Shown here in pieces: positions 1 to 64,000 of a DNA stretch of 64,000 nucleotides. Origin of the DNA: an uncultured Oscillospiraceae bacterium. Its GTDB lineage: Bacteria; Bacillota; Clostridia; Oscillospirales; Oscillospiraceae. The notes below the pieces were generated by a model that worked only from the letters and a program-made list of their open reading frames with translations, was not told where the DNA came from and did not search any database. The stretch's first letter is position 1, and every line of letters begins with the position of its first letter. The DNA lies in assembly GCA_947599875.1 (NCBI GenBank), contig CANQFV010000002.1, positions 62,001 to 126,000 of the forward strand. Reading direction: 5' to 3'. A program made the position numbers and the translations under genes.

Positions 1-987
1 GCTGTTGAGCCTGTAGGCCGTATCCGCCGCCATCCGGCAGAAGGCGGCACACTTCTCCCCCGTCAGCCGGGCCGCGGCGTCCAGAAGCGCCCGGGCCTGA
101 AAATCAAAGCGCAGGCCGGCCAGCTCCATAAATTCCTTCCGGGAGGCCCGGGCATCCAGACAGATCCTGGCGATCAGCAGCTGGCGGAGCTTCAGGGACA
201 CGCCGTAAAGCAGCTTGTGCGCCGCCTCGTTCATTTTCAAAAGCTCCGACAGCCTCTCCAGGGCCGTGTCGCTCTTCCCGGCGATCAGGGCATCCGTCAG
301 CTCCCAGGCGGCCGCCTCCGGGACGGGGACGACGACGGCCTCCACATCGGCCACGTCCACCGCGTCCCCCCCGGTGTAGGAGATGAGCTTCTCCAGCTCC
401 GCCCGGAGTCCGGTCATCAGCCCGCCGGTCATGGCGATAAGGCGCTGGACGGCGGGGCGGGTGATCCGCTTCCCGGCGGAGGCCAGGATCTTCACCGTCC
501 AGCTTGTCAGCACTCTCTCGCTCTGGGGGGTGAATTCCACGGCGGTGAACAGCTTCTTCAGCTCCTGGTTGGCCTTTGTCCGGCCGTCCAGCTTATACTC
601 CACGGTGTCAAAGATAAACACCACCGTGGCGTAATCCGGCACGTCGGACAGCATCGCCGTGAGCCGTCCCCGGTCCCCCTCCCCAAGGCGGCCAAGGTCA
701 CAGTCCGTGACCTCCGTCAGCGTCCGCTCCGAAAAGGCCGGGAGGGCGTCGATGGCGTCGGCCAGGTCGTTAAGGTCAAGATCCTTCCCCTCCAGCCGGT
801 GGTGGTTAAATTCCCCCGTTCCCTCGGGGATCATGGTCCGGAGACGCCGGACGGCGTCCTCCAAAAGATACCGCTCCTCCCCGTAAAAGACGTACACCCG
901 GCGGGGGGCGCCGTTTTTCAGGTCGTCCCGGAGCTGATCGTACTCCGGATTCCCCTCCCTGTCCCGGTTTTTGCCGTAGCCGGCCAT
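1..987 (-). CDS. holA: DNA polymerase III subunit delta (3' end cut by window edge)
   Basis: This is the clamp-loader delta subunit, which opens the beta sliding clamp for the replicative polymerase. The minus-strand frame is open from the ATG at 987 to base 1, about 329 codons with no stop in the window. Near the start it has a VYVFYGEERYLLEDAV stretch typical of the HolA N-terminal AAA+-like domain, and it lacks a functional Walker A as is usual for delta. GAGGTGA precedes the ATG by five bases and contains the comEC stop, so it is probably translated by coupling as the last visible gene of an fhs-GNAT-fchA-comEC-holA run. The C-terminus lies outside the window. Confidence 0.85.
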   Translation of the reverse strand, partial: MAGYGKNRDREGNPEYDQLRDDLKNGAPRRVYVFYGEERYLLEDAVRRLRTMIPEGTGEFNHHRLEGKDLDLNDLADAIDALPAFSERTLTEVTDCDLGRLGEGDRGRLTAMLSDVPDYATVVFIFDTVEYKLDGRTKANQELKKLFTAVEFTPQSERVLTSWTVKILASAGKRITRPAVQRLIAMTGGLMTGLRAELEKLISYTGGDAVDVADVEAVVVPVPEAAAWELTDALIAGKSDTALERLSELLKMNEAAHKLLYGVSLKLRQLLIARICLDARASRKEFMELAGLRFDFQARALLDAAARLTGEKCAAFCRMAADTAYRLNS

Positions 988-991
988 ATGC

Positions 992-3253
992 TCACCTCGA
1001 TGTAATGGTTATATTTCCGTTTTGATCCGTGCGCAGGATCTCGATCCCCCTGGCCGTCAGCCTGTCCAGCACCTCCTGCGTGGGATGGCCGTAGCTGTTC
1101 TCCCCCACGGAGATGACGGCGACCTCCGGCGTCACCGCGTCCAGCAGGTTGTCCGTGGTGCTGGTTCTGGAGCCGTGGTGGGCGGCGACAAGGCACTCGA
1201 TATCCGGAAGGTCATACCTGGCCGCCAGCTGCCGTTCGATATACCCCGGCATGTCGCCCAGGACAAGGGTCTCAAACTCCCCGTCGTCCACAAGGGCGGC
1301 TATTCCCCGCTCGTTCTCCGTCTCCATGCCCATCGGCGGGTAGAGGGTGATTTGGGTCTCCCCCAGGGCAAGGCCGGTGACCTCCGTCACAAAAAGCACC
1401 TGGCATCCGGCCCTGTCGGCGGCGGCCAGAACCGCCTCGTCAAGGCCGCTCTCCTCAAACCGCGGCTCCGGCACGATGAGGGCGGAGACATCCAGGGCGG
1501 CCAGGAGCCGCTCCGCCCCGTTGGCGTGGTCGGCGTGGTAGTGGGTGAGGATCAGGGCGTCCACATGGCCCCGCCCCAGCGCCCGGATATACCGCTCCGC
1601 CAGCTCCCCCGCATCCTCCCAGCCGGAGGTGCCACAGTCGATGACGGCCGTGCCGTCCCCGGAGGAGACGACGATGCACTCCCCCTGCCCCACATCCAGC
1701 ACCGTCATAGTGTATCCCGGGGCGGCGCTGAGATTCCGGATAAGGAAGATGCCGCACAGGGAGATGACGGCCAGGGATCCCACATAGAGGAGCCGCCGGG
1801 CGGGCATTTTCAAAAGGAAGACGGCCGCCGTGGCCACATAGACGGCCACAAACCACCAGAGGGCCGCCCCGTCAAGGGTGACGCAGGCCAGAAACGGGCT
1901 CGCCAGCCTGTCCGCGGCGAAGAGGATGAACCGGGCGCACCAGGAGGCGTAGACGGCGAGGAACCTCCCCAGGGGGAGCCACAAAAACGCCGTCCCCACC
2001 GAAAGTGCCCCCAGCACAAAGGCAGGGGTCACGGCCCAGAGGATCAGCAGGTTGGACAGGGGCGCGATGAGGGAGACGCATCCGAAGTAGAAGGCCGAGA
2101 TGGGCAGGGTAAAGGCCAGCGCCCCCAAGGTCGTGGAGAGACTGCCCGCCACGAACCTCACCGCCCGGGCGGGGAGATCCTTCCCCTTTCTTTTCCCGCC
2201 CAGGGCGCCGTTGAGCCTGGGCGTCAGCAAGATGATGCCCAATGTGGCGGCAAAGGAGAGCTGGAGGCTCACCCCCGCCGCGGCGTAGGGGTTGAAAAGG
2301 AGCAGCACCAGAAGGGCGAAGGCCAGGGCGGTAAGGCTGTCCGCCTCCCGGTAGATCAGCGGCGCCAACAGGATAAAGGTCTGCATGATCACCGCCCGCA
2401 CCACCGAGGCGGAGAAGCCGGAGACGGCCATAAACACCGCCAGCACCGGCAGAGTGGTCAGCACCGCCCACCGTCTCTTGCCAAAGAGCGTCAGCAAAAA
2501 GCCGGCCAGGATGGACACATGCATCCCGGAGACGGCGATAATGTGGCTGATGCCCGCCCGCTCCAGATCGGATGCGGTCTTCACATCCTCGTTGATCTCC
2601 GTCCGATCCCCGGTGAGCAGCGCCCGCATAAAGGGGGCCGTGTCCTCCGGGTAGGCGGCGTGGATCCTGTCCTGAATGGCCCGGCGCAGATACCGGTGGA
2701 AGTTGGTGAAGGTCATCCCCGGGGAGGAGAGCAGCTGCAGATCCCCGGCGTTCCGGGCAAAGAGCAGGTAGCCCTTTGAGGTGTAGGAGGTGATCCGCCG
2801 CTCCTCCACGCTGTCGGCCCTGCCGAAGGAGGCGGAGAAGGTGATCTTGTCCCCCGGGCGCAGATCCTCCGTGGGGTCGTCAAAGAAGTACGCCCTTGTG
2901 AGGACGGAAAACGGCCCGCCGGCGTCCACCTTCACATCCACCCAGGAGCCGTAATCCGTCTCCACCGGGAAATCCCACACCACGGCGGAGACCTGCCGCT
3001 CCCCGCCCTCCAGGCCCCTGGCCTGGGAGAAGAGGACGGCGTCGTACCCGAAAAACCACGCAAAGCCCGCCGCCAGGCCCAAGCCCGTCAGCAGGGCGGC
3101 CCGCCGGATCCTCTCCGGCAGGGCGGCGTACAGGATAAGTCCCAGCCCCAGGGCCGCCGTCCCGCACAGAAGCGTGAACCGAACGGGCAGCAGATAGATG
3201 CAGAAAAGCGCGGCGAGGGCGAAGGAGAAGGAAAACCAACACAGCTTTCTCAC
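992..3253 (-). CDS. comEC: ComEC/Rec2 DNA-uptake channel and metallo-hydrolase
   Basis: This is the membrane channel that passes transforming ssDNA into the cytoplasm. The 753-residue protein has N-terminal membrane segments and a DUF4131-like region, a multi-spanning competence domain (about residues 200-460), and a C-terminal metallo-beta-lactamase domain with the metal motif LTHYHADHANG near residue 550. That is the full family layout and normal length. I chose the GTG at 3253 because it has a purine-rich RBS and gives a clean membrane N-terminus. A longer frame to 3376 would overlap fchA by about 100 bases and adds a low-complexity Arg-rich leader. holA starts five bases downstream. In this lineage it may serve natural competence together with the type IV pilus locus at 19-36 kb. 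Confidence 0.92.
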   Translation of the reverse strand: MRKLCWFSFSFALAALFCIYLLPVRFTLLCGTAALGLGLILYAALPERIRRAALLTGLGLAAGFAWFFGYDAVLFSQARGLEGGERQVSAVVWDFPVETDYGSWVDVKVDAGGPFSVLTRAYFFDDPTEDLRPGDKITFSASFGRADSVEERRITSYTSKGYLLFARNAGDLQLLSSPGMTFTNFHRYLRRAIQDRIHAAYPEDTAPFMRALLTGDRTEINEDVKTASDLERAGISHIIAVSGMHVSILAGFLLTLFGKRRWAVLTTLPVLAVFMAVSGFSASVVRAVIMQTFILLAPLIYREADSLTALAFALLVLLLFNPYAAAGVSLQLSFAATLGIILLTPRLNGALGGKRKGKDLPARAVRFVAGSLSTTLGALAFTLPISAFYFGCVSLIAPLSNLLILWAVTPAFVLGALSVGTAFLWLPLGRFLAVYASWCARFILFAADRLASPFLACVTLDGAALWWFVAVYVATAAVFLLKMPARRLLYVGSLAVISLCGIFLIRNLSAAPGYTMTVLDVGQGECIVVSSGDGTAVIDCGTSGWEDAGELAERYIRALGRGHVDALILTHYHADHANGAERLLAALDVSALIVPEPRFEESGLDEAVLAAADRAGCQVLFVTEVTGLALGETQITLYPPMGMETENERGIAALVDDGEFETLVLGDMPGYIERQLAARYDLPDIECLVAAHHGSRTSTTDNLLDAVTPEVAVISVGENSYGHPTQEVLDRLTARGIEILRTDQNGNITITSR

Positions 3254-3278
3254 TCTCCCCGCCCCCTTTTTTGTAAGT

Positions 3279-3902
3279 TCAGCCGATCCTCTGGATAACG
3301 CGGCTGTATGTCTCCTCCGCCAGGGGGAGCGCCTCCCCCTCCAGGCGGTCAAGCCGCTCCCTGAGGGCCGCGGCATAGGCCCTGTCCGTCATGGACTTGA
3401 TGTTGATCCTCACGTTAAGCCCCGCGCCCAGAAGGGCCGCTCTGGCCAGCTGGACGCCCACGCCCACGTCGGATACGGCCAGGGCGCTGCTCTTTTGGGA
3501 CAGCTCCCACAACAGCCGGATGACCTGGGCGCAGTTCTCCGCCGCGCGCATGGGGGGCCGGCTGGCCTCCCGGAGGGCATTTTCCATGATCTCCCCCCGC
3601 TCCGGCGCGTCCTTGGGGATGGCGTAGGCCTGCGACAGCGGCCGGAAGGCCTCCGCGTCGGCGTCGATGTCGGCCAGAAGCGCCAGGCGCAGCTCCCCGG
3701 CCCTCTGAACGATGCGCCGGAGGTCGTCCTCGTAGAGGGCGTATTTCTTCTTCCCGGAGGTAAGCTCACAGACCATGCCCGCCAGGGCCGAGGCCAGCGC
3801 CCCCGCCAGGGCCGAGGCCCCTCCCCCGCCGGGAACCGGGGCCTTGGAGGCCAGGACGGCGGTGAAATCATCAAGTGGAAGCTTGTAAAAACTGTTTTCC
3901 AT
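3279..3902 (-). CDS. fchA: Methenyltetrahydrofolate cyclohydrolase / formiminoTHF cyclodeaminase family
   Basis: The 207-residue protein belongs to the FTCD_C/FchA family of helical C1-folate enzymes that open 5,10-methenyl-THF to 10-formyl-THF or deaminate formimino-THF. The N-terminal PVPGGGGASALAGALASALA segment is the family's glycine-rich folate loop. AAGGAG sits six bases before the ATG. It is two genes from fhs (formate-THF ligase) on the same strand with 14-25-base gaps, which favours the cyclohydrolase role in the formate/C1 pathway over histidine degradation, because no hut genes are present. The exact reaction is inferred from this neighbourhood. Confidence 0.85.
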   Translation of the reverse strand: MENSFYKLPLDDFTAVLASKAPVPGGGGASALAGALASALAGMVCELTSGKKKYALYEDDLRRIVQRAGELRLALLADIDADAEAFRPLSQAYAIPKDAPERGEIMENALREASRPPMRAAENCAQVIRLLWELSQKSSALAVSDVGVGVQLARAALLGAGLNVRINIKSMTDRAYAAALRERLDRLEGEALPLAEETYSRVIQRIG

Positions 3903-3916
3903 TTTCTACTCCTTGA

Positions 3917-4366
3917 TCAGGCGAGCCATTTCACCTTCATCACAAAGTTCGCGGCGTTTCTGTACCCGGCCTTTCCGTAATATCGCTCATGGAGCTGGTC
4001 GTTGACCGCCTGCAGCTCCACGCAGGACGCACCCTTTTCCCGAACTCTGTTCTCCACCTCCGCGAGCAGGGCGCTGCCCAGGCCCCTGTGCTGGCGGCCG
4101 GCGGCGATGACGATCTCCTCCAGGGTATAGCCCACGATGTCGTCATACTGCTTGAAATAGCCCATGACAAACCCGACAGGCTCGCCCTCATCGTCCCGCA
4201 TCAGGAGCGAATAGGAGTCGGCAACGGTCAAAACCTGGCGGATCCTTTTCCCCGCCGTCTCCTCCGTCCAGCAGCCGCCCTCGTGGCCGTTGTACCAGTC
4301 GAGATAGAGCGGCAGGACAGCGCAGACATCTTCCAGGGTCATTTCAGAGATGTTCATGACATCCAT
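3917..4366 (-). CDS. GNAT family N-acetyltransferase
   Basis: This is a 149-residue single-domain GNAT protein. The acetyl-CoA loop is visible as RQHRGLGSALL near residue 95 (the family's Q/RxxGxG/A), preceded by the beta-strand YTLEEIVIAA and followed by the conserved asparagine/tyrosine strand (VNDQLHERYYGKAGY). The substrate cannot be read from sequence. It lies between fhs and fchA with 20- and 14-base gaps, so it is transcribed with C1-folate genes, but there is no known functional link. The RBS before the first ATG is weak, and the second ATG three codons in is an alternative start. Confidence 0.8.
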   Translation of the reverse strand: MDVMNISEMTLEDVCAVLPLYLDWYNGHEGGCWTEETAGKRIRQVLTVADSYSLLMRDDEGEPVGFVMGYFKQYDDIVGYTLEEIVIAAGRQHRGLGSALLAEVENRVREKGASCVELQAVNDQLHERYYGKAGYRNAANFVMKVKWLA

Positions 4367-4386
4367 TTTTCCATATTGTCAAAGGA

Positions 4387-6069
4387 TCAAAAGAGGCCGG
4401 AGATGACGCCGTTTTCGTCCACGTCGATCTTCTCCGCCGCCGGCGCCTTGGGAAGGCCGGGCATGGTCATGATATCCCCGGTGAGGGCCACGATAAAGCC
4501 CGCCCCGGCGGAGACCTTCAGGTTCCGGACAGTCACGTCAAAGCCGCTGGGCGCGCCCAGGAGCTTGGGGTTGTCGGAGAAGCTGTACTGGGTCTTGGCC
4601 ATGCAGATGGGCAGGTCCCCAAAGCCCAGGTCGATAAGCTGTTTGGCCTGCTTCTTCGCCGCGGGGGTGAGGACGGCCTTCCCGCCGTGGTAGATCCAGC
4701 TCACAATGGCGTCCAGCTTGTCCTGGATGGAGGTGCCGTCGGGATAGGCGTAGGTGAATTCCTCCTCCCGGGGCGTCTGGCAAAGGCGCACCACCTCCTG
4801 GGCCAGGGCGATGCCGCCCTCGCCGCCCTGGCCCCAGACCTGGGACAGGGCCACGTTGACGCCCAGCTTCCTGCACTCGTCCTCCACCAGCTTCAGCTCG
4901 CCTTCCGTGTCCGTGGGGAAGCGGTTGACCGCCACCACGCAGGGCAGGTGGAACACGTTCCTGATGTTGTCCACATGCTGTAAAAGGTTGGGAAGTCCGG
5001 CTCTCAGAGCCACCAGATCCTCCTCACCCAGCTGCTTCTTGTCAAGCCCGCCGTGCATCTTCAGCGCCCGGACGGTGGCGACGACCACCACGGCGTCTGG
5101 CTTCAGGCCCGCCATGCGGCACTTGATATCCAGGAATTTCTCCGCACCCAGATCCGCGCCGAAGCCGGCCTCCGTGACGCAGTAATCCCCCAGCTTCAGG
5201 GCGAGCCTGGTGGCCACGATGGAGTTGCACCCGTGGGCGATGTTGGCGAAGGGGCCGCCGTGGACAAAGGCCGGGGTGTGTTCCAGCGTCTGGACGAGGT
5301 TGGGCTTCAGGGCGTCCTTCAAAAGGGCCGTCATGGCCCCGGCGGCCTTCAGATCCCCGGCTGTGACGGGTCTTCCGTCGTAGGTGTAGGCCACGATGAT
5401 GGAGGCCAGGCGCCGCTTCAGATCCGCAAGATCCGCGGCCAGGCAGAAGACAGCCATGATCTCGCTTGCCACGGTGATGTCATACCCGTCCTCCCGGGGC
5501 CGGCCGTTCACTCTGCCGCCCAGGCCGTCCACCACAAAGCGCAGCTGCCGGTCGTTCATATCCACGCACCGGCGCCAGGTGATGGTGGAGGGATCGATGC
5601 CCAGGGCGTTCCCCTGGTAGATGTGGTTGTCCAGCATGGCCGCCAGCAGGTTGTTGGCCGCGCCGATGGCGTGGAAGTCCCCGGTGAAGTGGAGATTGAT
5701 ATCCTCCATAGGCACCACCTGGGCGTACCCGCCGCCGGCCGCACCGCCCTTCACGCCGAAGACGGGGCCGAGGGACGGCTCCCGCAGGGCGATGACGGAC
5801 TTCTTCCCGATCTTCCGGAGGGCGTCCCCCAGCCCCACGGTGGTGGTGGTCTTCCCCTCCCCCGCCGGAGTGGGGGTGATGGCCGTGACGAGGATCAGCT
5901 TGCCGTTTGGCTCCGCCGCCCGGTCTGTGAGGAGCTTCAGGTCGATCTTCGCCTTATAATTTCCGTACTGCTCCACATACTCCGGCCCGATGCCGCACTT
6001 CTCCGCGATGGCGGAGATATGCTCCATCGGTGTGGCCTGGGCGATCTCAATGTCGGTTTTGTACTCCAT
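4387..6069 (-). CDS. fhs: Formate-tetrahydrofolate ligase
   Basis: This enzyme makes 10-formyl-THF from formate, ATP and THF, the entry step of the C1 (Wood-Ljungdahl methyl branch and purine) folate pathway. The 560-residue protein has the expected family length. The P-loop-like [17 protein letters not shown] is at about residues 66-82, with the folate/formate-binding EPSLGPVFG and [11 protein letters not shown] motifs further in. GGGAGG lies seven bases before the ATG. It is the promoter-proximal gene of the minus-strand unit that continues to fchA, comEC and holA. A TATAAT-like box (about 6105-6110) is present upstream, but I found no convincing -35. Confidence 0.97.
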
Positions 6070-6233
6070 TTTTATCCTCCCCGTAGAGTTTTTTCTGTTT
6101 TGTCCGTATTATAGCATACATCCCGGAATTTTTCTACTGGCAAGGACAATAAATCTTTGCGGGATTGGCGATGCCCGGAGTGTCATTTCCGTGAGAAACC
6201 TCTTGAGCGGTTGATTATGGGTTATTTGCTAAA

Positions 6234-6279
6234 CTGAAAGCCTGCGGATTCTCGTCGGAGAAGCCGCAGGCTTTTTTCA
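6234..6279. terminator. Hairpin terminator between asd and fhs
   Basis: The 8-11-bp stem AAAGCCTGCGG / CCGCAGGCTTT closes a 14-base loop. It is followed by TTTTTTC on the plus strand and by a weaker T-rich run on the minus strand. It lies just downstream of the asd stop, so it probably ends asd transcription before the fhs promoter. Confidence 0.7.
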
Positions 6280-6292
6280 TAATGGGGAGAGA

Positions 6293-7375
6293 TCAGTCCA
6301 TATACCCCTGGGCGCAGAGAAGCTCCGCCAGGAGGATGGCGCCGCCCGCCGCGCCGCGAAGGGTGTTGTGGGAGAGGCACACAAATTTGTAGTCGTACTG
6401 GGTGTCCTCCCGCAGACGGCCAACGCTGACGGCCATGCCGTTTTCCAGGTTGCGGTCGAGCTTCGTCTGGGGGCGATTGTCCTCCGCAAAGTAGTGGATG
6501 AACTGCCGGGGCGCGGAGGGAAGGCCCAGCTTCTGGGGCAGGGCGCTGAATCCGGCCCAGCGATCCAGGATCTCCTCCACGGTAGGCTTTTTGGCAAAGC
6601 TGGCGAAGACGGCGGCCATATGTCCGTCGGAGCAGGCCACCCGGAAGCACTGGGCGGTGATGGAGGGGGACTGGGCCTTGACGATGCGGCCGTCCTCCAC
6701 CTTGCCCCAGAGCTTCAGCGGCTCCTGCTCGCTCTTCTCCTCCTCGCCGCCGATGTAGGGGATCACGTTGTCCACAATGTCGGGGAAGGTGGCGAAGGTC
6801 TTACCCGCGCCGGAGATGGCCTGATAGGTGCAGACCAGCGCCCGGGTCAGGCCGAACTCGTCCTTCAGGGGGTGAAGGGCGGGGACGTAGCTCTGGAGGG
6901 AGCAGTTGGACTTGACGGCGATAAAGCCCCGTTTTGTGCCAAGGCGGGCGCGCTGGAAGGGGATGACCTCCAGATGCTCCGGATTGATCTCCGGCACCAC
7001 CATAGGCACGTCGGCCGTCCAGCGGTGGGCGGAGTTGTTGGAGACAACCGGGCACTCGCGCCTGGCGTAAGCTTCCTCCAGGGCCTGGATCTCCTCCTTC
7101 TTCATATCCACGGCGGAGAAAACAAAGTCCACACTGGACGCGATCTCATCAATATCCGTCTCGGCGCACCGGACGGTCAGGTTCTTCGCGCACTCCGGAA
7201 CAGGGGCCTCCATGAGCCAGCGCCCCCGGACAGCCTCCTCATACGTCATCCCGGCGCTGCGGGCGCTGGCGGCGACCTGGCAAAGCTCAAACCAGGGGTG
7301 CGCCGCGATCAGCGTCACAAAGCGCTGGCCCACCATGCCGGTGGCGCCGATGACGCCCACCTTATATTTCCTCAT
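6293..7375 (-). CDS. asd: Aspartate-semialdehyde dehydrogenase (archaeal/fungal-type)
   Basis: It reduces L-aspartyl-4-phosphate to aspartate semialdehyde for the lysine/DAP, threonine and methionine branches. The 360-residue protein begins with the Rossmann motif GVIGATGMVGQRF. The active-site cysteine is in VKSNCSLQSY near residue 156, and the C-terminal half carries the SDGHMAAVF motif seen in the archaeal/fungal-like subgroup. GGGAGG precedes the ATG by seven bases. The gene is monocistronic, with its own promoter about 140 bp upstream and a terminator after the stop. Confidence 0.95.
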   Translation of the reverse strand: MRKYKVGVIGATGMVGQRFVTLIAAHPWFELCQVAASARSAGMTYEEAVRGRWLMEAPVPECAKNLTVRCAETDIDEIASSVDFVFSAVDMKKEEIQALEEAYARRECPVVSNNSAHRWTADVPMVVPEINPEHLEVIPFQRARLGTKRGFIAVKSNCSLQSYVPALHPLKDEFGLTRALVCTYQAISGAGKTFATFPDIVDNVIPYIGGEEEKSEQEPLKLWGKVEDGRIVKAQSPSITAQCFRVACSDGHMAAVFASFAKKPTVEEILDRWAGFSALPQKLGLPSAPRQFIHYFAEDNRPQTKLDRNLENGMAVSVGRLREDTQYDYKFVCLSHNTLRGAAGGAILLAELLCAQGYMD

Positions 7376-7517
7376 ACAACTTCCTCCCTTGACGGTTTTT
7401 TGCCGAAAAATAAAAATCTCTGAAAAAATCTGCGGAAATGGGTAGCCAAAACGAAAAATGTGGTGTATAATGTAGTTTACATAAATACATGGAGCCGCCC
7501 TTTTTCGGTTTCCCTGT

Positions 7518-7547
7518 ATGTTATCACAACACGCTTGGCCGTGTCAA
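7518..7547 (-). promoter_or_regulatory. Sigma-A type promoter of asd
   Basis: Read on the minus strand, a perfect TTGACA (7542-7547) and TAACAT (7518-7523) are separated by 18 bp. This leaves a leader of about 140 nt before asd. I saw no lysine riboswitch or T-box signature in that leader. Confidence 0.6.
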
Positions 7548-7640
7548 CGGCGAATTATACGAACTTACGGCGGAAATTTTCGGTTTTAACGTGATAAACC
7601 ACGGGATTTTTCCGGATGTTTCGCCCCTATGGAGGAAACG

Positions 7641-9404
7641 ATGAGATCAAAGCTGAAAATTGCAGTCACCTCGGTGCTGACCCTCGTCCTGCTGCTCTTG
7701 ACCGCGCCGGTGGCGCCCAAGGTGCGGGCCGACTACGTCCCGCCCTTCAATACGGTGCGGCTGGGGCTTTATACGTTCAAAAGCGACGGGAACGTGGATC
7801 AGAAGAGCTTCCCCTCCAACAACCTGGAGAATGTGAGCGGCCTGGGCTACGGCTACGAGATCGGCTATTATGACGGCAGCCGGGAATTTGTGCCCATCGG
7901 CCCCCGGGTGGAGAGTACAAACACCGTCACGGCCATGATTGACAAGAACATGACCTATGACCGGGCCGCCAACGCCTATACGGAGGGCACCGGGGGCGAC
8001 GTGGTGGTCGGGTGCTACCACCTCCGGCTCAACGAGACGTTTGCCGATTACGACAGCGCCCTTGCGGCGGCGGCCGCCCTGCCGGACAGCTTTGTCCGCT
8101 ATCAGAACGGCTCCTTTCTTGTTCTCTCCGGGCAGTACATCTCCCTGGAGCAGGCCAGCGCGGCCAGCGTGGACGCGGGGTTTGACTGCTCCATCGACAG
8201 CGGCACGGCCTATACCGTCGTCCTGGTGGAGACCGGGACGAACCGGATCCTGTTTGAGTACGACTGCGGCACGGCCTCCAGCCTCGCCCTGCGGCCCCTT
8301 GCCCCGGAGGGGGTGAAGGCCCAGACCTGGCACAGGAAGTACCGGTATTACGGGGGCTTCTCCTTCCTGCGGAAGACGGGCGGGGACATCACCGTGGTCA
8401 ACTATGTGGATATCGAGGACTATGTAAAGGGCGTCGTCCCCTGGGAGATGAGCGCCGGGTGGCCCAAGGAGGCCCTGAAGGCCCAGGCCATCGCCGCCCG
8501 TACATACCTGATGTCCAACATCTACCGGCACAACTCCGAGGGCTTTGACATCTGCAACACCATCCACTGCCAGGCCTACCACGGCACATCCCGGGCGGAC
8601 GCCCGTTCGGACCTGGCCGTGGACGAGACGAGGAGCCAGTACCTTGTCTATGAGGGGACGCTGTGCCAGATCTACTACTCCTCCTCCAACGGCGGGGCCT
8701 CGGAGAACGTGGAGAACGTGTGGAATGAGAACCTGCCCTACCTGCGCGGAGTGGTGGACCCCTATGAAAAGGACGTGGCCGGGACGAAGGCCACCGATTA
8801 CTACTGGAAAAAGACATATACCCCCTCCTCCCTGGCCTCCCTTCTGCGCAGCAAGGTGTCCGGCCTCAACATCTCGGACATCACCAACGTGTCCGTAACC
8901 TATACGGAGCTGGGCAACGTGTACTCCATCACCTTCTCCGACGCCAACGGCCGGAAATATACCGCCTCCAAGTCCAGCACCCGCACCATCATCGGCGGCC
9001 AGAGCATCCGCTACACCGTAAACGGCCTTGTCCCGGGCACCACCCAGGGCGGCAGCTACTTTGTGAACGGCGGCGCCGTGCTGGAGAGCCTTGACGGCGC
9101 CTGGGTACAAGGCTCCGCCGGGACGGAGACCCTTCCGTCCGGGGATGTGTACGCCATCAGCGGCCGGGGGGAGATCACAAAGCTGGAGGCCACGGGCGGC
9201 ACCGTCATCGGCGGCGTGGTCAACACGGGGGTCAACTCCGACGGGTACTATGTATTCTCCGGCACGGGACACGGACATAATGTGGGTATGAGCCAGTGGG
9301 GCGCCTACTCGATGGCCATGTATTACGGCAAGACCTGCCAGGAGATCCTGGAATTCTACTACACCGGCGTGGAGGTGGTCACCGCCCCCAGGGTCGGCGA
9401 GTGA
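7641..9404 (+). CDS. Secreted SpoIID/LytB-domain protein
   Basis: This 587-residue exported protein has a signal peptide (basic KSKLK-like start, Leu/Val-rich core, cut near KVRA). About 200 residues of divergent, possibly SPOR-like sequence follow, then a complete SpoIID domain (about residues 225-580). Family hallmarks are VDIEDYVKGVVPWEMS, ALKAQAIAARTYL, CQAYHGTS and the C-terminal GHGHNVGMSQWGA. SpoIID domains are lytic transglycosylases acting on denuded glycan in engulfment, and LytB-type relatives act in amidase modification. It is longer than canonical SpoIID (about 340 residues), so which role applies is unclear. I chose the ATG at 7641 because GGAGG is five bases upstream. The upstream ATG at 7629 has no RBS. 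Confidence 0.88.
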   Translation: MRSKLKIAVTSVLTLVLLLLTAPVAPKVRADYVPPFNTVRLGLYTFKSDGNVDQKSFPSNNLENVSGLGYGYEIGYYDGSREFVPIGPRVESTNTVTAMIDKNMTYDRAANAYTEGTGGDVVVGCYHLRLNETFADYDSALAAAAALPDSFVRYQNGSFLVLSGQYISLEQASAASVDAGFDCSIDSGTAYTVVLVETGTNRILFEYDCGTASSLALRPLAPEGVKAQTWHRKYRYYGGFSFLRKTGGDITVVNYVDIEDYVKGVVPWEMSAGWPKEALKAQAIAARTYLMSNIYRHNSEGFDICNTIHCQAYHGTSRADARSDLAVDETRSQYLVYEGTLCQIYYSSSNGGASENVENVWNENLPYLRGVVDPYEKDVAGTKATDYYWKKTYTPSSLASLLRSKVSGLNISDITNVSVTYTELGNVYSITFSDANGRKYTASKSSTRTIIGGQSIRYTVNGLVPGTTQGGSYFVNGGAVLESLDGAWVQGSAGTETLPSGDVYAISGRGEITKLEATGGTVIGGVVNTGVNSDGYYVFSGTGHGHNVGMSQWGAYSMAMYYGKTCQEILEFYYTGVEVVTAPRVGE

Positions 9405-9422
9405 CGGTGTACCGGGGGAGAA

Positions 9423-10445
9423 ATGAAGACATCGGATTTTTACTATGACCTTCCGGAGGAGCTGATCGCCCAGACGCCTCTGGAAAAACGGGACGCCTCC
9501 AGGCTCATGCTTTTGGACAAGGTCACGGGGGCAACGGAAAACCGGCATTTTTATGAGCTGCCGGAGCTTTTGCGGGAGGGGGACTGTCTCGTCCTCAACG
9601 ACTCCCGGGTGCTGCCGGCCCGGCTGTTCGGACGCCGCCCCACCGGCGGCGCGGTGGAGGTTCTGCTCCTCACGGACAAGGGGGAGCGGTGCTGGGAGTG
9701 CCTTGTCCGCCCCGGCCGGAAGGCCCGCCCCGGCGACCGCCTGATTTTTGGCGAGGGGGAGCTGGAGGCCGAGATCGTAGACGTCCTGGACGGCGGGAAC
9801 AGGCTGATCCGCTTTGACTACCAGGGCATTTTCATGGAGACGCTGGAGCGGCTGGGCCGGATGCCCCTGCCTCCCTATATCCACCAGGAGCTTCAGGACA
9901 CGGAGAGATACCAGACGGTCTACTCCCGGCAGTTAGGCTCCGCCGCCGCGCCCACCGCCGGCCTCCACTTCACCCGGGAGCTTTTGGACAGGGTGCGGGC
10001 CAGGGGCGTGGAGACGGCCTTTATCACCCTCCATGTGGGGCTGGGCACCTTCCGCCCGGTGAAGGAGGAGGAGATCGAGCGCCACGACATGCACGCGGAA
10101 TTTTGCGTCATCGGGGACGAGGCCGCCCGGATCGTGAACGGCACAAAGGCCCGGGGCGGACGGGTGATCTCCGTGGGCACCACCTCCTGCCGGACGCTGG
10201 AGTCCTTTGCCGCTCGGGACGGCACGTTAAAGCCCACCTCCGGGTGGACGGATATTTTCATCTATCCCGGCTACACCTTCAAATGCGTGGACGCGCTGAT
10301 CACAAACTTCCACCTGCCGGAGAGTACCCTCGTCATGCTGGTCTCCGCCCTGGCCGGGAGGGAACACGTCCTGGCCGCCTACGCCCAGGCCGTGCGGGAG
10401 CGCTACCGCTTCTTCTCCTTTGGCGACGCGATGTTTATCTCCTGA
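9423..10445 (+). CDS. queA: tRNA preQ1(34) S-adenosylmethionine ribosyltransferase-isomerase
   Basis: QueA transfers the ribosyl group of SAM to preQ1 in tRNA anticodons to form epoxyqueuosine. The 340-residue protein starts [17 protein letters not shown], matching the family N-terminus. It contains the conserved [29 protein letters not shown] and [12 protein letters not shown] blocks. It starts 18 bases after the SpoIID-domain gene with a purine-rich GGGGGAGA RBS and is followed immediately by a strong terminator, so the two form a small operon. tgt is not next to it in this window. Confidence 0.96.
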
Positions 10446-10446
10446 C

Positions 10447-10480
10447 AAAAAAGCAGGCCCCAAGAGGGGGCTTGCTTTTT
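10447..10480 (+). terminator. Rho-independent terminator after queA
   Basis: The arms AAGCAGGCCCC and GGGGGCTTGCTT flank a 4-base loop, preceded by an A-run and followed by TTTTT. The stem begins just after the queA stop. Confidence 0.85.
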
Positions 10481-10563
10481 GGAGCCTGTGTGATAAATCG
10501 GGATTTAAGCAGGGGGAATAATGGGAGAATTTTTCTCTACGAGAATGATAACAGGTGAGATTT

Positions 10564-11142
10564 ATGCTAAGAGAATGTTTGTGGATTCCTGAACTTGAAA
10601 CAGAACGGCTCTTTTTGCGCAAACTAACACCAGATGATATTGACGATTTACGCGAATGATTGGGGTTGGACATTGTTTATCAATATTGGGGACGCTCTGC
10701 AAACAAAGACGAGAAAAATCCGGAGCTTCTGTTTTTTGACCCAAGACCACATGTTAAGCGCAAACCGTCCCATGATTTCATATGGGGGATTGAAAGTAAA
10801 GAGAATCATAGAGTAATTGGAATTATAGAAGTATTTGATGTAGAAAATGACAGACTGGGTAAGATCGCATATAGAATAAATCCTGCCTGCTGGAACCAAG
10901 GCGTTTGTACCGAGGCATTAACCAAAGTTGTGAATTTTATCTTTTCAGAAACGACATTGGACAGATTGCATGCAGAAGCAGACGTAGAAAACATGGCGTC
11001 AAATGCAGTTTTAAAGAAATGCGGATTTACACTTGAAGGCTGTATCAGAAACGGAAAGATGGTCAACAACTACTGCACTTACAATATTTACGGATATATC
11101 CGGGATGATTTTCATCAGCGTGTGAACAGGCAACTCACTTAG
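10564..11142 (+). pseudogene. RimJ/RimL-type GNAT acetyltransferase interrupted by an in-frame TGA
   Basis: The frame opens at an ATG (10564) and encodes the typical RimJ-like start ETERLFLRKLTPDDIDDL. It then meets TGA at 10657-10659 (codon 32). It continues without a frame change for 160 codons to a full GNAT domain, with the CoA loop around NPACWNQGVCTEAL and the C-terminal NAVLKKCGFTLEG. From my memory of the family a Trp sits at the interrupted position (LREWLG), so a TGG-to-TGA change is the simplest explanation. A TTG directly after the stop could restart translation but would lack the first strand. The gene is markedly AT-richer than its neighbours, which suggests recent acquisition. 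Confidence 0.7.
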
Positions 11143-11191
11143 GATTCTGATTTATCTGTGAGATGAATTTAATATGCGCACTTCTATACGC

Positions 11192-11221
11192 AAAAAGCAG
11201 GCGGTTTTACGTCTGCTTTTG
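11192..11221 (+). terminator. Terminator after the broken GNAT gene
   Basis: AAAAGCAG and CTGCTTTT arms surround a 12-base loop and run into a short T-rich tail. It resembles a weaker copy of the queA terminator. Confidence 0.55.
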
Positions 11222-11417
11222 TTGTTCTATGCGGAGCTGCCCGAGGGCCTGCTTTTTTGTGTCTTCCGACTTCCTATCCCTATTCTCGGCCCGGAGACAG
11301 CTTCGGCCTGATCGTCTGCCCCGTGATATGCAAGATAATATTTTATATATATTTTTTGTGAAATAGGTGTCAGATTTCCGAAAAAAAGTTGTATATATAG
11401 GTGAAAGGGGGATTTGT

Positions 11418-11978
11418 ATGGAGGATAGGGAAATCATCCGGCTCTACTGGGACAGGAATGACCAGGCCGTAAAAGCAACATCCGATAAATACGGCCATTA
11501 CTGCAAGGCCATAGCGAGGAACATATTAAATTGTGAAGAAGACGCAGAAGAATGTGTTAACGATACTTATTGGAAGGCGTGGAACTCCATGCCAACGCAA
11601 TGGCCCACGCAGTTGGCGTCATTCCTCGGCAAAATTACGCGGAACCTGTCCTTCAACCGGTATAAGCACCGGCACGTTGAAAAACGGGGCGGCGGACAGA
11701 TCTCCCTTGTCTTAGATGAATTGACCGACTGCGTTTCAGACGTTGACGATGTGGAGGAAACGATCGACAGGCAAGCGCTGATAGAGGCAATCGATTCCTT
11801 TGTTGGAGATCTTCCGGAAAGCAAAAGGCGTATCTTTGTACGCCGCTATTGGTATGCGGACTCGATAGCAGAAATTGCGAAGGACAGCGGTATGCTGCAG
11901 GGAACCGTGTCAAAGGCACTGGAGCGAACAAGAAAACAGTTAAAGGAATATCTGACAGAAAGGGGCTTTGAGATATGA
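11418..11978 (+). CDS. RNA polymerase sigma-70 family (ECF-like) sigma factor
   Basis: This 186-residue protein has sigma region 2 (about residues 20-85, with CEEDAEECVNDTYWKAWNS) and region 4 (about 125-180, helix-turn-helix DSIAEIAKDSGMLQGTVSK). AAGGGGG is seven bases before the ATG at 11418; an upstream start at 11367 has no RBS. The stop overlaps the start of the next gene by four bases (ATGA), and that gene has the shape of a membrane-anchored sigma regulator. Codon use is AT-rich like the neighbouring GNAT remnant and unlike the rest of the window. Confidence 0.88.
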   Translation: MEDREIIRLYWDRNDQAVKATSDKYGHYCKAIARNILNCEEDAEECVNDTYWKAWNSMPTQWPTQLASFLGKITRNLSFNRYKHRHVEKRGGGQISLVLDELTDCVSDVDDVEETIDRQALIEAIDSFVGDLPESKRRIFVRRYWYADSIAEIAKDSGMLQGTVSKALERTRKQLKEYLTERGFEI

Positions 11979-12796
11979 AAAAGGAAGACTTCTTTGAAGT
12001 CCTGGGCGAACTTGATGATGACATTGTAAAAGAAGCAAAATCAACTATAAAAGAAAATAAGAAAAGAAAGCCGGCCTGGGTCAAATGGGGATCTGTCGCG
12101 GCGTGCCTGTGTCTTGCCGTGATGCTTGGTGTTGGCATTTGGCATTTTAGCAGCTCAACAGCGGGTACTGGTGAATCAGGGCTGTATTATGAAAAAGGGA
12201 AATATACGATTGTTGGGGGAAGCTGCGGCGGCAACAGGGATATTCCGTCGTCCTTTGATGAGCTTGAAGCACGCGCCCGGTACTCGATCAACGGAGAAGA
12301 AAACAAAAACGGTGTTATTATTCAATGCTCTGTTGATGGCCCCAGCGTGAATCGCATCATTGAACCGTCTGAAGGAGAACGCGATACCTCAAAAATATAT
12401 GGAGTTAATCATGTTTTGACGCCGATTAAAGTTGAGAAAATCTTTTACGCCGGATCGAATGTCAATATTGAGGAGGGCGGGGTATACCTTGTAAAGGAGC
12501 CCTTCTTCTACATTACTGATGAATCATGTGAGCCCTATTTCAGGTTGTATGGGCCGGGGACGGTATACGCCCAGGAATACACGCCCTTACAGAGAGGGAA
12601 TCAGTACATCGCGTATATGACCCTCTTGGATGATGAGATTTATAACTATAACGGTGAACCCATTCTAAGCCTGATTGGGCTGCAGGAAGCCGTTTACTGT
12701 GTAGCTTCTGAAGTGGACGCAAAAGCTGTTACAGCGGGAGCTGACAGGAATTACTGGACATTGTGGGAAGCTGTAATGGAGAATTATGCAAAGTGA
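11975..12796 (+). CDS. Single-pass membrane protein, probable anti-sigma partner
   Basis: This 273-residue protein has a short charged cytoplasmic N-terminus (about 38 residues), one transmembrane helix (SVAACLCLAVMLGVGIWHF) and a roughly 210-residue extracytoplasmic domain that I do not recognise. It is translationally coupled (ATGA) to the upstream sigma factor. That arrangement, and the DDDIVKEAKSTI cytoplasmic segment, fit a sigma regulator that senses something outside the membrane. The function is inferred from architecture and position only. AT-rich composition continues through this gene. Confidence 0.65.
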   Translation: MKKEDFFEVLGELDDDIVKEAKSTIKENKKRKPAWVKWGSVAACLCLAVMLGVGIWHFSSSTAGTGESGLYYEKGKYTIVGGSCGGNRDIPSSFDELEARARYSINGEENKNGVIIQCSVDGPSVNRIIEPSEGERDTSKIYGVNHVLTPIKVEKIFYAGSNVNIEEGGVYLVKEPFFYITDESCEPYFRLYGPGTVYAQEYTPLQRGNQYIAYMTLLDDEIYNYNGEPILSLIGLQEAVYCVASEVDAKAVTAGADRNYWTLWEAVMENYAK

Positions 12797-13005
12797 TCCA
12801 TATCACCGGAGAGGGTCGTCGTAAGGCATCGTTTACTCCTTCCAAAAGAGATCCTTTAGCGTTACATGAAGAGCCTGTTTTGAAGAGCGCAAGGGAAACT
12901 GCCGGTCATATCCCCGCCAGCATCTTGAAACAGGTTCCTTTGCGTGCTATTATTTCAACATGACCTGACCGGGCGGCAGCTCGGGAGTTGAAATGGAGTT
13001 TTACT

Positions 13006-13956
13006 ATGCTACAGATCGTTTTTTCCGACAGTGAGTGTGGATCGTTGAAGCTGGCCGCGCATTGTGGGCCATCCGATGGGGACGATGGGCCAATTGCTTT
13101 TATTTTCGGTGATGGGAAACATGAACCCAACCTGGAAGAAAAAGAGAAAGCTATGGCCCAGTTAAAAGCCCGGCGAGAGAAGGAGAACCGCCGGGCGCGG
13201 CCTGTAGGCGGGAATCCCGGAGACGTGCTGTGTCCATGTGTCGGGCTTGACATCGGCCAGCTCAGCGGCCCTGACGCGGAAAAGGCCAGGTTTGACCTGC
13301 TCACCGCCTGGCTGGGGGGAGACTTTCCGCTCCCAGGCCAAGACCGAGACGACCATACACAGCGGGATCGTCTATGGGAAGAACACCAGCGAGACAGAAA
13401 ACGGCTTTTGGAGGGTAGTAAACACGGTGAAGCTGTGCGCATTTGGTACAGCAATGCCCCCTATTCCCTGTGCGGTTTTTATGAAGTGCTTTGGCTGCTG
13501 CGGGATTGCGGCTGTCCTGTGACTTCTGTGGAGATGCCCCGGTGGATGCCATTGGAAGATGGGACGGCACAGTCCTGTTTAAACTGGGGAGAGCTGTCTC
13601 CGGGAGACTGGGCGGCATATCTGCCATTGGAGCGGGAAATCCCCAAAAGTCTCCGCAGGGCTGTCGCCGCGGAGTGGTCCCGGCTCCGGGCTGAAAACGC
13701 CCCCTTACGCGCCGTCATCAACGGGCGTCTGCACAGCGTAGGAGAGGACTTCTACGACCCGTTTATCCGTGCCCACATCCCGGATGGAACTTTCCGGGTG
13801 GCTCAGCTTATCGCCGAAGTGTTAGGGCGGTGTCAACTGGGTATCAGCGACTGGTGGATCGCCAGGCGTATCCAGGTCATGGAAAACCGAGGGGAACTGA
13901 TTACTGTGTCCAAGGGTGACTGTTTCTATCAAAACGAAGTGCGTCGGGCGCGGTGA
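13006..13956 (+). CDS. DUF1835 and DUF3658 domain protein
   Basis: This 316-residue protein starts MLQIVFSDSECG. The N-terminal half matches the shape of DUF1835 (about residues 1-180). The C-terminal part carries a DUF3658-like block with LAAEW-type helix (residue about 230), ENAPLRAVINGRL and EDFYDPFI. No catalytic role is established for the family. TGGAG lies seven bases before the ATG at 13006, which I preferred over a TTG at 12988. It stands alone between the AT-rich sigma pair and a convergent zinc-ribbon gene. Confidence 0.75.
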   Translation: MLQIVFSDSECGSLKLAAHCGPSDGDDGPIAFIFGDGKHEPNLEEKEKAMAQLKARREKENRRARPVGGNPGDVLCPCVGLDIGQLSGPDAEKARFDLLTAWLGGDFPLPGQDRDDHTQRDRLWEEHQRDRKRLLEGSKHGEAVRIWYSNAPYSLCGFYEVLWLLRDCGCPVTSVEMPRWMPLEDGTAQSCLNWGELSPGDWAAYLPLEREIPKSLRRAVAAEWSRLRAENAPLRAVINGRLHSVGEDFYDPFIRAHIPDGTFRVAQLIAEVLGRCQLGISDWWIARRIQVMENRGELITVSKGDCFYQNEVRRAR

Positions 13957-14044
13957 ACGGCAGCTTCCGGTTTGACGGGCTGAAAAAAGGGATTTTTTTG
14001 GCGAGATGTGGCCGGAAAAAATTGATGTTAGGTCTTTTGACAAA

Positions 14045-14081
14045 CAAAAAAGCAGGCCCCGCATGGGGCCTGCTTTTTTTG
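14045..14081. terminator. Bidirectional terminator
   Basis: A perfect AGCAGGCCCC / GGGGCCTGCT stem with a 4-base loop is flanked by A5 on the left and T7 on the right. It can therefore end both the plus-strand DUF gene and the minus-strand zinc-ribbon gene. Confidence 0.85.
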
Positions 14082-14086
14082 TTTTG

Positions 14087-14368
14087 TTACGCCTGATGCT
14101 CTTTCATCTTAGCGAAGCACTCGCTGCAGTAAACGGGCCGGTCGGACTTGGGCTCAAAGGGAACCTTCGCCTCGCCGCCGCAGTTGGCGCAGACGGCGGT
14201 GAAATACTCACGGGGGCCGCGCACCGCGTTCTTGCGGGCGTCACGGCAGGCCTTGCAGCGCTGCGGCTCATTCTGGAAGCCGCGCTCAGCGTAGAATTCC
14301 TGCTCACCGGCGGTAAAGACGAATTCCTTGCCGCACTCTTTGCATACCAGTGTCTTGTCTTCGTACAT
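14087..14368 (-). CDS. Zinc-ribbon domain protein
   Basis: This 93-residue protein has three CxxC pairs: CKEC near the N-terminus, CKAC near residue 43, and CANC/CSEC in the C-terminal half. It matches the small clostridial proteins with a CxxC-x4 zinc finger plus a zinc-binding domain. GAGGTCC lies eight bases before the ATG. Function is unknown; nucleic-acid or protein binding through zinc is plausible. It is preceded by sigH on the same strand. Confidence 0.8.
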   Translation of the reverse strand: MYEDKTLVCKECGKEFVFTAGEQEFYAERGFQNEPQRCKACRDARKNAVRGPREYFTAVCANCGGEAKVPFEPKSDRPVYCSECFAKMKEHQA

Positions 14369-14446
14369 TTTTTGTTGGACCTCACTTTTGACAAATCTCG
14401 CCCTTTGGGCTTTTTATTTGCGCCGGCTTTTGCCGGAAACGCCTGG

Positions 14447-15037
14447 TTAATGGCGCCGCTGCACCGTCAGCTTATGCCTGACGCGCTGTACGGCATTATC
14501 AACGGATTTTTCGCTCCTTCCCACCCTCTCGGCGATGTCCCGGTAGGACATCCCCTCAAGGTACAGCTGAAGGATCTGCCTCTCCAGTCCGGAGAGCTTT
14601 TCACTCCACACAAGGTGAAGCTCATCCGTCAATTCCTTCGTGATTACCAGTTCCTCAGGATCTCGCAAATTGCCCGTGGACATGATCTGTCTTTCGTCAA
14701 ACTGCGGGGATTCAAATGAGATGGAATCGTTCAGGGGTCTGTGCTTGGATCGGGAGGCCGTGCGCACGGCGGACAAAAGCCGCGTCACGACACACCGCTG
14801 CGCAAAAGTCTTGAAGGTCACGTCCCGATTGGGGTCAAACCGCCGGACTGCCGTGAGAAGGCCGATCATGCCCTCCTGCAGCAGATCCTCGCTGTCGCCC
14901 CCCGCCAGGAAATAGGGCCTGGCGCACATCCGAACCGTGACGGCGTATCTCTCTATCAGCTGCTCCTCCGCCTCGGCGTCCCCCGCCTTGGCGGCTCTCC
15001 ACAGCTCCTCATCGGTGACGGGTTCTGGTTCTTGCAT
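14447..15037 (-). CDS. sigH: RNA polymerase sigma-H-type factor
   Basis: This is a 196-residue sigma-70 family member of the SigH (Spo0H) type, which drives early stationary-phase and sporulation-initiation genes. Region 2 contains DLLQEGMIGLLTAVRRFDP (about residues 50-68). Region 4 ends with a helix-turn-helix GMSYRDIAERVGRSEKSVD. The length is slightly under that of B. subtilis SigH. The RBS before the ATG is weak, but a perfect promoter lies just upstream. In spore formers SigH acts upstream of spo0A and of spoIIE-class genes, and spoIIE and sigG are also in this window. Confidence 0.85.
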   Translation of the reverse strand: MQEPEPVTDEELWRAAKAGDAEAEEQLIERYAVTVRMCARPYFLAGGDSEDLLQEGMIGLLTAVRRFDPNRDVTFKTFAQRCVVTRLLSAVRTASRSKHRPLNDSISFESPQFDERQIMSTGNLRDPEELVITKELTDELHLVWSEKLSGLERQILQLYLEGMSYRDIAERVGRSEKSVDNAVQRVRHKLTVQRRH

Positions 15038-15071
15038 AGGAATACCATTTTTTCACTGTCAGAATATACAC

Positions 15072-15100
15072 ATTATACGAATTGATGCACTTATTGTCAA
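15072..15100 (-). promoter_or_regulatory. Consensus sigma-A promoter of sigH
   Basis: On the minus strand a perfect TTGACA (15095-15100) and a perfect TATAAT (15072-15077) have exactly 17 bp between them. It sits 35 bp before the sigH ATG in an AT-rich gap. Confidence 0.9.
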
Positions 15101-15147
15101 GCTAATTTGATAAAAAATTTAAAATTTTTGTGAATTTCTTTGTTATT

Positions 15148-16215
15148 TTACAAATCAATGGCGGTTTGGCCCGTCAAATCCGTCTCGGGACCCGTAAACT
15201 TCAGCCCCAGATGCTCATAAGCCCGCCTTGTGACGCATCTCCCCCGGGGGGTGCGGGTCAAAAATCCCTGCTGGAGCAGGAACGGCTCATACACATCCTC
15301 GATGGTGACGGACTCCTCATTGATCGTGGCGGCGATGGTGTCAAGCCCCACCGGGCCGCCGCCGTAGTTGTCGATGATGCTCTTTAAAAGCCGCCTGTCG
15401 ATGGTGTCCAGCCCCAGCGGGTCGATATCCAGCATCCGCAGCGCCCTGTCGGCCAGCTCCTTTGTGATGACGCCGTCGCCGTACACCTCCGCGAAATCCC
15501 GGACGCGTCGGAGAAGGCGGTTGGCGATCCGGGGCGTGCCCCGGCTGCGGGAGGCCACCTCCAGGGCGCCCTCCGGCTCGATCTCCACATTTAAGATTTG
15601 GGCGGAGCGCTCAATAATGGTCTTCAGCTCCTGGGGCTTATAAAGCTCCAGCTTCAGGTCGATGCCGAACCTGTCGCGCAAAGGCGAGGACAGCTGACCG
15701 GATCTGGTGGTCGCCCCCACCAGCGTGAAGTTGTTCAGGGTGATGGTGATGCTGCTGGCCGCAGGCCCCTGGCCCACGATGATGTCGATCTGCCGGTCCT
15801 CCATAGCGGGGTACAGGATCTCCTCCACGGAGCGGTTGAGCCGGTGGATCTCGTCGATGAACAGAACGTCGTTCTCCTCCAGATTCGTCAGCAGCGCCGC
15901 CAGATCCCGGGGCTTCTCAATGGCGGGGCCGGAGGTCTTGCGCAGGGTCGATCCCATCTCGTTGGCGATAATGGCGGCCAGGGTCGTCTTCCCCAGTCCC
16001 GGAGGGCCGTGGAGAATCACATGATCCAGCGGCTCGCCCCGGCGCTTGGCGCTCTCAATGAACACCGCCAGGTTCTGCTTGGCCTTCTCCTGCCCGATGT
16101 ACTCCCGGAGGGTCCGCGGGCGCAGAGAGCCCTCCACGTCGTCCCCGGGGACGAACTCGGTTGACATAATGTTATCCGTGCTGGAATCCAGCGTATCCTT
16201 GGAATAGTCGATCAT
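15148..16215 (-). CDS. ruvB: Holliday junction branch migration ATPase RuvB
   Basis: RuvB is the hexameric AAA+ motor that drives branch migration with RuvA. The 355-residue protein has Walker [12 protein letters not shown] (about residue 70), Walker [14 protein letters not shown], sensor-1 GATTRSG, and a C-terminal winged helix ending in LTRTPRGR. It is the last gene of ruvC-ruvA-ruvB, with 15 bases between ruvA and ruvB. Confidence 0.97.
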
Positions 16216-16230
16216 CCGCTGACACCCCCC

Positions 16231-16836
16231 TTATTTCAATGAGCTTTTCAGCACCAGCTTGACGGCCTCCTCCACGCTCATGCTCTCCAGATCCACGCCG
16301 TGGAGGGCGGCGGTGATCTCCTGGGGGGTATAGCCCAGGACGGCCAGCGCGCCGGTGACTTCGTTCAGCTTCTGCCCCGGCATACCGGGGACGCCGGCGG
16401 GAGCGCCGGAGCCGGAGAGGCCCGCGGCCGGCATGTCCTTGGCTATCTTGTCCCGAAGTTCCAAAATTATCCTCTGGGCGCCGCGTTTTCCCACGCCCGG
16501 GGCGGCGGTGAGCATCTTCTCGTTCTCCGTGACCACGGCCGTGGCCAGGGACTCCGGTGTGCAGACGGAGAGGACGGACACGGCGGCCTTGGGCCCCACG
16601 CCGGAGACGGACAGCAGCAGCTCAAAGCAGCGCTTCTCCGACAGATCCCGGAAGCCGTACAGATCCAGGGCATTCTCCCCCACGTTCAGGTAGGTGTAGA
16701 GCCTGGCCCTCTCCCCCACCCGCAGGTGGGAGAGGGTGTTGGCCGTGGTGTTCACGGCGAAGCCCACCCCCCCGGCGTCGATGACGGCCAGGTTTTTGTC
16801 CAAAAGGGCGACCTCGCCCTCTATATAGTAGAACAT
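16231..16836 (-). CDS. ruvA: Holliday junction DNA-binding protein RuvA
   Basis: RuvA forms the tetramer that holds the four-way junction and recruits RuvB. The 201-residue protein has an N-terminal OB fold starting MFYYIEGEVALL, helix-hairpin-helix motifs (SGVGPKAAVSVLS and APGVGKRGAQRIILEL) and the C-terminal RuvB-binding UBA-like domain with LAVLGYTPQEITAAL. The start overlaps the end of ruvC by 16 bases. Confidence 0.96.
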   Translation of the reverse strand: MFYYIEGEVALLDKNLAVIDAGGVGFAVNTTANTLSHLRVGERARLYTYLNVGENALDLYGFRDLSEKRCFELLLSVSGVGPKAAVSVLSVCTPESLATAVVTENEKMLTAAPGVGKRGAQRIILELRDKIAKDMPAAGLSGSGAPAGVPGMPGQKLNEVTGALAVLGYTPQEITAALHGVDLESMSVEEAVKLVLKSSLK

Positions 16837-17339
16837 TCGTTTCGTCCTCCCTCGGTATTCAGCAGTGAGCCGGAGAATCTGGCGTGGGTGATGGCCAGGG
16901 CCAGGGCGTCAGAGGCGTCGTCGGGTCTGGCCGGGCTTTTCAGGTTCAGCAGCCGCCTGACCATCTCCATCATCTGCCGCTTGTCGGCGCGCCCGTAGCC
17001 GGTGATGGCCTGCTTGACCTGGAGCGGGGTGTACTCGTACATGGGGACCTGTCTCTCAAATCCCGCCAGGAGTACCACCCCCCTGCCGTGGGCCACGGCG
17101 ATGCCCGTGGTGATGTTGGTGTTGAAGAAAAGCTCCTCTATGGCGATGGACTCCGGCTTGAATGTGTCGATCAGCTCCAGCATATCATGGTATATCCGGT
17201 CAAGGCGGGAGGAGAGCTTCGTATGGGCCGGGGTGGTTATGGCCCCGCAGTTGATAAAACGGCTGCGGCCCCCGGCTGATTCGATGACGCCGAAACCCAC
17301 CGTGGCCACGCCCGGGTCGATCCCCAAGATGACGGACAT
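16821..17339 (-). CDS. ruvC: Crossover junction endodeoxyribonuclease RuvC
   Basis: RuvC is the dimeric resolvase that nicks Holliday junctions. The 172-residue protein opens with the catalytic ILGIDPGVATVGFGV (first Asp). The second acidic residue is in IAIEELFFNTN, and the C-terminal acidic pair is in ARPDDASDALALA. GGGGG is six bases before the ATG. It is the first gene of ruvCAB, directly below its own promoter. Confidence 0.96.
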   Translation of the reverse strand: MSVILGIDPGVATVGFGVIESAGGRSRFINCGAITTPAHTKLSSRLDRIYHDMLELIDTFKPESIAIEELFFNTNITTGIAVAHGRGVVLLAGFERQVPMYEYTPLQVKQAITGYGRADKRQMMEMVRRLLNLKSPARPDDASDALALAITHARFSGSLLNTEGGRNECSTI

Positions 17340-17380
17340 GTCCTACCCCCTCTCTCCGGTCACGGAACATACTACCCATC

Positions 17381-17409
17381 ATTGTACCACAGGCGCCGAA
17401 AATCCGCAA
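17381..17409 (-). promoter_or_regulatory. Promoter of ruvCAB
   Basis: On the minus strand TTGCGG (17404-17409) and TACAAT (17381-17386) are separated by 17 bp, 40 bp upstream of ruvC. I saw no clear LexA (SOS) box overlapping it. Confidence 0.6.
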
Positions 17410-17490
17410 GTTGTTCACACATTATTTCTCATGGCATAGACTGTATTGAAAAACAAAGCGTTTATAACGCGATTTAAGGAGGAATTCAAG

Positions 17491-17964
17491 ATGCCGTCAA
17501 GGCTCGCCCCCGGCCCCGTAAACAGCGATGTCTCCATCCGCGAGGCCGTATGCGTACATACGAGTAAGATCTACGACTCCTGCAAGGATAAGGACTGTCT
17601 GGAGAACATGCGGGTGTATCTCACCGAGACTTCCCAGGCAAATCTGGACAACGGCCTGAACGTCCGCGCCCGTTCCGCCGAGCTTCTGTGGGCCAGCCCT
17701 ATGGTGGAGCCGGTGAGCTTCAACCGGGGGTACTACACCGTGGATATCCGCTTCTATTACAAGATCCGGGCTGACGTGTGCATGTCCAGCGGGCTTGTGG
17801 CCCCCATCGAGGGTCTGGCCAGCTTCACAAAACGCGTCCTCCTGTTCGGCAGCGAGGGCAGCGCCAAGATCTTCACCTCCGACATCGGCGCCTCCTGCGT
17901 GGACAGGAACGTGATCGACAGCACAAACCTTCCCAGGGCAGTTGTGGAAATAACTGTCCGCTAA
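17491..17964 (+). CDS. Conserved clostridial protein of unknown function
   Basis: This 157-residue soluble protein starts MPSRLAPGPVNSDVSIREAV, with four cysteines in VCVHT, DSCKDKDC and later positions. I recall similar proteins as common uncharacterised genes in Clostridia but know no activity for them. AAGGAGG lies eight bases before the ATG at 17491; the in-frame TTG at 17446 has no RBS. A 13-bp GC-rich hairpin without a T-tail (18018-18050) follows the stop. Confidence 0.7.
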   Translation: MPSRLAPGPVNSDVSIREAVCVHTSKIYDSCKDKDCLENMRVYLTETSQANLDNGLNVRARSAELLWASPMVEPVSFNRGYYTVDIRFYYKIRADVCMSSGLVAPIEGLASFTKRVLLFGSEGSAKIFTSDIGASCVDRNVIDSTNLPRAVVEITVR

Positions 17965-18131
17965 TAGGCAGGCGATTCTGTATTTTTTCCTCCGATACAT
18001 TTATAATATAGATAACCGGCGGGAGACAAGCTGGCGTCTCCCGCCGGTCATGAAGGCAGGGATGCGCCCGGAGGACGGGAGGCATCCCTTCTGCGCTGAC
18101 AGTGAAACATTTTTTAAAAGGAGGAACACAA

Positions 18132-19043
18132 ATGACAGCACGGATCATCACGCCGGAGACGGTGACGGAGTTTCAGGACAGCCTTCTCCGCCTGGAGCGA
18201 AGCCCCCACACCATCGGACGGTATATGCACGACGTGAAGAGCTACTACGCCTTTTTAGGCGGCCAGGAGGTCACGTCGGAGACCACCTGCGCCTACAAGC
18301 AGAAGCTGGTGGACCGGAAGTACGCCCCATCCAGCATCAACACGATCTTGGCATCCCTCTTCGCCTTCTTCAAATTCATGGAGTGGCCGGGGTGCGGCAC
18401 GCAGCGGATGGTCATCCAGCGGGACGCCTTCTGCCCGGAGGAGAAGGAGCTTTCCCTGCGGGAGTACAAGGCCATCGTGAAGGCCGCCCCCAAGGGGCGG
18501 GACAAGCTGATCGTGCAGACCCTCTGCGCCACGGGGATCCGGGTGTCGGAGCTTCAGTATTTCACCGTGGAGGCGGTGCGCCGGCGGGAGGTAGTCGTCA
18601 TCTGCAAGCGGAAGATCCGGCGGATCATGGTGCCGGACGACCTGGGGGCGCAGCTGGAGGCCTACGCCAAGGAGCGGAAGATCACCTCCGGGCCGATCTT
18701 CCGGGGCTGGAAGGGAAAGCCCCTGAGCCGCAGGCGTGTCTGGGCGGTGACGAAGTCGGCGGGGCACCGGGCCGGGGTCCGGGAGTCCAAGGTCTACCCC
18801 CACAACCTGCGCAAGCTGTTCGCCCGCACCTTCTGTGCCGCGGGCGGGGACGTGGTGAAGCTCTCCGACGTTTTAGGCCACAGCAGCATTGAGACCACCA
18901 GAATTTACACCCGATCCAGCGGGGCGGAGCATCGGCGGCTGGTCAACGCCCTGGGACTGGTGCCGGCCCTGGAGGAGACGCCGGAAAAAGAAAAACCTCC
19001 CCGTTCCCGGAGGAACAGGAGAGGGAAAAAGAGTAGAAGGTAG
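18132..19043 (+). CDS. Tyrosine recombinase, candidate invertase of the adjacent promoter switch
   Basis: This is a 303-residue phage-integrase family recombinase with an N-terminal SAM-like core-binding domain (about residues 1-100) and a catalytic domain. The active-site set is present: Arg136 in ATGIRVSEL, His224 and Arg227 in HNLRKLF, His250 in LGHSSIETT and the Tyr259 nucleophile in RIYTR. The C-terminus is a basic tail rich in Lys/Arg. The ATG at 18132 has GGAGG seven bases upstream. It lies only 47 bp from a pair of inverted repeats that bound a promoter, the same layout as known tyrosine-recombinase DNA inversion switches such as those controlled by RecV in Clostridioides difficile. 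That it inverts this segment is inference. XerC/D housekeeping recombinases are similar in size, so a chromosome-dimer role cannot be excluded. Confidence 0.85.
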   Translation: MTARIITPETVTEFQDSLLRLERSPHTIGRYMHDVKSYYAFLGGQEVTSETTCAYKQKLVDRKYAPSSINTILASLFAFFKFMEWPGCGTQRMVIQRDAFCPEEKELSLREYKAIVKAAPKGRDKLIVQTLCATGIRVSELQYFTVEAVRRREVVVICKRKIRRIMVPDDLGAQLEAYAKERKITSGPIFRGWKGKPLSRRRVWAVTKSAGHRAGVRESKVYPHNLRKLFARTFCAAGGDVVKLSDVLGHSSIETTRIYTRSSGAEHRRLVNALGLVPALEETPEKEKPPRSRRNRRGKKSRR

Positions 19044-19090
19044 AAAGCTCTAAACCTGCGTCGCGGCCGCCCTTCCCCGCCGGGATATTT

Positions 19091-19116
19091 GAAACATTAT
19101 TGATATAATGTTTCCT
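19091..19116 (+). repeat. Left inverted repeat of the switch
   Basis: This 26-bp repeat has internal symmetry: arms GAAACATTA and TAATGTTTC flank an asymmetric TTGATA centre, followed by CT. That is the layout of a tyrosine recombinase core site, with two binding arms and a short directional spacer. Confidence 0.75.
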
Positions 19117-19301
19117 TTTATCAGATCCGGACACGCGGCTGTGCCCCTAAAAATGGAAATACATACCAGGGAATGGCCTTTTTGGGCACGGCAAAGCGCG
19201 CCCTCAGGGTCTTTCCAAACTTTGGGGGCGCTAACGGGGCGTCGCGGCGTGGGCATTTATGTCAACTAAGCACGCTTTTTCAAAATTTTCTCCCTCTTTG
19301 C

Positions 19302-19329
19302 TTGACAATTTGGGCAAATCGTCTATAAT
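19302..19329 (+). promoter_or_regulatory. Promoter inside the invertible segment
   Basis: TTGACA (19302-19307) and TATAAT (19324-19329) both match consensus, with 16 bp between them. Transcription would start about 40 bp before the right inverted repeat and run toward the prepilin gene at 19831, so this is the presumed ON orientation. Confidence 0.8.
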
Positions 19330-19374
19330 GATAGAGAAGAATTTTGTGTTGCTTGCTCCTTCCTGCCGTGATTG

Positions 19375-19400
19375 AGGAAACATTATATCAATAATGTCTC
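19375..19400 (-). repeat. Right inverted repeat of the switch
   Basis: Its reverse complement matches the left repeat at 25 of 26 positions. The one mismatch is at the third base, A versus G. The spacer reads TATCAA on the plus strand, opposite to the left copy, so recombination between the two would invert the intervening DNA. Confidence 0.75.
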
Positions 19401-19621
19401 GAAAAGATGGCTGCCATTCGTCTCGCATGGGGCGGGAGGCGGGCCTTTTGTTCAATTTAACGGAAAACAACAAGGGTGTGGCGTCCGGTCACGACCCTGC
19501 TTGTGCTTTAAAAACTCTGACGACCAGGGAAGTGTTGGAAAATTAAGGAAATCGCTCCCCTCTTCCAGCATCCTCCACGAAAAAACCGGATAAAAAATCG
19601 TAGAAATACATCATTTGGGAC

Positions 19622-19650
19622 TTGAATTATTCGTCTGACTATTGTATAAT
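19622..19650 (+). promoter_or_regulatory. Fixed promoter upstream of the long prepilin
   Basis: TTGAAT (19622-19627), 17 bp, TATAAT (19645-19650). It lies outside the invertible segment, so basal transcription of the pilin locus may not depend entirely on the switch. Confidence 0.7.
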
Positions 19651-19661
19651 AACGCATCATA

Positions 19662-19800
19662 GGGTGACTGAACGGTCACGGAAAGGTGGTTCTTCGACAG
19701 AGCGTTCACGAAGAAAACCATTCAAACTGAATTTGTGCCATACAGCGCTGTTGCAAGCGGGACGCTGTATATATAAACGGAGCCGGTAACGGTTCCGGGG
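19662..19800 (+). promoter_or_regulatory. Highly structured 5' leader with a possible kissing-loop pair
   Basis: Four hairpins follow the fixed promoter. H1 is GTGAC/GTCAC with loop TGAACG (19664-19679). H2 has arms TGGTTCTTCG and CGAAGAA(AA)CCA (19687-19720), and its loop contains CGTTCA, the exact complement of the H1 loop. H3 is ATACAGCG/CGCTGTAT (19740-19770). H4 is CGGAGCC/GGTTCCG (19778-19797), just before the RBS. The loop-loop pairing suggests a folded regulatory RNA. It does not match the c-di-GMP-I, c-di-GMP-II or purine riboswitch signatures I know. Confidence 0.5.
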
Positions 19801-19830
19801 CAAACAACAATTTTAAGGAGTGGTTTTATC

Positions 19831-21177
19831 ATGAGAGGAAATGAGACAGGCGGAAAAGCCGGATTTATCCGGGAGGCCCGGGGCTTCACTCTGGTGGAGC
19901 TGATCGTGGTCATCGCCATTCTCGCAGTTTTGGCCGGTGTGGCGTACCCCGTGTACACGGGTTACATACAAAAGGCCAATGAGGCCGCGGATCAGGTTCT
20001 TCTGGGCGCTGTGAACGAGGCTTTCGCCTCAGCCCTGATCGACGCGGGGTATACGGACGGACTTCCCGCAGATGTGGAGGTCGGAAGTTATGGAGTGATC
20101 AAACTGGTAGAGGGGGTTCTCCCCTTGGACAAGGATGTAATTGAAAATCTTGATGTTACCAGCGATTCATCCGTAGACAGCGCCTTTACAAGATATTACA
20201 AAGGAAACGCGGAAAAGGGGTTTAAGGTCTTTCAGACTTTAGTCTATAACCCGGAGACAAGAGGTTTCAGCGGTCTTTACGACAACAAGATCGTCACAGA
20301 AAAGTACACGATCACGAAGAAAGTTGATAAGAACGGCAATGTAAAGCTTGAGGTCGAGACCAAAGACGGTAAAAAGGTTGAGTTTACGCTTCAAGCGGAA
20401 GATCAGGAGACATTTGGAAATTCTGCCTTTGGCGAGAACATGACGATGGGCGAGCTTATGGGCGAGGTCAACAACGTGGTCAGCTCCGCCGGAGCTTTGC
20501 TGGGCGGACTTGGCGGCCCCTCGATGGTTGAGCAGCTCCTGACGCCCGAACTGAATGAGCTTCTGAAAGCGAGCGGCTACACTATTCCCGATCCCTCCGA
20601 TTACCCTCAGGGCGAGGATGATCCGGAATATCAGGCGGCCCTCGAGAGGTACATGAACGCCGGAATGAGCGCCGTAGTCATGGGCGTGGCCCAGAAATCC
20701 AAGGATCTCACGGCGGCAAAGGTTCTCGACGCACTTCAAAACGGCGGCGATCTTGGGCTGGGAAGCGACACATCCGCTGTGGTCGCTCAGGCCGCGATGG
20801 TTTACGGTGTCCTCACCGGTTATGCAAATTCCGACAGGGGAACCGATATTATTACTGTTGACGGCGAAGAGATGACCGTGTATGATTATTTCAAGCAGAT
20901 TTCCGACGGCGTTGCCGGAACCGATCCCTCTACTCCCCCGATGATGGCGCTGCTCCAGGTTATTGGCGCCAGCGATGTTCTGATGAATCAGAATTCCGAA
21001 GTTTTCAATGACTACATGATGAACGGCGGAGGCATGGATGATCTGGACGGCTACTTTGCCGCCATGCGCGCCATCGACCAGAATACCAGCCAGCTGACAG
21101 AAAGCGGCGTGCTGGATGACGGCTTTGGCGATGCTGATCTGAGCGTTCTTCTTGATGCCCTGTTTGGGGCGAACTGA
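19831..21177 (+). CDS. Long type IV prepilin-like protein
   Basis: This 448-residue protein has a class III/IV prepilin signal: a short basic leader, cleavage after Gly in RG|FTLVELIVVIAIL (about residue 18), then the hydrophobic assembly helix and VAYPVYTGYI. The body is far longer than a normal pilin (about 150 residues), acidic and helix-rich, with one cysteine-free globular region I do not recognise. Its N-terminus is nearly the same as the short prepilin at 28951, so both probably use the same machine. AAGGAG is about nine bases before the ATG. It is the first gene after the promoter switch. It might be an adhesin-tipped or minor pilin rather than the shaft subunit. Confidence 0.82.
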   Translation: MRGNETGGKAGFIREARGFTLVELIVVIAILAVLAGVAYPVYTGYIQKANEAADQVLLGAVNEAFASALIDAGYTDGLPADVEVGSYGVIKLVEGVLPLDKDVIENLDVTSDSSVDSAFTRYYKGNAEKGFKVFQTLVYNPETRGFSGLYDNKIVTEKYTITKKVDKNGNVKLEVETKDGKKVEFTLQAEDQETFGNSAFGENMTMGELMGEVNNVVSSAGALLGGLGGPSMVEQLLTPELNELLKASGYTIPDPSDYPQGEDDPEYQAALERYMNAGMSAVVMGVAQKSKDLTAAKVLDALQNGGDLGLGSDTSAVVAQAAMVYGVLTGYANSDRGTDIITVDGEEMTVYDYFKQISDGVAGTDPSTPPMMALLQVIGASDVLMNQNSEVFNDYMMNGGGMDDLDGYFAAMRAIDQNTSQLTESGVLDDGFGDADLSVLLDALFGAN

Positions 21178-21344
21178 TCCTGCGGGGCGGGAAACAATCC
21201 AATCGATACGGTGCCGATTAGTACCATGACAAATTCCTGCCTGGCGCGCTGTTCGGCGGCGATTCCTGACCCCCGGCCACTTAGTGAGTAATATATTATA
21301 TTCTTATATAATGTATTTTCAATTCATCAAAAGGAGTGACTGAT

Positions 21345-24300
21345 TTGAAAAAGCGTATGACCAGTTTGCTGGTCGTCCTGTGCCTGGTGTTCGCACTGAT
21401 ACCCACGGCACTGGCCGCCAGCGCATCGGATTTCCCCGATGTGAAGAAAGGCACATGGTACTATGATGCCGTCGATGAGGTGGTCAGCAATGGCTACTTC
21501 CTCGGACAGGGCGACGGGACATTTGCCCCCCATAAGGCGATGACCCGCGCTATGTTCGTCACGGTTCTGTCCCGGGTGGACGGCGCTGTGGTGGACAACA
21601 GCAAGTCGTCCTTCAGCGACGTGCCCGCCGGCGCCTGGTACACCGGAGCGGTGACCTGGGCTGCTCAGAACAGCATCGTTCTGGGCGTGGGCGGGGACAA
21701 GTTTGACCCCAACCGGAACATCAACCGTGTGGATATGTGCCTCATCATGAGCCGTTACATATCCTACTACGCGGCCAAGACCGGCAGGGTCCCCGCCGTG
21801 TCCGGCGTTGTCAAGACCTTTGGCGACACCGCCAGCCTGAGCGCCTCCAATAAGGAAGCCGTGGAGAAGTGCGTCTCCTACGGCCTGATCGTGGGCGACG
21901 ACTACGGCAACTTCAAGCCCGCCAGCAACGCTACCCGTGCTGAGGTGGCGGTCATCATCTCCCGTCTGGCGTGGATCACCACCGGCGGCGGCGGTACCGG
22001 CGTCTACAACCGGTACTACAGGAACTACCCCGGCGGCGGCGACTCTGAGTGGACTCAGATGTACCTCGGCACTGTTCAGGGCTGGGCCGCTGTCAGCGCC
22101 AACGCCGGCTGGACGAAGCCTGACGGATACGACTTCGTCGGCTGGAACACTAAGCCTGACGGCTCCGGTACTGACTATGCGGTCGGCCAGGCTGCCAGTC
22201 GCCTGTTCCTCTACGCTCAGTGGAAGCCCGAGAAGCCCAAGGCCGATGACCACATCAACAAGGCCATGACGGAAGCTGTGAGTCGCGGTAACCAGGAGGC
22301 CCAGGATCTGTACACGGCCGCTTATAATGAGCTGGCTGAGCTGCTGGCGGGTTCCTCCGTCCTTGAGCAGGTACAGAAGGCCAAGGAGGCCACCACCTTC
22401 AGCATCGTTCTCAAAGACCACAACATCACTGTTACCTTCGAGACTAACGCCAACGACGAGAATCTCAGGAAGCTGGCTGTCTTCGCCAAGGATTACGCGC
22501 TGGATATGTTCCGGGGCAACGGCACCTCCGCCAAGGAAGATGTGAATGATCTTACTGCGAAGGTTAAGGAAAGCCTGAAGAAGCTGCTTGAGGATTTGGG
22601 CGTTAAGTATGAAGGCGCTACCATGAAGCAGAAGCTGGACACCGCCGCCAAGAACCTGGCTAAGCTGGGCAAGGACAAGGCTGTTCAGTATAAGGACACC
22701 CTGAAGGACATCTTCAAGAACGTGGATGCCAGCAATCTTGCCGAGGCTGTGAAGAACGGCACTACTTCTGTTGATGGTGTTACCGTCAGCGCCAACGAGA
22801 CCGAGCTGCTGACGGCCGACAAGAACACCACCCTCACCAGGGCTGACCTTGAGGCTGCCGCTCAGAAGGCCCACGAGGCCGTTCAGAAGGCCACCGGCAA
22901 CGCCTATGCCTCCATCGATGAGATCGCTGGTTATGTCACCGGCAAGATCGTGTTTGAGCCTGCTGAGACCATCGCGAAGAACTACAAGGCCGCTGGCGGC
23001 GACTATGACGCCGAGTACACGGTAACATTCTCCGTCACCACCGGCACTGAGGACTATCTGGCTTATAAGTTTGACGGCCATTATGACCACTTCCGCTTTG
23101 CCCCCACGCAGGTTATGTGGGATGAGTATGTTAAGAGCCTGGAAACTCTCAGGAGCAAGGTTGTTGCGAGGCTGAGGCCTGGTACTCCTGCCGCAGCTAA
23201 CGTGTTCGCTCCCTTCGCCGCCAATACCGCCAGGTTCATTGGCTTCACCGCTCCTATCGCCGGTACGCCCGTGCCCACTTCTGCTGAGGACGGCGGTCAG
23301 ATGACTATGGTCGAGCTGATCCACCTGCTGGATGACATGTTCAAGCAGGTGACCGACAACGAGAACGACGATCACGTTGACAAGGCCATTGATAAGTGGA
23401 AGGAAGCCAACAAGGATAATTTCACCGAGGATGATATGATTGACATCCTTCTCGGTGAGAAGAGCCTGGATACCGAAGGCCTTGACAACTCGGCCATCGA
23501 TGAGCTGGTTGACCAGCTGGTCACGGAAGCCGTGGATAAGGCCCAGGATGAGATCAAGGGCCACAAGGCTTACGATTACGGGAGGATTGAGGATCTGCTT
23601 GACACCAAGGGCGGTGCCCAGGAGTTCCTGGGTTCCTCCGCGGACTCCTTCTTTGAAGCAGACGGCACTACACCGAAGGCCGGTTACGAGGGCATCGTCG
23701 ATCATCTGTTCAACTCTATGGCCGATAAGATCAATGATCAGCGTGCGGCAGAAATCACCGATCCCGCTGAGAAGGAAAAGGCTGCGGACGTGAAGAAAAA
23801 GGCGGAGGATAAGACCGAGCTGCACACCTTCGTCGATAACTCCATTCAGGCGCAGATGGACAACACCGATCAGATTTTCGAGTTCGCCGGTGAGCTGGGT
23901 TACACCGAAAAGATCGAGGATAAGATCAAGGATAAGTTCGGCGATAATGTTTCGATCAACGACGTGAAGAAAGCCCTTGAGTTCTTTGACGATGCCAGAA
24001 CTCGCTCTAAGCTGGTGAAGAAGACTCTCGGCGGCGCCGTTGACAGCATGAAGTCCGATGCCATCAAGAGTCTTGTCGAGGATCGTTGGACGAACTACTC
24101 CGCCAGGATTCAGCGCGTCCTGACCCGGGCCAACAACGCCCTGAACCGTGTGCTGAACTCTCGGTTCGGTGACACTGCCGAAACTGCTACCATCCAGATT
24201 GGCACCAATGGCAACAAGGTTGGCGTGGCTGCCCTCCGGGAGATTCTCACGGGCACTTATACGACCTATAACGATTTTGTCAATGCTGTTGAGAAGTTCG

Positions 24301-24434
24301 TGAAGACCACCGCTAACATCGGTGACCTCAGCATCGAGAAGCTGGCAACCACCCCGATCACCATCGAAGCCGGCAAGTATTCTTACACCTTCTTCGTTGA
24401 GATCGACCTTGAGGCCAACATCACCCACGACTAA
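21345..24434 (+). CDS. Large secreted S-layer-homology (SLH) protein
   Basis: This 1029-residue protein has a Sec signal peptide (LLVVLCLVFALIPTALA), three SLH domains (about residues 30-200; motifs FPDVKKGTWYYDAV, FSDVPAGAWYTGAV and the third ending ATRAEVAVIISRLAW), a short InlB B-repeat-like unit (about 235-290, ending LFLYAQW) and a long Asp/Lys-rich helical region to the C-terminus. SLH domains bind pyruvylated wall polymers, so it should be surface anchored. I chose TTG at 21345, eight bases after AAGGAG; a GTG at 21336 overlaps the RBS. Codons end in T much more often (GCT, GTT, GAT) than in neighbouring genes, which may reflect very high expression. It sits between a prepilin and pilB. 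Confidence 0.88.
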   Translation: MKKRMTSLLVVLCLVFALIPTALAASASDFPDVKKGTWYYDAVDEVVSNGYFLGQGDGTFAPHKAMTRAMFVTVLSRVDGAVVDNSKSSFSDVPAGAWYTGAVTWAAQNSIVLGVGGDKFDPNRNINRVDMCLIMSRYISYYAAKTGRVPAVSGVVKTFGDTASLSASNKEAVEKCVSYGLIVGDDYGNFKPASNATRAEVAVIISRLAWITTGGGGTGVYNRYYRNYPGGGDSEWTQMYLGTVQGWAAVSANAGWTKPDGYDFVGWNTKPDGSGTDYAVGQAASRLFLYAQWKPEKPKADDHINKAMTEAVSRGNQEAQDLYTAAYNELAELLAGSSVLEQVQKAKEATTFSIVLKDHNITVTFETNANDENLRKLAVFAKDYALDMFRGNGTSAKEDVNDLTAKVKESLKKLLEDLGVKYEGATMKQKLDTAAKNLAKLGKDKAVQYKDTLKDIFKNVDASNLAEAVKNGTTSVDGVTVSANETELLTADKNTTLTRADLEAAAQKAHEAVQKATGNAYASIDEIAGYVTGKIVFEPAETIAKNYKAAGGDYDAEYTVTFSVTTGTEDYLAYKFDGHYDHFRFAPTQVMWDEYVKSLETLRSKVVARLRPGTPAAANVFAPFAANTARFIGFTAPIAGTPVPTSAEDGGQMTMVELIHLLDDMFKQVTDNENDDHVDKAIDKWKEANKDNFTEDDMIDILLGEKSLDTEGLDNSAIDELVDQLVTEAVDKAQDEIKGHKAYDYGRIEDLLDTKGGAQEFLGSSADSFFEADGTTPKAGYEGIVDHLFNSMADKINDQRAAEITDPAEKEKAADVKKKAEDKTELHTFVDNSIQAQMDNTDQIFEFAGELGYTEKIEDKIKDKFGDNVSINDVKKALEFFDDARTRSKLVKKTLGGAVDSMKSDAIKSLVEDRWTNYSARIQRVLTRANNALNRVLNSRFGDTAETATIQIGTNGNKVGVAALREILTGTYTTYNDFVNAVEKFVKTTANIGDLSIEKLATTPITIEAGKYSYTFFVEIDLEANITHD

Positions 24435-24469
24435 TCATCGCACTACCCTACCCTACGCGTAACTACCAT

Positions 24470-24502
24470 CCCCTTGGGGCCGCTTTTGCGGCCCCAAGGG
24501 GG
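24470..24502 (+). terminator. Strong GC hairpin after the SLH gene
   Basis: CCCCTTGGGGCCGC and GCGGCCCCAAGGGG arms with a short TTTT loop. There is no T-tail, so it may stabilise the SLH mRNA 3' end or attenuate read-through into pilB rather than stop it fully. Confidence 0.5.
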
Positions 24503-24597
24503 AGCGTTGAATCCGGAACCGGAGCTTCCGCTTCGATTTCGGCTTGAGCGCTCCACCGGGTAAGACCCAGGCCGCGCCTTATTTGGAGGAACTAACC

Positions 24598-26328
24598 TTG
24601 AACGAAAAGCTTCTCAACTATCTGCTCGGGAAGGGCTACATCACCAAGGAACAGGCGGACAGCCTGCGGGAGGAATACCGCTCGGCCAGAAAATCCGTCC
24701 GTGACCTGCTGATGGAGAAGGGGCTTGTGCCGGAGGAGGCCATTGTGGACGCTCTGTCGGAGCTTTCACGGCTGCCCAGGGTCAAGCTCTATGAGATCAC
24801 CATCCCCCCGGAGGTTCGCCGGCTTGTGCCGCCGGATCTGCTGCGGGCGAATATGGTCATCCCCTTCGATTTTGACGGCGATGACACCGGCACACTGCGC
24901 GTGGCCCTGTGCGACCCCATGAACCTGAAGGGCCGGGACGTGGTGGCTATCACCAGTAAGCTCCGGGTGCGGCCGTATCTGGCCACATCCGCGGATATCA
25001 TGCGCACCATCGACCGGTACTACGGTACGCAGGAGATGCAGGCGGCCGTGGAGCAGTTCTCCGTGGCGCAGATGGGCGACACCCCCCGTTCCCTGGAGGA
25101 CGAGCTGGCCCAGGCGGACGTAAACTCCTCCCCTGTCGTTATGCTGGTCAACTCCCTGGTGGAGCAGGCCGTCCGGCAGAGGGCCTCGGACATCCACATC
25201 GAGCCGGAGGCGGATCAGATCCGCGTGCGGTTCCGGGTGGACGGCGTGCTGTACAGGCGCGCCACCTACGAGCTGAATCTGCTGGGCGCCATCATCACCC
25301 GAGTGAAGATCATAAGCTCTATGGACATCTCCGAAAAGCGCAAGCCCCAGGACGGCAGCTTCTCCATCACCGTTGACCGGATGGAATACGACGTGCGTGT
25401 CTCCACCGTCCCCACGGCGTATGGGGAGAAGTGCGTCATGCGTCTCACCCAGAAGCGGGCGCTGAACCGGGACAAGGAGAGTCTGGGACTTTCCGGTTCC
25501 GATCTTGTGATTTTTGACAAGCTGTTGGAGAAGCCCAACGGGATCGTCCTGGTGACGGGGCCCACTGGCTCGGGCAAATCCACCACGCTATACACGGCCC
25601 TCAGCGGACTGAACCAGGAGACGGTGAACATCGTCACCGTGGAAGACCCGGTGGAGGCGCATATTGACGGCATCAACCAGATCCAGGTCAACCCCAGGGC
25701 GGACATGACCTTCGCCACGGTGCTGCGCTCCATCCTCCGCCAGGACCCGGACATCATCATGATCGGCGAGATCCGTGACACGGAGACGGCGGCCATCGCC
25801 GTCCAGGCCTCCATCACGGGGCATCTGGTTCTCAGCACCCTGCACACCAACGACACGGCCAGCAGCGTCACCCGTCTGCTGGACATGGGGGTGGAGAGCT
25901 ACCTGATCGCCGACGCCACCGTGGGCATCATCGCCCAGCGCCTTGTGCGGCGGCTGTGCCCCAACTGCAAGCACGCCCGGCACCCCCACCCACACGAGGC
26001 GGACTATTTGGACATCCCGGAGGATCAGATCGAGAACACCAACATCTGGGAGCCGGTTGGCTGCCCCAGGTGCAGCGGAACGGGGTATTTTGACCGGATC
26101 GCCGTGTACGAGATCATGGATATCACCCCTCCCCTGCGCTCCCTCATCTCCCGAAAGGCCTCCGCCGACGAGATCCGCGCCCTGGCGGTGCGGGAGGGGA
26201 TGCACACCTTAAAGGCCAGCGCCAGGGAGCTTGTCCTGGCCGGCACCACCACCATCAGCGAGATGCAGCGCATCAGCATGGAGGACGACATGCCGGAGGC
26301 CATCCACAGCGGGGAGAGCATGGCATGA
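24598..26328 (+). CDS. pilB: Type IV pilus assembly ATPase PilB (GspE family)
   Basis: This is the hexameric cytoplasmic motor that powers pilin extrusion. The 576-residue protein has an N-terminal GspE_N/MshEN domain (about residues 1-150), Walker A GPTGSGKSTT (about 321-330), Walker B DPDIIMIGEIRDTETA, the His-box LSTLHTNDTA and a C-terminal zinc site with CPNC and CPRC. I chose TTG at 24598, seven bases after GGAGGA; the longer frame from 24544 lacks an RBS. The stop overlaps pilT by four bases. Confidence 0.95.
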   Translation: MNEKLLNYLLGKGYITKEQADSLREEYRSARKSVRDLLMEKGLVPEEAIVDALSELSRLPRVKLYEITIPPEVRRLVPPDLLRANMVIPFDFDGDDTGTLRVALCDPMNLKGRDVVAITSKLRVRPYLATSADIMRTIDRYYGTQEMQAAVEQFSVAQMGDTPRSLEDELAQADVNSSPVVMLVNSLVEQAVRQRASDIHIEPEADQIRVRFRVDGVLYRRATYELNLLGAIITRVKIISSMDISEKRKPQDGSFSITVDRMEYDVRVSTVPTAYGEKCVMRLTQKRALNRDKESLGLSGSDLVIFDKLLEKPNGIVLVTGPTGSGKSTTLYTALSGLNQETVNIVTVEDPVEAHIDGINQIQVNPRADMTFATVLRSILRQDPDIIMIGEIRDTETAAIAVQASITGHLVLSTLHTNDTASSVTRLLDMGVESYLIADATVGIIAQRLVRRLCPNCKHARHPHPHEADYLDIPEDQIENTNIWEPVGCPRCSGTGYFDRIAVYEIMDITPPLRSLISRKASADEIRALAVREGMHTLKASARELVLAGTTTISEMQRISMEDDMPEAIHSGESMA

Positions 26329-27386
26329 CAAAGCTTGATACGATCATCGCGAAGGCCCAGCAAAAGCGGGCCTCCGATATACACCTGACCGTGGGGCTTC
26401 CACCTGTCCTGCGCATCGACGGCGTCCTCACCAACGACGACACGCCGCCCTTCACCGCGGAGGAGATGGAGGAGGCCGCCAAGGATCTGGCGGGCGCATC
26501 CCACATGGAGGAGCTGAACCGGGACGGGGAGACGGACTTCGCCGTGACGGTTCTCGGGTCCATGCGGATGCGCTGCAACATCTTCCACCAGCAGGGGGAG
26601 ACGGCAATGGCCCTGCGGCTTTTGCCCCTGGCCGTACCCACCACCAAGGATCTGCTCCTGCCCCGGATCATCATCGAGCAGGCGGAAAAGCCCCGGGGAA
26701 TGGTGCTGATCACCGGCCCCACCGGCTCCGGAAAAAGCTCCACGCTGGCGGCGCTGCTGGACCACATCAACCGCACGTCCCACCGGCACATCATCACCCT
26801 GGAAAACCCCATCGAGTACGTCCACCGGCCTATGGGCTGCGTCATCCACCAGCGGGAGATCGGCCCGGACACCGGGAGCTTCGCCGCGGGACTCCGCGCC
26901 GCCCTCCGTCAGGACCCGGACGTGATCTTAGTGGGTGAGATGCGGGATCTGGAGACCATCTCCACCGCCATCACCGCCGCCGAGACCGGACACCTTGTGT
27001 TCGGCACCCTGCACACCAAGGGGGCAGCCAACACGGTGGATCGTATCATAGACGTGTTCCCCGCCGAGCAGCAGGAGCAGATCCGCATCCAGCTGGCGGA
27101 CGTTCTGGAGTGCGTCATCGGCCAGACGCTGCTGCCCAAGATCGGCGGCGGACGCCGGGCCGTGTTTGAGATCATGGTGGGCACCCCCGCCGTGAAGAGC
27201 CTTATCCGGCAGAACAAGTCCTTCCAGATCCCCAACGCCATGCAGACGGGGAAAAAGCAGGGCATGGCCCCGCTGGACGACGCCCTGGCGGCGCTGATCC
27301 GCTCCGGCGAGGTGACGGCCAAGGACGCCGCCGCCGCGGCCAACGACCCGGACATTGTGGGCGCTGTAGAGCGCGTTAAGCTATAG
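26325..27386 (+). CDS. pilT: Twitching motility / pilus retraction ATPase PilT
   Basis: This is the retraction motor of type IV pili. The 353-residue protein has the PilT-specific N-terminus KRASDIHLTVGLPPVLRIDG, Walker A ITGPTGSGKSST (about residues 127-138), Walker B DPDVILVGEMRDLETI and GTLHTKGA. The usual C-terminal AIRNLIRE motif is only weakly matched here (AVKSLIRQNKSFQ). A retraction ATPase implies a dynamic pilus rather than a static secretion pseudopilus. It overlaps pilB by ATGA and is followed by pilC after 12 bases. Confidence 0.94.
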   Translation: MTKLDTIIAKAQQKRASDIHLTVGLPPVLRIDGVLTNDDTPPFTAEEMEEAAKDLAGASHMEELNRDGETDFAVTVLGSMRMRCNIFHQQGETAMALRLLPLAVPTTKDLLLPRIIIEQAEKPRGMVLITGPTGSGKSSTLAALLDHINRTSHRHIITLENPIEYVHRPMGCVIHQREIGPDTGSFAAGLRAALRQDPDVILVGEMRDLETISTAITAAETGHLVFGTLHTKGAANTVDRIIDVFPAEQQEQIRIQLADVLECVIGQTLLPKIGGGRRAVFEIMVGTPAVKSLIRQNKSFQIPNAMQTGKKQGMAPLDDALAALIRSGEVTAKDAAAAANDPDIVGAVERVKL

Positions 27387-27398
27387 GAGGCGTAAACC

Positions 27399-28616
27399 TT
27401 GCCCGCATATACCTACACCGCAATCAATACCACCGGCAAGCGCGTCACCGGCTCCTTGGAGGCCGCCACGCTGGACGCCGCCAAGGGGTCCCTGCGGGGC
27501 GTGGGCTACACCATCGTGGAGATCAAGCCCCCCAGCCTCTTTGAGCGGGAATTCAACGTCCCCTTCCTGGGGCGGCCCAAGCCAAAGGATATGGCTATCT
27601 TCTGCCGCCAGTTCGTGTCCATCCTCCGGGCCGGCGAGTCGCTGTCCTTAGTTCTCTCCATGCTGAGCCAGCAGACGGAGAACAAGCAGCTGGCCGACGC
27701 CATCCGGGAGATCCAGACGGACGTGGAGAAGGGCGAGACCCTGGCCGGGGCCATGCGCAAGCACCCCAAGGAATTCCCCCCCATGCTCACCAACATGGTG
27801 GCCGCCGGCGAGGACTCCGGTAATTTGGAGGAGTCCTTCCGCCAGATGGAGATCTACTACGAGAAGGCCCACCACACCCGGGGCGCCGTGAAAAAGGCCA
27901 TGATCTACCCCTGCATCCTGCTTGTGGTGATGCTGGCCGTCTTAGTTTTGATGATGACGAAGATCATCCCCTCCTTTTTGGAGACGTTTGAGCAGCTGGA
28001 CGCGGAGCTGCCCGCCCTGACCCTGGCGGTCATGGCCGTGAGCCACTGGTTTACCAAGTGGTGGTACGTCCTCTTCGGCGGGATCGCCGTGGTGATCATG
28101 CTGGGGGTCCTCTTCGGCCGCACGCCGGAGGGCAAGCACTTCTTCGGGTACATCGCCCGGAAGGCCCCGGTTTTCGGGCGCCTGACCGTGCGTTCCGCCT
28201 GCGCCACCATGACGCGCACCATGTCGCTGCTGTTGGGTTCCGGCCTCACCCTTTTGGAGAGCCTGGATCTGACGGCGGGGAACATGTCCAATATCTGGTT
28301 TGCCGACGCTTTGCACACCGTGAGCAGCCTGGTGTCCCAGGGCTGGCCCCTGGCCGTGAGCCTGCGGGACACGGGCCTGTTCCCGCCTATGGTGTCGAAC
28401 CTCGTGCGGGTGGGCGAAGAGGCCGGCGACCTACAGGGGTCCCTGAGCAAGATCGCGGACTTCTACGACGAGGAGGTCAACGACGCCACCGCCAAGCTCC
28501 TGTCCCTGATGGAGCCGGCGATCATCCTGCTGATGGCCGGGTTCGTGGTGATCATCGTTCTGTCCATCTTCCTGCCCATGCTGAGCATGACGCAGGCGTA
28601 TGACCAATATTTATAA
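27399..28616 (+). CDS. pilC: Type IV pilus inner-membrane platform protein PilC (GspF family)
   Basis: This is the polytopic platform that couples PilB/PilT to pilin assembly. The 405-residue protein has two T2SSF domains (about residues 65-190 and 270-395; e.g. FCRQFVSILRAGESL and ATMTRTMSLLLGSGLTLLESL) and three membrane helices, the last near the C-terminus. It starts at TTG 27399 behind GGAGG. A structured repeat element begins immediately after its stop. Confidence 0.94.
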   Translation: MPAYTYTAINTTGKRVTGSLEAATLDAAKGSLRGVGYTIVEIKPPSLFEREFNVPFLGRPKPKDMAIFCRQFVSILRAGESLSLVLSMLSQQTENKQLADAIREIQTDVEKGETLAGAMRKHPKEFPPMLTNMVAAGEDSGNLEESFRQMEIYYEKAHHTRGAVKKAMIYPCILLVVMLAVLVLMMTKIIPSFLETFEQLDAELPALTLAVMAVSHWFTKWWYVLFGGIAVVIMLGVLFGRTPEGKHFFGYIARKAPVFGRLTVRSACATMTRTMSLLLGSGLTLLESLDLTAGNMSNIWFADALHTVSSLVSQGWPLAVSLRDTGLFPPMVSNLVRVGEEAGDLQGSLSKIADFYDEEVNDATAKLLSLMEPAIILLMAGFVVIIVLSIFLPMLSMTQAYDQYL

Positions 28617-28798
28617 CTGGCTTTGAAGGCCGTGAACGGCCTTCAAATGCCAAGGGGATGCGTGCGGATCCCCGGTGCGAAATTAGAATTTCGCCCCGAG
28701 GATCCTGCTGCCGCGCCGCAGCGCACGCCCAAGGGCGCACGTTTGCGCGGCGAGAGGGATTTTTTGCGAGGCGAAGCCCCGCAAAAAATAATTTGAAT
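28617..28798 (+). repeat. Structured 3'-gene element, copy A
   Basis: It begins at the base after the pilC stop. The layout is CTGGC-hairpin-GCCAAGGGG, a GCGTGCGG linker, a second hairpin, CCTGCTGCCGCGC, a third hairpin (GCGCACGCCC/AAGGGCGCACG-like), GCGCGGC, then ATTTTTTGCG/CGCAAAAAAT around a small loop. The first hairpin (TTGAAGGCCG/CGGCCTTCAA) can act as the pilC terminator. The same order of parts recurs in other copies in this window. Confidence 0.75.
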
Positions 28799-28950
28799 TT
28801 TGATTTTTTTCGGTGCAGTCCGAAACCGACATTTTCACTTCTCTTTGGTATCCTGCCGGGGGCGGGTAGGCGCTCCTGTCCGGCTTTTGATACAAACCTT
28901 TTCAAAAAAATGCAACACAAAATCATCAAATCAAAAGGAAAGGATCGATC
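28799..28950 (+). other. Leader region of the short prepilin
   Basis: This stretch holds no ORF. GTATC (28848) and GATAC (28889) enclose a GC-rich hairpin with a CCGG...CCGGCTTTT end, which could be an attenuator. AAAGGAAAGG precedes the prepilin ATG. I found no clear promoter here, so transcription may come through copy A from the pilB-pilT-pilC unit. Confidence 0.4.
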
Positions 28951-29415
28951 ATGATGAAAACTCTTGAAAAGAGGATGGCCGCCCGGGAGGGCTTCACACT
29001 GGTGGAGCTGATTGTGGTCATCGCCATCCTCGCCATTTTGGCCGCCGTCGCTTATCCTGTGTACACGGGGTACATCAGCAGGGCTCATGACGCCTCCGCT
29101 CTTGAGCAGCTGGGCAGCATTGCTACCGCCGTTCAGGGCCTTGCCGCTGGCGAAGGCAAGACGGTGAAAGTGATATTAGTTGAAACCCAGGACGATGGTT
29201 CGATTAAGAGTATCCATGCTTATAGTGCTTCCCCTGCTACAGCAGATAATGAAATAAAACTTAAAGATGCCGATTTGCAGCAGCTTCTGGGGGTTACTGC
29301 CGTGACGAGCATCACGCTGGATGCCCAATCCGATTATGCCAAGGGTGCCACTTGGAACGGTTCTTCGTGGGAAGCTGGGGCAGTCACCATTCCCCAAGCT
29401 GCTGCTGGTGGCTAA
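28951..29415 (+). CDS. Type IV major prepilin candidate (PilA-like)
   Basis: This 154-residue prepilin has a basic leader, cleavage after Gly in EG|FTLVELIVVIAIL, the hydrophobic helix and VAYPVYTGYISRAHDAS, then a small globular domain without a disulphide pair. Size and simplicity make it the likeliest shaft subunit. It lies downstream of pilB-pilT-pilC and upstream of the PilM/N/O-like genes. The first ATG is chosen; a second ATG follows at the next codon. Confidence 0.85.
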   Translation: MMKTLEKRMAAREGFTLVELIVVIAILAILAAVAYPVYTGYISRAHDASALEQLGSIATAVQGLAAGEGKTVKVILVETQDDGSIKSIHAYSASPATADNEIKLKDADLQQLLGVTAVTSITLDAQSDYAKGATWNGSSWEAGAVTIPQAAAGG

Positions 29416-29431
29416 TCCCTGACCCTCTCTC

Positions 29432-29480
29432 CCCTCCCCTGATCCCGGCTCCTATCGACCGGGGGGATGGAGGGGGCTTT
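29432..29480 (+). terminator. Terminator after the short prepilin
   Basis: A long imperfect hairpin pairs CCCCTCC...TGATCCCGG with CCGGGGGGATGGAGGGG and is followed by CTTTAC. The T-run is short, so efficiency is uncertain. Confidence 0.5.
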
Positions 29481-29600
29481 ACACAAAACTCAATGGCGGG
29501 TTTCCCGCCGGTGCGCGGACCGCGGTCCCGGGGAGACCCGGCGCGGGCCGCGCCGCATTTTTTTGCGGGATGACCGCCTTGAACTGCGAAAAAGTGGTTC

Positions 29601-29629
29601 TTGACAAACGAAACTTTTTCGGGCATAAT
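29601..29629 (+). promoter_or_regulatory. Promoter of the PilM-like/minor pilin operon
   Basis: TTGACA (29601-29606), 17 bp, CATAAT (29624-29629). A leader of about 160 nt with several short hairpins (for example AAGGCC/GGCCTT near 29667-29683) separates it from the ATG at 29799. The second half of the pilus locus therefore has its own promoter. Confidence 0.75.
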
Positions 29630-29798
29630 CTAATGGATGTAAAAGAGTAAAGGTACCGGTCGAAAAAAGGCCCTTTTGGCCTTATTTGTCCGGCCGGTTA
29701 TAGGGTTTCCCCGTTTTGGGGTTTTACACATGGGCACGGCAGAACCCGCCGGTCCCACGGCAGGCTGTGCCGTTTCCGCGTGTATCAGGAGGAAAGAT

Positions 29799-32700
29799 AT
29801 GGACAACAAAAAAGCTTTTTCCGGCCGCGCCCTGGTGATCCAGGTGCGCAGCCGTGAGATCCGGGTGGCCGCCGCCACGCTGGGCGCCGCGCCCCGGCTG
29901 AAAACCTGCGTCACCATGCCCCTGCCCGAGGGGGCCGTGGCGGACGGGACCCTGGTGGACCCGGACGCCGTCCGGGACGCGCTGAAATCCGCCGTCTCCC
30001 AGCCGGGACTCCGGGGGATCAAGCGGGCGGTGATCACCGTGTGTACCTCTCAGATCCTGTCCGAGGCCGTGGCCGTCCGAGCCATGAAGAGCCGGGGTCT
30101 GGGCGGCTCCCCCGACAAGCTGATGCAGAAGACCCTGGAGACGAACCGGGACATGTATTTCCCGGTGGACACCAAGAACTGCCGCCTTGTCTGGACGCCC
30201 ATCGGGGACATCGACGACGAGGACGGCTCCCCCGCCAAGTCCGTGCAGCTGTGGGCGGTGCCGAACCCCATGCTGGAGGAGTACTACAAGCTGGCCAACT
30301 CCTGCGGGCTGAAGGTCTTGGCCGTGGACTACTGCGGGAACAGCTTCACAAGCCTCATCCGGGCCGGTTACGCCGCGCCCCAGCCCAAGAAGAAGCAGAA
30401 GGTCGCCGCCGGGAGGCACACGAAAAAGGCCGCGGCCGCCGGGGAGGGCGCCCCGGAGCCGGATACGGTGCTGTATCTGCTGCCGGAGGAGGACTTTTTG
30501 CTGATGACCTTTGTCCGGGACCGGCAGGTGACCCGCCAGCGCATCCTGGCCCGCGGCGACGTCTATGTGGACGAGCTGGAGGACGCCCGGATGGTGCTGG
30601 AGCTGTACGAGACGGAGCATGCCGGCGCCGGTCAGATCGTGGCCGTGGTCTGCGGCCCGGAGGGGACGGATCCGGACTATCTGGGCCGGGTGGAGGAAAC
30701 TCTGGGGCTTCAGACGGTCCAGCGGGGCGGCTCCCTCACCGGGGATTGGTGCCTGTGCCTGGGCGCCGCCGCCACAAGGACGGATTTCGGCGACCCGGCC
30801 CTGAATTTCCCCGGGCGGCCCAACCTGCTGCAGAAGTTCTGGCAGCTGGGGCTGGTGATCATCGGCGGCGCCGTGCTGCTGATGACGCTGACCCAGTTTA
30901 TCGGGGACTCCACCGTGTGGTCCAGCGCCATCCACGGCAAGGAGAACGAGCGCAACGCCCTGCAAAATCAGCTGGCGCCCATCAGCGGGTACAAGCAGAA
31001 TTGGCAGGATTATGTTAACTACTACACCAAGTACGACTTCGACTGGAAGACGCTGCTGGGCACCGACAGCACCGAGGAGGAGAGCGGCGACCCCGGCATC
31101 CTCCGGACGTACAACGACAACCTGTCCCTGATTTTGGAGGAGCTGGAGAAGCTCCTGCCGGAGGGGGTCAGCGTCACGGAGATCGGCATCGCCCCGGAGG
31201 GGCTGGGCCTGCAGATCGCCTGCGAGAGCAAGCAGCAGGTGGCGTATATGATCCAGGTCCTGCGGCACATGAAGTATGCCGGGGAGCCGGCGTATATCTC
31301 GGATATGACCGTGGGCCCCGGGGTGTCGGCCTTCTCCGTGCTGTCCTCCCTGGCCCAGGCCATCGGCGCCCCCGAGGCGCCCCCCACGGAGGGAAGCTCC
31401 GAGGATGTGACGCTGAAGTATGCCGGCGTGTTTGACCGGAGCAAGTATTTGTACTACGCGTACAGCACCCAGGACGAGCAGACGCTTATCGGCTACGCCG
31501 AGATTTTGTCCAACGGCGGCGCGCTGCTCTCCAGCGAGAAGAACACGGTGAAGAATACCCTGATGCGCGACCCGCGCAACAGCGCCTCGGTGGCCCGGGG
31601 CATCTGCTCCGTGGCTACGAGCCTGGACGGGCTGGATGAGCGGCACGCCCTCTACGGGACGAAGCCCGGGCAGGTGTGGCTCACCTCCACCAAGGCGGTG
31701 CAGCAGAGGGCCTTTGACCGGATGCTCAGCAACCCCTACGCGCTGTACGTCCTGAGCAATGTGATCCAGGCGGATATCGACGCGGAGGGATCCGTATTCC
31801 GCGGGCCGATGGAGGACTTCGCCTGGGACAACGTCGGCGAGGACTGGTTTTCCAGCATGTTCTCCCGGGACGACCTGACCAGGCTCCAGAGCGGGGACTA
31901 CAGCGTCCTCATGGACAAGGACGAGGCCCAGCTGGAGCAGATGTTCCGGCTCTTCGCCAACTACAACGTCACATACAACGGTCTGAGCGTGTACGACCTG
32001 TGCATACTGGCCTGTCAGGGCGACCCCACCCTGTACAGCGTGATGGCCTACTACGCCGCTGTGGAGCGGAGCCTCATTATCCCCGGCAAGGAAGTGACCG
32101 ATGAGGACGAGCGGCCTGTGGATGAGCAGACCGGGTTCTATATCGACCCCCTCACCGGGCTGCTGGTTGACCCGGAGAACGGGGATCTGCTGTTCGACAA
32201 GGCCACGGGCTACTATGTGGACCGGGACACCAACGAGTTCATTAACAAGGACACGGGGATCCTGTTTGACCTGAACACCGGGATGAACATCGACCGCGTC
32301 ACCAAGAAGCTGTACGATCCCAGCACGGGGAAGGATCTGGACCCCGTCACGGATATGCGCCTTGCCAAGTACACCTGGCAGCTCACCACGCAGCTTGAGG
32401 CGGAGAACCTGGATATCTCCCAGCTGGACTGGGGCAAGGTCTCCTGGACCTCCATCATCTGGCGCATCATGAGCGTTGATGACGTGGTGGACGCCCTGCG
32501 GATACAGGCGGAGCTGCAGCTGACGCCGGAGACCACCGTTGACCCCGACACGGGGCTGGCGGTGGATCCCAGCACCGGGCTTCTGTACGAGCCGAACACC
32601 GGGCTGTACTTCGACCCCGAGACCGGGCACCTGGTGGACAAAAACGGCAAGGAGATCGACCCCCTCACCGATCCCAGACTCTCTCAGTTCATGGGCATAT

Positions 32701-33383
32701 TCCTGAAATTCGCGCCCAGTCTCGGGATCGACAGCGAGGTTCTGAACAGCTTTGACTGGACGTCCGTGAACTGGCTGGCTCTGGATCTGGATTGGAAGAA
32801 TCTGGCCTCCTTCGACAATATGACCAAGCTGATCGACCTGATCCAGAAGGGCTCCTCCGGGCTGCCCGGCGACCTGCCGGGGGGACTGCCCGACCTGCCG
32901 GGACTGCCCGGCGGCGCCGAATTGCCGGAGGGTCTGGAAAACTTCTATGTGGATCAGGAGACCGGTCAGCTGAAGGACAAGACCACCGGGCAGGTGGTGG
33001 ATCCCAGCACCAACGAGACCCTCGCTCCCCTGCTGAAGGCGGCGGAGCAGTATATGGCCATGCAGGGCGTGAATATCTCCGGCTTTGACTGGGGGACCAT
33101 CGACTGGCGGAAGTTCGACTGGAGCGAGCCTGCCTCTATGGGCAACCTGCAGGAGCTGATGAACCAGATCATCACCAACATGTCCGGCGGCAGCGGCGGC
33201 ACGGGCGGCCTGCCCGGCCTGCCGGGAGGGCTTCCCGGCACCGACACGCCGCAGGTTGACACGCGGCTCTATATCACCGTGTCCATCCCCTACAAGGAGA
33301 CGCTGGTCCAGGCCGAGATGAACCGCAGGGGCCTCTCCCGCAAGGCGGAGCGCGAGGAGCTTGATTTGGAGGACTTCCAATGA
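29799..33383 (+). CDS. Giant PilM/PilN-like fusion with triplicated DPxTG/FDW modules
   Basis: This 1194-residue protein has an N-terminal actin-like PilM-type domain (about residues 1-330, starting with a RALVIQVRSREIRVAAATL strand), a linker and one membrane helix (about 346-370, LGLVIIGGAVLLMTLTQFIG), then a PilN-like periplasm-facing region. From about residue 770 come three repeats of a module. Each has a ladder of short DPxTG units (e.g. IDPLTGLLVDPENG), a helix, and a W-rich FDWxxVxW segment (LDWGKVSW, FDWTSVNW, FDWGTIDW). Gly/Pro-rich LPGLPGG linkers separate the later copies. AGGAGG is six bases before the ATG at 29799. The stop overlaps the PilO-like gene (ATGA). The role of the extracellular repeats is unknown; metal binding or wall contact is a guess from the Asp content. 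Confidence 0.75.
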   Translation: MDNKKAFSGRALVIQVRSREIRVAAATLGAAPRLKTCVTMPLPEGAVADGTLVDPDAVRDALKSAVSQPGLRGIKRAVITVCTSQILSEAVAVRAMKSRGLGGSPDKLMQKTLETNRDMYFPVDTKNCRLVWTPIGDIDDEDGSPAKSVQLWAVPNPMLEEYYKLANSCGLKVLAVDYCGNSFTSLIRAGYAAPQPKKKQKVAAGRHTKKAAAAGEGAPEPDTVLYLLPEEDFLLMTFVRDRQVTRQRILARGDVYVDELEDARMVLELYETEHAGAGQIVAVVCGPEGTDPDYLGRVEETLGLQTVQRGGSLTGDWCLCLGAAATRTDFGDPALNFPGRPNLLQKFWQLGLVIIGGAVLLMTLTQFIGDSTVWSSAIHGKENERNALQNQLAPISGYKQNWQDYVNYYTKYDFDWKTLLGTDSTEEESGDPGILRTYNDNLSLILEELEKLLPEGVSVTEIGIAPEGLGLQIACESKQQVAYMIQVLRHMKYAGEPAYISDMTVGPGVSAFSVLSSLAQAIGAPEAPPTEGSSEDVTLKYAGVFDRSKYLYYAYSTQDEQTLIGYAEILSNGGALLSSEKNTVKNTLMRDPRNSASVARGICSVATSLDGLDERHALYGTKPGQVWLTSTKAVQQRAFDRMLSNPYALYVLSNVIQADIDAEGSVFRGPMEDFAWDNVGEDWFSSMFSRDDLTRLQSGDYSVLMDKDEAQLEQMFRLFANYNVTYNGLSVYDLCILACQGDPTLYSVMAYYAAVERSLIIPGKEVTDEDERPVDEQTGFYIDPLTGLLVDPENGDLLFDKATGYYVDRDTNEFINKDTGILFDLNTGMNIDRVTKKLYDPSTGKDLDPVTDMRLAKYTWQLTTQLEAENLDISQLDWGKVSWTSIIWRIMSVDDVVDALRIQAELQLTPETTVDPDTGLAVDPSTGLLYEPNTGLYFDPETGHLVDKNGKEIDPLTDPRLSQFMGIFLKFAPSLGIDSEVLNSFDWTSVNWLALDLDWKNLASFDNMTKLIDLIQKGSSGLPGDLPGGLPDLPGLPGGAELPEGLENFYVDQETGQLKDKTTGQVVDPSTNETLAPLLKAAEQYMAMQGVNISGFDWGTIDWRKFDWSEPASMGNLQELMNQIITNMSGGSGGTGGLPGLPGGLPGTDTPQVDTRLYITVSIPYKETLVQAEMNRRGLSRKAEREELDLEDFQ

Positions 33384-34012
33384 AAAAATTTCTGTCGAAA
33401 TACTGGATCTCCCTTTTCGCGCTGTGCCTGTTCGGCCTGTCGGCGTACATCGTCTTTATGGTCTACAAGCCCGAGAAGGCGGAGTACGAGAACAACGAGC
33501 AGATGCTGGAGCGGCAGATCAGCTCCCTGCAGGATCAGATCCAGGATAACAAGCAGTATGAGGGCGTCCAGGCCGTGCTGGAGGGCGAGATCCAGGCCCT
33601 GGACGACAGCCGCAGCGCCCTGTATGAGAAATTCCCCGGGGAGATGAAGGAGGAGGATCAGATCCTCTACATCATCTACCTGGAGGAGCTGTTCGGCACG
33701 GAGATCAACTTCAGCTTCGGCGACGCCGTTGAGGTCACACAGCTTCAGGACGGGACGAAGCTGAAGCTCCTGACCCTGACCGTGAACTACGAGACCACCT
33801 ATCAGGGGTTTAAGGACATGATCGACAAGCTGGCCACCGACGACGAGCATGTCACCTCCGTCCAGTACTGCACCCTGAGCTACGACACGGCATCGGACAC
33901 GGCCACCGGCACCGTCACCCTGGTGCGCTACCTGCTGGATCACGGCCAGGAGTACCAGGAGCCGGTTCTGGATGACCCCGGCGGAGAAGGAGGAGGGTCT
34001 ATCTTTGACTAA
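33380..34012 (+). CDS. PilO-like pilus alignment protein
   Basis: This 210-residue bitopic protein has a short cytoplasmic start, one helix (WISLFALCLFGLSAYIVFMV), a coiled coil (about residues 30-80, rich in Gln/Glu) and a ferredoxin-like C-terminal domain. That is the PilO shape, although sequence identity to proteobacterial PilO is low. It overlaps the PilM/N-like fusion by four bases, matching the usual pilM-pilN-pilO order. The 3' end overlaps the next prepilin start. Confidence 0.75.
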   Translation: MKKFLSKYWISLFALCLFGLSAYIVFMVYKPEKAEYENNEQMLERQISSLQDQIQDNKQYEGVQAVLEGEIQALDDSRSALYEKFPGEMKEEDQILYIIYLEELFGTEINFSFGDAVEVTQLQDGTKLKLLTLTVNYETTYQGFKDMIDKLATDDEHVTSVQYCTLSYDTASDTATGTVTLVRYLLDHGQEYQEPVLDDPGGEGGGSIFD

Positions 34013-34448
34013 GGGGACGAAAACAAGAGCCAACGGCGGCTTCACCCTGGTGGAGGTTCTTGTGGCCATCGCCATTTTGGGCGTGGTGGCCACCTCGATG
34101 GGCGGGTGCCTGGTTGTGTCCCAGCGCGTCAACGCCCGCAGTCAGAATGTGATCGAGGAGCGCGCCGCCGTCACAAATGTGGTGGAGCAGCTGATGGCGG
34201 AGGGGATAGATATCACTAATGGTATACCCTATACATTTGAGTCAAATAGTGCAGTTGACCCTACTGAATATACCGCGCACGATATTACTGATAGTAGTTT
34301 CCCCGTCACAATCAAAGCTACTGAAACCCCCGAAAAAGTTAAAGTAAAGGTAAACCCGTTTGTAGAGTTTGGAGACCGGTTGTGGAAGGTCTGGGTCACC
34401 TGCGGCGATGTGGAGGTCGTCACCTACATCCACGGTAGGTCGTCCTGA
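34005..34448 (+). CDS. Minor prepilin (PilV/GspI-like)
   Basis: This 147-residue protein has a prepilin signal NGG|FTLVEVLVAIAILGVV near the N-terminus and a short C-terminal domain. I chose TTG at 34005, seven bases after GGAGGG; the ATG at 33972 would lengthen the leader to over 20 residues. The middle of the gene (about 34210-34350) is AT-richer than its ends, which hints at sequence exchange in the exposed domain. It is the first of three minor prepilin-like genes in a row. Confidence 0.8.
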   Translation: MTKGTKTRANGGFTLVEVLVAIAILGVVATSMGGCLVVSQRVNARSQNVIEERAAVTNVVEQLMAEGIDITNGIPYTFESNSAVDPTEYTAHDITDSSFPVTIKATETPEKVKVKVNPFVEFGDRLWKVWVTCGDVEVVTYIHGRSS

Positions 34449-34461
34449 GGAGGCGGTGAAT

Positions 34462-34977
34462 ATGAAACCTAAGAGAAGCCGCGGCGGATATGTGATGATC
34501 TACGTTATGGTGGTCATCGCCATCATCTCCGCCATGTCCCTGTCGGTCAGCTCCATCTCCCTGCGGAATCTCCAGGCCCAGGAGGCGTCGATCCGGCAGA
34601 TGAAGGACACCTACGCCGCCGAGGGCATGGTGGAGATGTTCTGCGTGTGGCTAAAGGAGTTTTATGTACAGTTTGGATACAACGATTTTTCAGAGACATC
34701 GTTAAAAGATGCGTGGGATATTTCCAAAGGAGAACTGGAGAACAGTAGAAACGGAACCGTCGAAATATCCAACTTTTCTGTCTCGGGAAACTCCTACACA
34801 GTTACGATTACCGCGAAGTCAAATAACGGCGCGATGCAGGTTGTCGCAGTGCTGGAGGTCACGACTGGAACTTCTTCTAATGGATTTACCACGGTCAAAG
34901 AGGTCAAGTACACTTCCTACACCGTCTCCCCTGCCGAGAAGACGGAAGGCGGCGGATCGGGAGGAGGGTCAGAATGA
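34462..34977 (+). CDS. PilX/GspK-like minor pilus protein
   Basis: This 171-residue protein has a hydrophobic N-terminal helix (GGYVMIYVMVVIAIISAMS) with a Gly-Gly before it but no FTLxE motif. This resembles PilX or GspK-type components whose +5 residue is not Glu. It ends in a Gly/Ser-rich tail. GAGGAGG is eight bases before the ATG. It overlaps the next gene by ATGA. Like its neighbour, the central part (34660-34900) is AT-richer than the ends. Confidence 0.7.
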   Translation: MKPKRSRGGYVMIYVMVVIAIISAMSLSVSSISLRNLQAQEASIRQMKDTYAAEGMVEMFCVWLKEFYVQFGYNDFSETSLKDAWDISKGELENSRNGTVEISNFSVSGNSYTVTITAKSNNGAMQVVAVLEVTTGTSSNGFTTVKEVKYTSYTVSPAEKTEGGGSGGGSE

Positions 34978-36101
34978 AACGAAGAAACGGCGGCTTCACC
35001 CTGGTGGAGATGCTGGCCACCCTGACATGCACCACCCTCGTCACGATGGCGGCCTTCTCGTTTCTGCTGGTGTGCTTCCGGATGTGCGCCTCCGCCACCG
35101 GCACCGCCAGGGACCAGGACACCTCCAGGATCGTCCTCACCCTGATGGACAACATCGCCACGCAGGGGCAGCTGACGCCGAAATCCGCAGGCACGGCTGG
35201 TGGCGACATTGTGATGTACAATGACGACACGGGTGCCGGCGGCACCAAAACGGTCATGTTCTATTATTCCAAGAGCGCAAAAACCATCTACACCGGCGGA
35301 AACTACAATGAGGCCGAAAAAAAATACACCGGCGGAACCGCACTCATGGATGGTGTGGAGGACTTTGAGGCTAAACTTGATCCCGACACCAAGCTGCTGA
35401 CGGTAACGGTCACAACGGCCAGCGGCACCTTCAAGTCCTGCAAATACTGCCGGACGGCAAAGGTGGAATCTACTGGCGGCAGTGGTGAACCCTCCTCCCA
35501 GTCCCTGAACCCCGCGCTTTTGGGGGGCATGACGGCCACCTTCAGCACCAAGGCCGCTGCCCTGCCCCAGATCGGCAACGCGGAGTGGGCGGGACGGCTC
35601 TCGCTGATCACGAACCTGAGCCTGCAGGACGGCAGTACCGGTGAGATCATCGGCGATAAGCAGGGCCGGTATTTTTCCGAGTGGTACATAGGCGGGTACT
35701 CCCAGGCAAACGGGTGGAACAAGAACACCCCCTGGTGCGCCTGCTTCGCCTCCTGGGGGATCGCCCAGGTGCGGGATTCCCTGGTGAAGGTGGTGTCCTT
35801 CGCCGACGTGGACTCCGGCGTCATGCGGTTCCGTGACGGGACCTTCGGCTCCTGGGTGGAGCGGGACGGCCTGCCCATCCCGGGGGATCTGATCTTCTTT
35901 GACTGGGACGCCGACCCCACCCCGGATTACAAGGACGCCGCCGAGCATGTGGGCGTCGTTTGCCGGATCGAGAACGGCCGGGTGTACACCATCGAGGGGA
36001 ACAGCAACGGCCGCGTGGCCCAGCGCAGCTACCCGCTGGACGACCCCTGCATTTTGGGCTACGGCCGCTTGGAGTGGAAGTCGTCTGCAAAGAAAGCGTA
36101 A
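34974..36101 (+). CDS. Minor prepilin fused to a CHAP peptidoglycan hydrolase domain
   Basis: This 375-residue protein starts with a prepilin signal (NGG|FTLVEMLATLTCTTLV) and a PilW/GspJ-like pilin part (to about residue 170). The C-terminal half (about 215-370) looks like a CHAP amidase/endopeptidase domain, with the nucleophile Cys255 in TPWCACFASWG, PGDLIFFDWD, the catalytic His325 in EHVGVV, and the closing YTIEGNSNG and CILGYGR strands. It would place a wall-cutting enzyme on the pilus or at its base, perhaps opening the thick Gram-positive wall for the fibre. I know of no described pilin-CHAP fusion. The function is inferred from domains only. Confidence 0.8.
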   Translation: MKRRNGGFTLVEMLATLTCTTLVTMAAFSFLLVCFRMCASATGTARDQDTSRIVLTLMDNIATQGQLTPKSAGTAGGDIVMYNDDTGAGGTKTVMFYYSKSAKTIYTGGNYNEAEKKYTGGTALMDGVEDFEAKLDPDTKLLTVTVTTASGTFKSCKYCRTAKVESTGGSGEPSSQSLNPALLGGMTATFSTKAAALPQIGNAEWAGRLSLITNLSLQDGSTGEIIGDKQGRYFSEWYIGGYSQANGWNKNTPWCACFASWGIAQVRDSLVKVVSFADVDSGVMRFRDGTFGSWVERDGLPIPGDLIFFDWDADPTPDYKDAAEHVGVVCRIENGRVYTIEGNSNGRVAQRSYPLDDPCILGYGRLEWKSSAKKA

Positions 36102-36122
36102 AGAACATCTCTGAATTGCAAA

Positions 36123-36158
36123 AAATCTCTGAATTCCCCGGAATTCAGAGATTTTTTT
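36123..36158 (+). terminator. Terminator after the minor pilin operon
   Basis: Perfect 15-bp arms AAATCTCTGAATTCC / GGAATTCAGAGATTT with a 2-base loop, followed by TTTTCG. It is 22 bases after the stop of the CHAP-pilin gene. Confidence 0.85.
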
Positions 36159-36161
36159 CGT

Positions 36162-36222
36162 CTGCCGAAAAATCCCTCCGGACTTTTGCGGCGAAGGGGG
36201 ACGTGCGCACCTTTTTGCATCT
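36162..36222 (+). repeat. Structured 3'-gene element, degenerate copy B
   Basis: The first hairpin (CTGCCGAAAA...TTTTGCGGC) and the linker GAAGGGGGACGTGCGC of the family are recognisable. The rest is lost or diverged. Confidence 0.5.
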
Positions 36223-36259
36223 TCCCGCCCTCAGCAAAATATACTTGGGTTGAAATGAG

Positions 36260-36397
36260 GTGATTTCCATTCCATCCCAAAAACGAAAAACCCGGACGGT
36301 CATCATTGACCCCAACAGCCCCAAGGCCCTGGAGCGGGCGCTGCTGCGCCTCATCGTGGAGAAGCTGCTCCGCCAGGAGCGGGAGGCGGGAGATTGA
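36260..36397 (+). CDS. Small protein ahead of the serine recombinase
   Basis: A GTG-started 45-codon frame encodes a basic helical peptide (RTVIIDPNSPKALERALLRL, then VEKLLRQERE). Its stop overlaps the TTG start of the recombinase (TTGA), so the two are translationally coupled. Small ORFs in this position before clostridial large serine recombinases are familiar to me but unnamed. It is below the size where coding can be proven by eye. Confidence 0.45.
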   Translation: MISIPSQKRKTRTVIIDPNSPKALERALLRLIVEKLLRQEREAGD

Positions 36398-37890
36398 GGA
36401 TCGCCGCCTATTGCCGGGTCTCCACGGAAAAGGAGGAGCAGCAGGACAGCTTAAAGCATCAGAAGCAGTTTTTTCAGGAGTACGCCCAAAAATACGGCCA
36501 CACCCTGGTGCGCCTCTACGCCGACGAGGGCATCTCCGGGACAAGCCTGAAAAAGCGGGACCAGTTTCTCCGGCTGATGGAGGACGCCAGGAAGGGGCTG
36601 TTTGAAACGGTGGTGGTGAAGGATGTCTCCCGCCTTGCCAGGAACACCGTGGACTTCCTCCAGAGCATCCGCACCCTGAAATCCTGCGGTGTGAACACCC
36701 TGTTCATCACCGCCAACATGGACACCCTGGGGGAGTCGGAATTCGTCCTCACCCTCTTTGGGGCGATGGCCCAGGAGGAGAGCGCGAACCTGAGCCGCCG
36801 CGTGAAATTCGGCAAAAAGCTCAACGCCCAGAAGGGCCGCGTCCCGCAGCGCATCTTCGGCTACGACCGGGTGGACAACTTCAACCTGGCGGTGAATCCG
36901 GAGGAGGCCCAGACCGTCCGGCAGATCTTCCGCCTCTATCTGGAGGAGGGGCTGGGGTGCCGGGCCATCAGCCTCCAGCTCAACGCCCAGGGGGCGAAGA
37001 CAAAATTCGGCTGTGACTGGGACCCCCGGGGCGTGCGGCGGATCCTCACAAACTCCATCTACTGCGGGCGGTATGTGAACAACAAGTACGAGATCCAGGA
37101 CTACCTGACGGGAAAGCAGATCCGCATCCCGGAGGAGCAGCACTACCACCACCCGCGGCCCCAGTGGGCCATCGTCACCCCGGAGGAGTTTGACGCGGCC
37201 CAGGAGCTTATGGCGCGGCGGCGGACCCAGTACGGCCCCGGGGAATCCTTTCAGCAGGCCCGCTACAGCACAAGGCACGTTTTCAGCACCCTGATCCGGT
37301 GCGAGAGCTGCGGCCAGTCCTTCTGCCGGAAGCAGTATACATACGCCAACACCCGGGTCTACTGGAAGTGCCGCACCAACGACCAGTACACGTCCCGGCG
37401 GTGCGGCAACGGCGTGACGGTGGACGAGCGGGAGCTGTTGGATCAGCTGGGCGCCTACCTCGCCTCCCGGATCGGCGACAGGGACGTATTTGTCGAAAAC
37501 GCTCTCACAGCCCTTGAGAGGCGCTGTACAGCACGGGAGGGTCAGGGGGATGTTACTACCCTTGCCAGGGAGAAAAAGCGTCTCCTGGGCAAAAGAGAGC
37601 GGTTACAGGAGATGTACGTCAACGATGTGATCACGCTGGAGGAGCTGAAGGAGAAAACGGCCGCCCTGACAGCTCAGCTGTCGAAGCTCGAGGCCCGCGC
37701 ATCCCCTCCCCCCGCCCGGCGGGACGCCGCGGCGCTGCGGGAGACATACACCCGCCGGATCCTGGCCTTTCTGGTGATGGAGGATGTGACGAATCTCGAT
37801 CTGCGGCAGATCGTGGAGCGCGTCAGCGTAAGCCAGGAGGGCGTCGTCACGGTGTTTCTCCGGGATGTGGGGGCCTCGCCTGCCTATTAA
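36394..37890 (+). CDS. Large serine recombinase
   Basis: This 498-residue protein has a resolvase catalytic domain (about residues 1-145; nucleophile Ser in AAYCRVSTEKEEQQ; the conserved VVVKDVSRLARN and AMAQEESANLSRR), a recombinase domain (about 155-270), a zinc ribbon with CESCGQSFC and later Cys pair, and a coiled coil near the C-terminus. Such enzymes integrate or excise mobile elements or invert DNA. I did not find its att sites. It is not flanked by other phage or conjugation genes, so it may act on the pilus locus or be a relic of an element. Confidence 0.92.
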   Translation: MRIAAYCRVSTEKEEQQDSLKHQKQFFQEYAQKYGHTLVRLYADEGISGTSLKKRDQFLRLMEDARKGLFETVVVKDVSRLARNTVDFLQSIRTLKSCGVNTLFITANMDTLGESEFVLTLFGAMAQEESANLSRRVKFGKKLNAQKGRVPQRIFGYDRVDNFNLAVNPEEAQTVRQIFRLYLEEGLGCRAISLQLNAQGAKTKFGCDWDPRGVRRILTNSIYCGRYVNNKYEIQDYLTGKQIRIPEEQHYHHPRPQWAIVTPEEFDAAQELMARRRTQYGPGESFQQARYSTRHVFSTLIRCESCGQSFCRKQYTYANTRVYWKCRTNDQYTSRRCGNGVTVDERELLDQLGAYLASRIGDRDVFVENALTALERRCTAREGQGDVTTLAREKKRLLGKRERLQEMYVNDVITLEELKEKTAALTAQLSKLEARASPPPARRDAAALRETYTRRILAFLVMEDVTNLDLRQIVERVSVSQEGVVTVFLRDVGASPAY

Positions 37891-37899
37891 GGGACAGCT

Positions 37900-38262
37900 G
37901 TGGAGGCGGTGGATCCCATTGTGCTGAGCCTGGACGTGGCGGAGACCTGCTCCGACGAGACGCCGGAGCCGCTGGAGCTGCCCCAGTACATCCTGGATAT
38001 GTTCGACTCCCCCATCGTCTCCGGCGGCGCGGGCCGGATGATCATCGTGACGCTGGGTCAGTTCACCATCGTCCGCCTGGAGCGGGACTCCCAGCTGCTG
38101 ATCCCGGTGTACGACTACTGCGTGCCGGAGAAGGACTGCTGCGGCGCCGGCGGAGACGACCCCTGCGCCCTGTTCAACCGGATCGACTTCCCCGTGAACG
38201 AATTCTTCCCGCCCGACACACTCAGCGAGCCGGAGGAATACCACGACTTTATCCAGGAATAA
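37900..38262 (+). CDS. Conserved acidic protein of unknown function
   Basis: This 120-residue acidic protein has segments PEPLELPQYILDMFDSPIVS and IPVYDYCVPEKDCC and a Cys-rich loop. It starts (GTG, uncertain; GTG at 37909 or 37921 also possible) nine bases after the recombinase stop, so the two are probably co-transcribed. I recall similar proteins next to serine recombinases in Oscillospiraceae but know no function. A well-preserved structured element follows the stop. Confidence 0.55.
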   Translation: MEAVDPIVLSLDVAETCSDETPEPLELPQYILDMFDSPIVSGGAGRMIIVTLGQFTIVRLERDSQLLIPVYDYCVPEKDCCGAGGDDPCALFNRIDFPVNEFFPPDTLSEPEEYHDFIQE

Positions 38263-38266
38263 AGGG

Positions 38267-38477
38267 CTGGCGAAAAAGGCCTGATGGTTCTCTAACGAGA
38301 ACCATCAGGCCTTTTTCTGCCAAGGGGGACGCGTGCGGAAGAGGGGGTGTGAATTCTGCGGAATTCACACCCCCTCTTCCTGCTGCCGCGCTGTGCGACC
38401 AGTCTGCGGACTGGTCACTTGCGCGGCATAAGGGATTTTTTCCAAGGCACATGTCCTTGGAAAAAATATTTGGATTG
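38267..38477 (+). repeat. Structured 3'-gene element, copy C
   Basis: One of the most complete copies. It reads CTGGC + terminator-like hairpin (GGCCTGATGGTTCTC...), GCCAAGGGGGACGCGTGCGG, a long palindrome centred on GAATTCTGCGGAATTC, CCTGCTGCCGCGC, hairpin GACCAGTC/GACTGGTC, GCGCGGCATAAGGGA, then TTTTTTCCAAGG/CCTTGGAAAAAA and TATTTGGATT. It starts four bases after the upstream stop and points the same way. Confidence 0.8.
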
Positions 38478-38518
38478 GGGGTGCGGGACGGGGGTGTTTC
38501 GTTGTTCGGAGGCTTACT

Positions 38519-38708
38519 CCCGGCGTTACAGAGGGACGGTTCTTTAGTCCCACCTGCGGTGTGACAAAAAAACCGTCCCTCAGTCCCGCCTTTGACGGAG
38601 GAACTGCCCGTCTTTTGAGGAGGTGGGACAGCGGGGACGGTTCTTTCGTCACATCGGAGCAAAGCGGAGATGGGACTAAAGAACCGTCCCCGTGTCACAC
38701 CGGCTGCC
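38519..38708 (+). repeat. 190-bp intergenic repeat, copy 1
   Basis: It contains two inverted-repeat units: GAGGGACGGTT...AACCGTCCCTC and GGGGACGGTTCTTT...AAAGAACCGTCCCC, with GTCCCACC/GGTGGGAC arms between. Copy 2 at 38951-39142 is nearly identical. No ORF spans it convincingly. Confidence 0.8.
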
Positions 38709-38754
38709 CGGGGACGTACCCTTCCCCGTGAGGCAATGGAGACGCTCAATCATC

Positions 38755-38880
38755 GCGACACGGGCCGCCGTGGGCGGCGGCCCCTACGGCAAATATTAAA
38801 GTTTTCCGTCTTAACGCAACCGCTCTGTCACCCAACCCACCCGGGCCGATGAGGTCATCGGCCCCTACAGGGGACTCTTA
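38755..38880 (+). repeat. Two short palindromic GGGCCG...CGGCCCCTAC units
   Basis: GGGCCGCCGTGGGCGGCGGC at about 38763 and GGGCCGATGAGGTCATCGGC at about 38847 are both followed by CCCCTAC. They are short hairpins of the same plan with different inner bases. They lie between the two 190-bp repeats, and the remaining sequence there shows no gene. Confidence 0.55.
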
Positions 38881-38950
38881 CGGACAGTAGGAACCGCTGC
38901 TGTCGATAACTCCCTGGAAGGAGGCCATTATCGTTGGACGAGACTCCTGA

Positions 38951-39142
38951 CCCGGCGTTACAGAGGGACGGTTCTTTAGTCCCACCTGCGGTGTGACAAA
39001 AAAACCGTCCCTCAAGTCCCGCCTTTGTCGGAGGAACTACCCGCCTTTTGAGGAGGTGGGACAAAGGGGACGGTTCTTTCGTCACATCGGAGCAAAGCGG
39101 AGATGGGACTAAAGAACCGTCCCCGTGTCACACCGGCTGCCC
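38951..39142 (+). repeat. 190-bp intergenic repeat, copy 2
   Basis: It matches copy 1 at 38519 with only a few substitutions and one or two single-base indels over about 190 bp. Confidence 0.8.
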
Positions 39143-39173
39143 TCAGAACGCCTACCCGGCAGGGGGCAAAAAA

Positions 39174-39222
39174 GGGGAGCAACTATAGATTGCGGCCTGG
39201 CAATCTATAATTGCTCCCTCTT
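39174..39222 (+). terminator. Long hairpin with T-tail
   Basis: GGGAGCAA-TATAGATTG and CAATCTATA-TTGCTCCC arms with a short GC loop, then TCTTTTTTG. It may be a terminator or the relic of a small palindromic insertion inside the repeat cluster. Confidence 0.55.
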
Positions 39223-39236
39223 TTTTGCTGTTGTCA

Positions 39237-39325
39237 CACCGGCGTTACAGAGGGACGGTTCTTTTGTCACACCTCCGCTGACGCTGCGGTGTGGCAAAAA
39301 AACCGTCCCTCCGTCCCGCCTTTTA
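39237..39325 (+). repeat. Partial third copy of the intergenic repeat
   Basis: It holds the first inverted-repeat unit only (GAGGGACGGTTCTTT...AAAAACCGTCCCTC), with an inserted CTCCGCTGACGC in the loop compared with copies 1 and 2. Confidence 0.65.
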
Positions 39326-39440
39326 CAGGCGTCTGGCAAATCGGACACTCCCCTTTGGGGGACTTCTGCCCTCCCCTCTCCTTGGCGACGATGGAAAAAA
39401 ACTCCTTGGGCGAGGGGCTTTTTTCGTTGAATCCGATCAC

Positions 39441-39469
39441 TTGACTTTTCCTTTTTACCGCGGTAAAAT
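39441..39469 (+). promoter_or_regulatory. Promoter of asnA
   Basis: TTGACT (39441-39446), 17 bp, TAAAAT (39464-39469), 32 bp before the asnA start. The spacer contains the dyad ACCGCGGT next to the -10, a possible regulator site. Confidence 0.75.
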
Positions 39470-39501
39470 AGGAGCCGTATTGAATTTTGGGAGTGATCAA
39501 C

Positions 39502-40506
39502 TTGGACGCTTACATACCATCCGGCTACCGTCCGCTGCTGGGGATCTACGACACACAGCGGGCCATCGCTGTTTTAAAGCACACCTTTGAGGACGCCCTC
39601 AGCCGGCGCCTCAATCTCCTTCGCGTCTCCGCGCCGCTTTTTGTGGAGGCCAGCACGGGCCTTAACGACGATCTGAACGGCGTGGAGCGGCCCGTCTCCT
39701 TCGACATCCCCGACGGGGGCAAGGAGGGGCAGGTGGTCCATTCCCTGGCCAAGTGGAAGCGCATGGCCCTGCACCGCTACGGCTTCAAGCCCGGCGAGGG
39801 GATCTACACCGACATGAACGCCATCCGCCGGGACGAGACGATGGACAATCTCCACTCCATCTATGTTGACCAGTGGGACTGGGAGAAGGTCATCACCCGG
39901 GAGGATCGCAACCAGGCGTACCTGAAGGCCACCGTCCGGGACATCGTGGCCGCCATCGCGGAGACCAACGAGGCGCTGAAGCAGGCCTTCCCCAAGCTTG
40001 ACTGCGCCATCGACACGGACGTGGCCTTTGTCACCAGCCAGGAGCTGGAGGACCGCTGGCCGGAGCTGACGCCCCGGGAGCGGGAAAACGCCTTTGTCCG
40101 GGAGCATCACACCGCCTTTATCATGCAGATCGGGAAGAAGCTGAAATCCGGCCAGATCCACGACGGCCGCGCCCCGGACTACGACGACTGGGAGCTGAAC
40201 GGCGACATCATGTTCTGGAACGAGCTTTTGGGCTGCGCCTTTGAGGTCAGCTCTATGGGCATCCGGGTGGATCCGGAGTCCCTGGACCGGCAGCTGACGG
40301 AGCGCGGCTGCGACGCCCGGCGGAGCCTCACCTTCCACCGGATGCTTCTGGAGGGCCGCCTGCCCCTGACCATCGGCGGCGGCATCGGCCAGTCCAGGCT
40401 GTGCATGCTCCTGCTGAAAAAGGCCCATGTGGGCGAGGTCCAGGCCAGCATCTGGGACGACAACACCATCCGGGAGTGCGCCTACTCCGGCGTGACGCTC
40501 CTGTGA
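39502..40506 (+). CDS. asnA: Aspartate-ammonia ligase (asparagine synthetase A)
   Basis: This ammonia-dependent asparagine synthetase is a class II aminoacyl-tRNA-synthetase fold enzyme that adenylates aspartate. The 334-residue protein is close to the 330 of E. coli AsnA. Recognisable blocks are VSAPLFVEASTGLNDDLNG, FDIPDGGKEGQVVHSLAKWK, ALHRYGF and the C-terminal PLTIGGGIGQSRLCMLLL. I chose TTG at 39502, eight bases after GGGAG; a TTG five codons earlier lacks a spaced RBS. It is monocistronic, between a promoter and a long palindrome. Confidence 0.95.
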   Translation: MDAYIPSGYRPLLGIYDTQRAIAVLKHTFEDALSRRLNLLRVSAPLFVEASTGLNDDLNGVERPVSFDIPDGGKEGQVVHSLAKWKRMALHRYGFKPGEGIYTDMNAIRRDETMDNLHSIYVDQWDWEKVITREDRNQAYLKATVRDIVAAIAETNEALKQAFPKLDCAIDTDVAFVTSQELEDRWPELTPRERENAFVREHHTAFIMQIGKKLKSGQIHDGRAPDYDDWELNGDIMFWNELLGCAFEVSSMGIRVDPESLDRQLTERGCDARRSLTFHRMLLEGRLPLTIGGGIGQSRLCMLLLKKAHVGEVQASIWDDNTIRECAYSGVTLL

Positions 40507-40513
40507 CCCAAAT

Positions 40514-40562
40514 CATGACGGATTCAGCCCCCGGCCGCAGGCCGGGGGCTGAATCCGTCATG
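40514..40562. terminator. Perfect 23-bp palindrome after asnA
   Basis: Perfect arms of 23 bp (CATGACGGATTCAGCCCCCG + GCC, and its complement) enclose a 3-base GCA loop. It starts 8 bases after the asnA stop and ends about 40 bases from the stop of the convergent gene. There is no T-tail. It probably acts as a bidirectional 3' end hairpin. Confidence 0.65.
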
Positions 40563-40600
40563 AAAAAAATCCCATATTTTTATCCGGCCCCAGACGGATC

Positions 40601-41008
40601 TCAGGCCTCCGCGGTGCTTTCCGCAGGGGCCTGGAACACGAGCATGTGGGCATAACCCGCCACATCGTTGGAGCTGGCGCGGATACCGTAATTCGCCCCC
40701 GGGATTATGTGACGGAAGAGTACAATCTCCCCTGCCTGCAGATGGGTCTTGCTGCCGATCTCCGTCTCGGTATCCATGTTGGTGATGGCCGCGTTCCAGG
40801 AGTCGCCCGGTATAGTCTCCGCCCGGACGAAAATCGGGTCGTTGCTGCCGGGCCGAATGACCGTAAACGGCTCCGCCTTCACCGTGGTGGAGGATTTGGG
40901 GATGTATGTCATCTTGTCATAATAGACGGTGATATCCCCGGCGGCATGAGGCTCCTGACCAATGGCCTCGGCCTCCGGCCGCGGTAAATTCTCAAAGGTG
41001 TCTTTCAT
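40601..41008 (-). CDS. Hypothetical protein
   Basis: This 135-residue protein has no signal peptide or membrane helix. It is beta-rich, with a DITVYYDKMTYIPKSSTTV strand region and GEIVLFRHIIPGANYGIRAS near the C-terminus. I do not recognise the family; the fold might be cupin-like, but no metal motif is seen. I chose the ATG at 41008 (AAAGG nine bases upstream) over the ATG at 41017, which has no spacing to the RBS. It is transcribed toward asnA and lies downstream of the BlaR1-like gene on the same strand, about 75 bp away. Confidence 0.55.
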   Translation of the reverse strand: MKDTFENLPRPEAEAIGQEPHAAGDITVYYDKMTYIPKSSTTVKAEPFTVIRPGSNDPIFVRAETIPGDSWNAAITNMDTETEIGSKTHLQAGEIVLFRHIIPGANYGIRASSNDVAGYAHMLVFQAPAESTAEA

Positions 41009-41082
41009 TTTTAACATCCTTTCTTTTCATAAATAATATTCATCACTGACATAACAGCTTTGTATGACATCGGCAACAGCCT

Positions 41083-42246
41083 CTATATCAGGCTCGTCTC
41101 CGGCGGCTCCTCGGCCGGATCTGTCTCCGCAAGCTCCTCGTAGCGTTGTAGCGCTGCCTCCAAAGCCTCCATGAAAGCGTCCATGTCAATCCGAACACCG
41201 GGGACGATCTCATTTGTCCTCCCGTCGATTAATTCGCCGGTGGGTTCAAGTATACATACGGTAGAACGATGGCCTCCTGAGGGAAGCTCAGGCTTCTCCT
41301 GTTCCTGCGTATCCTCGGCCGGACTCTCCACGTCCCCATCCACGTCCGGCATATCCGCCTTTGCCGGCGAGGTGGCCAGCGTGACGGTGCCCAGGAACAG
41401 CAGGAGGGCCGCGAGCAGGCTCAGGGCGGTGGTTCTCTTACCGTCCATCACCGCATGGATCCGCTCCTCCACCGTCCTCTTGGGGCTGAAGCAGTGGATG
41501 AACAGGGGGCGGCGCTCCCTGACGGACAGATTGATCAGGGCGTAGGCATACGCTGCGCGCTGGTCCGCGCCCAGCAGCTTCAGCGCCGCCCGGTCGCAGG
41601 AAAGCTCCACATCCCGGCGCAAAAGCCCGGCCATAAGCCAGACCAGGGGGTTGAACCAGTGGACAAGCAGCGCCGCGGTCATCACATAGTGCCACAGGTT
41701 GTCCCGGCGCATGGCGTGGACCCCCTCGTGCGTCAGCACGAAGCGCTCCTCCGCCTCCCCCAGCCCCGGGGTCACCACCACCTGGGGCCGCGTGACGCCG
41801 AAGGTCAGGGGCGCGCCCCGCATGTTCCCCTCCCGAAGGGTCGTCCCCCGGGGGAGCAGGGGGTAGCGCCGGTCGTCCCGTCCGACCTTCCGCACGTTCC
41901 AGACCCGGCGGCGGGTGGAGCGCCAGGAGATCAGGCACAAGGCCCCCAGGACGGCGGCCACAAGCAGATACGCGGCCAACACAAAAACAGGCCCCTGGGT
42001 CTGCCCGGGCGCCGCCGCGCTATAAGAAGGATTCGCGGGGATGATCCCGCGGTTGTACCCGGGCGGCACATACAAAGACAGGCCGCTGCGCCACCGGAAG
42101 GGGGTCAGCAGCCTGCCAAGACATACGGCCCAGCATATCAGCGTCACATTGGGATTGAGCCTCCCGCGGAACGCCCACCGCATCAGGGCGGTCAGCAGGA
42201 TCAGAAGCCCGCCAAGGACGGTGTTCTCCAAGAGAAGGGGCGCCAT
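41083..42246 (-). CDS. BlaR1/MecR1-type M56 membrane metallopeptidase
   Basis: This 387-residue protein has an N-terminal membrane domain with several helices and the zinc protease motif HEGVH (in LTHEGVHAMRRDN, about residue 193), then WFNPLVWLM and a further glutamate in the family's usual place. After the last helix comes a short acidic Pro/Glu-rich tail instead of the penicillin-binding sensor of true BlaR1. It is four bases downstream of a BlaI-like repressor, so the two form a sensor-protease/repressor pair. The signal is unknown and is unlikely to be a beta-lactam because the sensor domain is missing. Confidence 0.85.
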   Translation of the reverse strand: MAPLLLENTVLGGLLILLTALMRWAFRGRLNPNVTLICWAVCLGRLLTPFRWRSGLSLYVPPGYNRGIIPANPSYSAAAPGQTQGPVFVLAAYLLVAAVLGALCLISWRSTRRRVWNVRKVGRDDRRYPLLPRGTTLREGNMRGAPLTFGVTRPQVVVTPGLGEAEERFVLTHEGVHAMRRDNLWHYVMTAALLVHWFNPLVWLMAGLLRRDVELSCDRAALKLLGADQRAAYAYALINLSVRERRPLFIHCFSPKRTVEERIHAVMDGKRTTALSLLAALLLFLGTVTLATSPAKADMPDVDGDVESPAEDTQEQEKPELPSGGHRSTVCILEPTGELIDGRTNEIVPGVRIDMDAFMEALEAALQRYEELAETDPAEEPPETSLI

Positions 42247-42250
42247 ACCG

Positions 42251-42604
42251 TTACCCCAGCTTCTCTACCATCTCCCGGAGGGCCTTGGCCTCCTCATCGC
42301 TGATGCCGCCGGAGAGGAAAGCGGACAGGAACTGGATCCTGGAGCCGTTGAACATGCGGGAGATCAGGTTCTCCGTCTCCTGGCGCTGCGCCTCCTCGCG
42401 GGTCACCAAAGCCCTACAGAGGAATCCCGGATCCTCACGCTCCACCAGGCCCTTGCGCACAAGCTTGGTGACGACGGTGTAGGTGGTGTTCCTGTTCCAC
42501 CCGTAGAAAACGGCCAGCTTCTTGGCCAGAGCGCCGGCGGACATCTCGCCCTTATCCCACAGAACCTCCAGAACTCTCAACTCGGACTCAAAAAACTTAT
42601 CCAT
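42251..42604 (-). CDS. BlaI/MecI/CopY family repressor
   Basis: This 117-residue winged-helix repressor has the family start FESELRVLEVLWDKGEMSAG, recognition region WNRNTTYTVVTKLVRKGLVERE and a dimerisation C-terminus with LSGGISDEEAKALREM. The partner M56 protease is expected to cleave it within the dimerisation part. An inverted-repeat operator lies 37 bases upstream of the ATG, so the pair should repress itself. Confidence 0.9.
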   Translation of the reverse strand: MDKFFESELRVLEVLWDKGEMSAGALAKKLAVFYGWNRNTTYTVVTKLVRKGLVEREDPGFLCRALVTREEAQRQETENLISRMFNGSRIQFLSAFLSGGISDEEAKALREMVEKLG

Positions 42605-42640
42605 GTTTTTCCTCCTCCGCCCTGTTGTGCAGGGCGATGT

Positions 42641-42654
42641 ACTATAGTTATAGT
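42641..42654. promoter_or_regulatory. BlaI-type operator
   Basis: ACTATAGTTATAGT is a perfect dyad (ACTATA-GT-TATAGT) of the size and spacing of BlaI/MecI operators (ACTACAtaTGTAGT type). It lies downstream of the -10 box, where bound repressor would block transcription. Confidence 0.65.
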
Positions 42655-42666
42655 TTTCCTATAAAT

Positions 42667-42695
42667 AGATTAACATTTTACTGCCGTGTTGTCAA
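42667..42695 (-). promoter_or_regulatory. Promoter of the BlaI/BlaR1-like pair
   Basis: On the minus strand TTGACA (42690-42695), 17 bp, TAATCT (42667-42672), directly followed by the ACTATA dyad. Confidence 0.7.
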
Positions 42696-42766
42696 GACTA
42701 TTTTCGCAAAAAACTTCATTTTTTTCAAAAAAACGTAAAAACACCCGGCAAAAACGCAGGTGGGGC

Positions 42767-43954
42767 TTATTTGGCGTCCTCCGCCCGGTCAAAAAAGCAG
42801 AACATATCCGGATCCTTCACGGTGCTGGCGCAGTAGATCACCAGGACGCAGTCCGGGTGCATCCCGGCAAGCTCCCCTATCAGATCCCCCGAGTAGGCCC
42901 GCAGGTCTATGGTGTGCAGGCGTCCGAACTGGAGGGACAAAAAGGGCGTCAGGGCGCAGGAGTAGGAGTCCCGGATCAGCACCACCGTGGGGCCGTCGGG
43001 GTTATTCCGGTTGACGATGTCGCTCCAGCCCCAGTCGCCGCCGGAGTAGTAGACGTAGGGGTTCCCGTCAAAGTACCCCTTCTCCAGCTCCTCCGGAAAG
43101 CAGACGGACTGGGCAAACGGCCCCTGGCGGGGCTGCCGGGCGCCGTCGTAGGTGTAGAGGAGATCGGTATCAAATTTTGGCGTCAGGACGGTGAAGTCGT
43201 CCACCCCGGCGTAGTAGAGGCCCACGCGCTTGCCCTGGCTGCCCAGGAAGATGTCTCGGTACGTCTCCCGGTCATAGGAGTCCGGGTCAAGGGCCTGCCG
43301 GTCCACGGCAAAGCCGTAGGAGGCGGAGAGCTTCTCCATCAGCGCGCCGCAGGCGAACAGCGCCCCCTCCGGCCGCCAGTGGTGATCCGTCCGGAAGAAC
43401 CAGCTGTTGTCCGGGTCGGCCTGGAGAAAGGCGGGGCGCAGATCCAGCGTGTCCGCCCGGCCCTCCAAAAGCTTTAGGAGACTGTCGGCCATCGCGTTGC
43501 CGTAATCCGCCACGCCCTCCGGCATGGCCGCCGCGGGGTTGGAGAGCTTGGACGGCTCGATCACCGTCATCACCGGGATGCCGTAGGGGGCCAGGGCCTC
43601 CTGGAGCTTCACCAGGTTTTCCGCGTTCTCGGTCTGATCCACATTCTCCGTCACCCCGGCGAAGGTGAGCTGGCCGTTGGAGAGCCGGGCCACCGGGTAT
43701 CCGGCGGAGTCCTCCACAAAGCGGCGCCCCATCCCCCGCTGGATGGCCCCGAACAGGTTGATGAAGAGGTGATCCCGGTCCAGATCCTCGTTTACCCGGG
43801 TCTCCCAGTCGGCCACGTCGGCCTTTTGAAAGCCCGCGGCCATCTCCCGGACAACGCCGCCCAGGCCCAAGTCCTTCACCGCGTTGACAGCCAGACTCAC
43901 GGATATGACCAGGATAAGGAGGCTGAAAAGCACGGGGAAACCGGTTTTTTTCAC
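42767..43954 (-). CDS. AlgJ/AlgX-like SGNH (DHHW) protein, polysaccharide O-acetylation
   Basis: This 395-residue exported protein has an N-terminal signal anchor (FPVLFSLLILVISVSLA) and an SGNH-type domain with FFRTDHHWRPEGA (about residue 190) and LIRDSYSCAL near residue 325. This is the DHHW family that moves acetyl groups handed over by an MBOAT partner onto a surface polymer. It starts (GTG) 14 bases after the MBOAT gene, the standard AlgI-AlgJ/X pairing. The polymer being acetylated cannot be named; no alginate or cellulose synthase is nearby. Confidence 0.85.
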   Translation of the reverse strand: MKKTGFPVLFSLLILVISVSLAVNAVKDLGLGGVVREMAAGFQKADVADWETRVNEDLDRDHLFINLFGAIQRGMGRRFVEDSAGYPVARLSNGQLTFAGVTENVDQTENAENLVKLQEALAPYGIPVMTVIEPSKLSNPAAAMPEGVADYGNAMADSLLKLLEGRADTLDLRPAFLQADPDNSWFFRTDHHWRPEGALFACGALMEKLSASYGFAVDRQALDPDSYDRETYRDIFLGSQGKRVGLYYAGVDDFTVLTPKFDTDLLYTYDGARQPRQGPFAQSVCFPEELEKGYFDGNPYVYYSGGDWGWSDIVNRNNPDGPTVVLIRDSYSCALTPFLSLQFGRLHTIDLRAYSGDLIGELAGMHPDCVLVIYCASTVKDPDMFCFFDRAEDAK

Positions 43955-43968
43955 GCTTCTTCCCCTCC

Positions 43969-45411
43969 TCAGAAGTTAAAGTAGATGAAGGGGTTGTATG
44001 TCCCCTTCACCAGGTAGGTGACGGAAATGACGAAAAGCACCAGGAGCGCGGAGGATCGCACCGTCTCCAGGGCGGCCCCGGCCCTCCCCCTCACCCACCG
44101 GCGGGCAAGCTCGTCCACCGGGGCGCAGAAGATCACCCCCAGGATGAGATAGAGCCAGTTCTCCCGGAGGTAGAAAAGCGCCGTCGCGTCCGCCAGGCCG
44201 TTGGCCCCGAACAGGGACATGTAGTACCGCCCCGCGTCGGAGACGGAGCCGGCCCGGAACATCACAAGCGCCAGCAGCACCACCGTCATGGTGTAGAGCC
44301 ACCGGAGGCCCTTTTTGGCACGCCGGTTCAGGTTCACCAGCTTTTCAAAGGCCTGGAACACATAGTGGATCAGGCCGAAGAGGACGAAGTTCCAGTTGGC
44401 CCCGTGCCAGATGCCGATAAGGAGCCACACGATGAACAGGGCCACATAGGAGGGGATCTTCTGGGCGCCCCTGCCCCATTTGGCCTTCAGACGCCTGGAG
44501 GCGGTCAGAAAGGCCCTGGAGCGGGAAATGGGGAACATCACATAGTCCCGGAACCAGGCGCCCAGGGAGATATGCCACCTGTCCCAATACTCCGTGATGC
44601 TGGTGGACATGTAGGGGTGGAGGAAGTTCTCCGGGAATTCAAAGCCGAAGATCCGGGCAAGGCCGATGGCCATATCGGAATAGCCGGAGAAGTCGTAGTA
44701 GAGCTGCAGGGCGTAGGCGAACAGCCCCAACAGGGCCAGGGCCGCCCCGGGGGAGCCGGCGTCGAAGGCCCCGTCGGACACACTGGCCAGGGTGTTGGCC
44801 AAAAGCACCTTTTTGCACAGGCCGATGACAAACCGCTCTGTGCCCTGGGAGAATTTTTCCCAGGTGTGCGTCCTGTCCCTCACCTGCCCGGCGAAGGTGG
44901 AGTATTTGATGATCGGCCCCGCGATGAGCTGGGGGAAGAAGGCGATGTAAAGCCCCACGTTCAGGGGGTTGCGCTCCCTCTCCACCTCCCCGCCGGCCAC
45001 GTCGAACACATAGCTCATGGCCTGGAAGGTGTAAAAGGAGATGCCGATGGGCAGGGCGATGTCCAGAACTGCCACGCCGCTGAAAAGCCCGTGGAGCTGG
45101 CGCGTCACAAAGCTCAGGTACTTGAATACGAACAGGATCGCCAAATTGGCCGCCACCGTCACCGTCACAGCCGGGCGGACGCTCCAGCCCCGCGCCCGGG
45201 CGGCCCCGGCCCACAGGCCAAGAAGCCAGTTGAGGCAGATGGACGCCAGCATGATGAGGACGAGCCGCGGCTCCCCGCACCAGTAGAAAAGCACGGAGGC
45301 CAAAAAGAGAAGGCCGTTCCTCACCCGCCAGAGCCTCCGGGGCAGGAGGAAATACGCCGCCGTCACGGCGGGCAAAAAAATAAAGAGGAATACAGAACTT
45401 GAAAACAGCAT
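43969..45411 (-). CDS. MBOAT family O-acyltransferase (AlgI-like)
   Basis: This 480-residue polytopic membrane protein brings acetyl groups across the membrane for polysaccharide acetylation. Family signatures are LPIGISFYTFQAMSYVFDV, WHISLGAWFRDYVMFPISRS and the catalytic-His segment IGIWHGANWNFVLFGLIH. I chose the ATG at 45411 because AAGGGGGG lies six bases upstream; the ATG at 45417 has no spacing. It is the first gene of a two-gene unit behind a perfect promoter. Confidence 0.92.
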   Translation of the reverse strand: MLFSSSVFLFIFLPAVTAAYFLLPRRLWRVRNGLLFLASVLFYWCGEPRLVLIMLASICLNWLLGLWAGAARARGWSVRPAVTVTVAANLAILFVFKYLSFVTRQLHGLFSGVAVLDIALPIGISFYTFQAMSYVFDVAGGEVERERNPLNVGLYIAFFPQLIAGPIIKYSTFAGQVRDRTHTWEKFSQGTERFVIGLCKKVLLANTLASVSDGAFDAGSPGAALALLGLFAYALQLYYDFSGYSDMAIGLARIFGFEFPENFLHPYMSTSITEYWDRWHISLGAWFRDYVMFPISRSRAFLTASRRLKAKWGRGAQKIPSYVALFIVWLLIGIWHGANWNFVLFGLIHYVFQAFEKLVNLNRRAKKGLRWLYTMTVVLLALVMFRAGSVSDAGRYYMSLFGANGLADATALFYLRENWLYLILGVIFCAPVDELARRWVRGRAGAALETVRSSALLVLFVISVTYLVKGTYNPFIYFNF

Positions 45412-45443
45412 CCACATCCCCCCTTAGCGGTCGATTTGATCAA

Positions 45444-45472
45444 ATTATACTCCCCCGCCCCGATTTTGTCAA
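45444..45472 (-). promoter_or_regulatory. Consensus promoter of the acetylation pair
   Basis: On the minus strand a perfect TTGACA (45467-45472) and a perfect TATAAT (45444-45449) are 17 bp apart, 33 bp before the MBOAT ATG. Confidence 0.9.
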
Positions 45473-45480
45473 TTATCGTT

Positions 45481-45612
45481 AGTCTGTCGAAAAAAGCCCT
45501 GCGGGCTTTTTTCGACAGAGGGGAACGTGCGGAACAATTTTCTGAATTTTGCGAAATTCAGAGAATTGTTCCTGCTGTCGCCCTGCGCGCACGGCCCCGT
45601 GGGCCGCAATTT
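45481..45612 (+). repeat. Structured 3'-gene element, partial copy D1
   Basis: It has CTGTCG + AAAAAGCCC/GGGCTTTTT hairpin + CGACAG, GGGGAACGTGCGG, a palindrome with GAATT cores, then CCTGCTGTCGC before it diverges. It is the only copy not following a gene on its own strand; it sits upstream of the MBOAT promoter. Confidence 0.65.
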
Positions 45613-45658
45613 CCCCAGGCTCCCGAAAAAGGCGGGTAATCTCCCGTCCCGCGCCCCA

Positions 45659-45839
45659 ATCCAAATATTTTTTGCGGGGCTTTGCCTCGCAAAAAATCCC
45701 TCTTGCCGCGCAAACGTGCGCCCTTGGGCGTGCGCTGCAGCGCGGCAGCAGGAAATATGCCCATGAATTCCGCAGAATTCATGGGCATATTCCCGCACGT
45801 CCCCCCTGGCATTGAAAGCCCAAAGGGCTTTCAAGCCAG
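45659..45839 (-). repeat. Structured 3'-gene element, copy D2
   Basis: A complete minus-strand copy whose start (CTGGCTTGAAAGCCC) overlaps the last codons and TGA of the DUF3048 gene. It shares the GAATTCTGCGGAATTC palindrome, CCTGCTGCCGCGC, a GCGCACGCCC hairpin and the ATTTTTTGCGAGG/CCCCGCAAAAAAT end with copies A, C, F and G. Together with D1 it fills the 420-bp gap; no gene is seen there. Confidence 0.8.
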
Positions 45840-47087
45840 TACTTCTACCGCCAGGGAGTTGGTGGGCGATATGGTGATGTAGGTCACACCGGGGGACAGG
45901 ACGATCTCGGCGCCCGTCTCATCCGTGAAGACGAATTGGGAGGTGGAGGTCTTTCGTGACCAGGTAATCTTCCGGGCCACGCCGTCGGAGATCAGCACAC
46001 CCTCCCCCGTCCCGCTGAGCGTGGCCTGCATACGGCCGGCGTCATCCCCGGCGATGCGGCTCATCTTCGCCCGGAGGGCCAGGATGTTCCGAACCTTCAC
46101 CTGCCCGCCGGTGAGGGAGTCCTTCATCTCCGCGCCGTACTGGCTGACGCCGTACAGCTTCGTCTCCGGGTCATACCGGAAGGCGGTACTCTTGGAGCTT
46201 TGGGAGGAGCCGAACCACACCCTGGCGTAGGTCGCCGGATCCCCGGTGGGGTTCTCCGGCTCAGCAAAGGTAAAGCCCGTTTCAAAGCCGTCCTTGTGGG
46301 TGGTGCGGATGTTGTTCTTGGTGAGGAAATCCGCCACCTTCGTCACGTCCAGCATCAGGCTGTGGGCGTAGCCCATGTTCTGCCTGCGCCAGCTGTCCCG
46401 GTAGAAGAGGGCCGCGGAGCCTTTCACGGAGTTCACCCCGTCGGCCCGGTCGATGCCCAGGCTCTTCATCTTGGCGTAGGCGTCGTTACTGCCGCCGGCG
46501 TGGATGTAAAAGGCGTCAAAGCCCATCGCCAGCTCCACATAGTAGGGCCGGGCGCTGCGCACGGAGCCTATGGTCTCCAGCCCCTTGAAATCCTGATAGA
46601 TGCCCATGAGGCGGGTAATGCCGCCCTCCGCCAGCGTCTCAATGATCATGTCCGCCGAGCCGACCCCGGCCTGGGGGGTAGCCACGCGGATGTTGTTGAG
46701 CATCACGGCAAAGGGCCTGTTGGCACTGATGTCTGTCTCCACCGGAAGACCCGTCAGGGGGTTCACAGGCCCTGTGTAAACCGGCTCCTCCGGCGGGTTC
46801 TCCTCCGGGGGTTCCTCCTCCGGCGGGGTCTCCTCCTCGGGGGGATCCTGATCCTCCTCGGGGTTCTCCTCCGGGGGTTCCTCCTCCCCGGGGTTCTCCT
46901 CCGGCGGGTTTTGCTCCTCCGGAGGATCCTGCTGACCGGGGTCCTTGTCCCGTCCCCCGGTCACGCTCTTGATCACAAATACCAGGCACGCGGCCGCCAC
47001 GGCCACAGCCAAAACGGCCGTCACCACCACAAGAACAGTTTTCTTCTTATCGGCCACGGCCGTGGATTGATGCTTTCCTCTGGCCAT
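45831..47087 (-). CDS. Membrane-anchored DUF3048 protein
   Basis: This 418-residue protein has a short cytoplasmic start, one signal-anchor helix (about residues 18-40), a Pro/Glu-rich wall-spanning linker of PPEE repeats (about 50-100) and the two-part DUF3048 region (YerB-like; NPLTGLPVETD, RPFAVMLNN, ARPYYVELAMGFDAFYIHAG). Function in the family is unknown. AGGAGG lies seven bases before the ATG at 47087, so the frame open to 47957 is not used. Its stop lies within repeat element D2, so the element supplies its terminator hairpin. Confidence 0.88.
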   Translation of the reverse strand: MARGKHQSTAVADKKKTVLVVVTAVLAVAVAAACLVFVIKSVTGGRDKDPGQQDPPEEQNPPEENPGEEEPPEENPEEDQDPPEEETPPEEEPPEENPPEEPVYTGPVNPLTGLPVETDISANRPFAVMLNNIRVATPQAGVGSADMIIETLAEGGITRLMGIYQDFKGLETIGSVRSARPYYVELAMGFDAFYIHAGGSNDAYAKMKSLGIDRADGVNSVKGSAALFYRDSWRRQNMGYAHSLMLDVTKVADFLTKNNIRTTHKDGFETGFTFAEPENPTGDPATYARVWFGSSQSSKSTAFRYDPETKLYGVSQYGAEMKDSLTGGQVKVRNILALRAKMSRIAGDDAGRMQATLSGTGEGVLISDGVARKITWSRKTSTSQFVFTDETGAEIVLSPGVTYITISPTNSLAVEVLA

Positions 47088-47127
47088 TTTTGCGCCTCCT
47101 GTCCAAAAAGCGTCTCTTTTACCGGTT

Positions 47128-47156
47128 ATTTTACAACTTTTTCCCCTTTTCGTCAA
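47128..47156 (-). promoter_or_regulatory. Promoter of the DUF3048 gene
   Basis: On the minus strand TTGACG (47151-47156), 17 bp, TAAAAT (47128-47133), 40 bp before the ATG and back-to-back with the DUF4364 promoter. Confidence 0.7.
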
Positions 47157-47173
47157 CCTGAAACGGAAAATAC

Positions 47174-47202
47174 TTGTTAAATCCGTATTGCCGGTGTATA
47201 AT
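47174..47202 (+). promoter_or_regulatory. Promoter of the DUF4364 gene
   Basis: TTGTTA (47174-47179), 17 bp, TATAAT (47197-47202), 35 bp before the ATG. Confidence 0.7.
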
Positions 47203-47237
47203 AAACGGCAGGAAATGAAAGCGGGGAGGTGTCCCAT

Positions 47238-47768
47238 ATGGAGGGGCGTCGCGGGTTTATCCAGACAGAGATGGAGCTGAAGGTTCTGATTTTGTTTATT
47301 CTCCGCCGTCTCCCGGAGGCCGCCGCCTGGGATGAGCTTACCGATATGACCCTGCTGTGCGACAGCGCCATCGGCTACTTCGATTTTACGGAGTGCCTGG
47401 CGGATCTGGTGTCCACCGAACATGTGGAGAAGACGGACGAGGGCTACCGGGCCACGAAGAAGGGGCGCGTCAACGGCGAGACGATGGAGTCCAGCCTCCC
47501 CTACTCCGTGCGGGTGCGGGCGGAGAAGGCCGCCGCGGCGTTGTCCAACCTCCAGCGGCGCCGGAGCATGATCCGGGCCAGCCACGAAATGCGCTCCCGG
47601 GGCGGTTTTACGGTGCATCTGTCCATGTCCGACGGCATCGGCCCCGTGATGGAGCTGGAGCTGCTCACCGGCGACGATAAGCAGTCGGAGCTGATCGAGG
47701 AGAACTTTAAGAAAAACGCGGAAAAGCTCTACGGCAAGATCGTAGAGCTGCTGATGGAGGAGCAGTAG
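47238..47768 (+). CDS. DUF4364 family protein
   Basis: This 176-residue protein has an N-terminal winged-helix-like part (MELKVLILFILRRLP, then CDSAIGYFDFTECLADLVS, about residues 10-60), typical of the clostridial DUF4364 family, and a C-terminal helix (EENFKKNAEKLYGKIVELLM). A transcription-regulator role is plausible from the fold but unproven. The ATG at 47238 follows GGGAGG by eight bases. It is monocistronic. Confidence 0.8.
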   Translation: MEGRRGFIQTEMELKVLILFILRRLPEAAAWDELTDMTLLCDSAIGYFDFTECLADLVSTEHVEKTDEGYRATKKGRVNGETMESSLPYSVRVRAEKAAAALSNLQRRRSMIRASHEMRSRGGFTVHLSMSDGIGPVMELELLTGDDKQSELIEENFKKNAEKLYGKIVELLMEEQ

Positions 47769-47777
47769 GGATCCACC

Positions 47778-47866
47778 CGCCGAAAAAGCCCTGGCTTTTC
47801 CGGCAAAGGGAAACGTGCGGATTATTTCCAACGCGCATGTCGCCGGAAATAATGTTGAAATTGAGT
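47778..47866 (+). repeat. Structured 3'-gene element, partial copy E
   Basis: GCCGAAAAAGCC hairpin, CAAAGGGAAACGTGCGG linker and an ATTATTTCC/GGAAATAAT stem enclosing CGCGCATGTCG, then TTGAAATTGAG. The middle hairpins of the full element are missing. Confidence 0.55.
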
Positions 47867-47878
47867 CTTTTGATAAGC

Positions 47879-47912
47879 TGAGGGCCGCCCCGGAGGGGCG
47901 GCCCTTCGTATT
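47879..47912 (+). terminator. Terminator after DUF4364
   Basis: AGGGCCGCCCC / GGGGCGGCCCT with a 3-base loop followed by TCGTATTTT. Confidence 0.7.
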
Positions 47913-47949
47913 TTGCTGTGCGTTTCGTAAAGCACACCCTGTGGGGGAC

Positions 47950-48261
47950 TTAAACAAACTTCACCGCCGTGCCGTAGGCGATGACCTCGGCGGCGCCCTG
48001 CATGACGGCGGAGGAGGCGTAGCGGATGTTGACAATCGCGTCCGCGCCCAGGGCCTCGGCCTCCATCACCATGCGCTTGGTAGCCAGGGCGCGGGCCTCG
48101 TTCATCATCTCGGTGTACGCCTTCAGCTCCCCGCCCACAAGGGTCTTGAAGCTCTGGGAGATGTCCCTCCCGATGTTCTTTGTCTGGATGGTACTCCCCT
48201 TGACAAGAGACAGCATCTCCAGATTTTTGCCGCTGATATAATCAGTATTGACTAAGATCAT
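47950..48261 (-). CDS. YbjQ/UPF0145 family protein
   Basis: This 103-residue protein matches the UPF0145 (YbjQ) family, a small pentameric-type fold of unknown role: start MILVNTDYISGKNLE, then GRDISQSFKTLVGGELKAYT, and ALGADAIVNIRYASSAVMQG. The ATG at 48261 gives the usual family start; a GTG at 48270 is possible. It is last in a minus-strand group behind an SPFH protein and overlaps its upstream neighbour by 20 bases. Confidence 0.88.
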   Translation of the reverse strand: MILVNTDYISGKNLEMLSLVKGSTIQTKNIGRDISQSFKTLVGGELKAYTEMMNEARALATKRMVMEAEALGADAIVNIRYASSAVMQGAAEVIAYGTAVKFV

Positions 48262-48466
48262 CTTCTTCACCGCTCCTTATCTCTTTGATCCTCTCCACGC
48301 ACACCCAAATCGTCAGCGCCGCGAAGGCCAGAGGCACTACACACAGCACCACCCGCCAGACGCCCTCCAAGAGGGTGAACAGGAGGCCAAAATATAAGAC
48401 ATAGTACAGTACCAGCAGGATCGCCACCACGACGGGGGCGATCATTTTTCCACCGTGTGATCTCAT
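48242..48466 (-). CDS. Small two-helix membrane protein
   Basis: This 74-residue protein has two hydrophobic helices (APVVVAILLVLYYVLYFGLL and WRVVLCVVPLAFAALTIWVC) and an acidic C-terminus. GGGGAGA lies three bases before the ATG. Its 3' end overlaps the YbjQ gene. The SPFH-RHH-small membrane protein-YbjQ order suggests a shared membrane-related role. The family is not recognised. Confidence 0.65.
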   Translation of the reverse strand: MRSHGGKMIAPVVVAILLVLYYVLYFGLLFTLLEGVWRVVLCVVPLAFAALTIWVCVERIKEIRSGEEDDLSQY

Positions 48467-48498
48467 AATTCTCCCCTCTCCCAAGAGAACCGGCTTCC

Positions 48499-48573
48499 CT
48501 ACATCCTTTTACAGTATGCCCCGACAAGCTTCCATATGCCAAGCGCCAGGATCGTCTCAACGAGGGATTCCAT
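48499..48573 (-). CDS. Possible 24-residue small protein
   Basis: The ATG is two bases after the stop of the RHH gene, with GAGGG just upstream. It encodes an amphipathic or membrane-type peptide (MESLVETILALGIWKLVGAY + 4). Tight coupling supports it, but its size does not allow a firm call. Confidence 0.35.
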   Translation of the reverse strand: MESLVETILALGIWKLVGAYCKRM

Positions 48574-48574
48574 T

Positions 48575-48805
48575 TCACCCTCTCCCCTTCCTCTTTTTTA
48601 CTGCCTCCGTCAGGATATACTCGATCTGGCCGTTGACGCTGCGGAAGTCCTCCTCCGCCCAGGCGGCGATCTCGTTCCACAGGGTGCCGGAGAGCCGCAG
48701 CGGCACCTGCTTTTTGGCCGATTCCTTGGCCTTCAGCTCCCGCTCCAGGGCCTCGATGCGCTCAATCCTCTCCCGCAGGGCTTGTTCGCGCTGTTCCGGG
48801 GTCAT
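48575..48805 (-). CDS. Arc-like ribbon-helix-helix protein
   Basis: This 76-residue protein has an N-terminal charged coiled coil (about residues 1-32) followed by an Arc-type RHH fold (strand QVPLRLSGTLWNEI, then helices to YILTEAVKKRK). Short Arc-family genes are often found right after SPFH genes in Clostridia. Its start overlaps the SPFH stop by one base. Confidence 0.75.
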   Translation of the reverse strand: MTPEQREQALRERIERIEALERELKAKESAKKQVPLRLSGTLWNEIAAWAEEDFRSVNGQIEYILTEAVKKRKGRG

Positions 48806-49818
48806 TAGTAGATGCTCCCGGAGTTGACGATGGGCTGGGCGTCCTTATTGCCGCACAGGACCACCAGGAGGTTGGACACCATCGCCGCCTTGCGCTCCTC
48901 GTCCAGGTTCACTACCTCGTCCTCATTGAGGCGGTCAATGGCCATCTTCACCATCCCCACGGCGCCGTCCACGATCTTCTGCCGGGCGGCGATAATAGCC
49001 ACGGCCTGCTGGCGCTGGAGCATGGCGGCGGCGATCTCCTCGGCGTAGGCCAGGTGGGTGATGCGCACCTCCTCGATGGAGAGGCCGGCGGGAAGGACGC
49101 GCTTTTGCAGCTCGTCGCGCATCATGTCCGCGATCTCGATGGCGGAGGAGCGCAGGGTCTTCTCCTTCACGCCGTCGTCGTCATCGTCGTCGTCAAAGAC
49201 ATCGTAGGGGTACAGCCGGGCGATGTTCCGGATGGTGGAGTCGGTCTGGATATTTAAAAACTCCTGGTAGTTCTCCACGGCGAAGGCCGCGAGGGTGGGG
49301 TTCTCCACATGCCAAATCACCACCGCGCCGATGATGATGGGGTTGCCCAGCACGTCGTTGACCTTCTGGCGGCGGTTATCCAGGGTCTGGGTCTTGAGGC
49401 TGATGCCCTTGCCCACGCCCACAGACACCACGGCCGTCTTGCCCTCCGCCTGCATCTCCTTAGTTTTGGCCTGAGCGGCGCTGAGGGCCGCGTTGTAGGT
49501 GGGGCTGAAGGAGGTGACAAAGGGGTTTACATAATAAAACCCGCTCTTTTTCACCGTGCCGTAGTACTTGCCGAACAGGGTGAAGACCCGGGCCTCGTTG
49601 GGCTTGACGATCTTCAGCCCCGCCAACATGGCGCTGCAGGCGATCAGGCACAGCAGGCCGGCGATGACCGCAAGAAACATGATCTCTTCGCCCCAGCCCA
49701 CAAAAATCAGCCCTACCACGAACAGCGCCGCCCCCGCAAGGATGCCCAAAATGAGCAACAGCAGCACAAGACCGCCGGACTTGGGATGGAGTTCTTTTTC
49801 CTGGATATCTGTCTTCAT
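48805..49818 (-). CDS. SPFH domain (band 7/stomatin-like) membrane protein
   Basis: This 337-residue protein has two N-terminal hydrophobic segments (residues about 20-65) and an SPFH/band 7 domain (ARVFTLFGKYYGTVKKSGFYYVNPF; VSVGVGKGISLKTQTLDNR). The C-terminal part carries VRITHLAYAEEIAAAMLQRQQA, the stomatin helix that builds oligomeric membrane scaffolds. GGGAGG is seven bases before the ATG at 49818. An Asp-rich insert (FDDDDDDDGV) interrupts the domain near residue 210. It heads a four- or five-gene minus-strand unit. Confidence 0.9.
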   Translation of the reverse strand: MKTDIQEKELHPKSGGLVLLLLILGILAGAALFVVGLIFVGWGEEIMFLAVIAGLLCLIACSAMLAGLKIVKPNEARVFTLFGKYYGTVKKSGFYYVNPFVTSFSPTYNAALSAAQAKTKEMQAEGKTAVVSVGVGKGISLKTQTLDNRRQKVNDVLGNPIIIGAVVIWHVENPTLAAFAVENYQEFLNIQTDSTIRNIARLYPYDVFDDDDDDDGVKEKTLRSSAIEIADMMRDELQKRVLPAGLSIEEVRITHLAYAEEIAAAMLQRQQAVAIIAARQKIVDGAVGMVKMAIDRLNEDEVVNLDEERKAAMVSNLLVVLCGNKDAQPIVNSGSIY

Positions 49819-49855
49819 GAATTTTCCTCCCTTGGCAATTTTTTCTGATATCAAT

Positions 49856-49884
49856 ATGATATCATGCTAATATGATTTTGTCAA
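49856..49884 (-). promoter_or_regulatory. Promoter of the SPFH gene group
   Basis: On the minus strand TTGACA (49879-49884), 17 bp, TATCAT (49856-49861), 38 bp before the ATG. ATGATATCAT and GATATCAATATGATATC around the -10 form overlapping dyads that could bind a repressor. Confidence 0.7.
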
Positions 49885-49916
49885 GGAAGATTTTGTTTTT
49901 TTGCCAACCCCCAATG

Positions 49917-50121
49917 CAATATTTTTTGCGGGGCTTTGCCTCGCAAAAAATCCCTTATGCCGCGCAAGCGTGCGGCCCTCCGGGCCGTGCGCACAGCGCG
50001 GCAGCAGGGAATATGCCCATGAATTCCGCAGAATTCATGGGCATATTCCCGCACGTCCCCCTTGGCAAAAAAAGGCTGAGGGGGGTCTCGTCAGAGAACC
50101 CCCTCAGCCTTTTTCGCCAGC
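49917..50121 (-). repeat. Structured 3'-gene element, copy F
   Basis: A complete copy that starts six bases after the ilvE stop on the same strand. It has CTGGCGAAAAAGGCTGAGG-type terminator hairpin, GCCAAGGGGGACGTGCGG, a GAATTCTGCGGAATTC palindrome, CCTGCTGCCGCGCTG, a GCGCACGGCCC hairpin, TTGCGCGGCATAAGGGA, ATTTTTTGCGAGG/CCCCGCAAAAAAT. Confidence 0.8.
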
Positions 50122-50126
50122 TTAGT

Positions 50127-51194
50127 TTAACATACTTTCATGGTCCAGCCGCGGGTATCCGGGCAGGTGCCCCACTGGATGCCGGTAAGCTCGTCGTAGA
50201 AGCGCTGGGTAAGCTCGCCGATGCCGCCGTCGCCGATGGGCAGATCCTTGCCCTCATAGTAGATGTGGCCCACCGGGGAGACGACGGCCGCCGTGCCGGT
50301 GCCCCACATCTCCTCCATGTGTCCGTTTGCGGCGGTCTCCAGAACCTCGTCCACGGAAATCAGGCGCTCCTCCACCTCATAGCCCCAGTCCCGGGCCACC
50401 TCCAGAATGGACTTGCGGGTGATGCCGGGCAGAACGCTCCCCTGGAGCATGGGGGTCACTACCTTGCCGTCGATCTTGAACATGATGTTCATGGAGCCAA
50501 CTTCCTCGATGTACTTGCGGTGGACGCCGTCCAGCCACAGCACCTGGGAGTAGCCCATCTTCTCCGCCCGCTCGCTGGCGCGGATGGAACCGGCGTAGTT
50601 GCCGCCGCACTTGGTGAAGCCGGTGCCGCCCCGGACAGCCCGGACGTCCTCGTCCTCGATGGCGATATGTACCGGGTCAAGCCCCTCGGGGTAGTAGTTG
50701 CCGGAGGGGGACAGGATGATGCAGAAGATATACGTCTTGCTGGCGTGGACGCCCACGGTGCAGTCCGTGGCGATGATGAAGGGGCGGATATAGAGGCTGG
50801 CGCCCTTCTGGTCGGGGACCCAGTCCCGCTCCAGGGCCACAAGCTGCTTCACGGCGTCAACGCAGAAGTCCACGTCGATCTCCGGGATGCTCATACGGAC
50901 GGCGGAGTTGTTCATCCGCTTGAAGTTCTCCTCGGGCCTGAAGAGCCAGATGGAGCCGTCGGCGCGGCGGTAGGCCTTCAGCCCCTCAAAAATCTCCTGG
51001 GCGTAGTGGAACACCATGCAGCTGGGATCCAGGGTGAAGGGGCCGTAGGGGACGATCCGGGGGTCGTGCCAGCCCTGGCCGGCCGTATAGTTCATCAGGA
51101 ACATGTGGTCGGAGAAAAATTTGCCGAAGGGCAGGGGATCCAGATGGGGCTTTTCCTTAGGGTTCTTTGTCAGTTCAACGCGGATCTTTTCCAT
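50127..51194 (-). CDS. ilvE: Branched-chain amino acid aminotransferase
   Basis: This class IV PLP enzyme interconverts Leu/Ile/Val and their keto acids with glutamate. The 355-residue protein is of the long (BCAT-II-like) type: GPFTLDPSCMVFHYAQEIFEG (first 20 residues counted), YIRPFIIAT, the PLP lysine in FTKCGGNYAGS, and TGTAAVVSPVG. AAGGAG is ten bases before the ATG at 51194; the frame to 51227 lacks an RBS. It has its own promoter and ends in structured element F. Confidence 0.95.
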   Translation of the reverse strand: MEKIRVELTKNPKEKPHLDPLPFGKFFSDHMFLMNYTAGQGWHDPRIVPYGPFTLDPSCMVFHYAQEIFEGLKAYRRADGSIWLFRPEENFKRMNNSAVRMSIPEIDVDFCVDAVKQLVALERDWVPDQKGASLYIRPFIIATDCTVGVHASKTYIFCIILSPSGNYYPEGLDPVHIAIEDEDVRAVRGGTGFTKCGGNYAGSIRASERAEKMGYSQVLWLDGVHRKYIEEVGSMNIMFKIDGKVVTPMLQGSVLPGITRKSILEVARDWGYEVEERLISVDEVLETAANGHMEEMWGTGTAAVVSPVGHIYYEGKDLPIGDGGIGELTQRFYDELTGIQWGTCPDTRGWTMKVC

Positions 51195-51256
51195 ATCGTA
51201 AGCTCTCCTTTTGCGAAAATACAACAATTTATTGTGTTAAAGCAATATTAACGCCT

Positions 51257-51285
51257 ATTTTACCACCGTTTTCAGGAAAACGCAA
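51257..51285 (-). promoter_or_regulatory. Promoter of ilvE
   Basis: On the minus strand TTGCGT (51280-51285), 17 bp, TAAAAT (51257-51262). The 60-base leader contains a CAATAAATTG dyad. Confidence 0.65.
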
Positions 51286-51368
51286 GGATTATATCGCATA
51301 TTTCACGGCGCATTTTGCGGGGAGTTTAGGTCAGTTCCATTAAAAACGCGTTTCTTTTCCCCCATCCC

Positions 51369-51397
51369 TTGCAATTTTTGACGGGGGGCGATAAAAT
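51369..51397 (+). promoter_or_regulatory. Promoter of the BspA-like lipoprotein gene
   Basis: TTGCAA (51369-51374), 17 bp, TAAAAT (51392-51397), 38 bp before the ATG. Confidence 0.65.
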
Positions 51398-51435
51398 ATG
51401 GAAGTGCAATCTGATGACAAGAAAGGAGTCTGCCT

Positions 51436-52923
51436 ATGAATATGAAAAAGATACTTTGCCTGCTTCTCGCCCTCACGCTCCTTGTCGCCCTCGTCTCCTG
51501 CGGAAAGAGCCAGGGCGGTGAGAACCACACGCACGTCTGGGTGGAGGCAACCTGCACCGCTCCCAAAACCTGCTCCATCTGCGGAGAAACGGAGGGCAAG
51601 GCCCTCGGCCACGACATGCAGCCCGCCACCGGCGATCAGCCCGCCGTGTGTTCCCGCTGCGGCTATGTGGACGTTGGCTCCGCTGAGAACGCCAACGTGG
51701 CCGCCTCCGGCACCTGTGGGGAGAATTTGACGTGGAGCCTCACGGACACCGGCCTTCTCACCGTCAGCGGCACCGGCCCGATGGAGGATTACCGCGACAT
51801 CTTGGACATGGACAACACCAACACCAAGGATCCCCCCTGGGCCAACGGGATCTCCGTGCCTGTCCGGGCAGCGGTGATCGAGGACGGCGTCACCTCCGTC
51901 GGCGTCGGCGCGTTCTCCGGCTGCACGGAGCTATACAGCGTCTCCCTCCCGGCCAGCGTCACCGAGATCAGATCCTCGGCCTTCATGGGCTGCTCTTATC
52001 TCCATGATGTCTCCCTCTCTGAGGGCCTGACGGCCATCGGTGATTACGCCTTTTATGAATGTTCCACACTTCAGGTGGTCACTCTCCCCGATAGCGTCAC
52101 CTTCATCGGCTTTGATCCGTTCTGCCGCTGCTCGGCCCTGGAGGGCGTGGCTGTGAAGAGCGGGAACCGGAAGTACACCAGCGTTGACGGCGTACTTTTC
52201 ACGGCGGATATGTCCACGCTCATCGCTTACCCCGGTGGGAAGGACGCCGCGGAATACGCCATTCCCCAGGGCGTTCAGGTCATCGGCGACGGGGCCTTCG
52301 ACAGCGTGGCAAACCTTCAGAGCGTCACGATCCCCGAGGGCGTCACCACCATCGGGGAGACTGCGTTCCTCTGGTCCCAGATCCAGAGCGTCACCCTCCC
52401 CGCCAGCGTCACCACCATTGCTGACGGCGCGTTCTCGTACTGCGTGAACCTTCAAAGCGTCACCCTCCCCGAGGGCGTAGAGAGTCTTGGCGATACCGCC
52501 TTCTGCGGCTCCGGTATTCAGAGCATCGTCCTTCCCGCCAGCGTCTCTTCCGTCGGCAGCAGTGCGTTTACGTCCTGCTCCGCCTTGGAGAAGATCGAGA
52601 CGGCCGACGGGAACCAGCATTTCACCAGCGTTGACGGCGTACTCTTCAGCGCGGATATGACCGCGCTCCTCGCCTACCCCGCCAGGAGGCCCGGCACGGA
52701 CTACACTGTCCCCGACGGCGTCACCTCCATCGGCGAGATGGCGTTCTTCGGCAGCGCGGGCCTTGAAAACCTCACCATCCCCGCCAGTGTCACCTCCGTT
52801 GGCTTGGCGGCGCTGGAATTCTGCGGCAGCCTCGGTGACATCTATTTCGGCGGTTCCGAAACACAGTGGGCGGACATGGACGTCGAGATCACGAATTCCC
52901 CCAACGTCCACTACGGCGCGTAA
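51436..52923 (+). CDS. BspA-like leucine-rich-repeat lipoprotein
   Basis: This 495-residue protein has a lipoprotein signal (LLLALTLLVALVSC, lipobox LVSC), a Cys/His-rich segment with two CxxC pairs (CTAPKTCSICGETEGKALGH; about residues 38-75) that resembles zinc-binding repeats of gut Firmicute surface proteins, and about 10 LRR_5 (BspA/TpLRR) units (e.g. ITSIGEMAFFGSAGLENLTI-like) to the C-terminus. Such proteins mediate adhesion. AAGGAG precedes the ATG by seven bases. It is monocistronic and ends in structured element G. Confidence 0.9.
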   Translation: MNMKKILCLLLALTLLVALVSCGKSQGGENHTHVWVEATCTAPKTCSICGETEGKALGHDMQPATGDQPAVCSRCGYVDVGSAENANVAASGTCGENLTWSLTDTGLLTVSGTGPMEDYRDILDMDNTNTKDPPWANGISVPVRAAVIEDGVTSVGVGAFSGCTELYSVSLPASVTEIRSSAFMGCSYLHDVSLSEGLTAIGDYAFYECSTLQVVTLPDSVTFIGFDPFCRCSALEGVAVKSGNRKYTSVDGVLFTADMSTLIAYPGGKDAAEYAIPQGVQVIGDGAFDSVANLQSVTIPEGVTTIGETAFLWSQIQSVTLPASVTTIADGAFSYCVNLQSVTLPEGVESLGDTAFCGSGIQSIVLPASVSSVGSSAFTSCSALEKIETADGNQHFTSVDGVLFSADMTALLAYPARRPGTDYTVPDGVTSIGEMAFFGSAGLENLTIPASVTSVGLAALEFCGSLGDIYFGGSETQWADMDVEITNSPNVHYGA

Positions 52924-52924
52924 G

Positions 52925-53108
52925 CCTGTCGAAAAAGCCCTGCGGGCTTTTCCGACAAAGGAGAACGTGCGGAAAGGCCCCCTGGAATTCTGCGGAATTC
53001 CAGGGGCCTTTCCTGCTGCCGCGCTGTGCGACCAGTCTGCGGACTGGTCACTTGCGCGGCATAAGGGACTTTTTCAAGGCACATGTCCTTGGAAAAAATA
53101 TTCATTTT
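52925..53108 (+). repeat. Structured 3'-gene element, copy G
   Basis: It begins two bases after the lipoprotein stop. CTGTCG/CGACA replaces the CTGGC/GCCAG outer pair of other copies (a compensatory change). The palindrome reads CCTGGAATTCTGCGGAATTC, then CCTGCTGCCGCGC, GACCAGTC/GACTGGTC and CAAGGCACATGTCCTTG follow. The second half is almost identical to copy C. Confidence 0.8.
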
Positions 53109-53126
53109 GAGTTTTTTGACAAACTG

Positions 53127-53160
53127 CAAGGGCGGGTCCGGAAGAACCCGCCCTTGTTTC
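53127..53160 (+). terminator. Terminator between the lipoprotein gene and sigG
   Basis: AAGGGCGGGT / ACCCGCCCTT stem with a 7-base loop. The T-rich tail TTGTTTCTTT is on the plus strand. It lies between convergent genes and may serve both. Confidence 0.7.
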
Positions 53161-53161
53161 T

Positions 53162-53932
53162 TTATAAGTTCTTTTTGATCTGATTGATGGCGTTCTTCTC
53201 CAGCCGGGAGACCTGGGCCTGGCTGATGCCCACCTCGGCGGCCACCTGCATCTGGGTCTTTCCCTCGTAAAACCGCAGGCTCAGGATCCTCCGCTCCCGC
53301 TCCGTCAGACGGCCCACCGCCTCGTTCAGGGCGATCTGATCCAGCCAGGCCTCGTCGGTGTTCCTGGTATCGCCGATCTGATCCATGCCGCAGACGGCGT
53401 CGCCGGATTCGGAGTAGATTGGCTCGTAGAGGCTGACGGGGTCGGCCACGGCGTCCATTGCCACGACCACATCCTCCCGCCGGATCCCCAGGGCGGCGGC
53501 GATCTCGTCCACCGTAGGCTCCCGCTGGCTCTCCAGCATCAGCTGCTCCTTGGCCTTCAGGATCTTGTAGGCCGTGTCCCGGATGCTTCGGCTCACCCGC
53601 AGGGGGGAGTTGTCCCTTAAAAATCTCCTGATCTCCCCCACGATCATGGGCACGCCGTATGTGCTGAACATGACGCCCATATTCATGTCAAAGTGGTCGA
53701 TGGCCTTGATGAGGCCGATGCACCCCACCTGGAAGATGTCGTCGGCGTTCTCCCCCCGGCCCATGAACTTCTGGATCACCGACAGCACAAGCCGCAGATT
53801 GCCGTTGATCAGCTCCTCCCTGGCCCCCATGTCCCCCGCTCTGGAGCGGCGAAGAAGCTCCATCGTCTCCTCATTTTTCAGCGTGGGCAGCTTTGACGTG
53901 TTGATGCCGCAGATCTCAACCTTACCCTGCAA
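53162..53932 (-). CDS. sigG: RNA polymerase sporulation sigma factor SigG
   Basis: This is the late forespore sigma factor. The 256-residue protein matches SigG from its N-terminus (GKVEICGINTSKLPTLKNEE) through region 2 (LVLSVIQKFMGRGENADDIF, QVGCIGLIKAIDHFD) and region 4 (MQVAAEVGISQAQVSRLEKN). I chose TTG at 53932, which has an AGGGGG RBS eight bases upstream and gives the normal SigG length (about 260). An ATG at 53992 lacks an RBS and adds a low-complexity leader. The usual spoIIGA-sigE neighbours are absent. It is divergent from an ECF sigma gene. Confidence 0.94.
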   Translation of the reverse strand: MQGKVEICGINTSKLPTLKNEETMELLRRSRAGDMGAREELINGNLRLVLSVIQKFMGRGENADDIFQVGCIGLIKAIDHFDMNMGVMFSTYGVPMIVGEIRRFLRDNSPLRVSRSIRDTAYKILKAKEQLMLESQREPTVDEIAAALGIRREDVVVAMDAVADPVSLYEPIYSESGDAVCGMDQIGDTRNTDEAWLDQIALNEAVGRLTERERRILSLRFYEGKTQMQVAAEVGISQAQVSRLEKNAINQIKKNL

Positions 53933-54059
53933 GCTCCCGTCCCCCTCGTCTGTTTCTTCCAGGGTAGTATTTCCGCAGGGTGCATTTTTCATACAAAATC
54001 AAAATCCGCCGCAACATTCCGCGGGAGTTTTGCGTTATAATGGCAGAGGAGGTGATAGG

Positions 54060-54536
54060 GTGTCAACTACTTCCAACCGGTTGGAGCTGTGGATTAAGCA
54101 ATACCAAAATGCCCTCTATCGTGCCGCCCTGTCGGTGACAGGCAATGTCCAGGACGCGGAGGACTGCGTCCAGGAGGCGTATCTGAAGCTGATAGAGCGT
54201 CCCCCCAGGCTGGACGGGGACGGCTCTCCCCGGGCGTGGCTCCTGCGGGTGACGGTCAACGCCGCCTTGGATCTGACACGGGAGCGAAAGCGCCACCCCA
54301 CCCAGGAGCTTCTGGACATCTATCCCGCCCCGGACAGGCCCACGGGCCGGATCCTGGCGGCCATATGGGAGCTGCCGGCCAAGGAGCGGGCGGCCGTCCA
54401 CCTATTTTATTACGAGGGCTACCAGACAGACGAGATCGCAAGCATTATGAAATGCCGCCCGGGCACGGCCCGATCCTACCTGAGCCGGGCCCGGGAGCAT
54501 TTGCGGGAAAAACTGAAAGGAGAAGTTGAGCTGTGA
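54060..54536 (+). CDS. ECF-type RNA polymerase sigma factor
   Basis: This 158-residue protein has sigma region 2 (YRAALSVTGNVQDAEDCVQE, about residues 18-37) and region 4 (ELPAKERAAVHLFYYEGYQT and MKCRPGTARSYLSRAREHLR). GAGGAGG is seven bases before the GTG at 54060. It overlaps the following membrane-protein gene by four bases, the usual sigma/anti-sigma layout. A TATAAT lies about 20 bp upstream. Confidence 0.88.
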   Translation: MSTTSNRLELWIKQYQNALYRAALSVTGNVQDAEDCVQEAYLKLIERPPRLDGDGSPRAWLLRVTVNAALDLTRERKRHPTQELLDIYPAPDRPTGRILAAIWELPAKERAAVHLFYYEGYQTDEIASIMKCRPGTARSYLSRAREHLREKLKGEVEL

Positions 54537-55342
54537 AGCGTTATGTAAACTACATGGACGGCATCCAGGCCCCGGAAGGTCTGGCGGAGAAGCTGGCGGA
54601 GCCGAGGGCCAGGAAAAAAACCGTCCCCCTGTGCCGCTGGGCCGCCGCGGCGGCGTGCCTGGCGCTGATTCTGGGCGCGGGCATTTTCTGGCATCGGGCA
54701 CAGCCCGGGGCGGAGCTTGAAGACCCCTCCGTGCAGGGGGAGGAGACAGGCCGGCGGGAGCCGGATGAGGAGCTGCCCCTGGACACCGATGACAACCACA
54801 TGACCACCCCCGTGGGGGGATGGTACGACCTGCAGGACGGGGAGACGGTGACGCGGTACCTGCTTCCGATTCTGAATTTCCAGCCCGCCGGGGAGCGGGT
54901 GGCCCTGGACTACACCCTGGGGGACACCGCCCGGGAGGCGTCAGAGGAGGAGATCGAGAGCCTCCTGGGAGCGCGCTGGCGGGAGCATCTGGGCATCCCG
55001 GCGGAGGCGGAGACAAGCATTGACGTGTTTTTCTCCAAAGACGGTGAGTTCAGCGGCTTATGCCTGTGGGCCATGTGGGACGGCGGGGAGGTCGTCATCG
55101 AACAGTGCGTGGGCCATGACGTCCCCAGCTGCTGCGTCTACCAGGACGACGCCTACGGCCACACGGATGTGGACGGCGTGGACGTGGTCGCTCTGACCTG
55201 GGATGAGTTCTGTGAGGTGAAATTCTTCACCCGGAACACCGGCTGGAAGGCCACCGTCAGAGGCCAGGACTACCCGGAGCTGGCCGCCCGGTTCGTCCGG
55301 CTGGTGCTGGCTTCCGGGGCGGAGCCGGAGGGACTTTCGTAA
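54533..55342 (+). CDS. Single-pass membrane protein, probable anti-sigma partner
   Basis: This 269-residue protein has a short N-terminal cytoplasmic segment (about 35 residues), one helix (WAAAAACLALILGAGIFW) and a roughly 210-residue extracytoplasmic domain rich in acidic residues that I do not recognise. It starts at GTG inside the sigma gene end (GTGA overlap). The architecture parallels the pair at 11.4-12.8 kb, but the outer domains share no obvious sequence. The role as sigma regulator is inferred from coupling. Confidence 0.65.
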   Translation: MKRYVNYMDGIQAPEGLAEKLAEPRARKKTVPLCRWAAAAACLALILGAGIFWHRAQPGAELEDPSVQGEETGRREPDEELPLDTDDNHMTTPVGGWYDLQDGETVTRYLLPILNFQPAGERVALDYTLGDTAREASEEEIESLLGARWREHLGIPAEAETSIDVFFSKDGEFSGLCLWAMWDGGEVVIEQCVGHDVPSCCVYQDDAYGHTDVDGVDVVALTWDEFCEVKFFTRNTGWKATVRGQDYPELAARFVRLVLASGAEPEGLS

Positions 55343-55363
55343 CACAAAAAGCATAAGAATCAA

Positions 55364-55398
55364 AAAACCGGGCCTCCCCAAAAGGGGGGTCCGGTTTC
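55364..55398. terminator. Terminator between the ECF pair and ribU
   Basis: AAACCGGGCCTCCCC / GGGGGGTCCGGTTT hairpin with a 4-base A loop, flanked by A-rich and T-containing sequence. It separates convergent genes. Confidence 0.75.
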
Positions 55399-55420
55399 CA
55401 ATGTCCTATCTATTATTTCT

Positions 55421-56131
55421 TTATTGATCCATCTTAATGAGCTTCTTCACCCGCTTGTACAGGGGCAGGGTGACGGCGGAGACAACCACGGCCTTGATGA
55501 GGTTAAAGGGCGCCACGCACAGGGCGGCCATGCCGTAGACGGAGTTGACGTGGGGGTTGACCTTCTGGGCCATGCCCAAAATAGCGTCGATGGGGGCGCC
55601 GTAGAGCTTGGCGAAGGCGGGGATGAGGTAGACGGCGTTGAACAGGCTGCCGAACACCGTCATGGTGAGGCCGCCGGCAACAAGGCTGATCACTGCCCGC
55701 TTAAAGGTTCGCCTGGTGTTGTAGATGACGGAGGCCGGCAGGACGAAGGAGCATCCCACCACAAAGTTGGCAAAGTCCCCCACAAAAGCGGTACTGGTGC
55801 CCTTCAGGAGGAGCTTCAGCACCACCTTCAGGAACTCGCACACCACTCCCGCCGTCGGCCCCATAGAGAAGGTGCAGATCAGTACGGGGATCTCCGACAG
55901 ATCAAGCTCGTAAAAATCCGGGGCCACGAAGACCAGGGGGATCTCGATGAGCATCAGCACCCCCGCCAGGGCCGTGAACATGGCCATATAGGCCACATAC
56001 CTGGCCGGCTCCAGCTTCCGCTTCTCCCGGATCAGCGTCTTCTCCGCCAGCATGGCCAGAAGCACAAGCCCGGCGAACACCGCCAGCGTCACAAAAATGA
56101 ACGTCAAATTTTCCTTGATGGTTTGAAGCAC
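55421..56131 (-). CDS. ribU: ECF transporter S component, riboflavin type (RibU)
   Basis: This is the substrate-binding membrane subunit of an energy-coupling-factor importer for riboflavin. The 236-residue protein has six predicted helices, with the family motifs ARYVAYMAMFTALAGVLM, YELDLSEIPVLICTFSMGP and LLKGTSTAFVGDFANFV. I chose GTG at 56131 because it lies after the leader terminator and has AAAGGGG eight bases upstream; the frame open to 56197 runs through that terminator and cannot be the start. An FMN riboswitch upstream confirms the substrate class. Confidence 0.92.
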   Translation of the reverse strand: MLQTIKENLTFIFVTLAVFAGLVLLAMLAEKTLIREKRKLEPARYVAYMAMFTALAGVLMLIEIPLVFVAPDFYELDLSEIPVLICTFSMGPTAGVVCEFLKVVLKLLLKGTSTAFVGDFANFVVGCSFVLPASVIYNTRRTFKRAVISLVAGGLTMTVFGSLFNAVYLIPAFAKLYGAPIDAILGMAQKVNPHVNSVYGMAALCVAPFNLIKAVVVSAVTLPLYKRVKKLIKMDQ

Positions 56132-56150
56132 GGTAAAAACCCCTTTACAG

Positions 56151-56184
56151 AAAAAATACTCCTGAACGGCCCGTTCAGGAGTAT
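56151..56184 (-). terminator. Riboswitch-controlled leader terminator of ribU
   Basis: On the minus strand ATACTCCTGAACGG pairs with CCGTTCAGGAGTAT around a minimal loop, then TTTTTT. It lies between the FMN aptamer and ribU, so FMN binding should stop transcription here. Confidence 0.88.
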
Positions 56185-56219
56185 GACCCATGCGCAAAAA
56201 AGGTCCGCAGCAAGCTGCA

Positions 56220-56329
56220 CATCTTCTCCCATCCAGACTTTCACTGTCGGTACCGGAATCGCACCGGTTCAGCGCTCTCGCGCTCGCGGACTGTACCGCC
56301 GGTCGGGGATCTCACCCTGCCCTGAAGAC
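56220..56329 (-). ncRNA. FMN riboswitch (RFN element)
   Basis: The minus strand carries the conserved RFN blocks in order: CAGGGTGAGATCCCCGACCG, GGCGGTACAGTCCGCGAG, a variable hairpin, CCGGTGCGATTCCGGTACCG, then ACAGTGAAAGTCTGGATGGG and AGAAGATG. Layout and spacing are those of the FMN aptamer. Confidence 0.95.
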
Positions 56330-56352
56330 AAACCGTATCAAGTTGCAAGGGC

Positions 56353-56381
56353 ATTATATGCCCTGCCGCGTTAAATTGCAA
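56353..56381 (-). promoter_or_regulatory. Promoter of the FMN riboswitch-ribU transcript
   Basis: On the minus strand TTGCAA (56376-56381), 17 bp, TATAAT (56353-56358), about 25 bp before the aptamer. Confidence 0.75.
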
Positions 56382-56499
56382 GATGTTTTTCAGATTTTTT
56401 TCGCTCCTCCCCAATATGACGGATTTCTCCAGGGGCGCCGGTGTAATATTATGGTAAACCTCGTGAGGTTAAAAACCCGGTTACGAAAGGGAGTTTACT

Positions 56500-58788
56500 G
56501 TGAAGGCATCGGAAAATGTAAAGTTGGGGCTGGCTGTAAAACCGCTGGACAGAGGGAAGCTTGCGGAGCTTGGCGTCCGGTTTGCGATGGGCGTGGCGTT
56601 GGGGCGTGTGAGGATCTTCGGCTCCTTCGCGCCCTTCGGCCCCGCCCTGGTGGGGGCCGCTCCGGCCGGCGCGGCGGGGATCGTCACCCTGGCCGGGGCG
56701 TGTTTGGGGGCGTTGACGGCGGGAAGCCTGAGCTGGTCGCTGAAATACATAGCCATTGACATCCTGATCTGGACGGCTCTCCACTTCTTCGCCGACGCCG
56801 CGCCGGGATATTTCCCGATGGCCCTGACCTTCGGCCTCAGCCTCGTCATCGGCTTTGTCTACGCTTGGGACTCCGGGTTTGAGATCCGCGCCACGGCCAT
56901 GTGGGTGGTGGAGTCGTTTGCGGCGGGGGGATTTGTGTTCTTCTACACTGCGGCCCTCTCCCCCTGGTCGAACTCCCAAGGCCGGAACGTCCAGGCCGCT
57001 CACGCCGCCGGGGAGGTGTTGCTGCTGGCCACGCTCCTCATGTCCGTAAGCGTCCCGCAGCTCTTCGGCGTGCTGTCTTTGGGCAGGTGCGCCTGCGTGG
57101 CGGCCACACTGTTCATCGCCTACCGGGGCGGCGTGGGCATGGGGTGCGTGGCGGCGGCCGTCCTGGGCGCGGCGATGGATCTGGCCCAGGGCGGGATGCC
57201 GTTTTTCACCCTGAGTTATGTGTTCTCCGCCCTGATTGCCGGGGTCTTCTCCCGGTCGGGCCGGCTCACCTTCTGCCTGGCCTGGATCGGCGCCACGGCC
57301 CTGTCGGTGCTGTGGTTCTGGGCGTGGCGGCGGTGGCTCCCGGCGCTCTACGAGACGTTTGCCGCCACGGTGATCTTCACCCTCCTCCCCGATCACCTGC
57401 TGGCCCGCGCCGCCGTCTTTCTGCCCACGGAGCCTCGGGGCTTCGGGTTCATGAAGGCCCGGGAGTACGCCCTTGACCGGGTGGAGCAGTGCGCCGACGC
57501 CTTCTCCGCCCTCTATGACGCCGTACACGTCCGGGCGGGGGACGGGGTGTCAGACGATCTGTCGGAGGTCTTTGACCGGGCCAGCGACGCCGTGTGCCGC
57601 TCCTGCCCCCACTCGGCAAGGTGCTGGCAGGAGAAGTACAGCGACACCGTGGATGTGATGAACCACCTGTCCCCCGTCCTGCTGTCCGGCGGCGGCGCGG
57701 GGATCGGCGACCTGCCGGAGTGGTTTTTAAAGTCCTGCGACCGGGCGGACAAGCTCATCGGGGCCGTGAACACGGAGACCCGCTCCTTCCTCACCCGCCG
57801 CCAGTACAGGGCGCGGCTGGACGAGAACCGCCTCACCGCCTTCCGGCAGTACAGCGACGTGTCCGCGGTGCTGCGCTCCCTGGCCCGGGAGCTGGGCAGC
57901 GAGATCACCGTGGAGCCGGGACTTGAGCGGAAGCTCCAGAAGTACCTGCGCGGCCTGGCCATTGACGGCTCCGTGGCCGTCTTCCGGGTTCGGGGCGGCC
58001 GTCTCCGGGCGGAGCTGCGCTCTGCGCACCTGCACACGCTCAAGCGGGACGACAAGTGGCTGGACAAGCTCTCCGCCGTCCTGGGGACGCGTCTTTGCAC
58101 AAGCGAGAACGGCGCCGACCCCGACAGACTCATCCTCCTTGAGGCGGAGCCTTACGCCATCCGCGTAGGGGCGGCCTGGGCCAAGAAGGCCGGGGAGACC
58201 GTCTCCGGCGACAAATACGTCTCCTTCCGCACGGACGAGGGGTTCCTGTACGTCCTCCTGTCCGACGGCATGGGCTCGGGCCAGGCCGCGGCCAAGACCT
58301 CCGCCGAGGCGTCGGGGATCATCGAGAGCTTCCTCCGGGCCGGGATCCGCCCGGAGCTGGCCCTGCGGATCCTGTCCGACCTGATGCTTTTGAAAAGCGA
58401 CTCCTCCCTGGAGAGCGCCACCGTGGATCTCCTCGCCCTGGACATGTTCTCCGGTCAGGCGGTGCTGTACAAGTACGGGGCGTCGCCGTCCTACCTCCAC
58501 CGCGGTCCGGGGGTACGGCGCATCGCCGGTTCGGCCCTGCCCGTGGGGCTGGACAACACCAGGAGGGCCGGCACGAAGCTGACCATGTCCCCCGGCTCCC
58601 TGCTGGTCATGGCCACCGACGGGGTGACCGCCGGAGGCGAGGACAAGTGGCTCCGCCGCACCATCGGCGAAAGCTCCCCCGGGGATGTGAAGACCCTGGC
58701 GAAGACCATTCTGGACGAGGCCTCCAAGCGCACCGGATGCGAGGACGACATCACGGTGATCGCCGTCCTCTGCGAGGAGCGGGCCTGA
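56500..58788 (+). CDS. spoIIE: Stage II sporulation protein E phosphatase
   Basis: SpoIIE dephosphorylates SpoIIAA to release sigma-F in the forespore and helps asymmetric division. The 762-residue protein has about ten N-terminal membrane helices (residues 20-310), a central regulatory region (with a CRSCPHSARCWQE Cys cluster) and a C-terminal PP2C domain with VLLSDGMGSGQAA, LLALDMFSGQAVLYKYGASP, VMATDGVT and CEDDITVIAVL. All match the family. GTG start with AAAGGGAG upstream. Confidence 0.96.
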   Translation: MKASENVKLGLAVKPLDRGKLAELGVRFAMGVALGRVRIFGSFAPFGPALVGAAPAGAAGIVTLAGACLGALTAGSLSWSLKYIAIDILIWTALHFFADAAPGYFPMALTFGLSLVIGFVYAWDSGFEIRATAMWVVESFAAGGFVFFYTAALSPWSNSQGRNVQAAHAAGEVLLLATLLMSVSVPQLFGVLSLGRCACVAATLFIAYRGGVGMGCVAAAVLGAAMDLAQGGMPFFTLSYVFSALIAGVFSRSGRLTFCLAWIGATALSVLWFWAWRRWLPALYETFAATVIFTLLPDHLLARAAVFLPTEPRGFGFMKAREYALDRVEQCADAFSALYDAVHVRAGDGVSDDLSEVFDRASDAVCRSCPHSARCWQEKYSDTVDVMNHLSPVLLSGGGAGIGDLPEWFLKSCDRADKLIGAVNTETRSFLTRRQYRARLDENRLTAFRQYSDVSAVLRSLARELGSEITVEPGLERKLQKYLRGLAIDGSVAVFRVRGGRLRAELRSAHLHTLKRDDKWLDKLSAVLGTRLCTSENGADPDRLILLEAEPYAIRVGAAWAKKAGETVSGDKYVSFRTDEGFLYVLLSDGMGSGQAAAKTSAEASGIIESFLRAGIRPELALRILSDLMLLKSDSSLESATVDLLALDMFSGQAVLYKYGASPSYLHRGPGVRRIAGSALPVGLDNTRRAGTKLTMSPGSLLVMATDGVTAGGEDKWLRRTIGESSPGDVKTLAKTILDEASKRTGCEDDITVIAVLCEERA

Positions 58789-58797
58789 GGAAAGGGC

Positions 58798-58870
58798 CTG
58801 CCGGAAAAGCTCTGCGGGCTTTTCCGGCAAAGGGGACGCGTGCGGGAAAAGCTTTACTGGCTTTTCCCAC
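58798..58870 (+). repeat. Structured 3'-gene element, partial copy H
   Basis: CTGCCGGAAAAGC/GCTTTTCCGGCA hairpin, AAGGGGACGCGTGCGG linker, then GGAAAAGC/GCTTTTCC. It begins about ten bases after the spoIIE stop. The third and fourth stems are replaced by unrelated sequence up to the next gene. Confidence 0.6.
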
Positions 58871-58995
58871 ATACACGCAAATGTTGCTGTGTGGGCTTTT
58901 GGCAAGCCGGAAAAGGCCGCCCATCTTTTCCCAGGGCATGTATATCCTTCCACAAATCGGGCAAGCTAAGGGTAAACGGTTTGTGAGGTGTTCGT

Positions 58996-59268
58996 ATGGT
59001 GAAAGGTATCGCCCGGCGGGTCGTGGTCATCAAATCTCCGGATCCCAAGATCTTTGACGAGGCCATCTTCCTTGTCCGGGACGAGTCGTCCCGCGGCCCC
59101 GGGGTGACAAGCGATGAGCTTCTCCGGGAGGCCCAGGGCGTGGCGGAGGACTTCGTCCGCAGCAAAGCCCGCCGGCGGCGCGTCCTGTCCCTCCCGGCCT
59201 GGGCCTGGTCTCTGGCCGGAGGGGCGGCCGTGGGCGCCGCGTGGCTCGCATCGGCGCTGTTTTTCTAA
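58996..59268 (+). CDS. Small C-terminally anchored membrane protein
   Basis: This 90-residue protein has a soluble N-terminal part beginning VKGIARRVVVIKSPDPKIFD, a basic stretch KARRRR near residue 65 and one C-terminal helix (WSLAGGAAVGAAWLASALFF). I recall similar short proteins in Clostridia but know no function. GAGGTG is five bases before the ATG, and a terminator follows. Confidence 0.65.
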   Translation: MVKGIARRVVVIKSPDPKIFDEAIFLVRDESSRGPGVTSDELLREAQGVAEDFVRSKARRRRVLSLPAWAWSLAGGAAVGAAWLASALFF

Positions 59269-59276
59269 AAACTTCA

Positions 59277-59317
59277 GGGGTTGTGGACCGTTTCCGTCCG
59301 CAACCCCTTGTCTTTTG
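59277..59317 (+). terminator. Terminator overlapping the wecB promoter
   Basis: GGGGTTG-GGA / TCC-CAACCCC hairpin followed by TTGTCTTTT. The tail overlaps the -35 of the next promoter. Confidence 0.7.
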
Positions 59318-59336
59318 GCCGAAATTCTGGTACAAT
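59308..59336 (+). promoter_or_regulatory. Promoter of wecB
   Basis: TTGTCT (59308-59313), 17 bp, TACAAT (59331-59336), 46 bp before the ATG. Confidence 0.6.
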
Positions 59337-59382
59337 ATCCGTAGAATGTTCCATCATCTACATACGGTCATCAGGTGAAATT

Positions 59383-60489
59383 ATGAAAAAGATACTGTTG
59401 GTTTTCGGTACCCGCCCGGAGGCCATCAAAATGTGTCCCCTGGTCAATGAGCTGAAGAGCCGCCACGGGATCGAGACGCTGGTCTGCGTCACCGGACAGC
59501 ACCGGGAGATGCTCCGGCAGGTGCTGGACGCCTTCGGCGTGGAGCCGGACTACGATCTTGAGGTGATGACGCCGGGCCAGACGCTCTTCGATCTGACGGG
59601 GAGGGTGCTGGAGGGGATGAAGAAGGTCTTGGAGGAGGTTCGCCCCGACGTGGTTCTCGTTCACGGGGACACCACCACTACCTTCGCCTCCGCGCTGGCG
59701 GCCTTTTATCTGGGTATCTCCGTGGGCCATGTGGAGGCGGGGCTGCGCACCTACAATGTGCGCTCCCCCTATCCGGAGGAGTTCAACCGCCAGGCCGTGG
59801 GGTCCATCGCGGACTACAACTTTGCCCCCACCGCCCTGGCCAGGGACAACCTGCTGCGGGAGGGCAAGCCCCCCCAGTCCATCTACGTCACCGGCAACAC
59901 CGCCATTGACGCCCTGGGCACCACGGTGATCAACGACTTTGAGCATCCGGAGCTTGCCTGGGCGCAGGGATCCCGGCTTGTGATCCTCACTGCCCACCGG
60001 CGGGAAAACTGGGGCCAGCCGCTCCACAATATCTTCCGGGCAGTCCGCCGCGTTGTGGAGGAGTTTCCCGATGTGAAGGTCCTCTACCCCATCCACTTAA
60101 ATCCCCTTGTGCGCCAGGCGGCGCAGGAGGAGCTTTCAGGCTGTGACCGGGTGCGGATCATCCCGCCGCTGGACGTGATCGCCTTCCACAACTTCCTGGC
60201 CCGCTCCTATATGATCCTCACCGACTCCGGCGGGATCCAGGAGGAGGCGCCAAGTCTGGGCAAGCCCGTCCTCGTCCTCCGGGACGTGACGGAGCGCCCG
60301 GAGGGGGTCAAGGCCGGGACGCTCCGGGTCATCGGCACCCGGGAGGACGTGATCTACCGGGAGTTCAAGACCCTGCTGACGGACGAGACCCTGTACAACA
60401 ACATGTCCCGGGCGCAGAACCCCTACGGCGACGGCCTGGCCTCCCACCGGATCGCCGATATCCTCACAAAGGGCCGCACCACGGTGTGA
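59383..60489 (+). CDS. wecB: UDP-N-acetylglucosamine 2-epimerase (non-hydrolysing)
   Basis: It makes UDP-ManNAc from UDP-GlcNAc for wall teichoic acid linkage units and surface glycans. The 368-residue protein has the family landmarks KILLVFGTRPEAIKMCPLV, VCVTGQHREML, VLVHGDTTTTFA, HVEAGLRTYN, LTAHRRENWG and TDSGGIQEEAPSLGKPVLVL. AGGTGAAATT precedes the ATG at 59383; the longer frame from 59281 covers a terminator and promoter. It converges on the glycan cluster at 60.6-64 kb. Confidence 0.96.
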   Translation: MKKILLVFGTRPEAIKMCPLVNELKSRHGIETLVCVTGQHREMLRQVLDAFGVEPDYDLEVMTPGQTLFDLTGRVLEGMKKVLEEVRPDVVLVHGDTTTTFASALAAFYLGISVGHVEAGLRTYNVRSPYPEEFNRQAVGSIADYNFAPTALARDNLLREGKPPQSIYVTGNTAIDALGTTVINDFEHPELAWAQGSRLVILTAHRRENWGQPLHNIFRAVRRVVEEFPDVKVLYPIHLNPLVRQAAQEELSGCDRVRIIPPLDVIAFHNFLARSYMILTDSGGIQEEAPSLGKPVLVLRDVTERPEGVKAGTLRVIGTREDVIYREFKTLLTDETLYNNMSRAQNPYGDGLASHRIADILTKGRTTV

Positions 60490-60493
60490 CCAG

Positions 60494-60560
60494 GTGAAAA
60501 AGCCCTGCGGGCTTTTTGCAAGAAAAAACTCCCTCTGGATTTGTTCCAGAGGGAGTTTTC
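60494..60560. terminator. Element remnant I and terminator between wecB and the glycosyltransferase
   Basis: The first hairpin of the structured family (AAAAAGCCC/GGGCTTTTT, 60497-60517) is followed by a perfect AAAACTCCCTCTGGA / TCCAGAGGGAGTTTT hairpin. The second is symmetrical with A and T runs, so it can end both converging transcripts. Confidence 0.8.
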
Positions 60561-60589
60561 GCATGTTTCCTGACGAGGGGAGAAGCTTT

Positions 60590-61627
60590 TTACTTGATCG
60601 CGGCCTCCTGATTGTCGAAGTTGATCCGTTTCTCCTCCACCACAAGGGGCCGGTTCATGATCCTGGTGTTCATCGCCATAATGTATTCCCCCAAAAAGCC
60701 CAAAAAGGCCAGCTGGACGCCGCCCATGAAGAACACGGCGATCATGGTGGGGGCATATCCGGCGGCGAAGCTGTTCCACGCCACGAGCTTGGCAATGAGG
60801 TACACAAGTCCCATGATAAAGCTGATCAGCGCCACGCCGAATCCCATAAACTCCGCCACGCGCATCCCCACCTTCGTATAGCTGGTGAAGCTGAGCATAG
60901 CCGCGTCAAACAGCGTGTAGAAGTTGTTGTGGGTCTTCCCCGCCCGGCGCTTGGGCTGTTCGTACTCGATCTCGCACCTGTCCGGCCCCAGCTCCGCCAC
61001 AATGCCGCGGATGAAGGGCGTGGGGTCGTGGAGCTGACGCAGCGTCTCAATAAAGCTCCTGTCATACAGGCCGAAGCCCGTAAACTGCTCGATTATCTCC
61101 ACCGTACTCATCCTGCGGATGAGCTTGTAGTAGCACCCGCGCAGGAAATAGAGGACGGGATTCTCGCGGCTGCGGGTCTTCTTGCCGATGACGATCTTGT
61201 AGCCGTCCTCCCACGCCCTCACAAACCGGGGAATCAACTCCACCGGATCCTGAAAATCCGCGCAGATGGTGATGGTGCAGTCCCCCGTGGTCTGGAGAAG
61301 CCCGTAATAGGGGCTGTTGAACTGCCCGAAGTTTTTGCAGTTGAAGATGGCCTTCACCCGCCTGTCCTGGGCGCAAATCTCCTCAATGATGTCCCGCGTC
61401 CCGTCCACGGACTTGTTGTCGATGAACAAAATCTCGTAGGCATACCCGGGGCAATGGCTCTCCAGCTCCCCTATCACGGCCTCATAGATCGCCCGTGCGT
61501 TCTCCGCCTCGTTGTAGCAGGGAATCATCACGGAGATGGTCTTTCTCTCTGTTTCCACTTTATCAAACACCGCCTTATAATGGTGATCTAAGTTTAATTC
61601 AGGTGGAAGAACCACCGTATCCTTCAA
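60590..61627 (-). CDS. Glycosyltransferase family 2 (GtrB/DPM1-like, membrane anchored)
   Basis: This 345-residue protein has a GT-A domain at the N-terminus (TISVMIPCYNEAENARAIYE, the DNKSVDGT loop, ICADFQDPVELIP with the D-x-D-like site) and two C-terminal membrane helices (about residues 255-280 and 290-315). This is the layout of polyprenyl-phosphate sugar transferases. The TTG at 61627 overlaps the acyltransferase end but has a poor RBS; a GTG about 24 codons later (VETERKTISVMI) is a realistic alternative start. Confidence 0.88.
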   Translation of the reverse strand: MKDTVVLPPELNLDHHYKAVFDKVETERKTISVMIPCYNEAENARAIYEAVIGELESHCPGYAYEILFIDNKSVDGTRDIIEEICAQDRRVKAIFNCKNFGQFNSPYYGLLQTTGDCTITICADFQDPVELIPRFVRAWEDGYKIVIGKKTRSRENPVLYFLRGCYYKLIRRMSTVEIIEQFTGFGLYDRSFIETLRQLHDPTPFIRGIVAELGPDRCEIEYEQPKRRAGKTHNNFYTLFDAAMLSFTSYTKVGMRVAEFMGFGVALISFIMGLVYLIAKLVAWNSFAAGYAPTMIAVFFMGGVQLAFLGFLGEYIMAMNTRIMNRPLVVEEKRINFDNQEAAIK

Positions 61628-62742
61628 GCATCAGTTTTTTCAGTCTTCCCGGAATATTCATTTTCCGTATTATACGCGCAATGAGCATTAAAACAAAGGT
61701 ATACATGACTGCCAGGACCACATACAAGATAAGCTCTATGTAAAATCCTGCATGGGGAACAAGCAGGAGTGCCGCCCTGAACATAATTATATGTCCAACA
61801 TACATCGCCAGCGTAAATTCGGCACATTTGCTGAATCTTGGGGAGAACAATTTGTGTATAGAGGTCTTTTCCGCCATGACTATACTCACGAAAACAGCCA
61901 GAAATCCAATGCAGATGAAGTCATTCCGGTTTTTCCCTTCAAAGTACATAATTGTCAATCCCAGCGTCAAACTGACTATCTCAAAGGCTGAGAGGAGTCT
62001 CGTGCCGGCCTTAGAAAAGTCGACCTTCTTCAGTCTGTGGGCGACACACCACGCCAATGCCCCCATACTCAGGCCAGCCCAGGCACGGATCAGCTTAATT
62101 GATGTGATGCCAGCCCATTTGTTGTCTATATATCCAAACTTTAGGGAAAACCACCCGTAAATCAGCACCGTCAGCACCGGGCATACCGTATATAGAAATG
62201 TCTCTTTCCCTTTCAGAACAGCCATGTAAAAAAGAGGCGAAAGGATCAGCACAGACGATAAATACCACAGATGGCCCAGAACCGTATTCTCCTCCAGCCC
62301 TGAGGAGGACAGCAGCAATACATCAAAAATATTATATTTGATAAAATTAACAGTTTCCGCAATGTTCAGTTTGTATACGAGTACCCGGACCGGATAACAC
62401 ATCGCGACAAACGGGATAACGTATATGGCAAAACGCTTGTACTTCTCCCAGGTCCACTTCAACGCATCAACGGCCCCGGCATTCGGATTGTTCATAACTT
62501 TTTCTACGCAAAAATACCCCGTCAACATAAAGAAGAACTCGACAGCCAGATATCCCCCTGAAAATGGCAAGTGGAAATCCACCGTTTTTCCGTCAACTAA
62601 CTGGGAAGAATGATACAGGACGATCACAAACGAAAACACGATCCGGAAGAAATCAATCTCACTGTTTCTATGTACCCCCCCCCAGATGGGATTTTATGGA
62701 TTCTGTTTTGGCGTTTTCACATATTTTTTCTGTACTTTTCAT
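61599..62742 (-). CDS. Acyltransferase 3 family membrane protein, out of frame at a G9 tract
   Basis: This multi-spanning acyltransferase (OafA/NodX type) is likely to O-acetylate a surface sugar. The ATG at 62742 has AAGGAG nine bases upstream and lies three bases after the epimerase stop. Its first 20 codons (MKSTEKICENAKTESIKSHL) lead into nine Gs and then a TAG at codon 25. The family start RNSEIDFFRIVFSFVIVLYH and the rest of the protein lie in another frame. Eight or eleven Gs would join them into about 380 residues. As sequenced the gene is OFF unless an internal GTG (62639) is used. Composition is lower in GC than the neighbours. The stop overlaps the glycosyltransferase. Confidence 0.8.
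62675..62683 (-). repeat. Poly-G9 tract at the start of the acyltransferase
   Basis: Nine consecutive Gs on the coding strand, within codons 20-23 of the acyltransferase. Together with the tract at 63770 it is the longest homopolymeric G/C run I found in the window. Confidence 0.85.
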
Positions 62743-62745
62743 TCT

Positions 62746-63693
62746 CTAATTCTCCTTGTTATCTATTTCGTTGAGCTGTTTCACCCACTCCACGGTTTTT
62801 CTGATGCCCTCCTCAAAGCGGACGCACGGCTCGAACCCCGTGTCCGCACGGAGGGCGGAGATATCCGCCGCCAGGTACATGACCTGCCCCTCCCGGTAGG
62901 GGATCTCCCCTAAGCCCAGAGGCAGCCGGGGATTGACGGCGTCCCCCAGCGCCCGGATATACTCCCTGAGCGGCCTGGCCTCGCCGCTGCCCAGCGGGTA
63001 AACCGCCCCGCGGGCGCCGCGCTCCGCCATCAGGACAAGCGCCCTGGCCGCGTCGGCAGAGTATAAGTAATCCCATATCTGCTCCCCGCCTGTCAGCACC
63101 GGGCGCTCCCCGGCCAGGAGCTTTCGGATGGTGGAGACGATCATTGTCCCCGCCCCGTCATAGGGGCCATACACGGAGAGGATCCTGGCCCACACATGGT
63201 CAATGCCCAGCTTTTTCGCCTCGGCGCGGCTCATCTGCCCCGCGCAAAGCTTGGCCATGCCGTATCCGGTCTCCGGGCGGGCCGGCGTGTCGGGACGGAG
63301 GGGGCCGTCAACCCAGCCGTACTCCGCCTGGCTCCCCGCGCCCACGAAAACCCGGCAGCTCAGGGCCGCCGCGGCGCGGACAGCGTCCACCGTGGAGCGG
63401 ATGTTGCGGATCTGGGCGTCCATGTCGTCCCGCCCAGGCCCCACGGTATCCGTCCAGCCCAGGTGGAAAAAGGCGTCATACCGCCCCGGCACAAGCTCCG
63501 GAAGCCGGTGAAGCTCCGAAAGGTCGCAGAAAATGACCTTCACGCCCTCCGGCAGCGCCGCCGCCCGGGGACTTTCCCGCCGGCACACGGCGCAAACGTC
63601 CCACCCGCGGCCCAAAAGCTCCTGACACAGCGCCATCCCGATTGCCCCGGTGGCCCCGGTGATCACCGCCTTATGCAGCTGCCGTGGTTCCAT
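62746..63693 (-). CDS. NAD-dependent sugar epimerase/dehydratase
   Basis: This is a 315-residue extended SDR protein. The Rossmann motif is AVITGATGAIGMALCQELLG, and the catalytic YxxxK is in ETGYGMAKLCAGQM (about residue 150). GSQAEYGW supplies the upstream Ser/Thr region. The substrate is probably an NDP-sugar of the surface polymer. GGGGGC lies five bases before the ATG. The start overlaps the end of the methyltransferase by 23 bases, and the acyltransferase follows after three bases, so the three are one operon. Confidence 0.9.
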   Translation of the reverse strand: MEPRQLHKAVITGATGAIGMALCQELLGRGWDVCAVCRRESPRAAALPEGVKVIFCDLSELHRLPELVPGRYDAFFHLGWTDTVGPGRDDMDAQIRNIRSTVDAVRAAAALSCRVFVGAGSQAEYGWVDGPLRPDTPARPETGYGMAKLCAGQMSRAEAKKLGIDHVWARILSVYGPYDGAGTMIVSTIRKLLAGERPVLTGGEQIWDYLYSADAARALVLMAERGARGAVYPLGSGEARPLREYIRALGDAVNPRLPLGLGEIPYREGQVMYLAADISALRADTGFEPCVRFEEGIRKTVEWVKQLNEIDNKEN

Positions 63694-64000
63694 AGGCAGC
63701 CCCCATAAGACGGAAGTTTTTACGTTGTATTCTTATCTTCCAGATTTCGTTAGATTCTGGAAAATAATACCCCCCCCCGGCATATTTTTCGATGTGGGAT
63801 GTGCGCAATACAGATATTTCCACATCTTCTCCATATTCGGATCTGATCAAGCCCGCGATCTCATCGGTGTACCCGGGGGCGACAATCAAAATACAGTCCA
63901 CCGGATCCTCAAAAAAGTGTTTGGGCGGAACGATGGGGAGGTGGGAAATAGGTGAAAATCTGCCCTGCTTGAAGGGCGCGGAGTCTATAATATAAGAAAC
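63671..64000 (-). CDS. C-terminal part of a C-methyltransferase-like protein (cut by window edge)
   Basis: The minus frame is open from base 64000 to the stop at 63671 (109 residues). The visible sequence (SYIIDSAPFKQGRFSPISHL, VPPKHFFEDPVDCILIVAPG, YTDEIAGLIRSEYG) resembles the C-terminal domain of SAM-dependent C-methyltransferases acting on NDP-keto-sugars. The catalytic domain would lie beyond the window. A G9 tract (63770-63778) encodes the Gly-Gly-Gly near the end. Other tract lengths would replace the last 35 or so residues with short different tails. Confidence 0.65.
   Translation of the reverse strand, partial: VSYIIDSAPFKQGRFSPISHLPIVPPKHFFEDPVDCILIVAPGYTDEIAGLIRSEYGEDVEISVLRTSHIEKYAGGGYYFPESNEIWKIRIQRKNFRLMGAAYGTTAAA
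63770..63778 (-). repeat. Poly-G9 tract near the 3' end of the methyltransferase
   Basis: Nine Gs on the coding strand. As sequenced the frame stays open for another 34 codons and overlaps the epimerase start. With eight or ten Gs it would stop 8 to 14 codons after the tract. Confidence 0.8.

What the first reader, a model, noticed from the sequence alone, without database searches (positions are those of the whole stretch)
18132..19650. Probable invertible promoter (phase switch) with its own tyrosine recombinase, facing a pilus locus
Seen: two inverted 26-bp repeats matching at 25 of 26 positions, each with 9-bp arms around an asymmetric 6-bp centre; 258 bp between them; a TTGACA-16-TATAAT promoter inside pointing outward; and a complete tyrosine recombinase gene ending 47 bp away. 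Known: tyrosine recombinases (FimB/E, RecV and others) flip promoters flanked by such sites. Inferred: the long prepilin, SLH protein and pilB-pilT-pilC are expressed in an ON/OFF fashion. The fixed promoter at 19622 could set a basal level, so the switch may boost rather than gate expression.
Basis: partly seen in the sequence, partly recalled or inferred. Interest (0 to 1): 0.92.

Follow-up and report, generated by a model that had tools for sequence, protein, structure and literature searches.

The report
Self-switching pilin cassette, one of many
This bacterium carries a pilus-protein gene behind a small promoter segment that its neighbouring recombinase very probably flips on and off, and it holds at least ten more such switch-plus-pilin units around its genome, which looks like a way to keep changing its surface.

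Summary
The unit is one of 15 recombinase genes in this genome. Twelve have a readable 3' side; all twelve have such a site pair and inner promoter, 10 pointing inward, 2 outward (window, C1). Eleven can be read further and lead to a long prepilin with a conserved N-terminus and divergent remainder. In related genomes one switch type is seen in both orientations: L047 vs L048, flanks direct, 290-bp segment 97.6% identical on the opposite strand, exchange inside the shared core. The recombinase is not the housekeeping Xer. Pilin-linked recombinases form one clade in a tree of 69. In three of six congeners examined, other inversion devices lie upstream of the SLH-pilB operon. Invertible promoters with a neighbouring recombinase are known; a dispersed repertoire of at least 11 (possibly 18) long pilins, each with its own recombinase and switch, did not turn up in my nine paper searches. 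The operon-wide ON/OFF claim remains inferred; a fixed promoter-like site lies at 19622.

The parts
18132..19043 (+). tyrosine recombinase (303 aa), presumed DNA invertase of the adjacent sites
   Evidence: Pfam PF00589 83 bits; R137, K159, K161, H224, R227, H250, Y259 invariant in 6 paralog types (catalytic roles recalled); 14 full-length or nearly full-length paralogs in own genome
19091..19116 (+). left inverted recombination site
   Evidence: 25/26 match to right site
19117..19374 (.). invertible segment (258 bp)
   Evidence: homologous segments in other own cassettes lie in the opposite orientation; an orthologous pair of a sister cassette is inverted
19302..19329 (+). invertible promoter TTGACA-16-TATAAT, here pointing to the pilin
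   Evidence: 12/12 consensus; 12/12 in 10 and 11/12 in 1 of the other 11 site pairs
19336..19347 (+). conserved 5'-leader motif GAAGAATTTTGT just after the -10
   Evidence: GAAGAATTTYG follows the promoter in all 12 own segments; also in part of the pilin-linked relatives
19375..19400 (-). right inverted recombination site
19622..19650 (+). second, fixed promoter-like site (TTGAAT-17-TATAAT) outside the segment
   Evidence: 10/12; no such outward site in the two other long leaders scanned, L025 and L048
19831..21177 (+). long prepilin, 448 aa
   Evidence: N_methyl PF07963; over most of its length 39-40% identical to the C12 and C42a pilins and 32-37% to those of L040, L113, L045, L042
21336..24434 (+). 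SLH-domain surface protein
   Evidence: PF00395, 3 stretches; 67-68% orthologs in two congeners directly before pilB
24544..26328 (+). pilB assembly ATPase
   Evidence: PF00437 + PF05157 MshEN
26325..27386 (+). pilT retraction ATPase
   Evidence: PF00437; 87% in two congeners
27399..28616 (+). pilC platform protein
   Evidence: PF00482

Best explanation
A site-specific DNA inversion switch. The recombinase at 18132-19043 recognises the two inverted 24-26 bp sites and flips the 258-bp segment between them. In the sequenced state the promoter points at the prepilin (ON); flipped, it would point back toward the recombinase's 3' end and leave the pilin to the fixed promoter-like site. The unit is one of a dispersed family of recombinase - invertible promoter - long prepilin cassettes (15 recombinases, 18 long prepilins, 11 contiguous cassettes), each with its own recombinase, so a population could present changing sets of pilins on shared type IV pilus machinery. 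Shown here: anatomy, the family, both orientations among homologous and orthologous cassettes, exchange within the shared core, one clade of pilin-linked recombinases. Inferred: activity of this copy, transcription from the promoter, effect on SLH/pilBTC, surface display and purpose.
For:: L047 vs L048, recombinase side 90.3% and first 232 bp of the right flank 88.8% on the same strand, 290-bp segment 97.6% on the opposite strand; own C61 vs L048, flank 92.3% direct, segment 97.9% opposite; inverting L048 in silico raises identity to L047 from 273/468 to 437/449 aligned columns; outer site flanks stay, inner flanks swap; of 12 own site pairs, 10 promoters inward, 2 outward; 25 sites in the own genome, reversed-pattern control 0; all 25 listed places lie beside a cassette recombinase; 75 of 93 related loci with at least 400 bp downstream have a site pair just after the recombinase, against 0 of 141 upstream windows and 0 of 465 shuffles; 29 pilin-labelled recombinases on one side of a 100/100 branch, 40 others on the other; contigs end within 200 bp downstream of the recombinase in 13 of 80 loci, upstream in 2 of 80; not XerD.
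Against: No reads or second strain, so inversion of 19117-19374 itself is not seen; no ortholog in 34 genomes. The 10:2 count is not independent: five own cassettes share an identical 258-bp segment, possibly an assembly collapse. C13 and C36 also have a weaker outward 10/12 match, so 'inward' is a matter of score there. 18 of 93 related loci showed no site pair. The fixed promoter-like site at 19622 could keep the pilin expressed when flipped. No structure prediction was obtained.
Confidence: 0.9

Rival explanations
1. The switch modulates rather than gates: the fixed promoter at 19622 gives a basal level of pilin and machinery, and the outward orientation only boosts it. This may be special to the machinery locus, while the orphan cassettes elsewhere are truly ON/OFF.
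For: TTGAAT-17-TATAAT at 19622-19650, 10/12; the leaders of L025 (C45) and L048 show only the invertible promoter; shared machinery would need steady expression (inference).
Against: A 10/12 consensus match is not proof of activity; shuffles of the region give 1.1 promoter-like sites on average at the tool's looser threshold. Only two other leaders of this length were scanned by the tool.
Confidence: 0.4
2. A formerly active switch, now locked in this copy or silent.
For: No inverted copy of this segment was found; the two sites differ at 2 of 29 positions, both on the outer side.
Against: Recombinase open and with the invariant residues; both 18-bp cores and both inner arms identical; in the inverted orthologous pair the bases next to the core also differ between the two sites.
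Confidence: 0.08
3. Housekeeping Xer recombinase with a dif-like site, or a phage/mobile element integrase with attachment sites, and not a phase switch.
For: Best solved relatives by sequence are Xer proteins (4a8e, 1a0p); relatives occur on some viral contigs.
Against: XerD is on contig C9; sites come in inverted pairs with core starts 230-449 bp apart beside the genes; orthologs are inverted in place with both flanks kept, which integration or excision would not give.
Confidence: 0.02
4. The outward promoter mainly serves an ON-specific leader RNA: one arm of a long hairpin lies inside the segment and the other in the fixed leader, so the structure is assembled only after the promoter turns outward, and controls mRNA stability, termination or translation of the pilin.
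For: 14 of 16 outward-configured leaders pair at 15-17 of 17 positions across the junction, reached by 0-3 of 300 shuffles each; outward exceeds inward pairing in 17 of 20 loci. 11 of the 16 were joined in silico.
Against: The window copy (C2) and C1 are the two that fail (14/17; 24 and 40 of 300 shuffles) and they pair better with the left flank. In one search shuffled right flanks reached or passed the observed number of pairs at least once in several loci (for instance L040, L041, L050, L049, L044, C25, C67). The loci are related, so not independent. No RNA data. Could be arm-type recombinase binding sites in DNA.
Confidence: 0.3

Closest known systems
Gut Clostridia invertons with a neighbouring tyrosine recombinase (inverton group 139 / invertase group 35, PMC11892184, passages seen)
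   Same: Short invertible segments, 32 of 33 in class Clostridia, linked to tyrosine-type recombinases within 5 kb; changing orientation shown there by reads
   Different: The main text has 0 occurrences of 'pilin' or 'pili'; I could not check that the recombinases are the same family. Median there is 3 invertons per Firmicutes_A genome
C. difficile RecV switches (cwpV: PMC2784873 passages; flagellar and pdcB/pdcC switches: abstracts in search listings)
   Same: Tyrosine-recombinase inversion upstream of surface or signalling genes in a clostridial gut bacterium; cwpV also has a junction-dependent predicted RNA hairpin
   Different: One recombinase, RecV, acts at several loci there (partly recalled); in cwpV the promoter lies outside the segment and the hairpin is predicted in the OFF state
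E. coli fim switch (FimB/FimE; mentioned in passages, details recalled)
   Same: Promoter-bearing invertible segment of about 300 bp near its recombinase genes, controlling a pilus
   Different: Chaperone-usher fimbriae, one locus, two short recombinases; here one 303-aa recombinase per locus, type IV pilins, many loci
Moraxella bovis pilin inversion (cited in PMC5903667 and PMC11868660, otherwise recalled)
   Same: DNA inversion changes which type IV pilin is made
   Different: There the pilin genes themselves are inverted, by an unrelated recombinase (recalled); here a promoter moves
Bacteroides fragilis capsule promoters (mentioned in a PMC11868660 passage and its reference list; details recalled)
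   Same: Many invertible promoters in one commensal genome controlling alternative surface products
   Different: There one trans-acting serine recombinase, Mpi (recalled), and polysaccharides; here a tyrosine recombinase beside each switch, and pilins

Membership tests
Invertible promoter (inverton) | promoter between inverted recombination sites | tested here: met
Invertible promoter (inverton) | both orientations exist in nature for the same locus | tested here: inconclusive
   met for orthologs of sister cassette C61; for the window copy no ortholog to compare
Invertible promoter (inverton) | orientation controls expression of the adjacent gene | not testable with these tools
   no RNA or reporter data
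Tyrosine recombinase / DNA invertase | catalytic domain with R, K, H, R, H, Y | tested here: met
   Pfam 83 bits; invariant residues over six paralog types; catalytic roles recalled
Housekeeping XerC/XerD | scores above curated equivalog cut-off | tested here: not met
   XerD 109.9 against 329.6 bits, XerC 105.9 against 335.15; the C9 gene passes XerD with 350.3
FimB/FimE-type short DNA invertase | scores above curated models PRK09870/PRK09871 | tested here: not met
   32 and 34 bits against 221 and 222; longer protein with N-terminal SAM-like domain
Type IV prepilin | N-terminal GFTLVE cleavage and methylation motif | tested here: met
   PF07963 34.4 bits (cut-off 21.2) and TIGR02532 33 bits (cut-off 16.3)
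Type IV prepilin | assembles into a pilus | not tested

The most novel reading that the evidence does not exclude
A probable gut commensal runs a dispersed antigenic-variation system for type IV pilins: up to 18 long pilin genes, each in its own recombinase-switch cassette, sharing one pilus machine that is itself under an inversion switch. Cassettes multiply and exchange parts (near-identical recombinase, switch, leader and pilin N-terminus, divergent remainder), and turning the promoter outward also assembles an ON-specific leader hairpin from one arm inside and one arm outside the segment.
Probability: 0.4. Interest if true: 0.88.

Novelty: new variant of a known kind. Interest (0 to 1): 0.74.

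Why it matters
[quoted passage not shown] Here a bacterium whose nearest named relatives are uncultured Oscillospiraceae from samples named 'Lapin' (rabbit gut and commensal life are inferred from that name and family) appears to hold at least 12 recombinase-linked switches, 11 of them shown to face one class of surface filament protein. Because each cassette carries its own recombinase and a readable orientation, pilin choice could be followed in metagenomes by counting junction reads. Recombinase-site matching can be studied within one genome (cores TGAT, AGAT, AAAT) and its relatives (also GGAT, AGGA).

Tried and rejected
Rejected: housekeeping Xer or dif; integrase attachment sites (inversion in place); chance repeat. 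Rejected as proof: the junction hairpin as an intrinsic terminator, since in several leaders the U-run stands well away from the upper stem and L041, L042 and L050 have no run of five U directly after it (read by eye). Complementarity between the leader motif GAAGAATTTYG and the pilin start ATGAAACAAAATTCTTC was noticed by eye, but the window copy and the MQKR-type relatives lack it, so it was dropped without a test. Led nowhere: Rfam (one hit at 13.5 bits, gathering score 40); paper searches (no paper); structure prediction; the viral-contig scan was not analysed beyond its listing. My first locus parser missed many recombinases and was replaced.

Dropped rows and limits: the genome scan kept the best 80 of 352 relatives. 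The tree used 69 of 78 rows (identical rows removed) and left out C42b, C8 and C17; own C61 was labelled pilin although its contig ends before any pilin. The orientation count used 65 distinct of 75 segments. L120-L147 partly repeat the same genomes as L040-L119; for L040-L119 alone, 61 of 66 loci with at least 400 bp have a pair.

Full report
OBSERVATION. The two 26-bp sites match at 25 of 26; the 24-mer with up to three mismatches occurs twice in 64 kb and in none of 100 shuffles. The inner promoter is a perfect TTGACA-16-TATAAT, the outer fixed one 10 of 12.

THE UNIT IS ONE OF A FAMILY. A search of the own genome (2.73 Mb, 89 contigs, 100% complete, 0.03% contamination by the tool's table) with the window recombinase gives 15 full-length or nearly full-length members including itself (others 46-65% identical), one 53-residue fragment, and four distant hits (30-38%). 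The pattern ACATTATNNNNATAATGT occurs 25 times in the genome, its reversed control 0 times (among the 34 genomes of that call the control hits once, in G312). The 25 listed places are all at cassettes: 12 pairs plus one single at a contig end. In that of 34 genomes of the genus have the pattern (own 25, G319 10, others 2-6); a stricter pattern is found in 4 of 300 genomes of the family. Twelve recombinases have a readable pair downstream, 276-318 bp between core starts. Each segment carries a TTGACA/TATAAT promoter of 11-12 of 12 matches followed by GAAGAATTTYG. Ten of these promoters point back to the recombinase, two (window C2, and C1) point away. C13 and C36 also hold a weaker outward 10/12 match. 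Five of the ten share one identical segment, so there are 8 distinct segments, 6 inward and 2 outward.

THE TARGETS ARE LONG PREPILINS. All 11 cassettes with readable sequence beyond the right site are followed by a prepilin of 408-544 aa. Over the first 60 aligned positions they are 41-98% identical, over the full length 14-44%. In five near-identical cassettes no column varies from position 886 to 1340 (segment, leader, pilin start), while their recombinase genes differ at 51-93 positions; further on the pilin genes diverge. This may be gene conversion or assembly collapse; I cannot tell which. The genome has 18 such long prepilins (open frames 466-631 aa, besides 5 short ones). The seven outside complete cassettes all have their upstream side at a contig end: six have 69-524 bp before the GFTLVEL motif, the seventh (C38) is cut by the end itself. 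So none is shown to lack a cassette; four recombinases (C8, C17, C42b, C61) conversely end contigs without a pilin.

INVERSION IN RELATIVES. In the C61 type, L047 and L048 come from two uncultured Oscillospiraceae MAGs (Lapin-005 bin33, Lapin-032 bin87). The recombinase side (90.3%) and the first 232 bp of the right flank (88.8%) align directly, the 290-bp segment aligns over its whole length on the opposite strand (97.6%); own C61 against L048 gives 92.3% direct and 97.9% opposite (C61 has no right flank). Inverting L048 in silico raises identity to L047 from 273 of 468 to 437 of 449 columns, and the outer bases next to the sites stay while the inner ones move, so exchange took place within the shared core. 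L046 is outward as well. Among 16 distinct pilin-linked segments outside the genome, 13 are inward and 3 outward by promoter score; under a stricter rule 8 inward, 3 outward, 5 unclear. Of 49 other segments 20 are inward, 3 outward, 26 unclear or tied. For the window switch itself no ortholog was found: in 34 genomes only partial matches of 67-85% turned up besides itself and its own 93% sites.

THE WIDER FAMILY. A scan of GTDB genomes found 352 relatives and returned the best 80. With 28 loci added, 108 were examined: 93 have at least 400 bp downstream, 75 of these a site pair (some loci are the same place in two collections). The same finder gives 0 of 141 on upstream windows and 0 of 465 on shuffled windows. 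Most wider relatives use ACATAAT-N4-ATTATGT; in 48 of the 75 no prepilin motif lies within 1.5 kb and by their first residues many next genes look like other surface, secreted or unrelated proteins (not searched). A maximum-likelihood tree of 69 recombinases puts 29 pilin-labelled and 40 other on two sides of a 100/100 branch, one change against a shuffled mean of 22 (bootstrap not fully settled). Contigs end within 200 bp after the recombinase in 13 of 80 loci but within 200 bp before it in 2 of 80, as expected if mixed orientations break assemblies; at 350 bp it is 14 against 5.

THE PIL OPERON. Six congener stretches with the pilB ortholog were fetched. In G312 and G325 (SLH 67-68%, pilB 75%) the 1.9 and 5.9 kb upstream show no match to the window recombinase, pilin or site. 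Instead, a 1485-bp segment with a 371-aa tyrosine integrase gene (PF00589, 86 bits) lies there, 97.2% identical between the two genomes on opposite strands, while the flank into the SLH gene is 94% direct. G231 has another tyrosine recombinase (41% identical, PF00589) and a perfect 19-bp inverted repeat 150 bp apart just before its SLH and pilB genes. In G315 a pilin cassette sits beside the operon but points away. For G323 and G326 little upstream sequence was held and nothing was seen there. Inversion devices thus recur upstream of this operon, which supports the idea that it is phase-variable, though no expression was measured. In the window no forward terminator-like site lies between pilin and SLH gene.

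LEADER HAIRPIN. With the promoter outward, one arm of a long hairpin comes from the segment and one from the fixed leader, the right site at its tip. Fourteen of 16 leaders pair at 15-17 of 17 positions (0-3 of 300 shuffles as good), but the window copy and C1 reach 14 with 24 and 40 of 300. Outward pairing exceeds inward in 17 of 20 loci, though whole-leader folds with shuffled right flanks reach the observed number in several loci. Alifold gave a consensus of only -13.6 because two groups are offset by one. I treat this as an unexplained feature and not as part of the main claim.

LITERATURE. Listings and passages only; no paper was read whole. Two searches for inversion and pilins in Clostridia or Firmicutes gave no paper, a third for Moraxella none; the listings show, by title and abstract start, none on a recombinase-linked pilin repertoire. 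Subscription papers are mostly absent, so absence here is weak. PMC11892184 passages report changing orientation of tyrosine-recombinase-linked invertons in Clostridia.

VERDICT. The finding is right and larger than stated: new variant of a known kind.

Noticed in passing
L162:1-1485 and L163 (reverse strand) 3983-5465: A 1485-bp segment with a 371-aa tyrosine integrase gene upstream of the SLH-pilB operon is inverted between two congeners; repeats AGAAGGAAAAGTTCTGCGACAC lie at its ends.
   Followed up: partly
L160:1750-1937: Another inverton-like pair (19-bp perfect repeat, 150 bp apart) after a 41%-identical recombinase and before the SLH and pilB genes of G231.
   Followed up: partly
window 36394-37890: Large serine recombinase (Resolvase, Recombinase domains) directly after the pilus gene cluster.
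   Followed up: no
window 34974-36101: Prepilin-like protein with a CHAP domain at the end of the pilus cluster.
   Followed up: no
window 38520-39273; L025:7829-8098: Dispersed GTGACAnnGGGACGGTTCTTT repeats, also inside the leaders of C45-type cassettes.
   Followed up: no
L030:6240-6398 (C12:38239-38397): 92% identical 53-residue fragment of a cassette recombinase just after the C12 pilin, perhaps a remnant of a second cassette.
   Followed up: no
G000:C3:42374-42456: 74% match to the switch promoter region; no site of the cassette pattern is listed on that contig.
   Followed up: no
cassettes C45, C25, C1 and others: Start of many pilins (ATGAAACAAAATTCTTC) is complementary, by eye, to the conserved leader motif GAAGAATTTYG; not in the window copy.
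   Followed up: no
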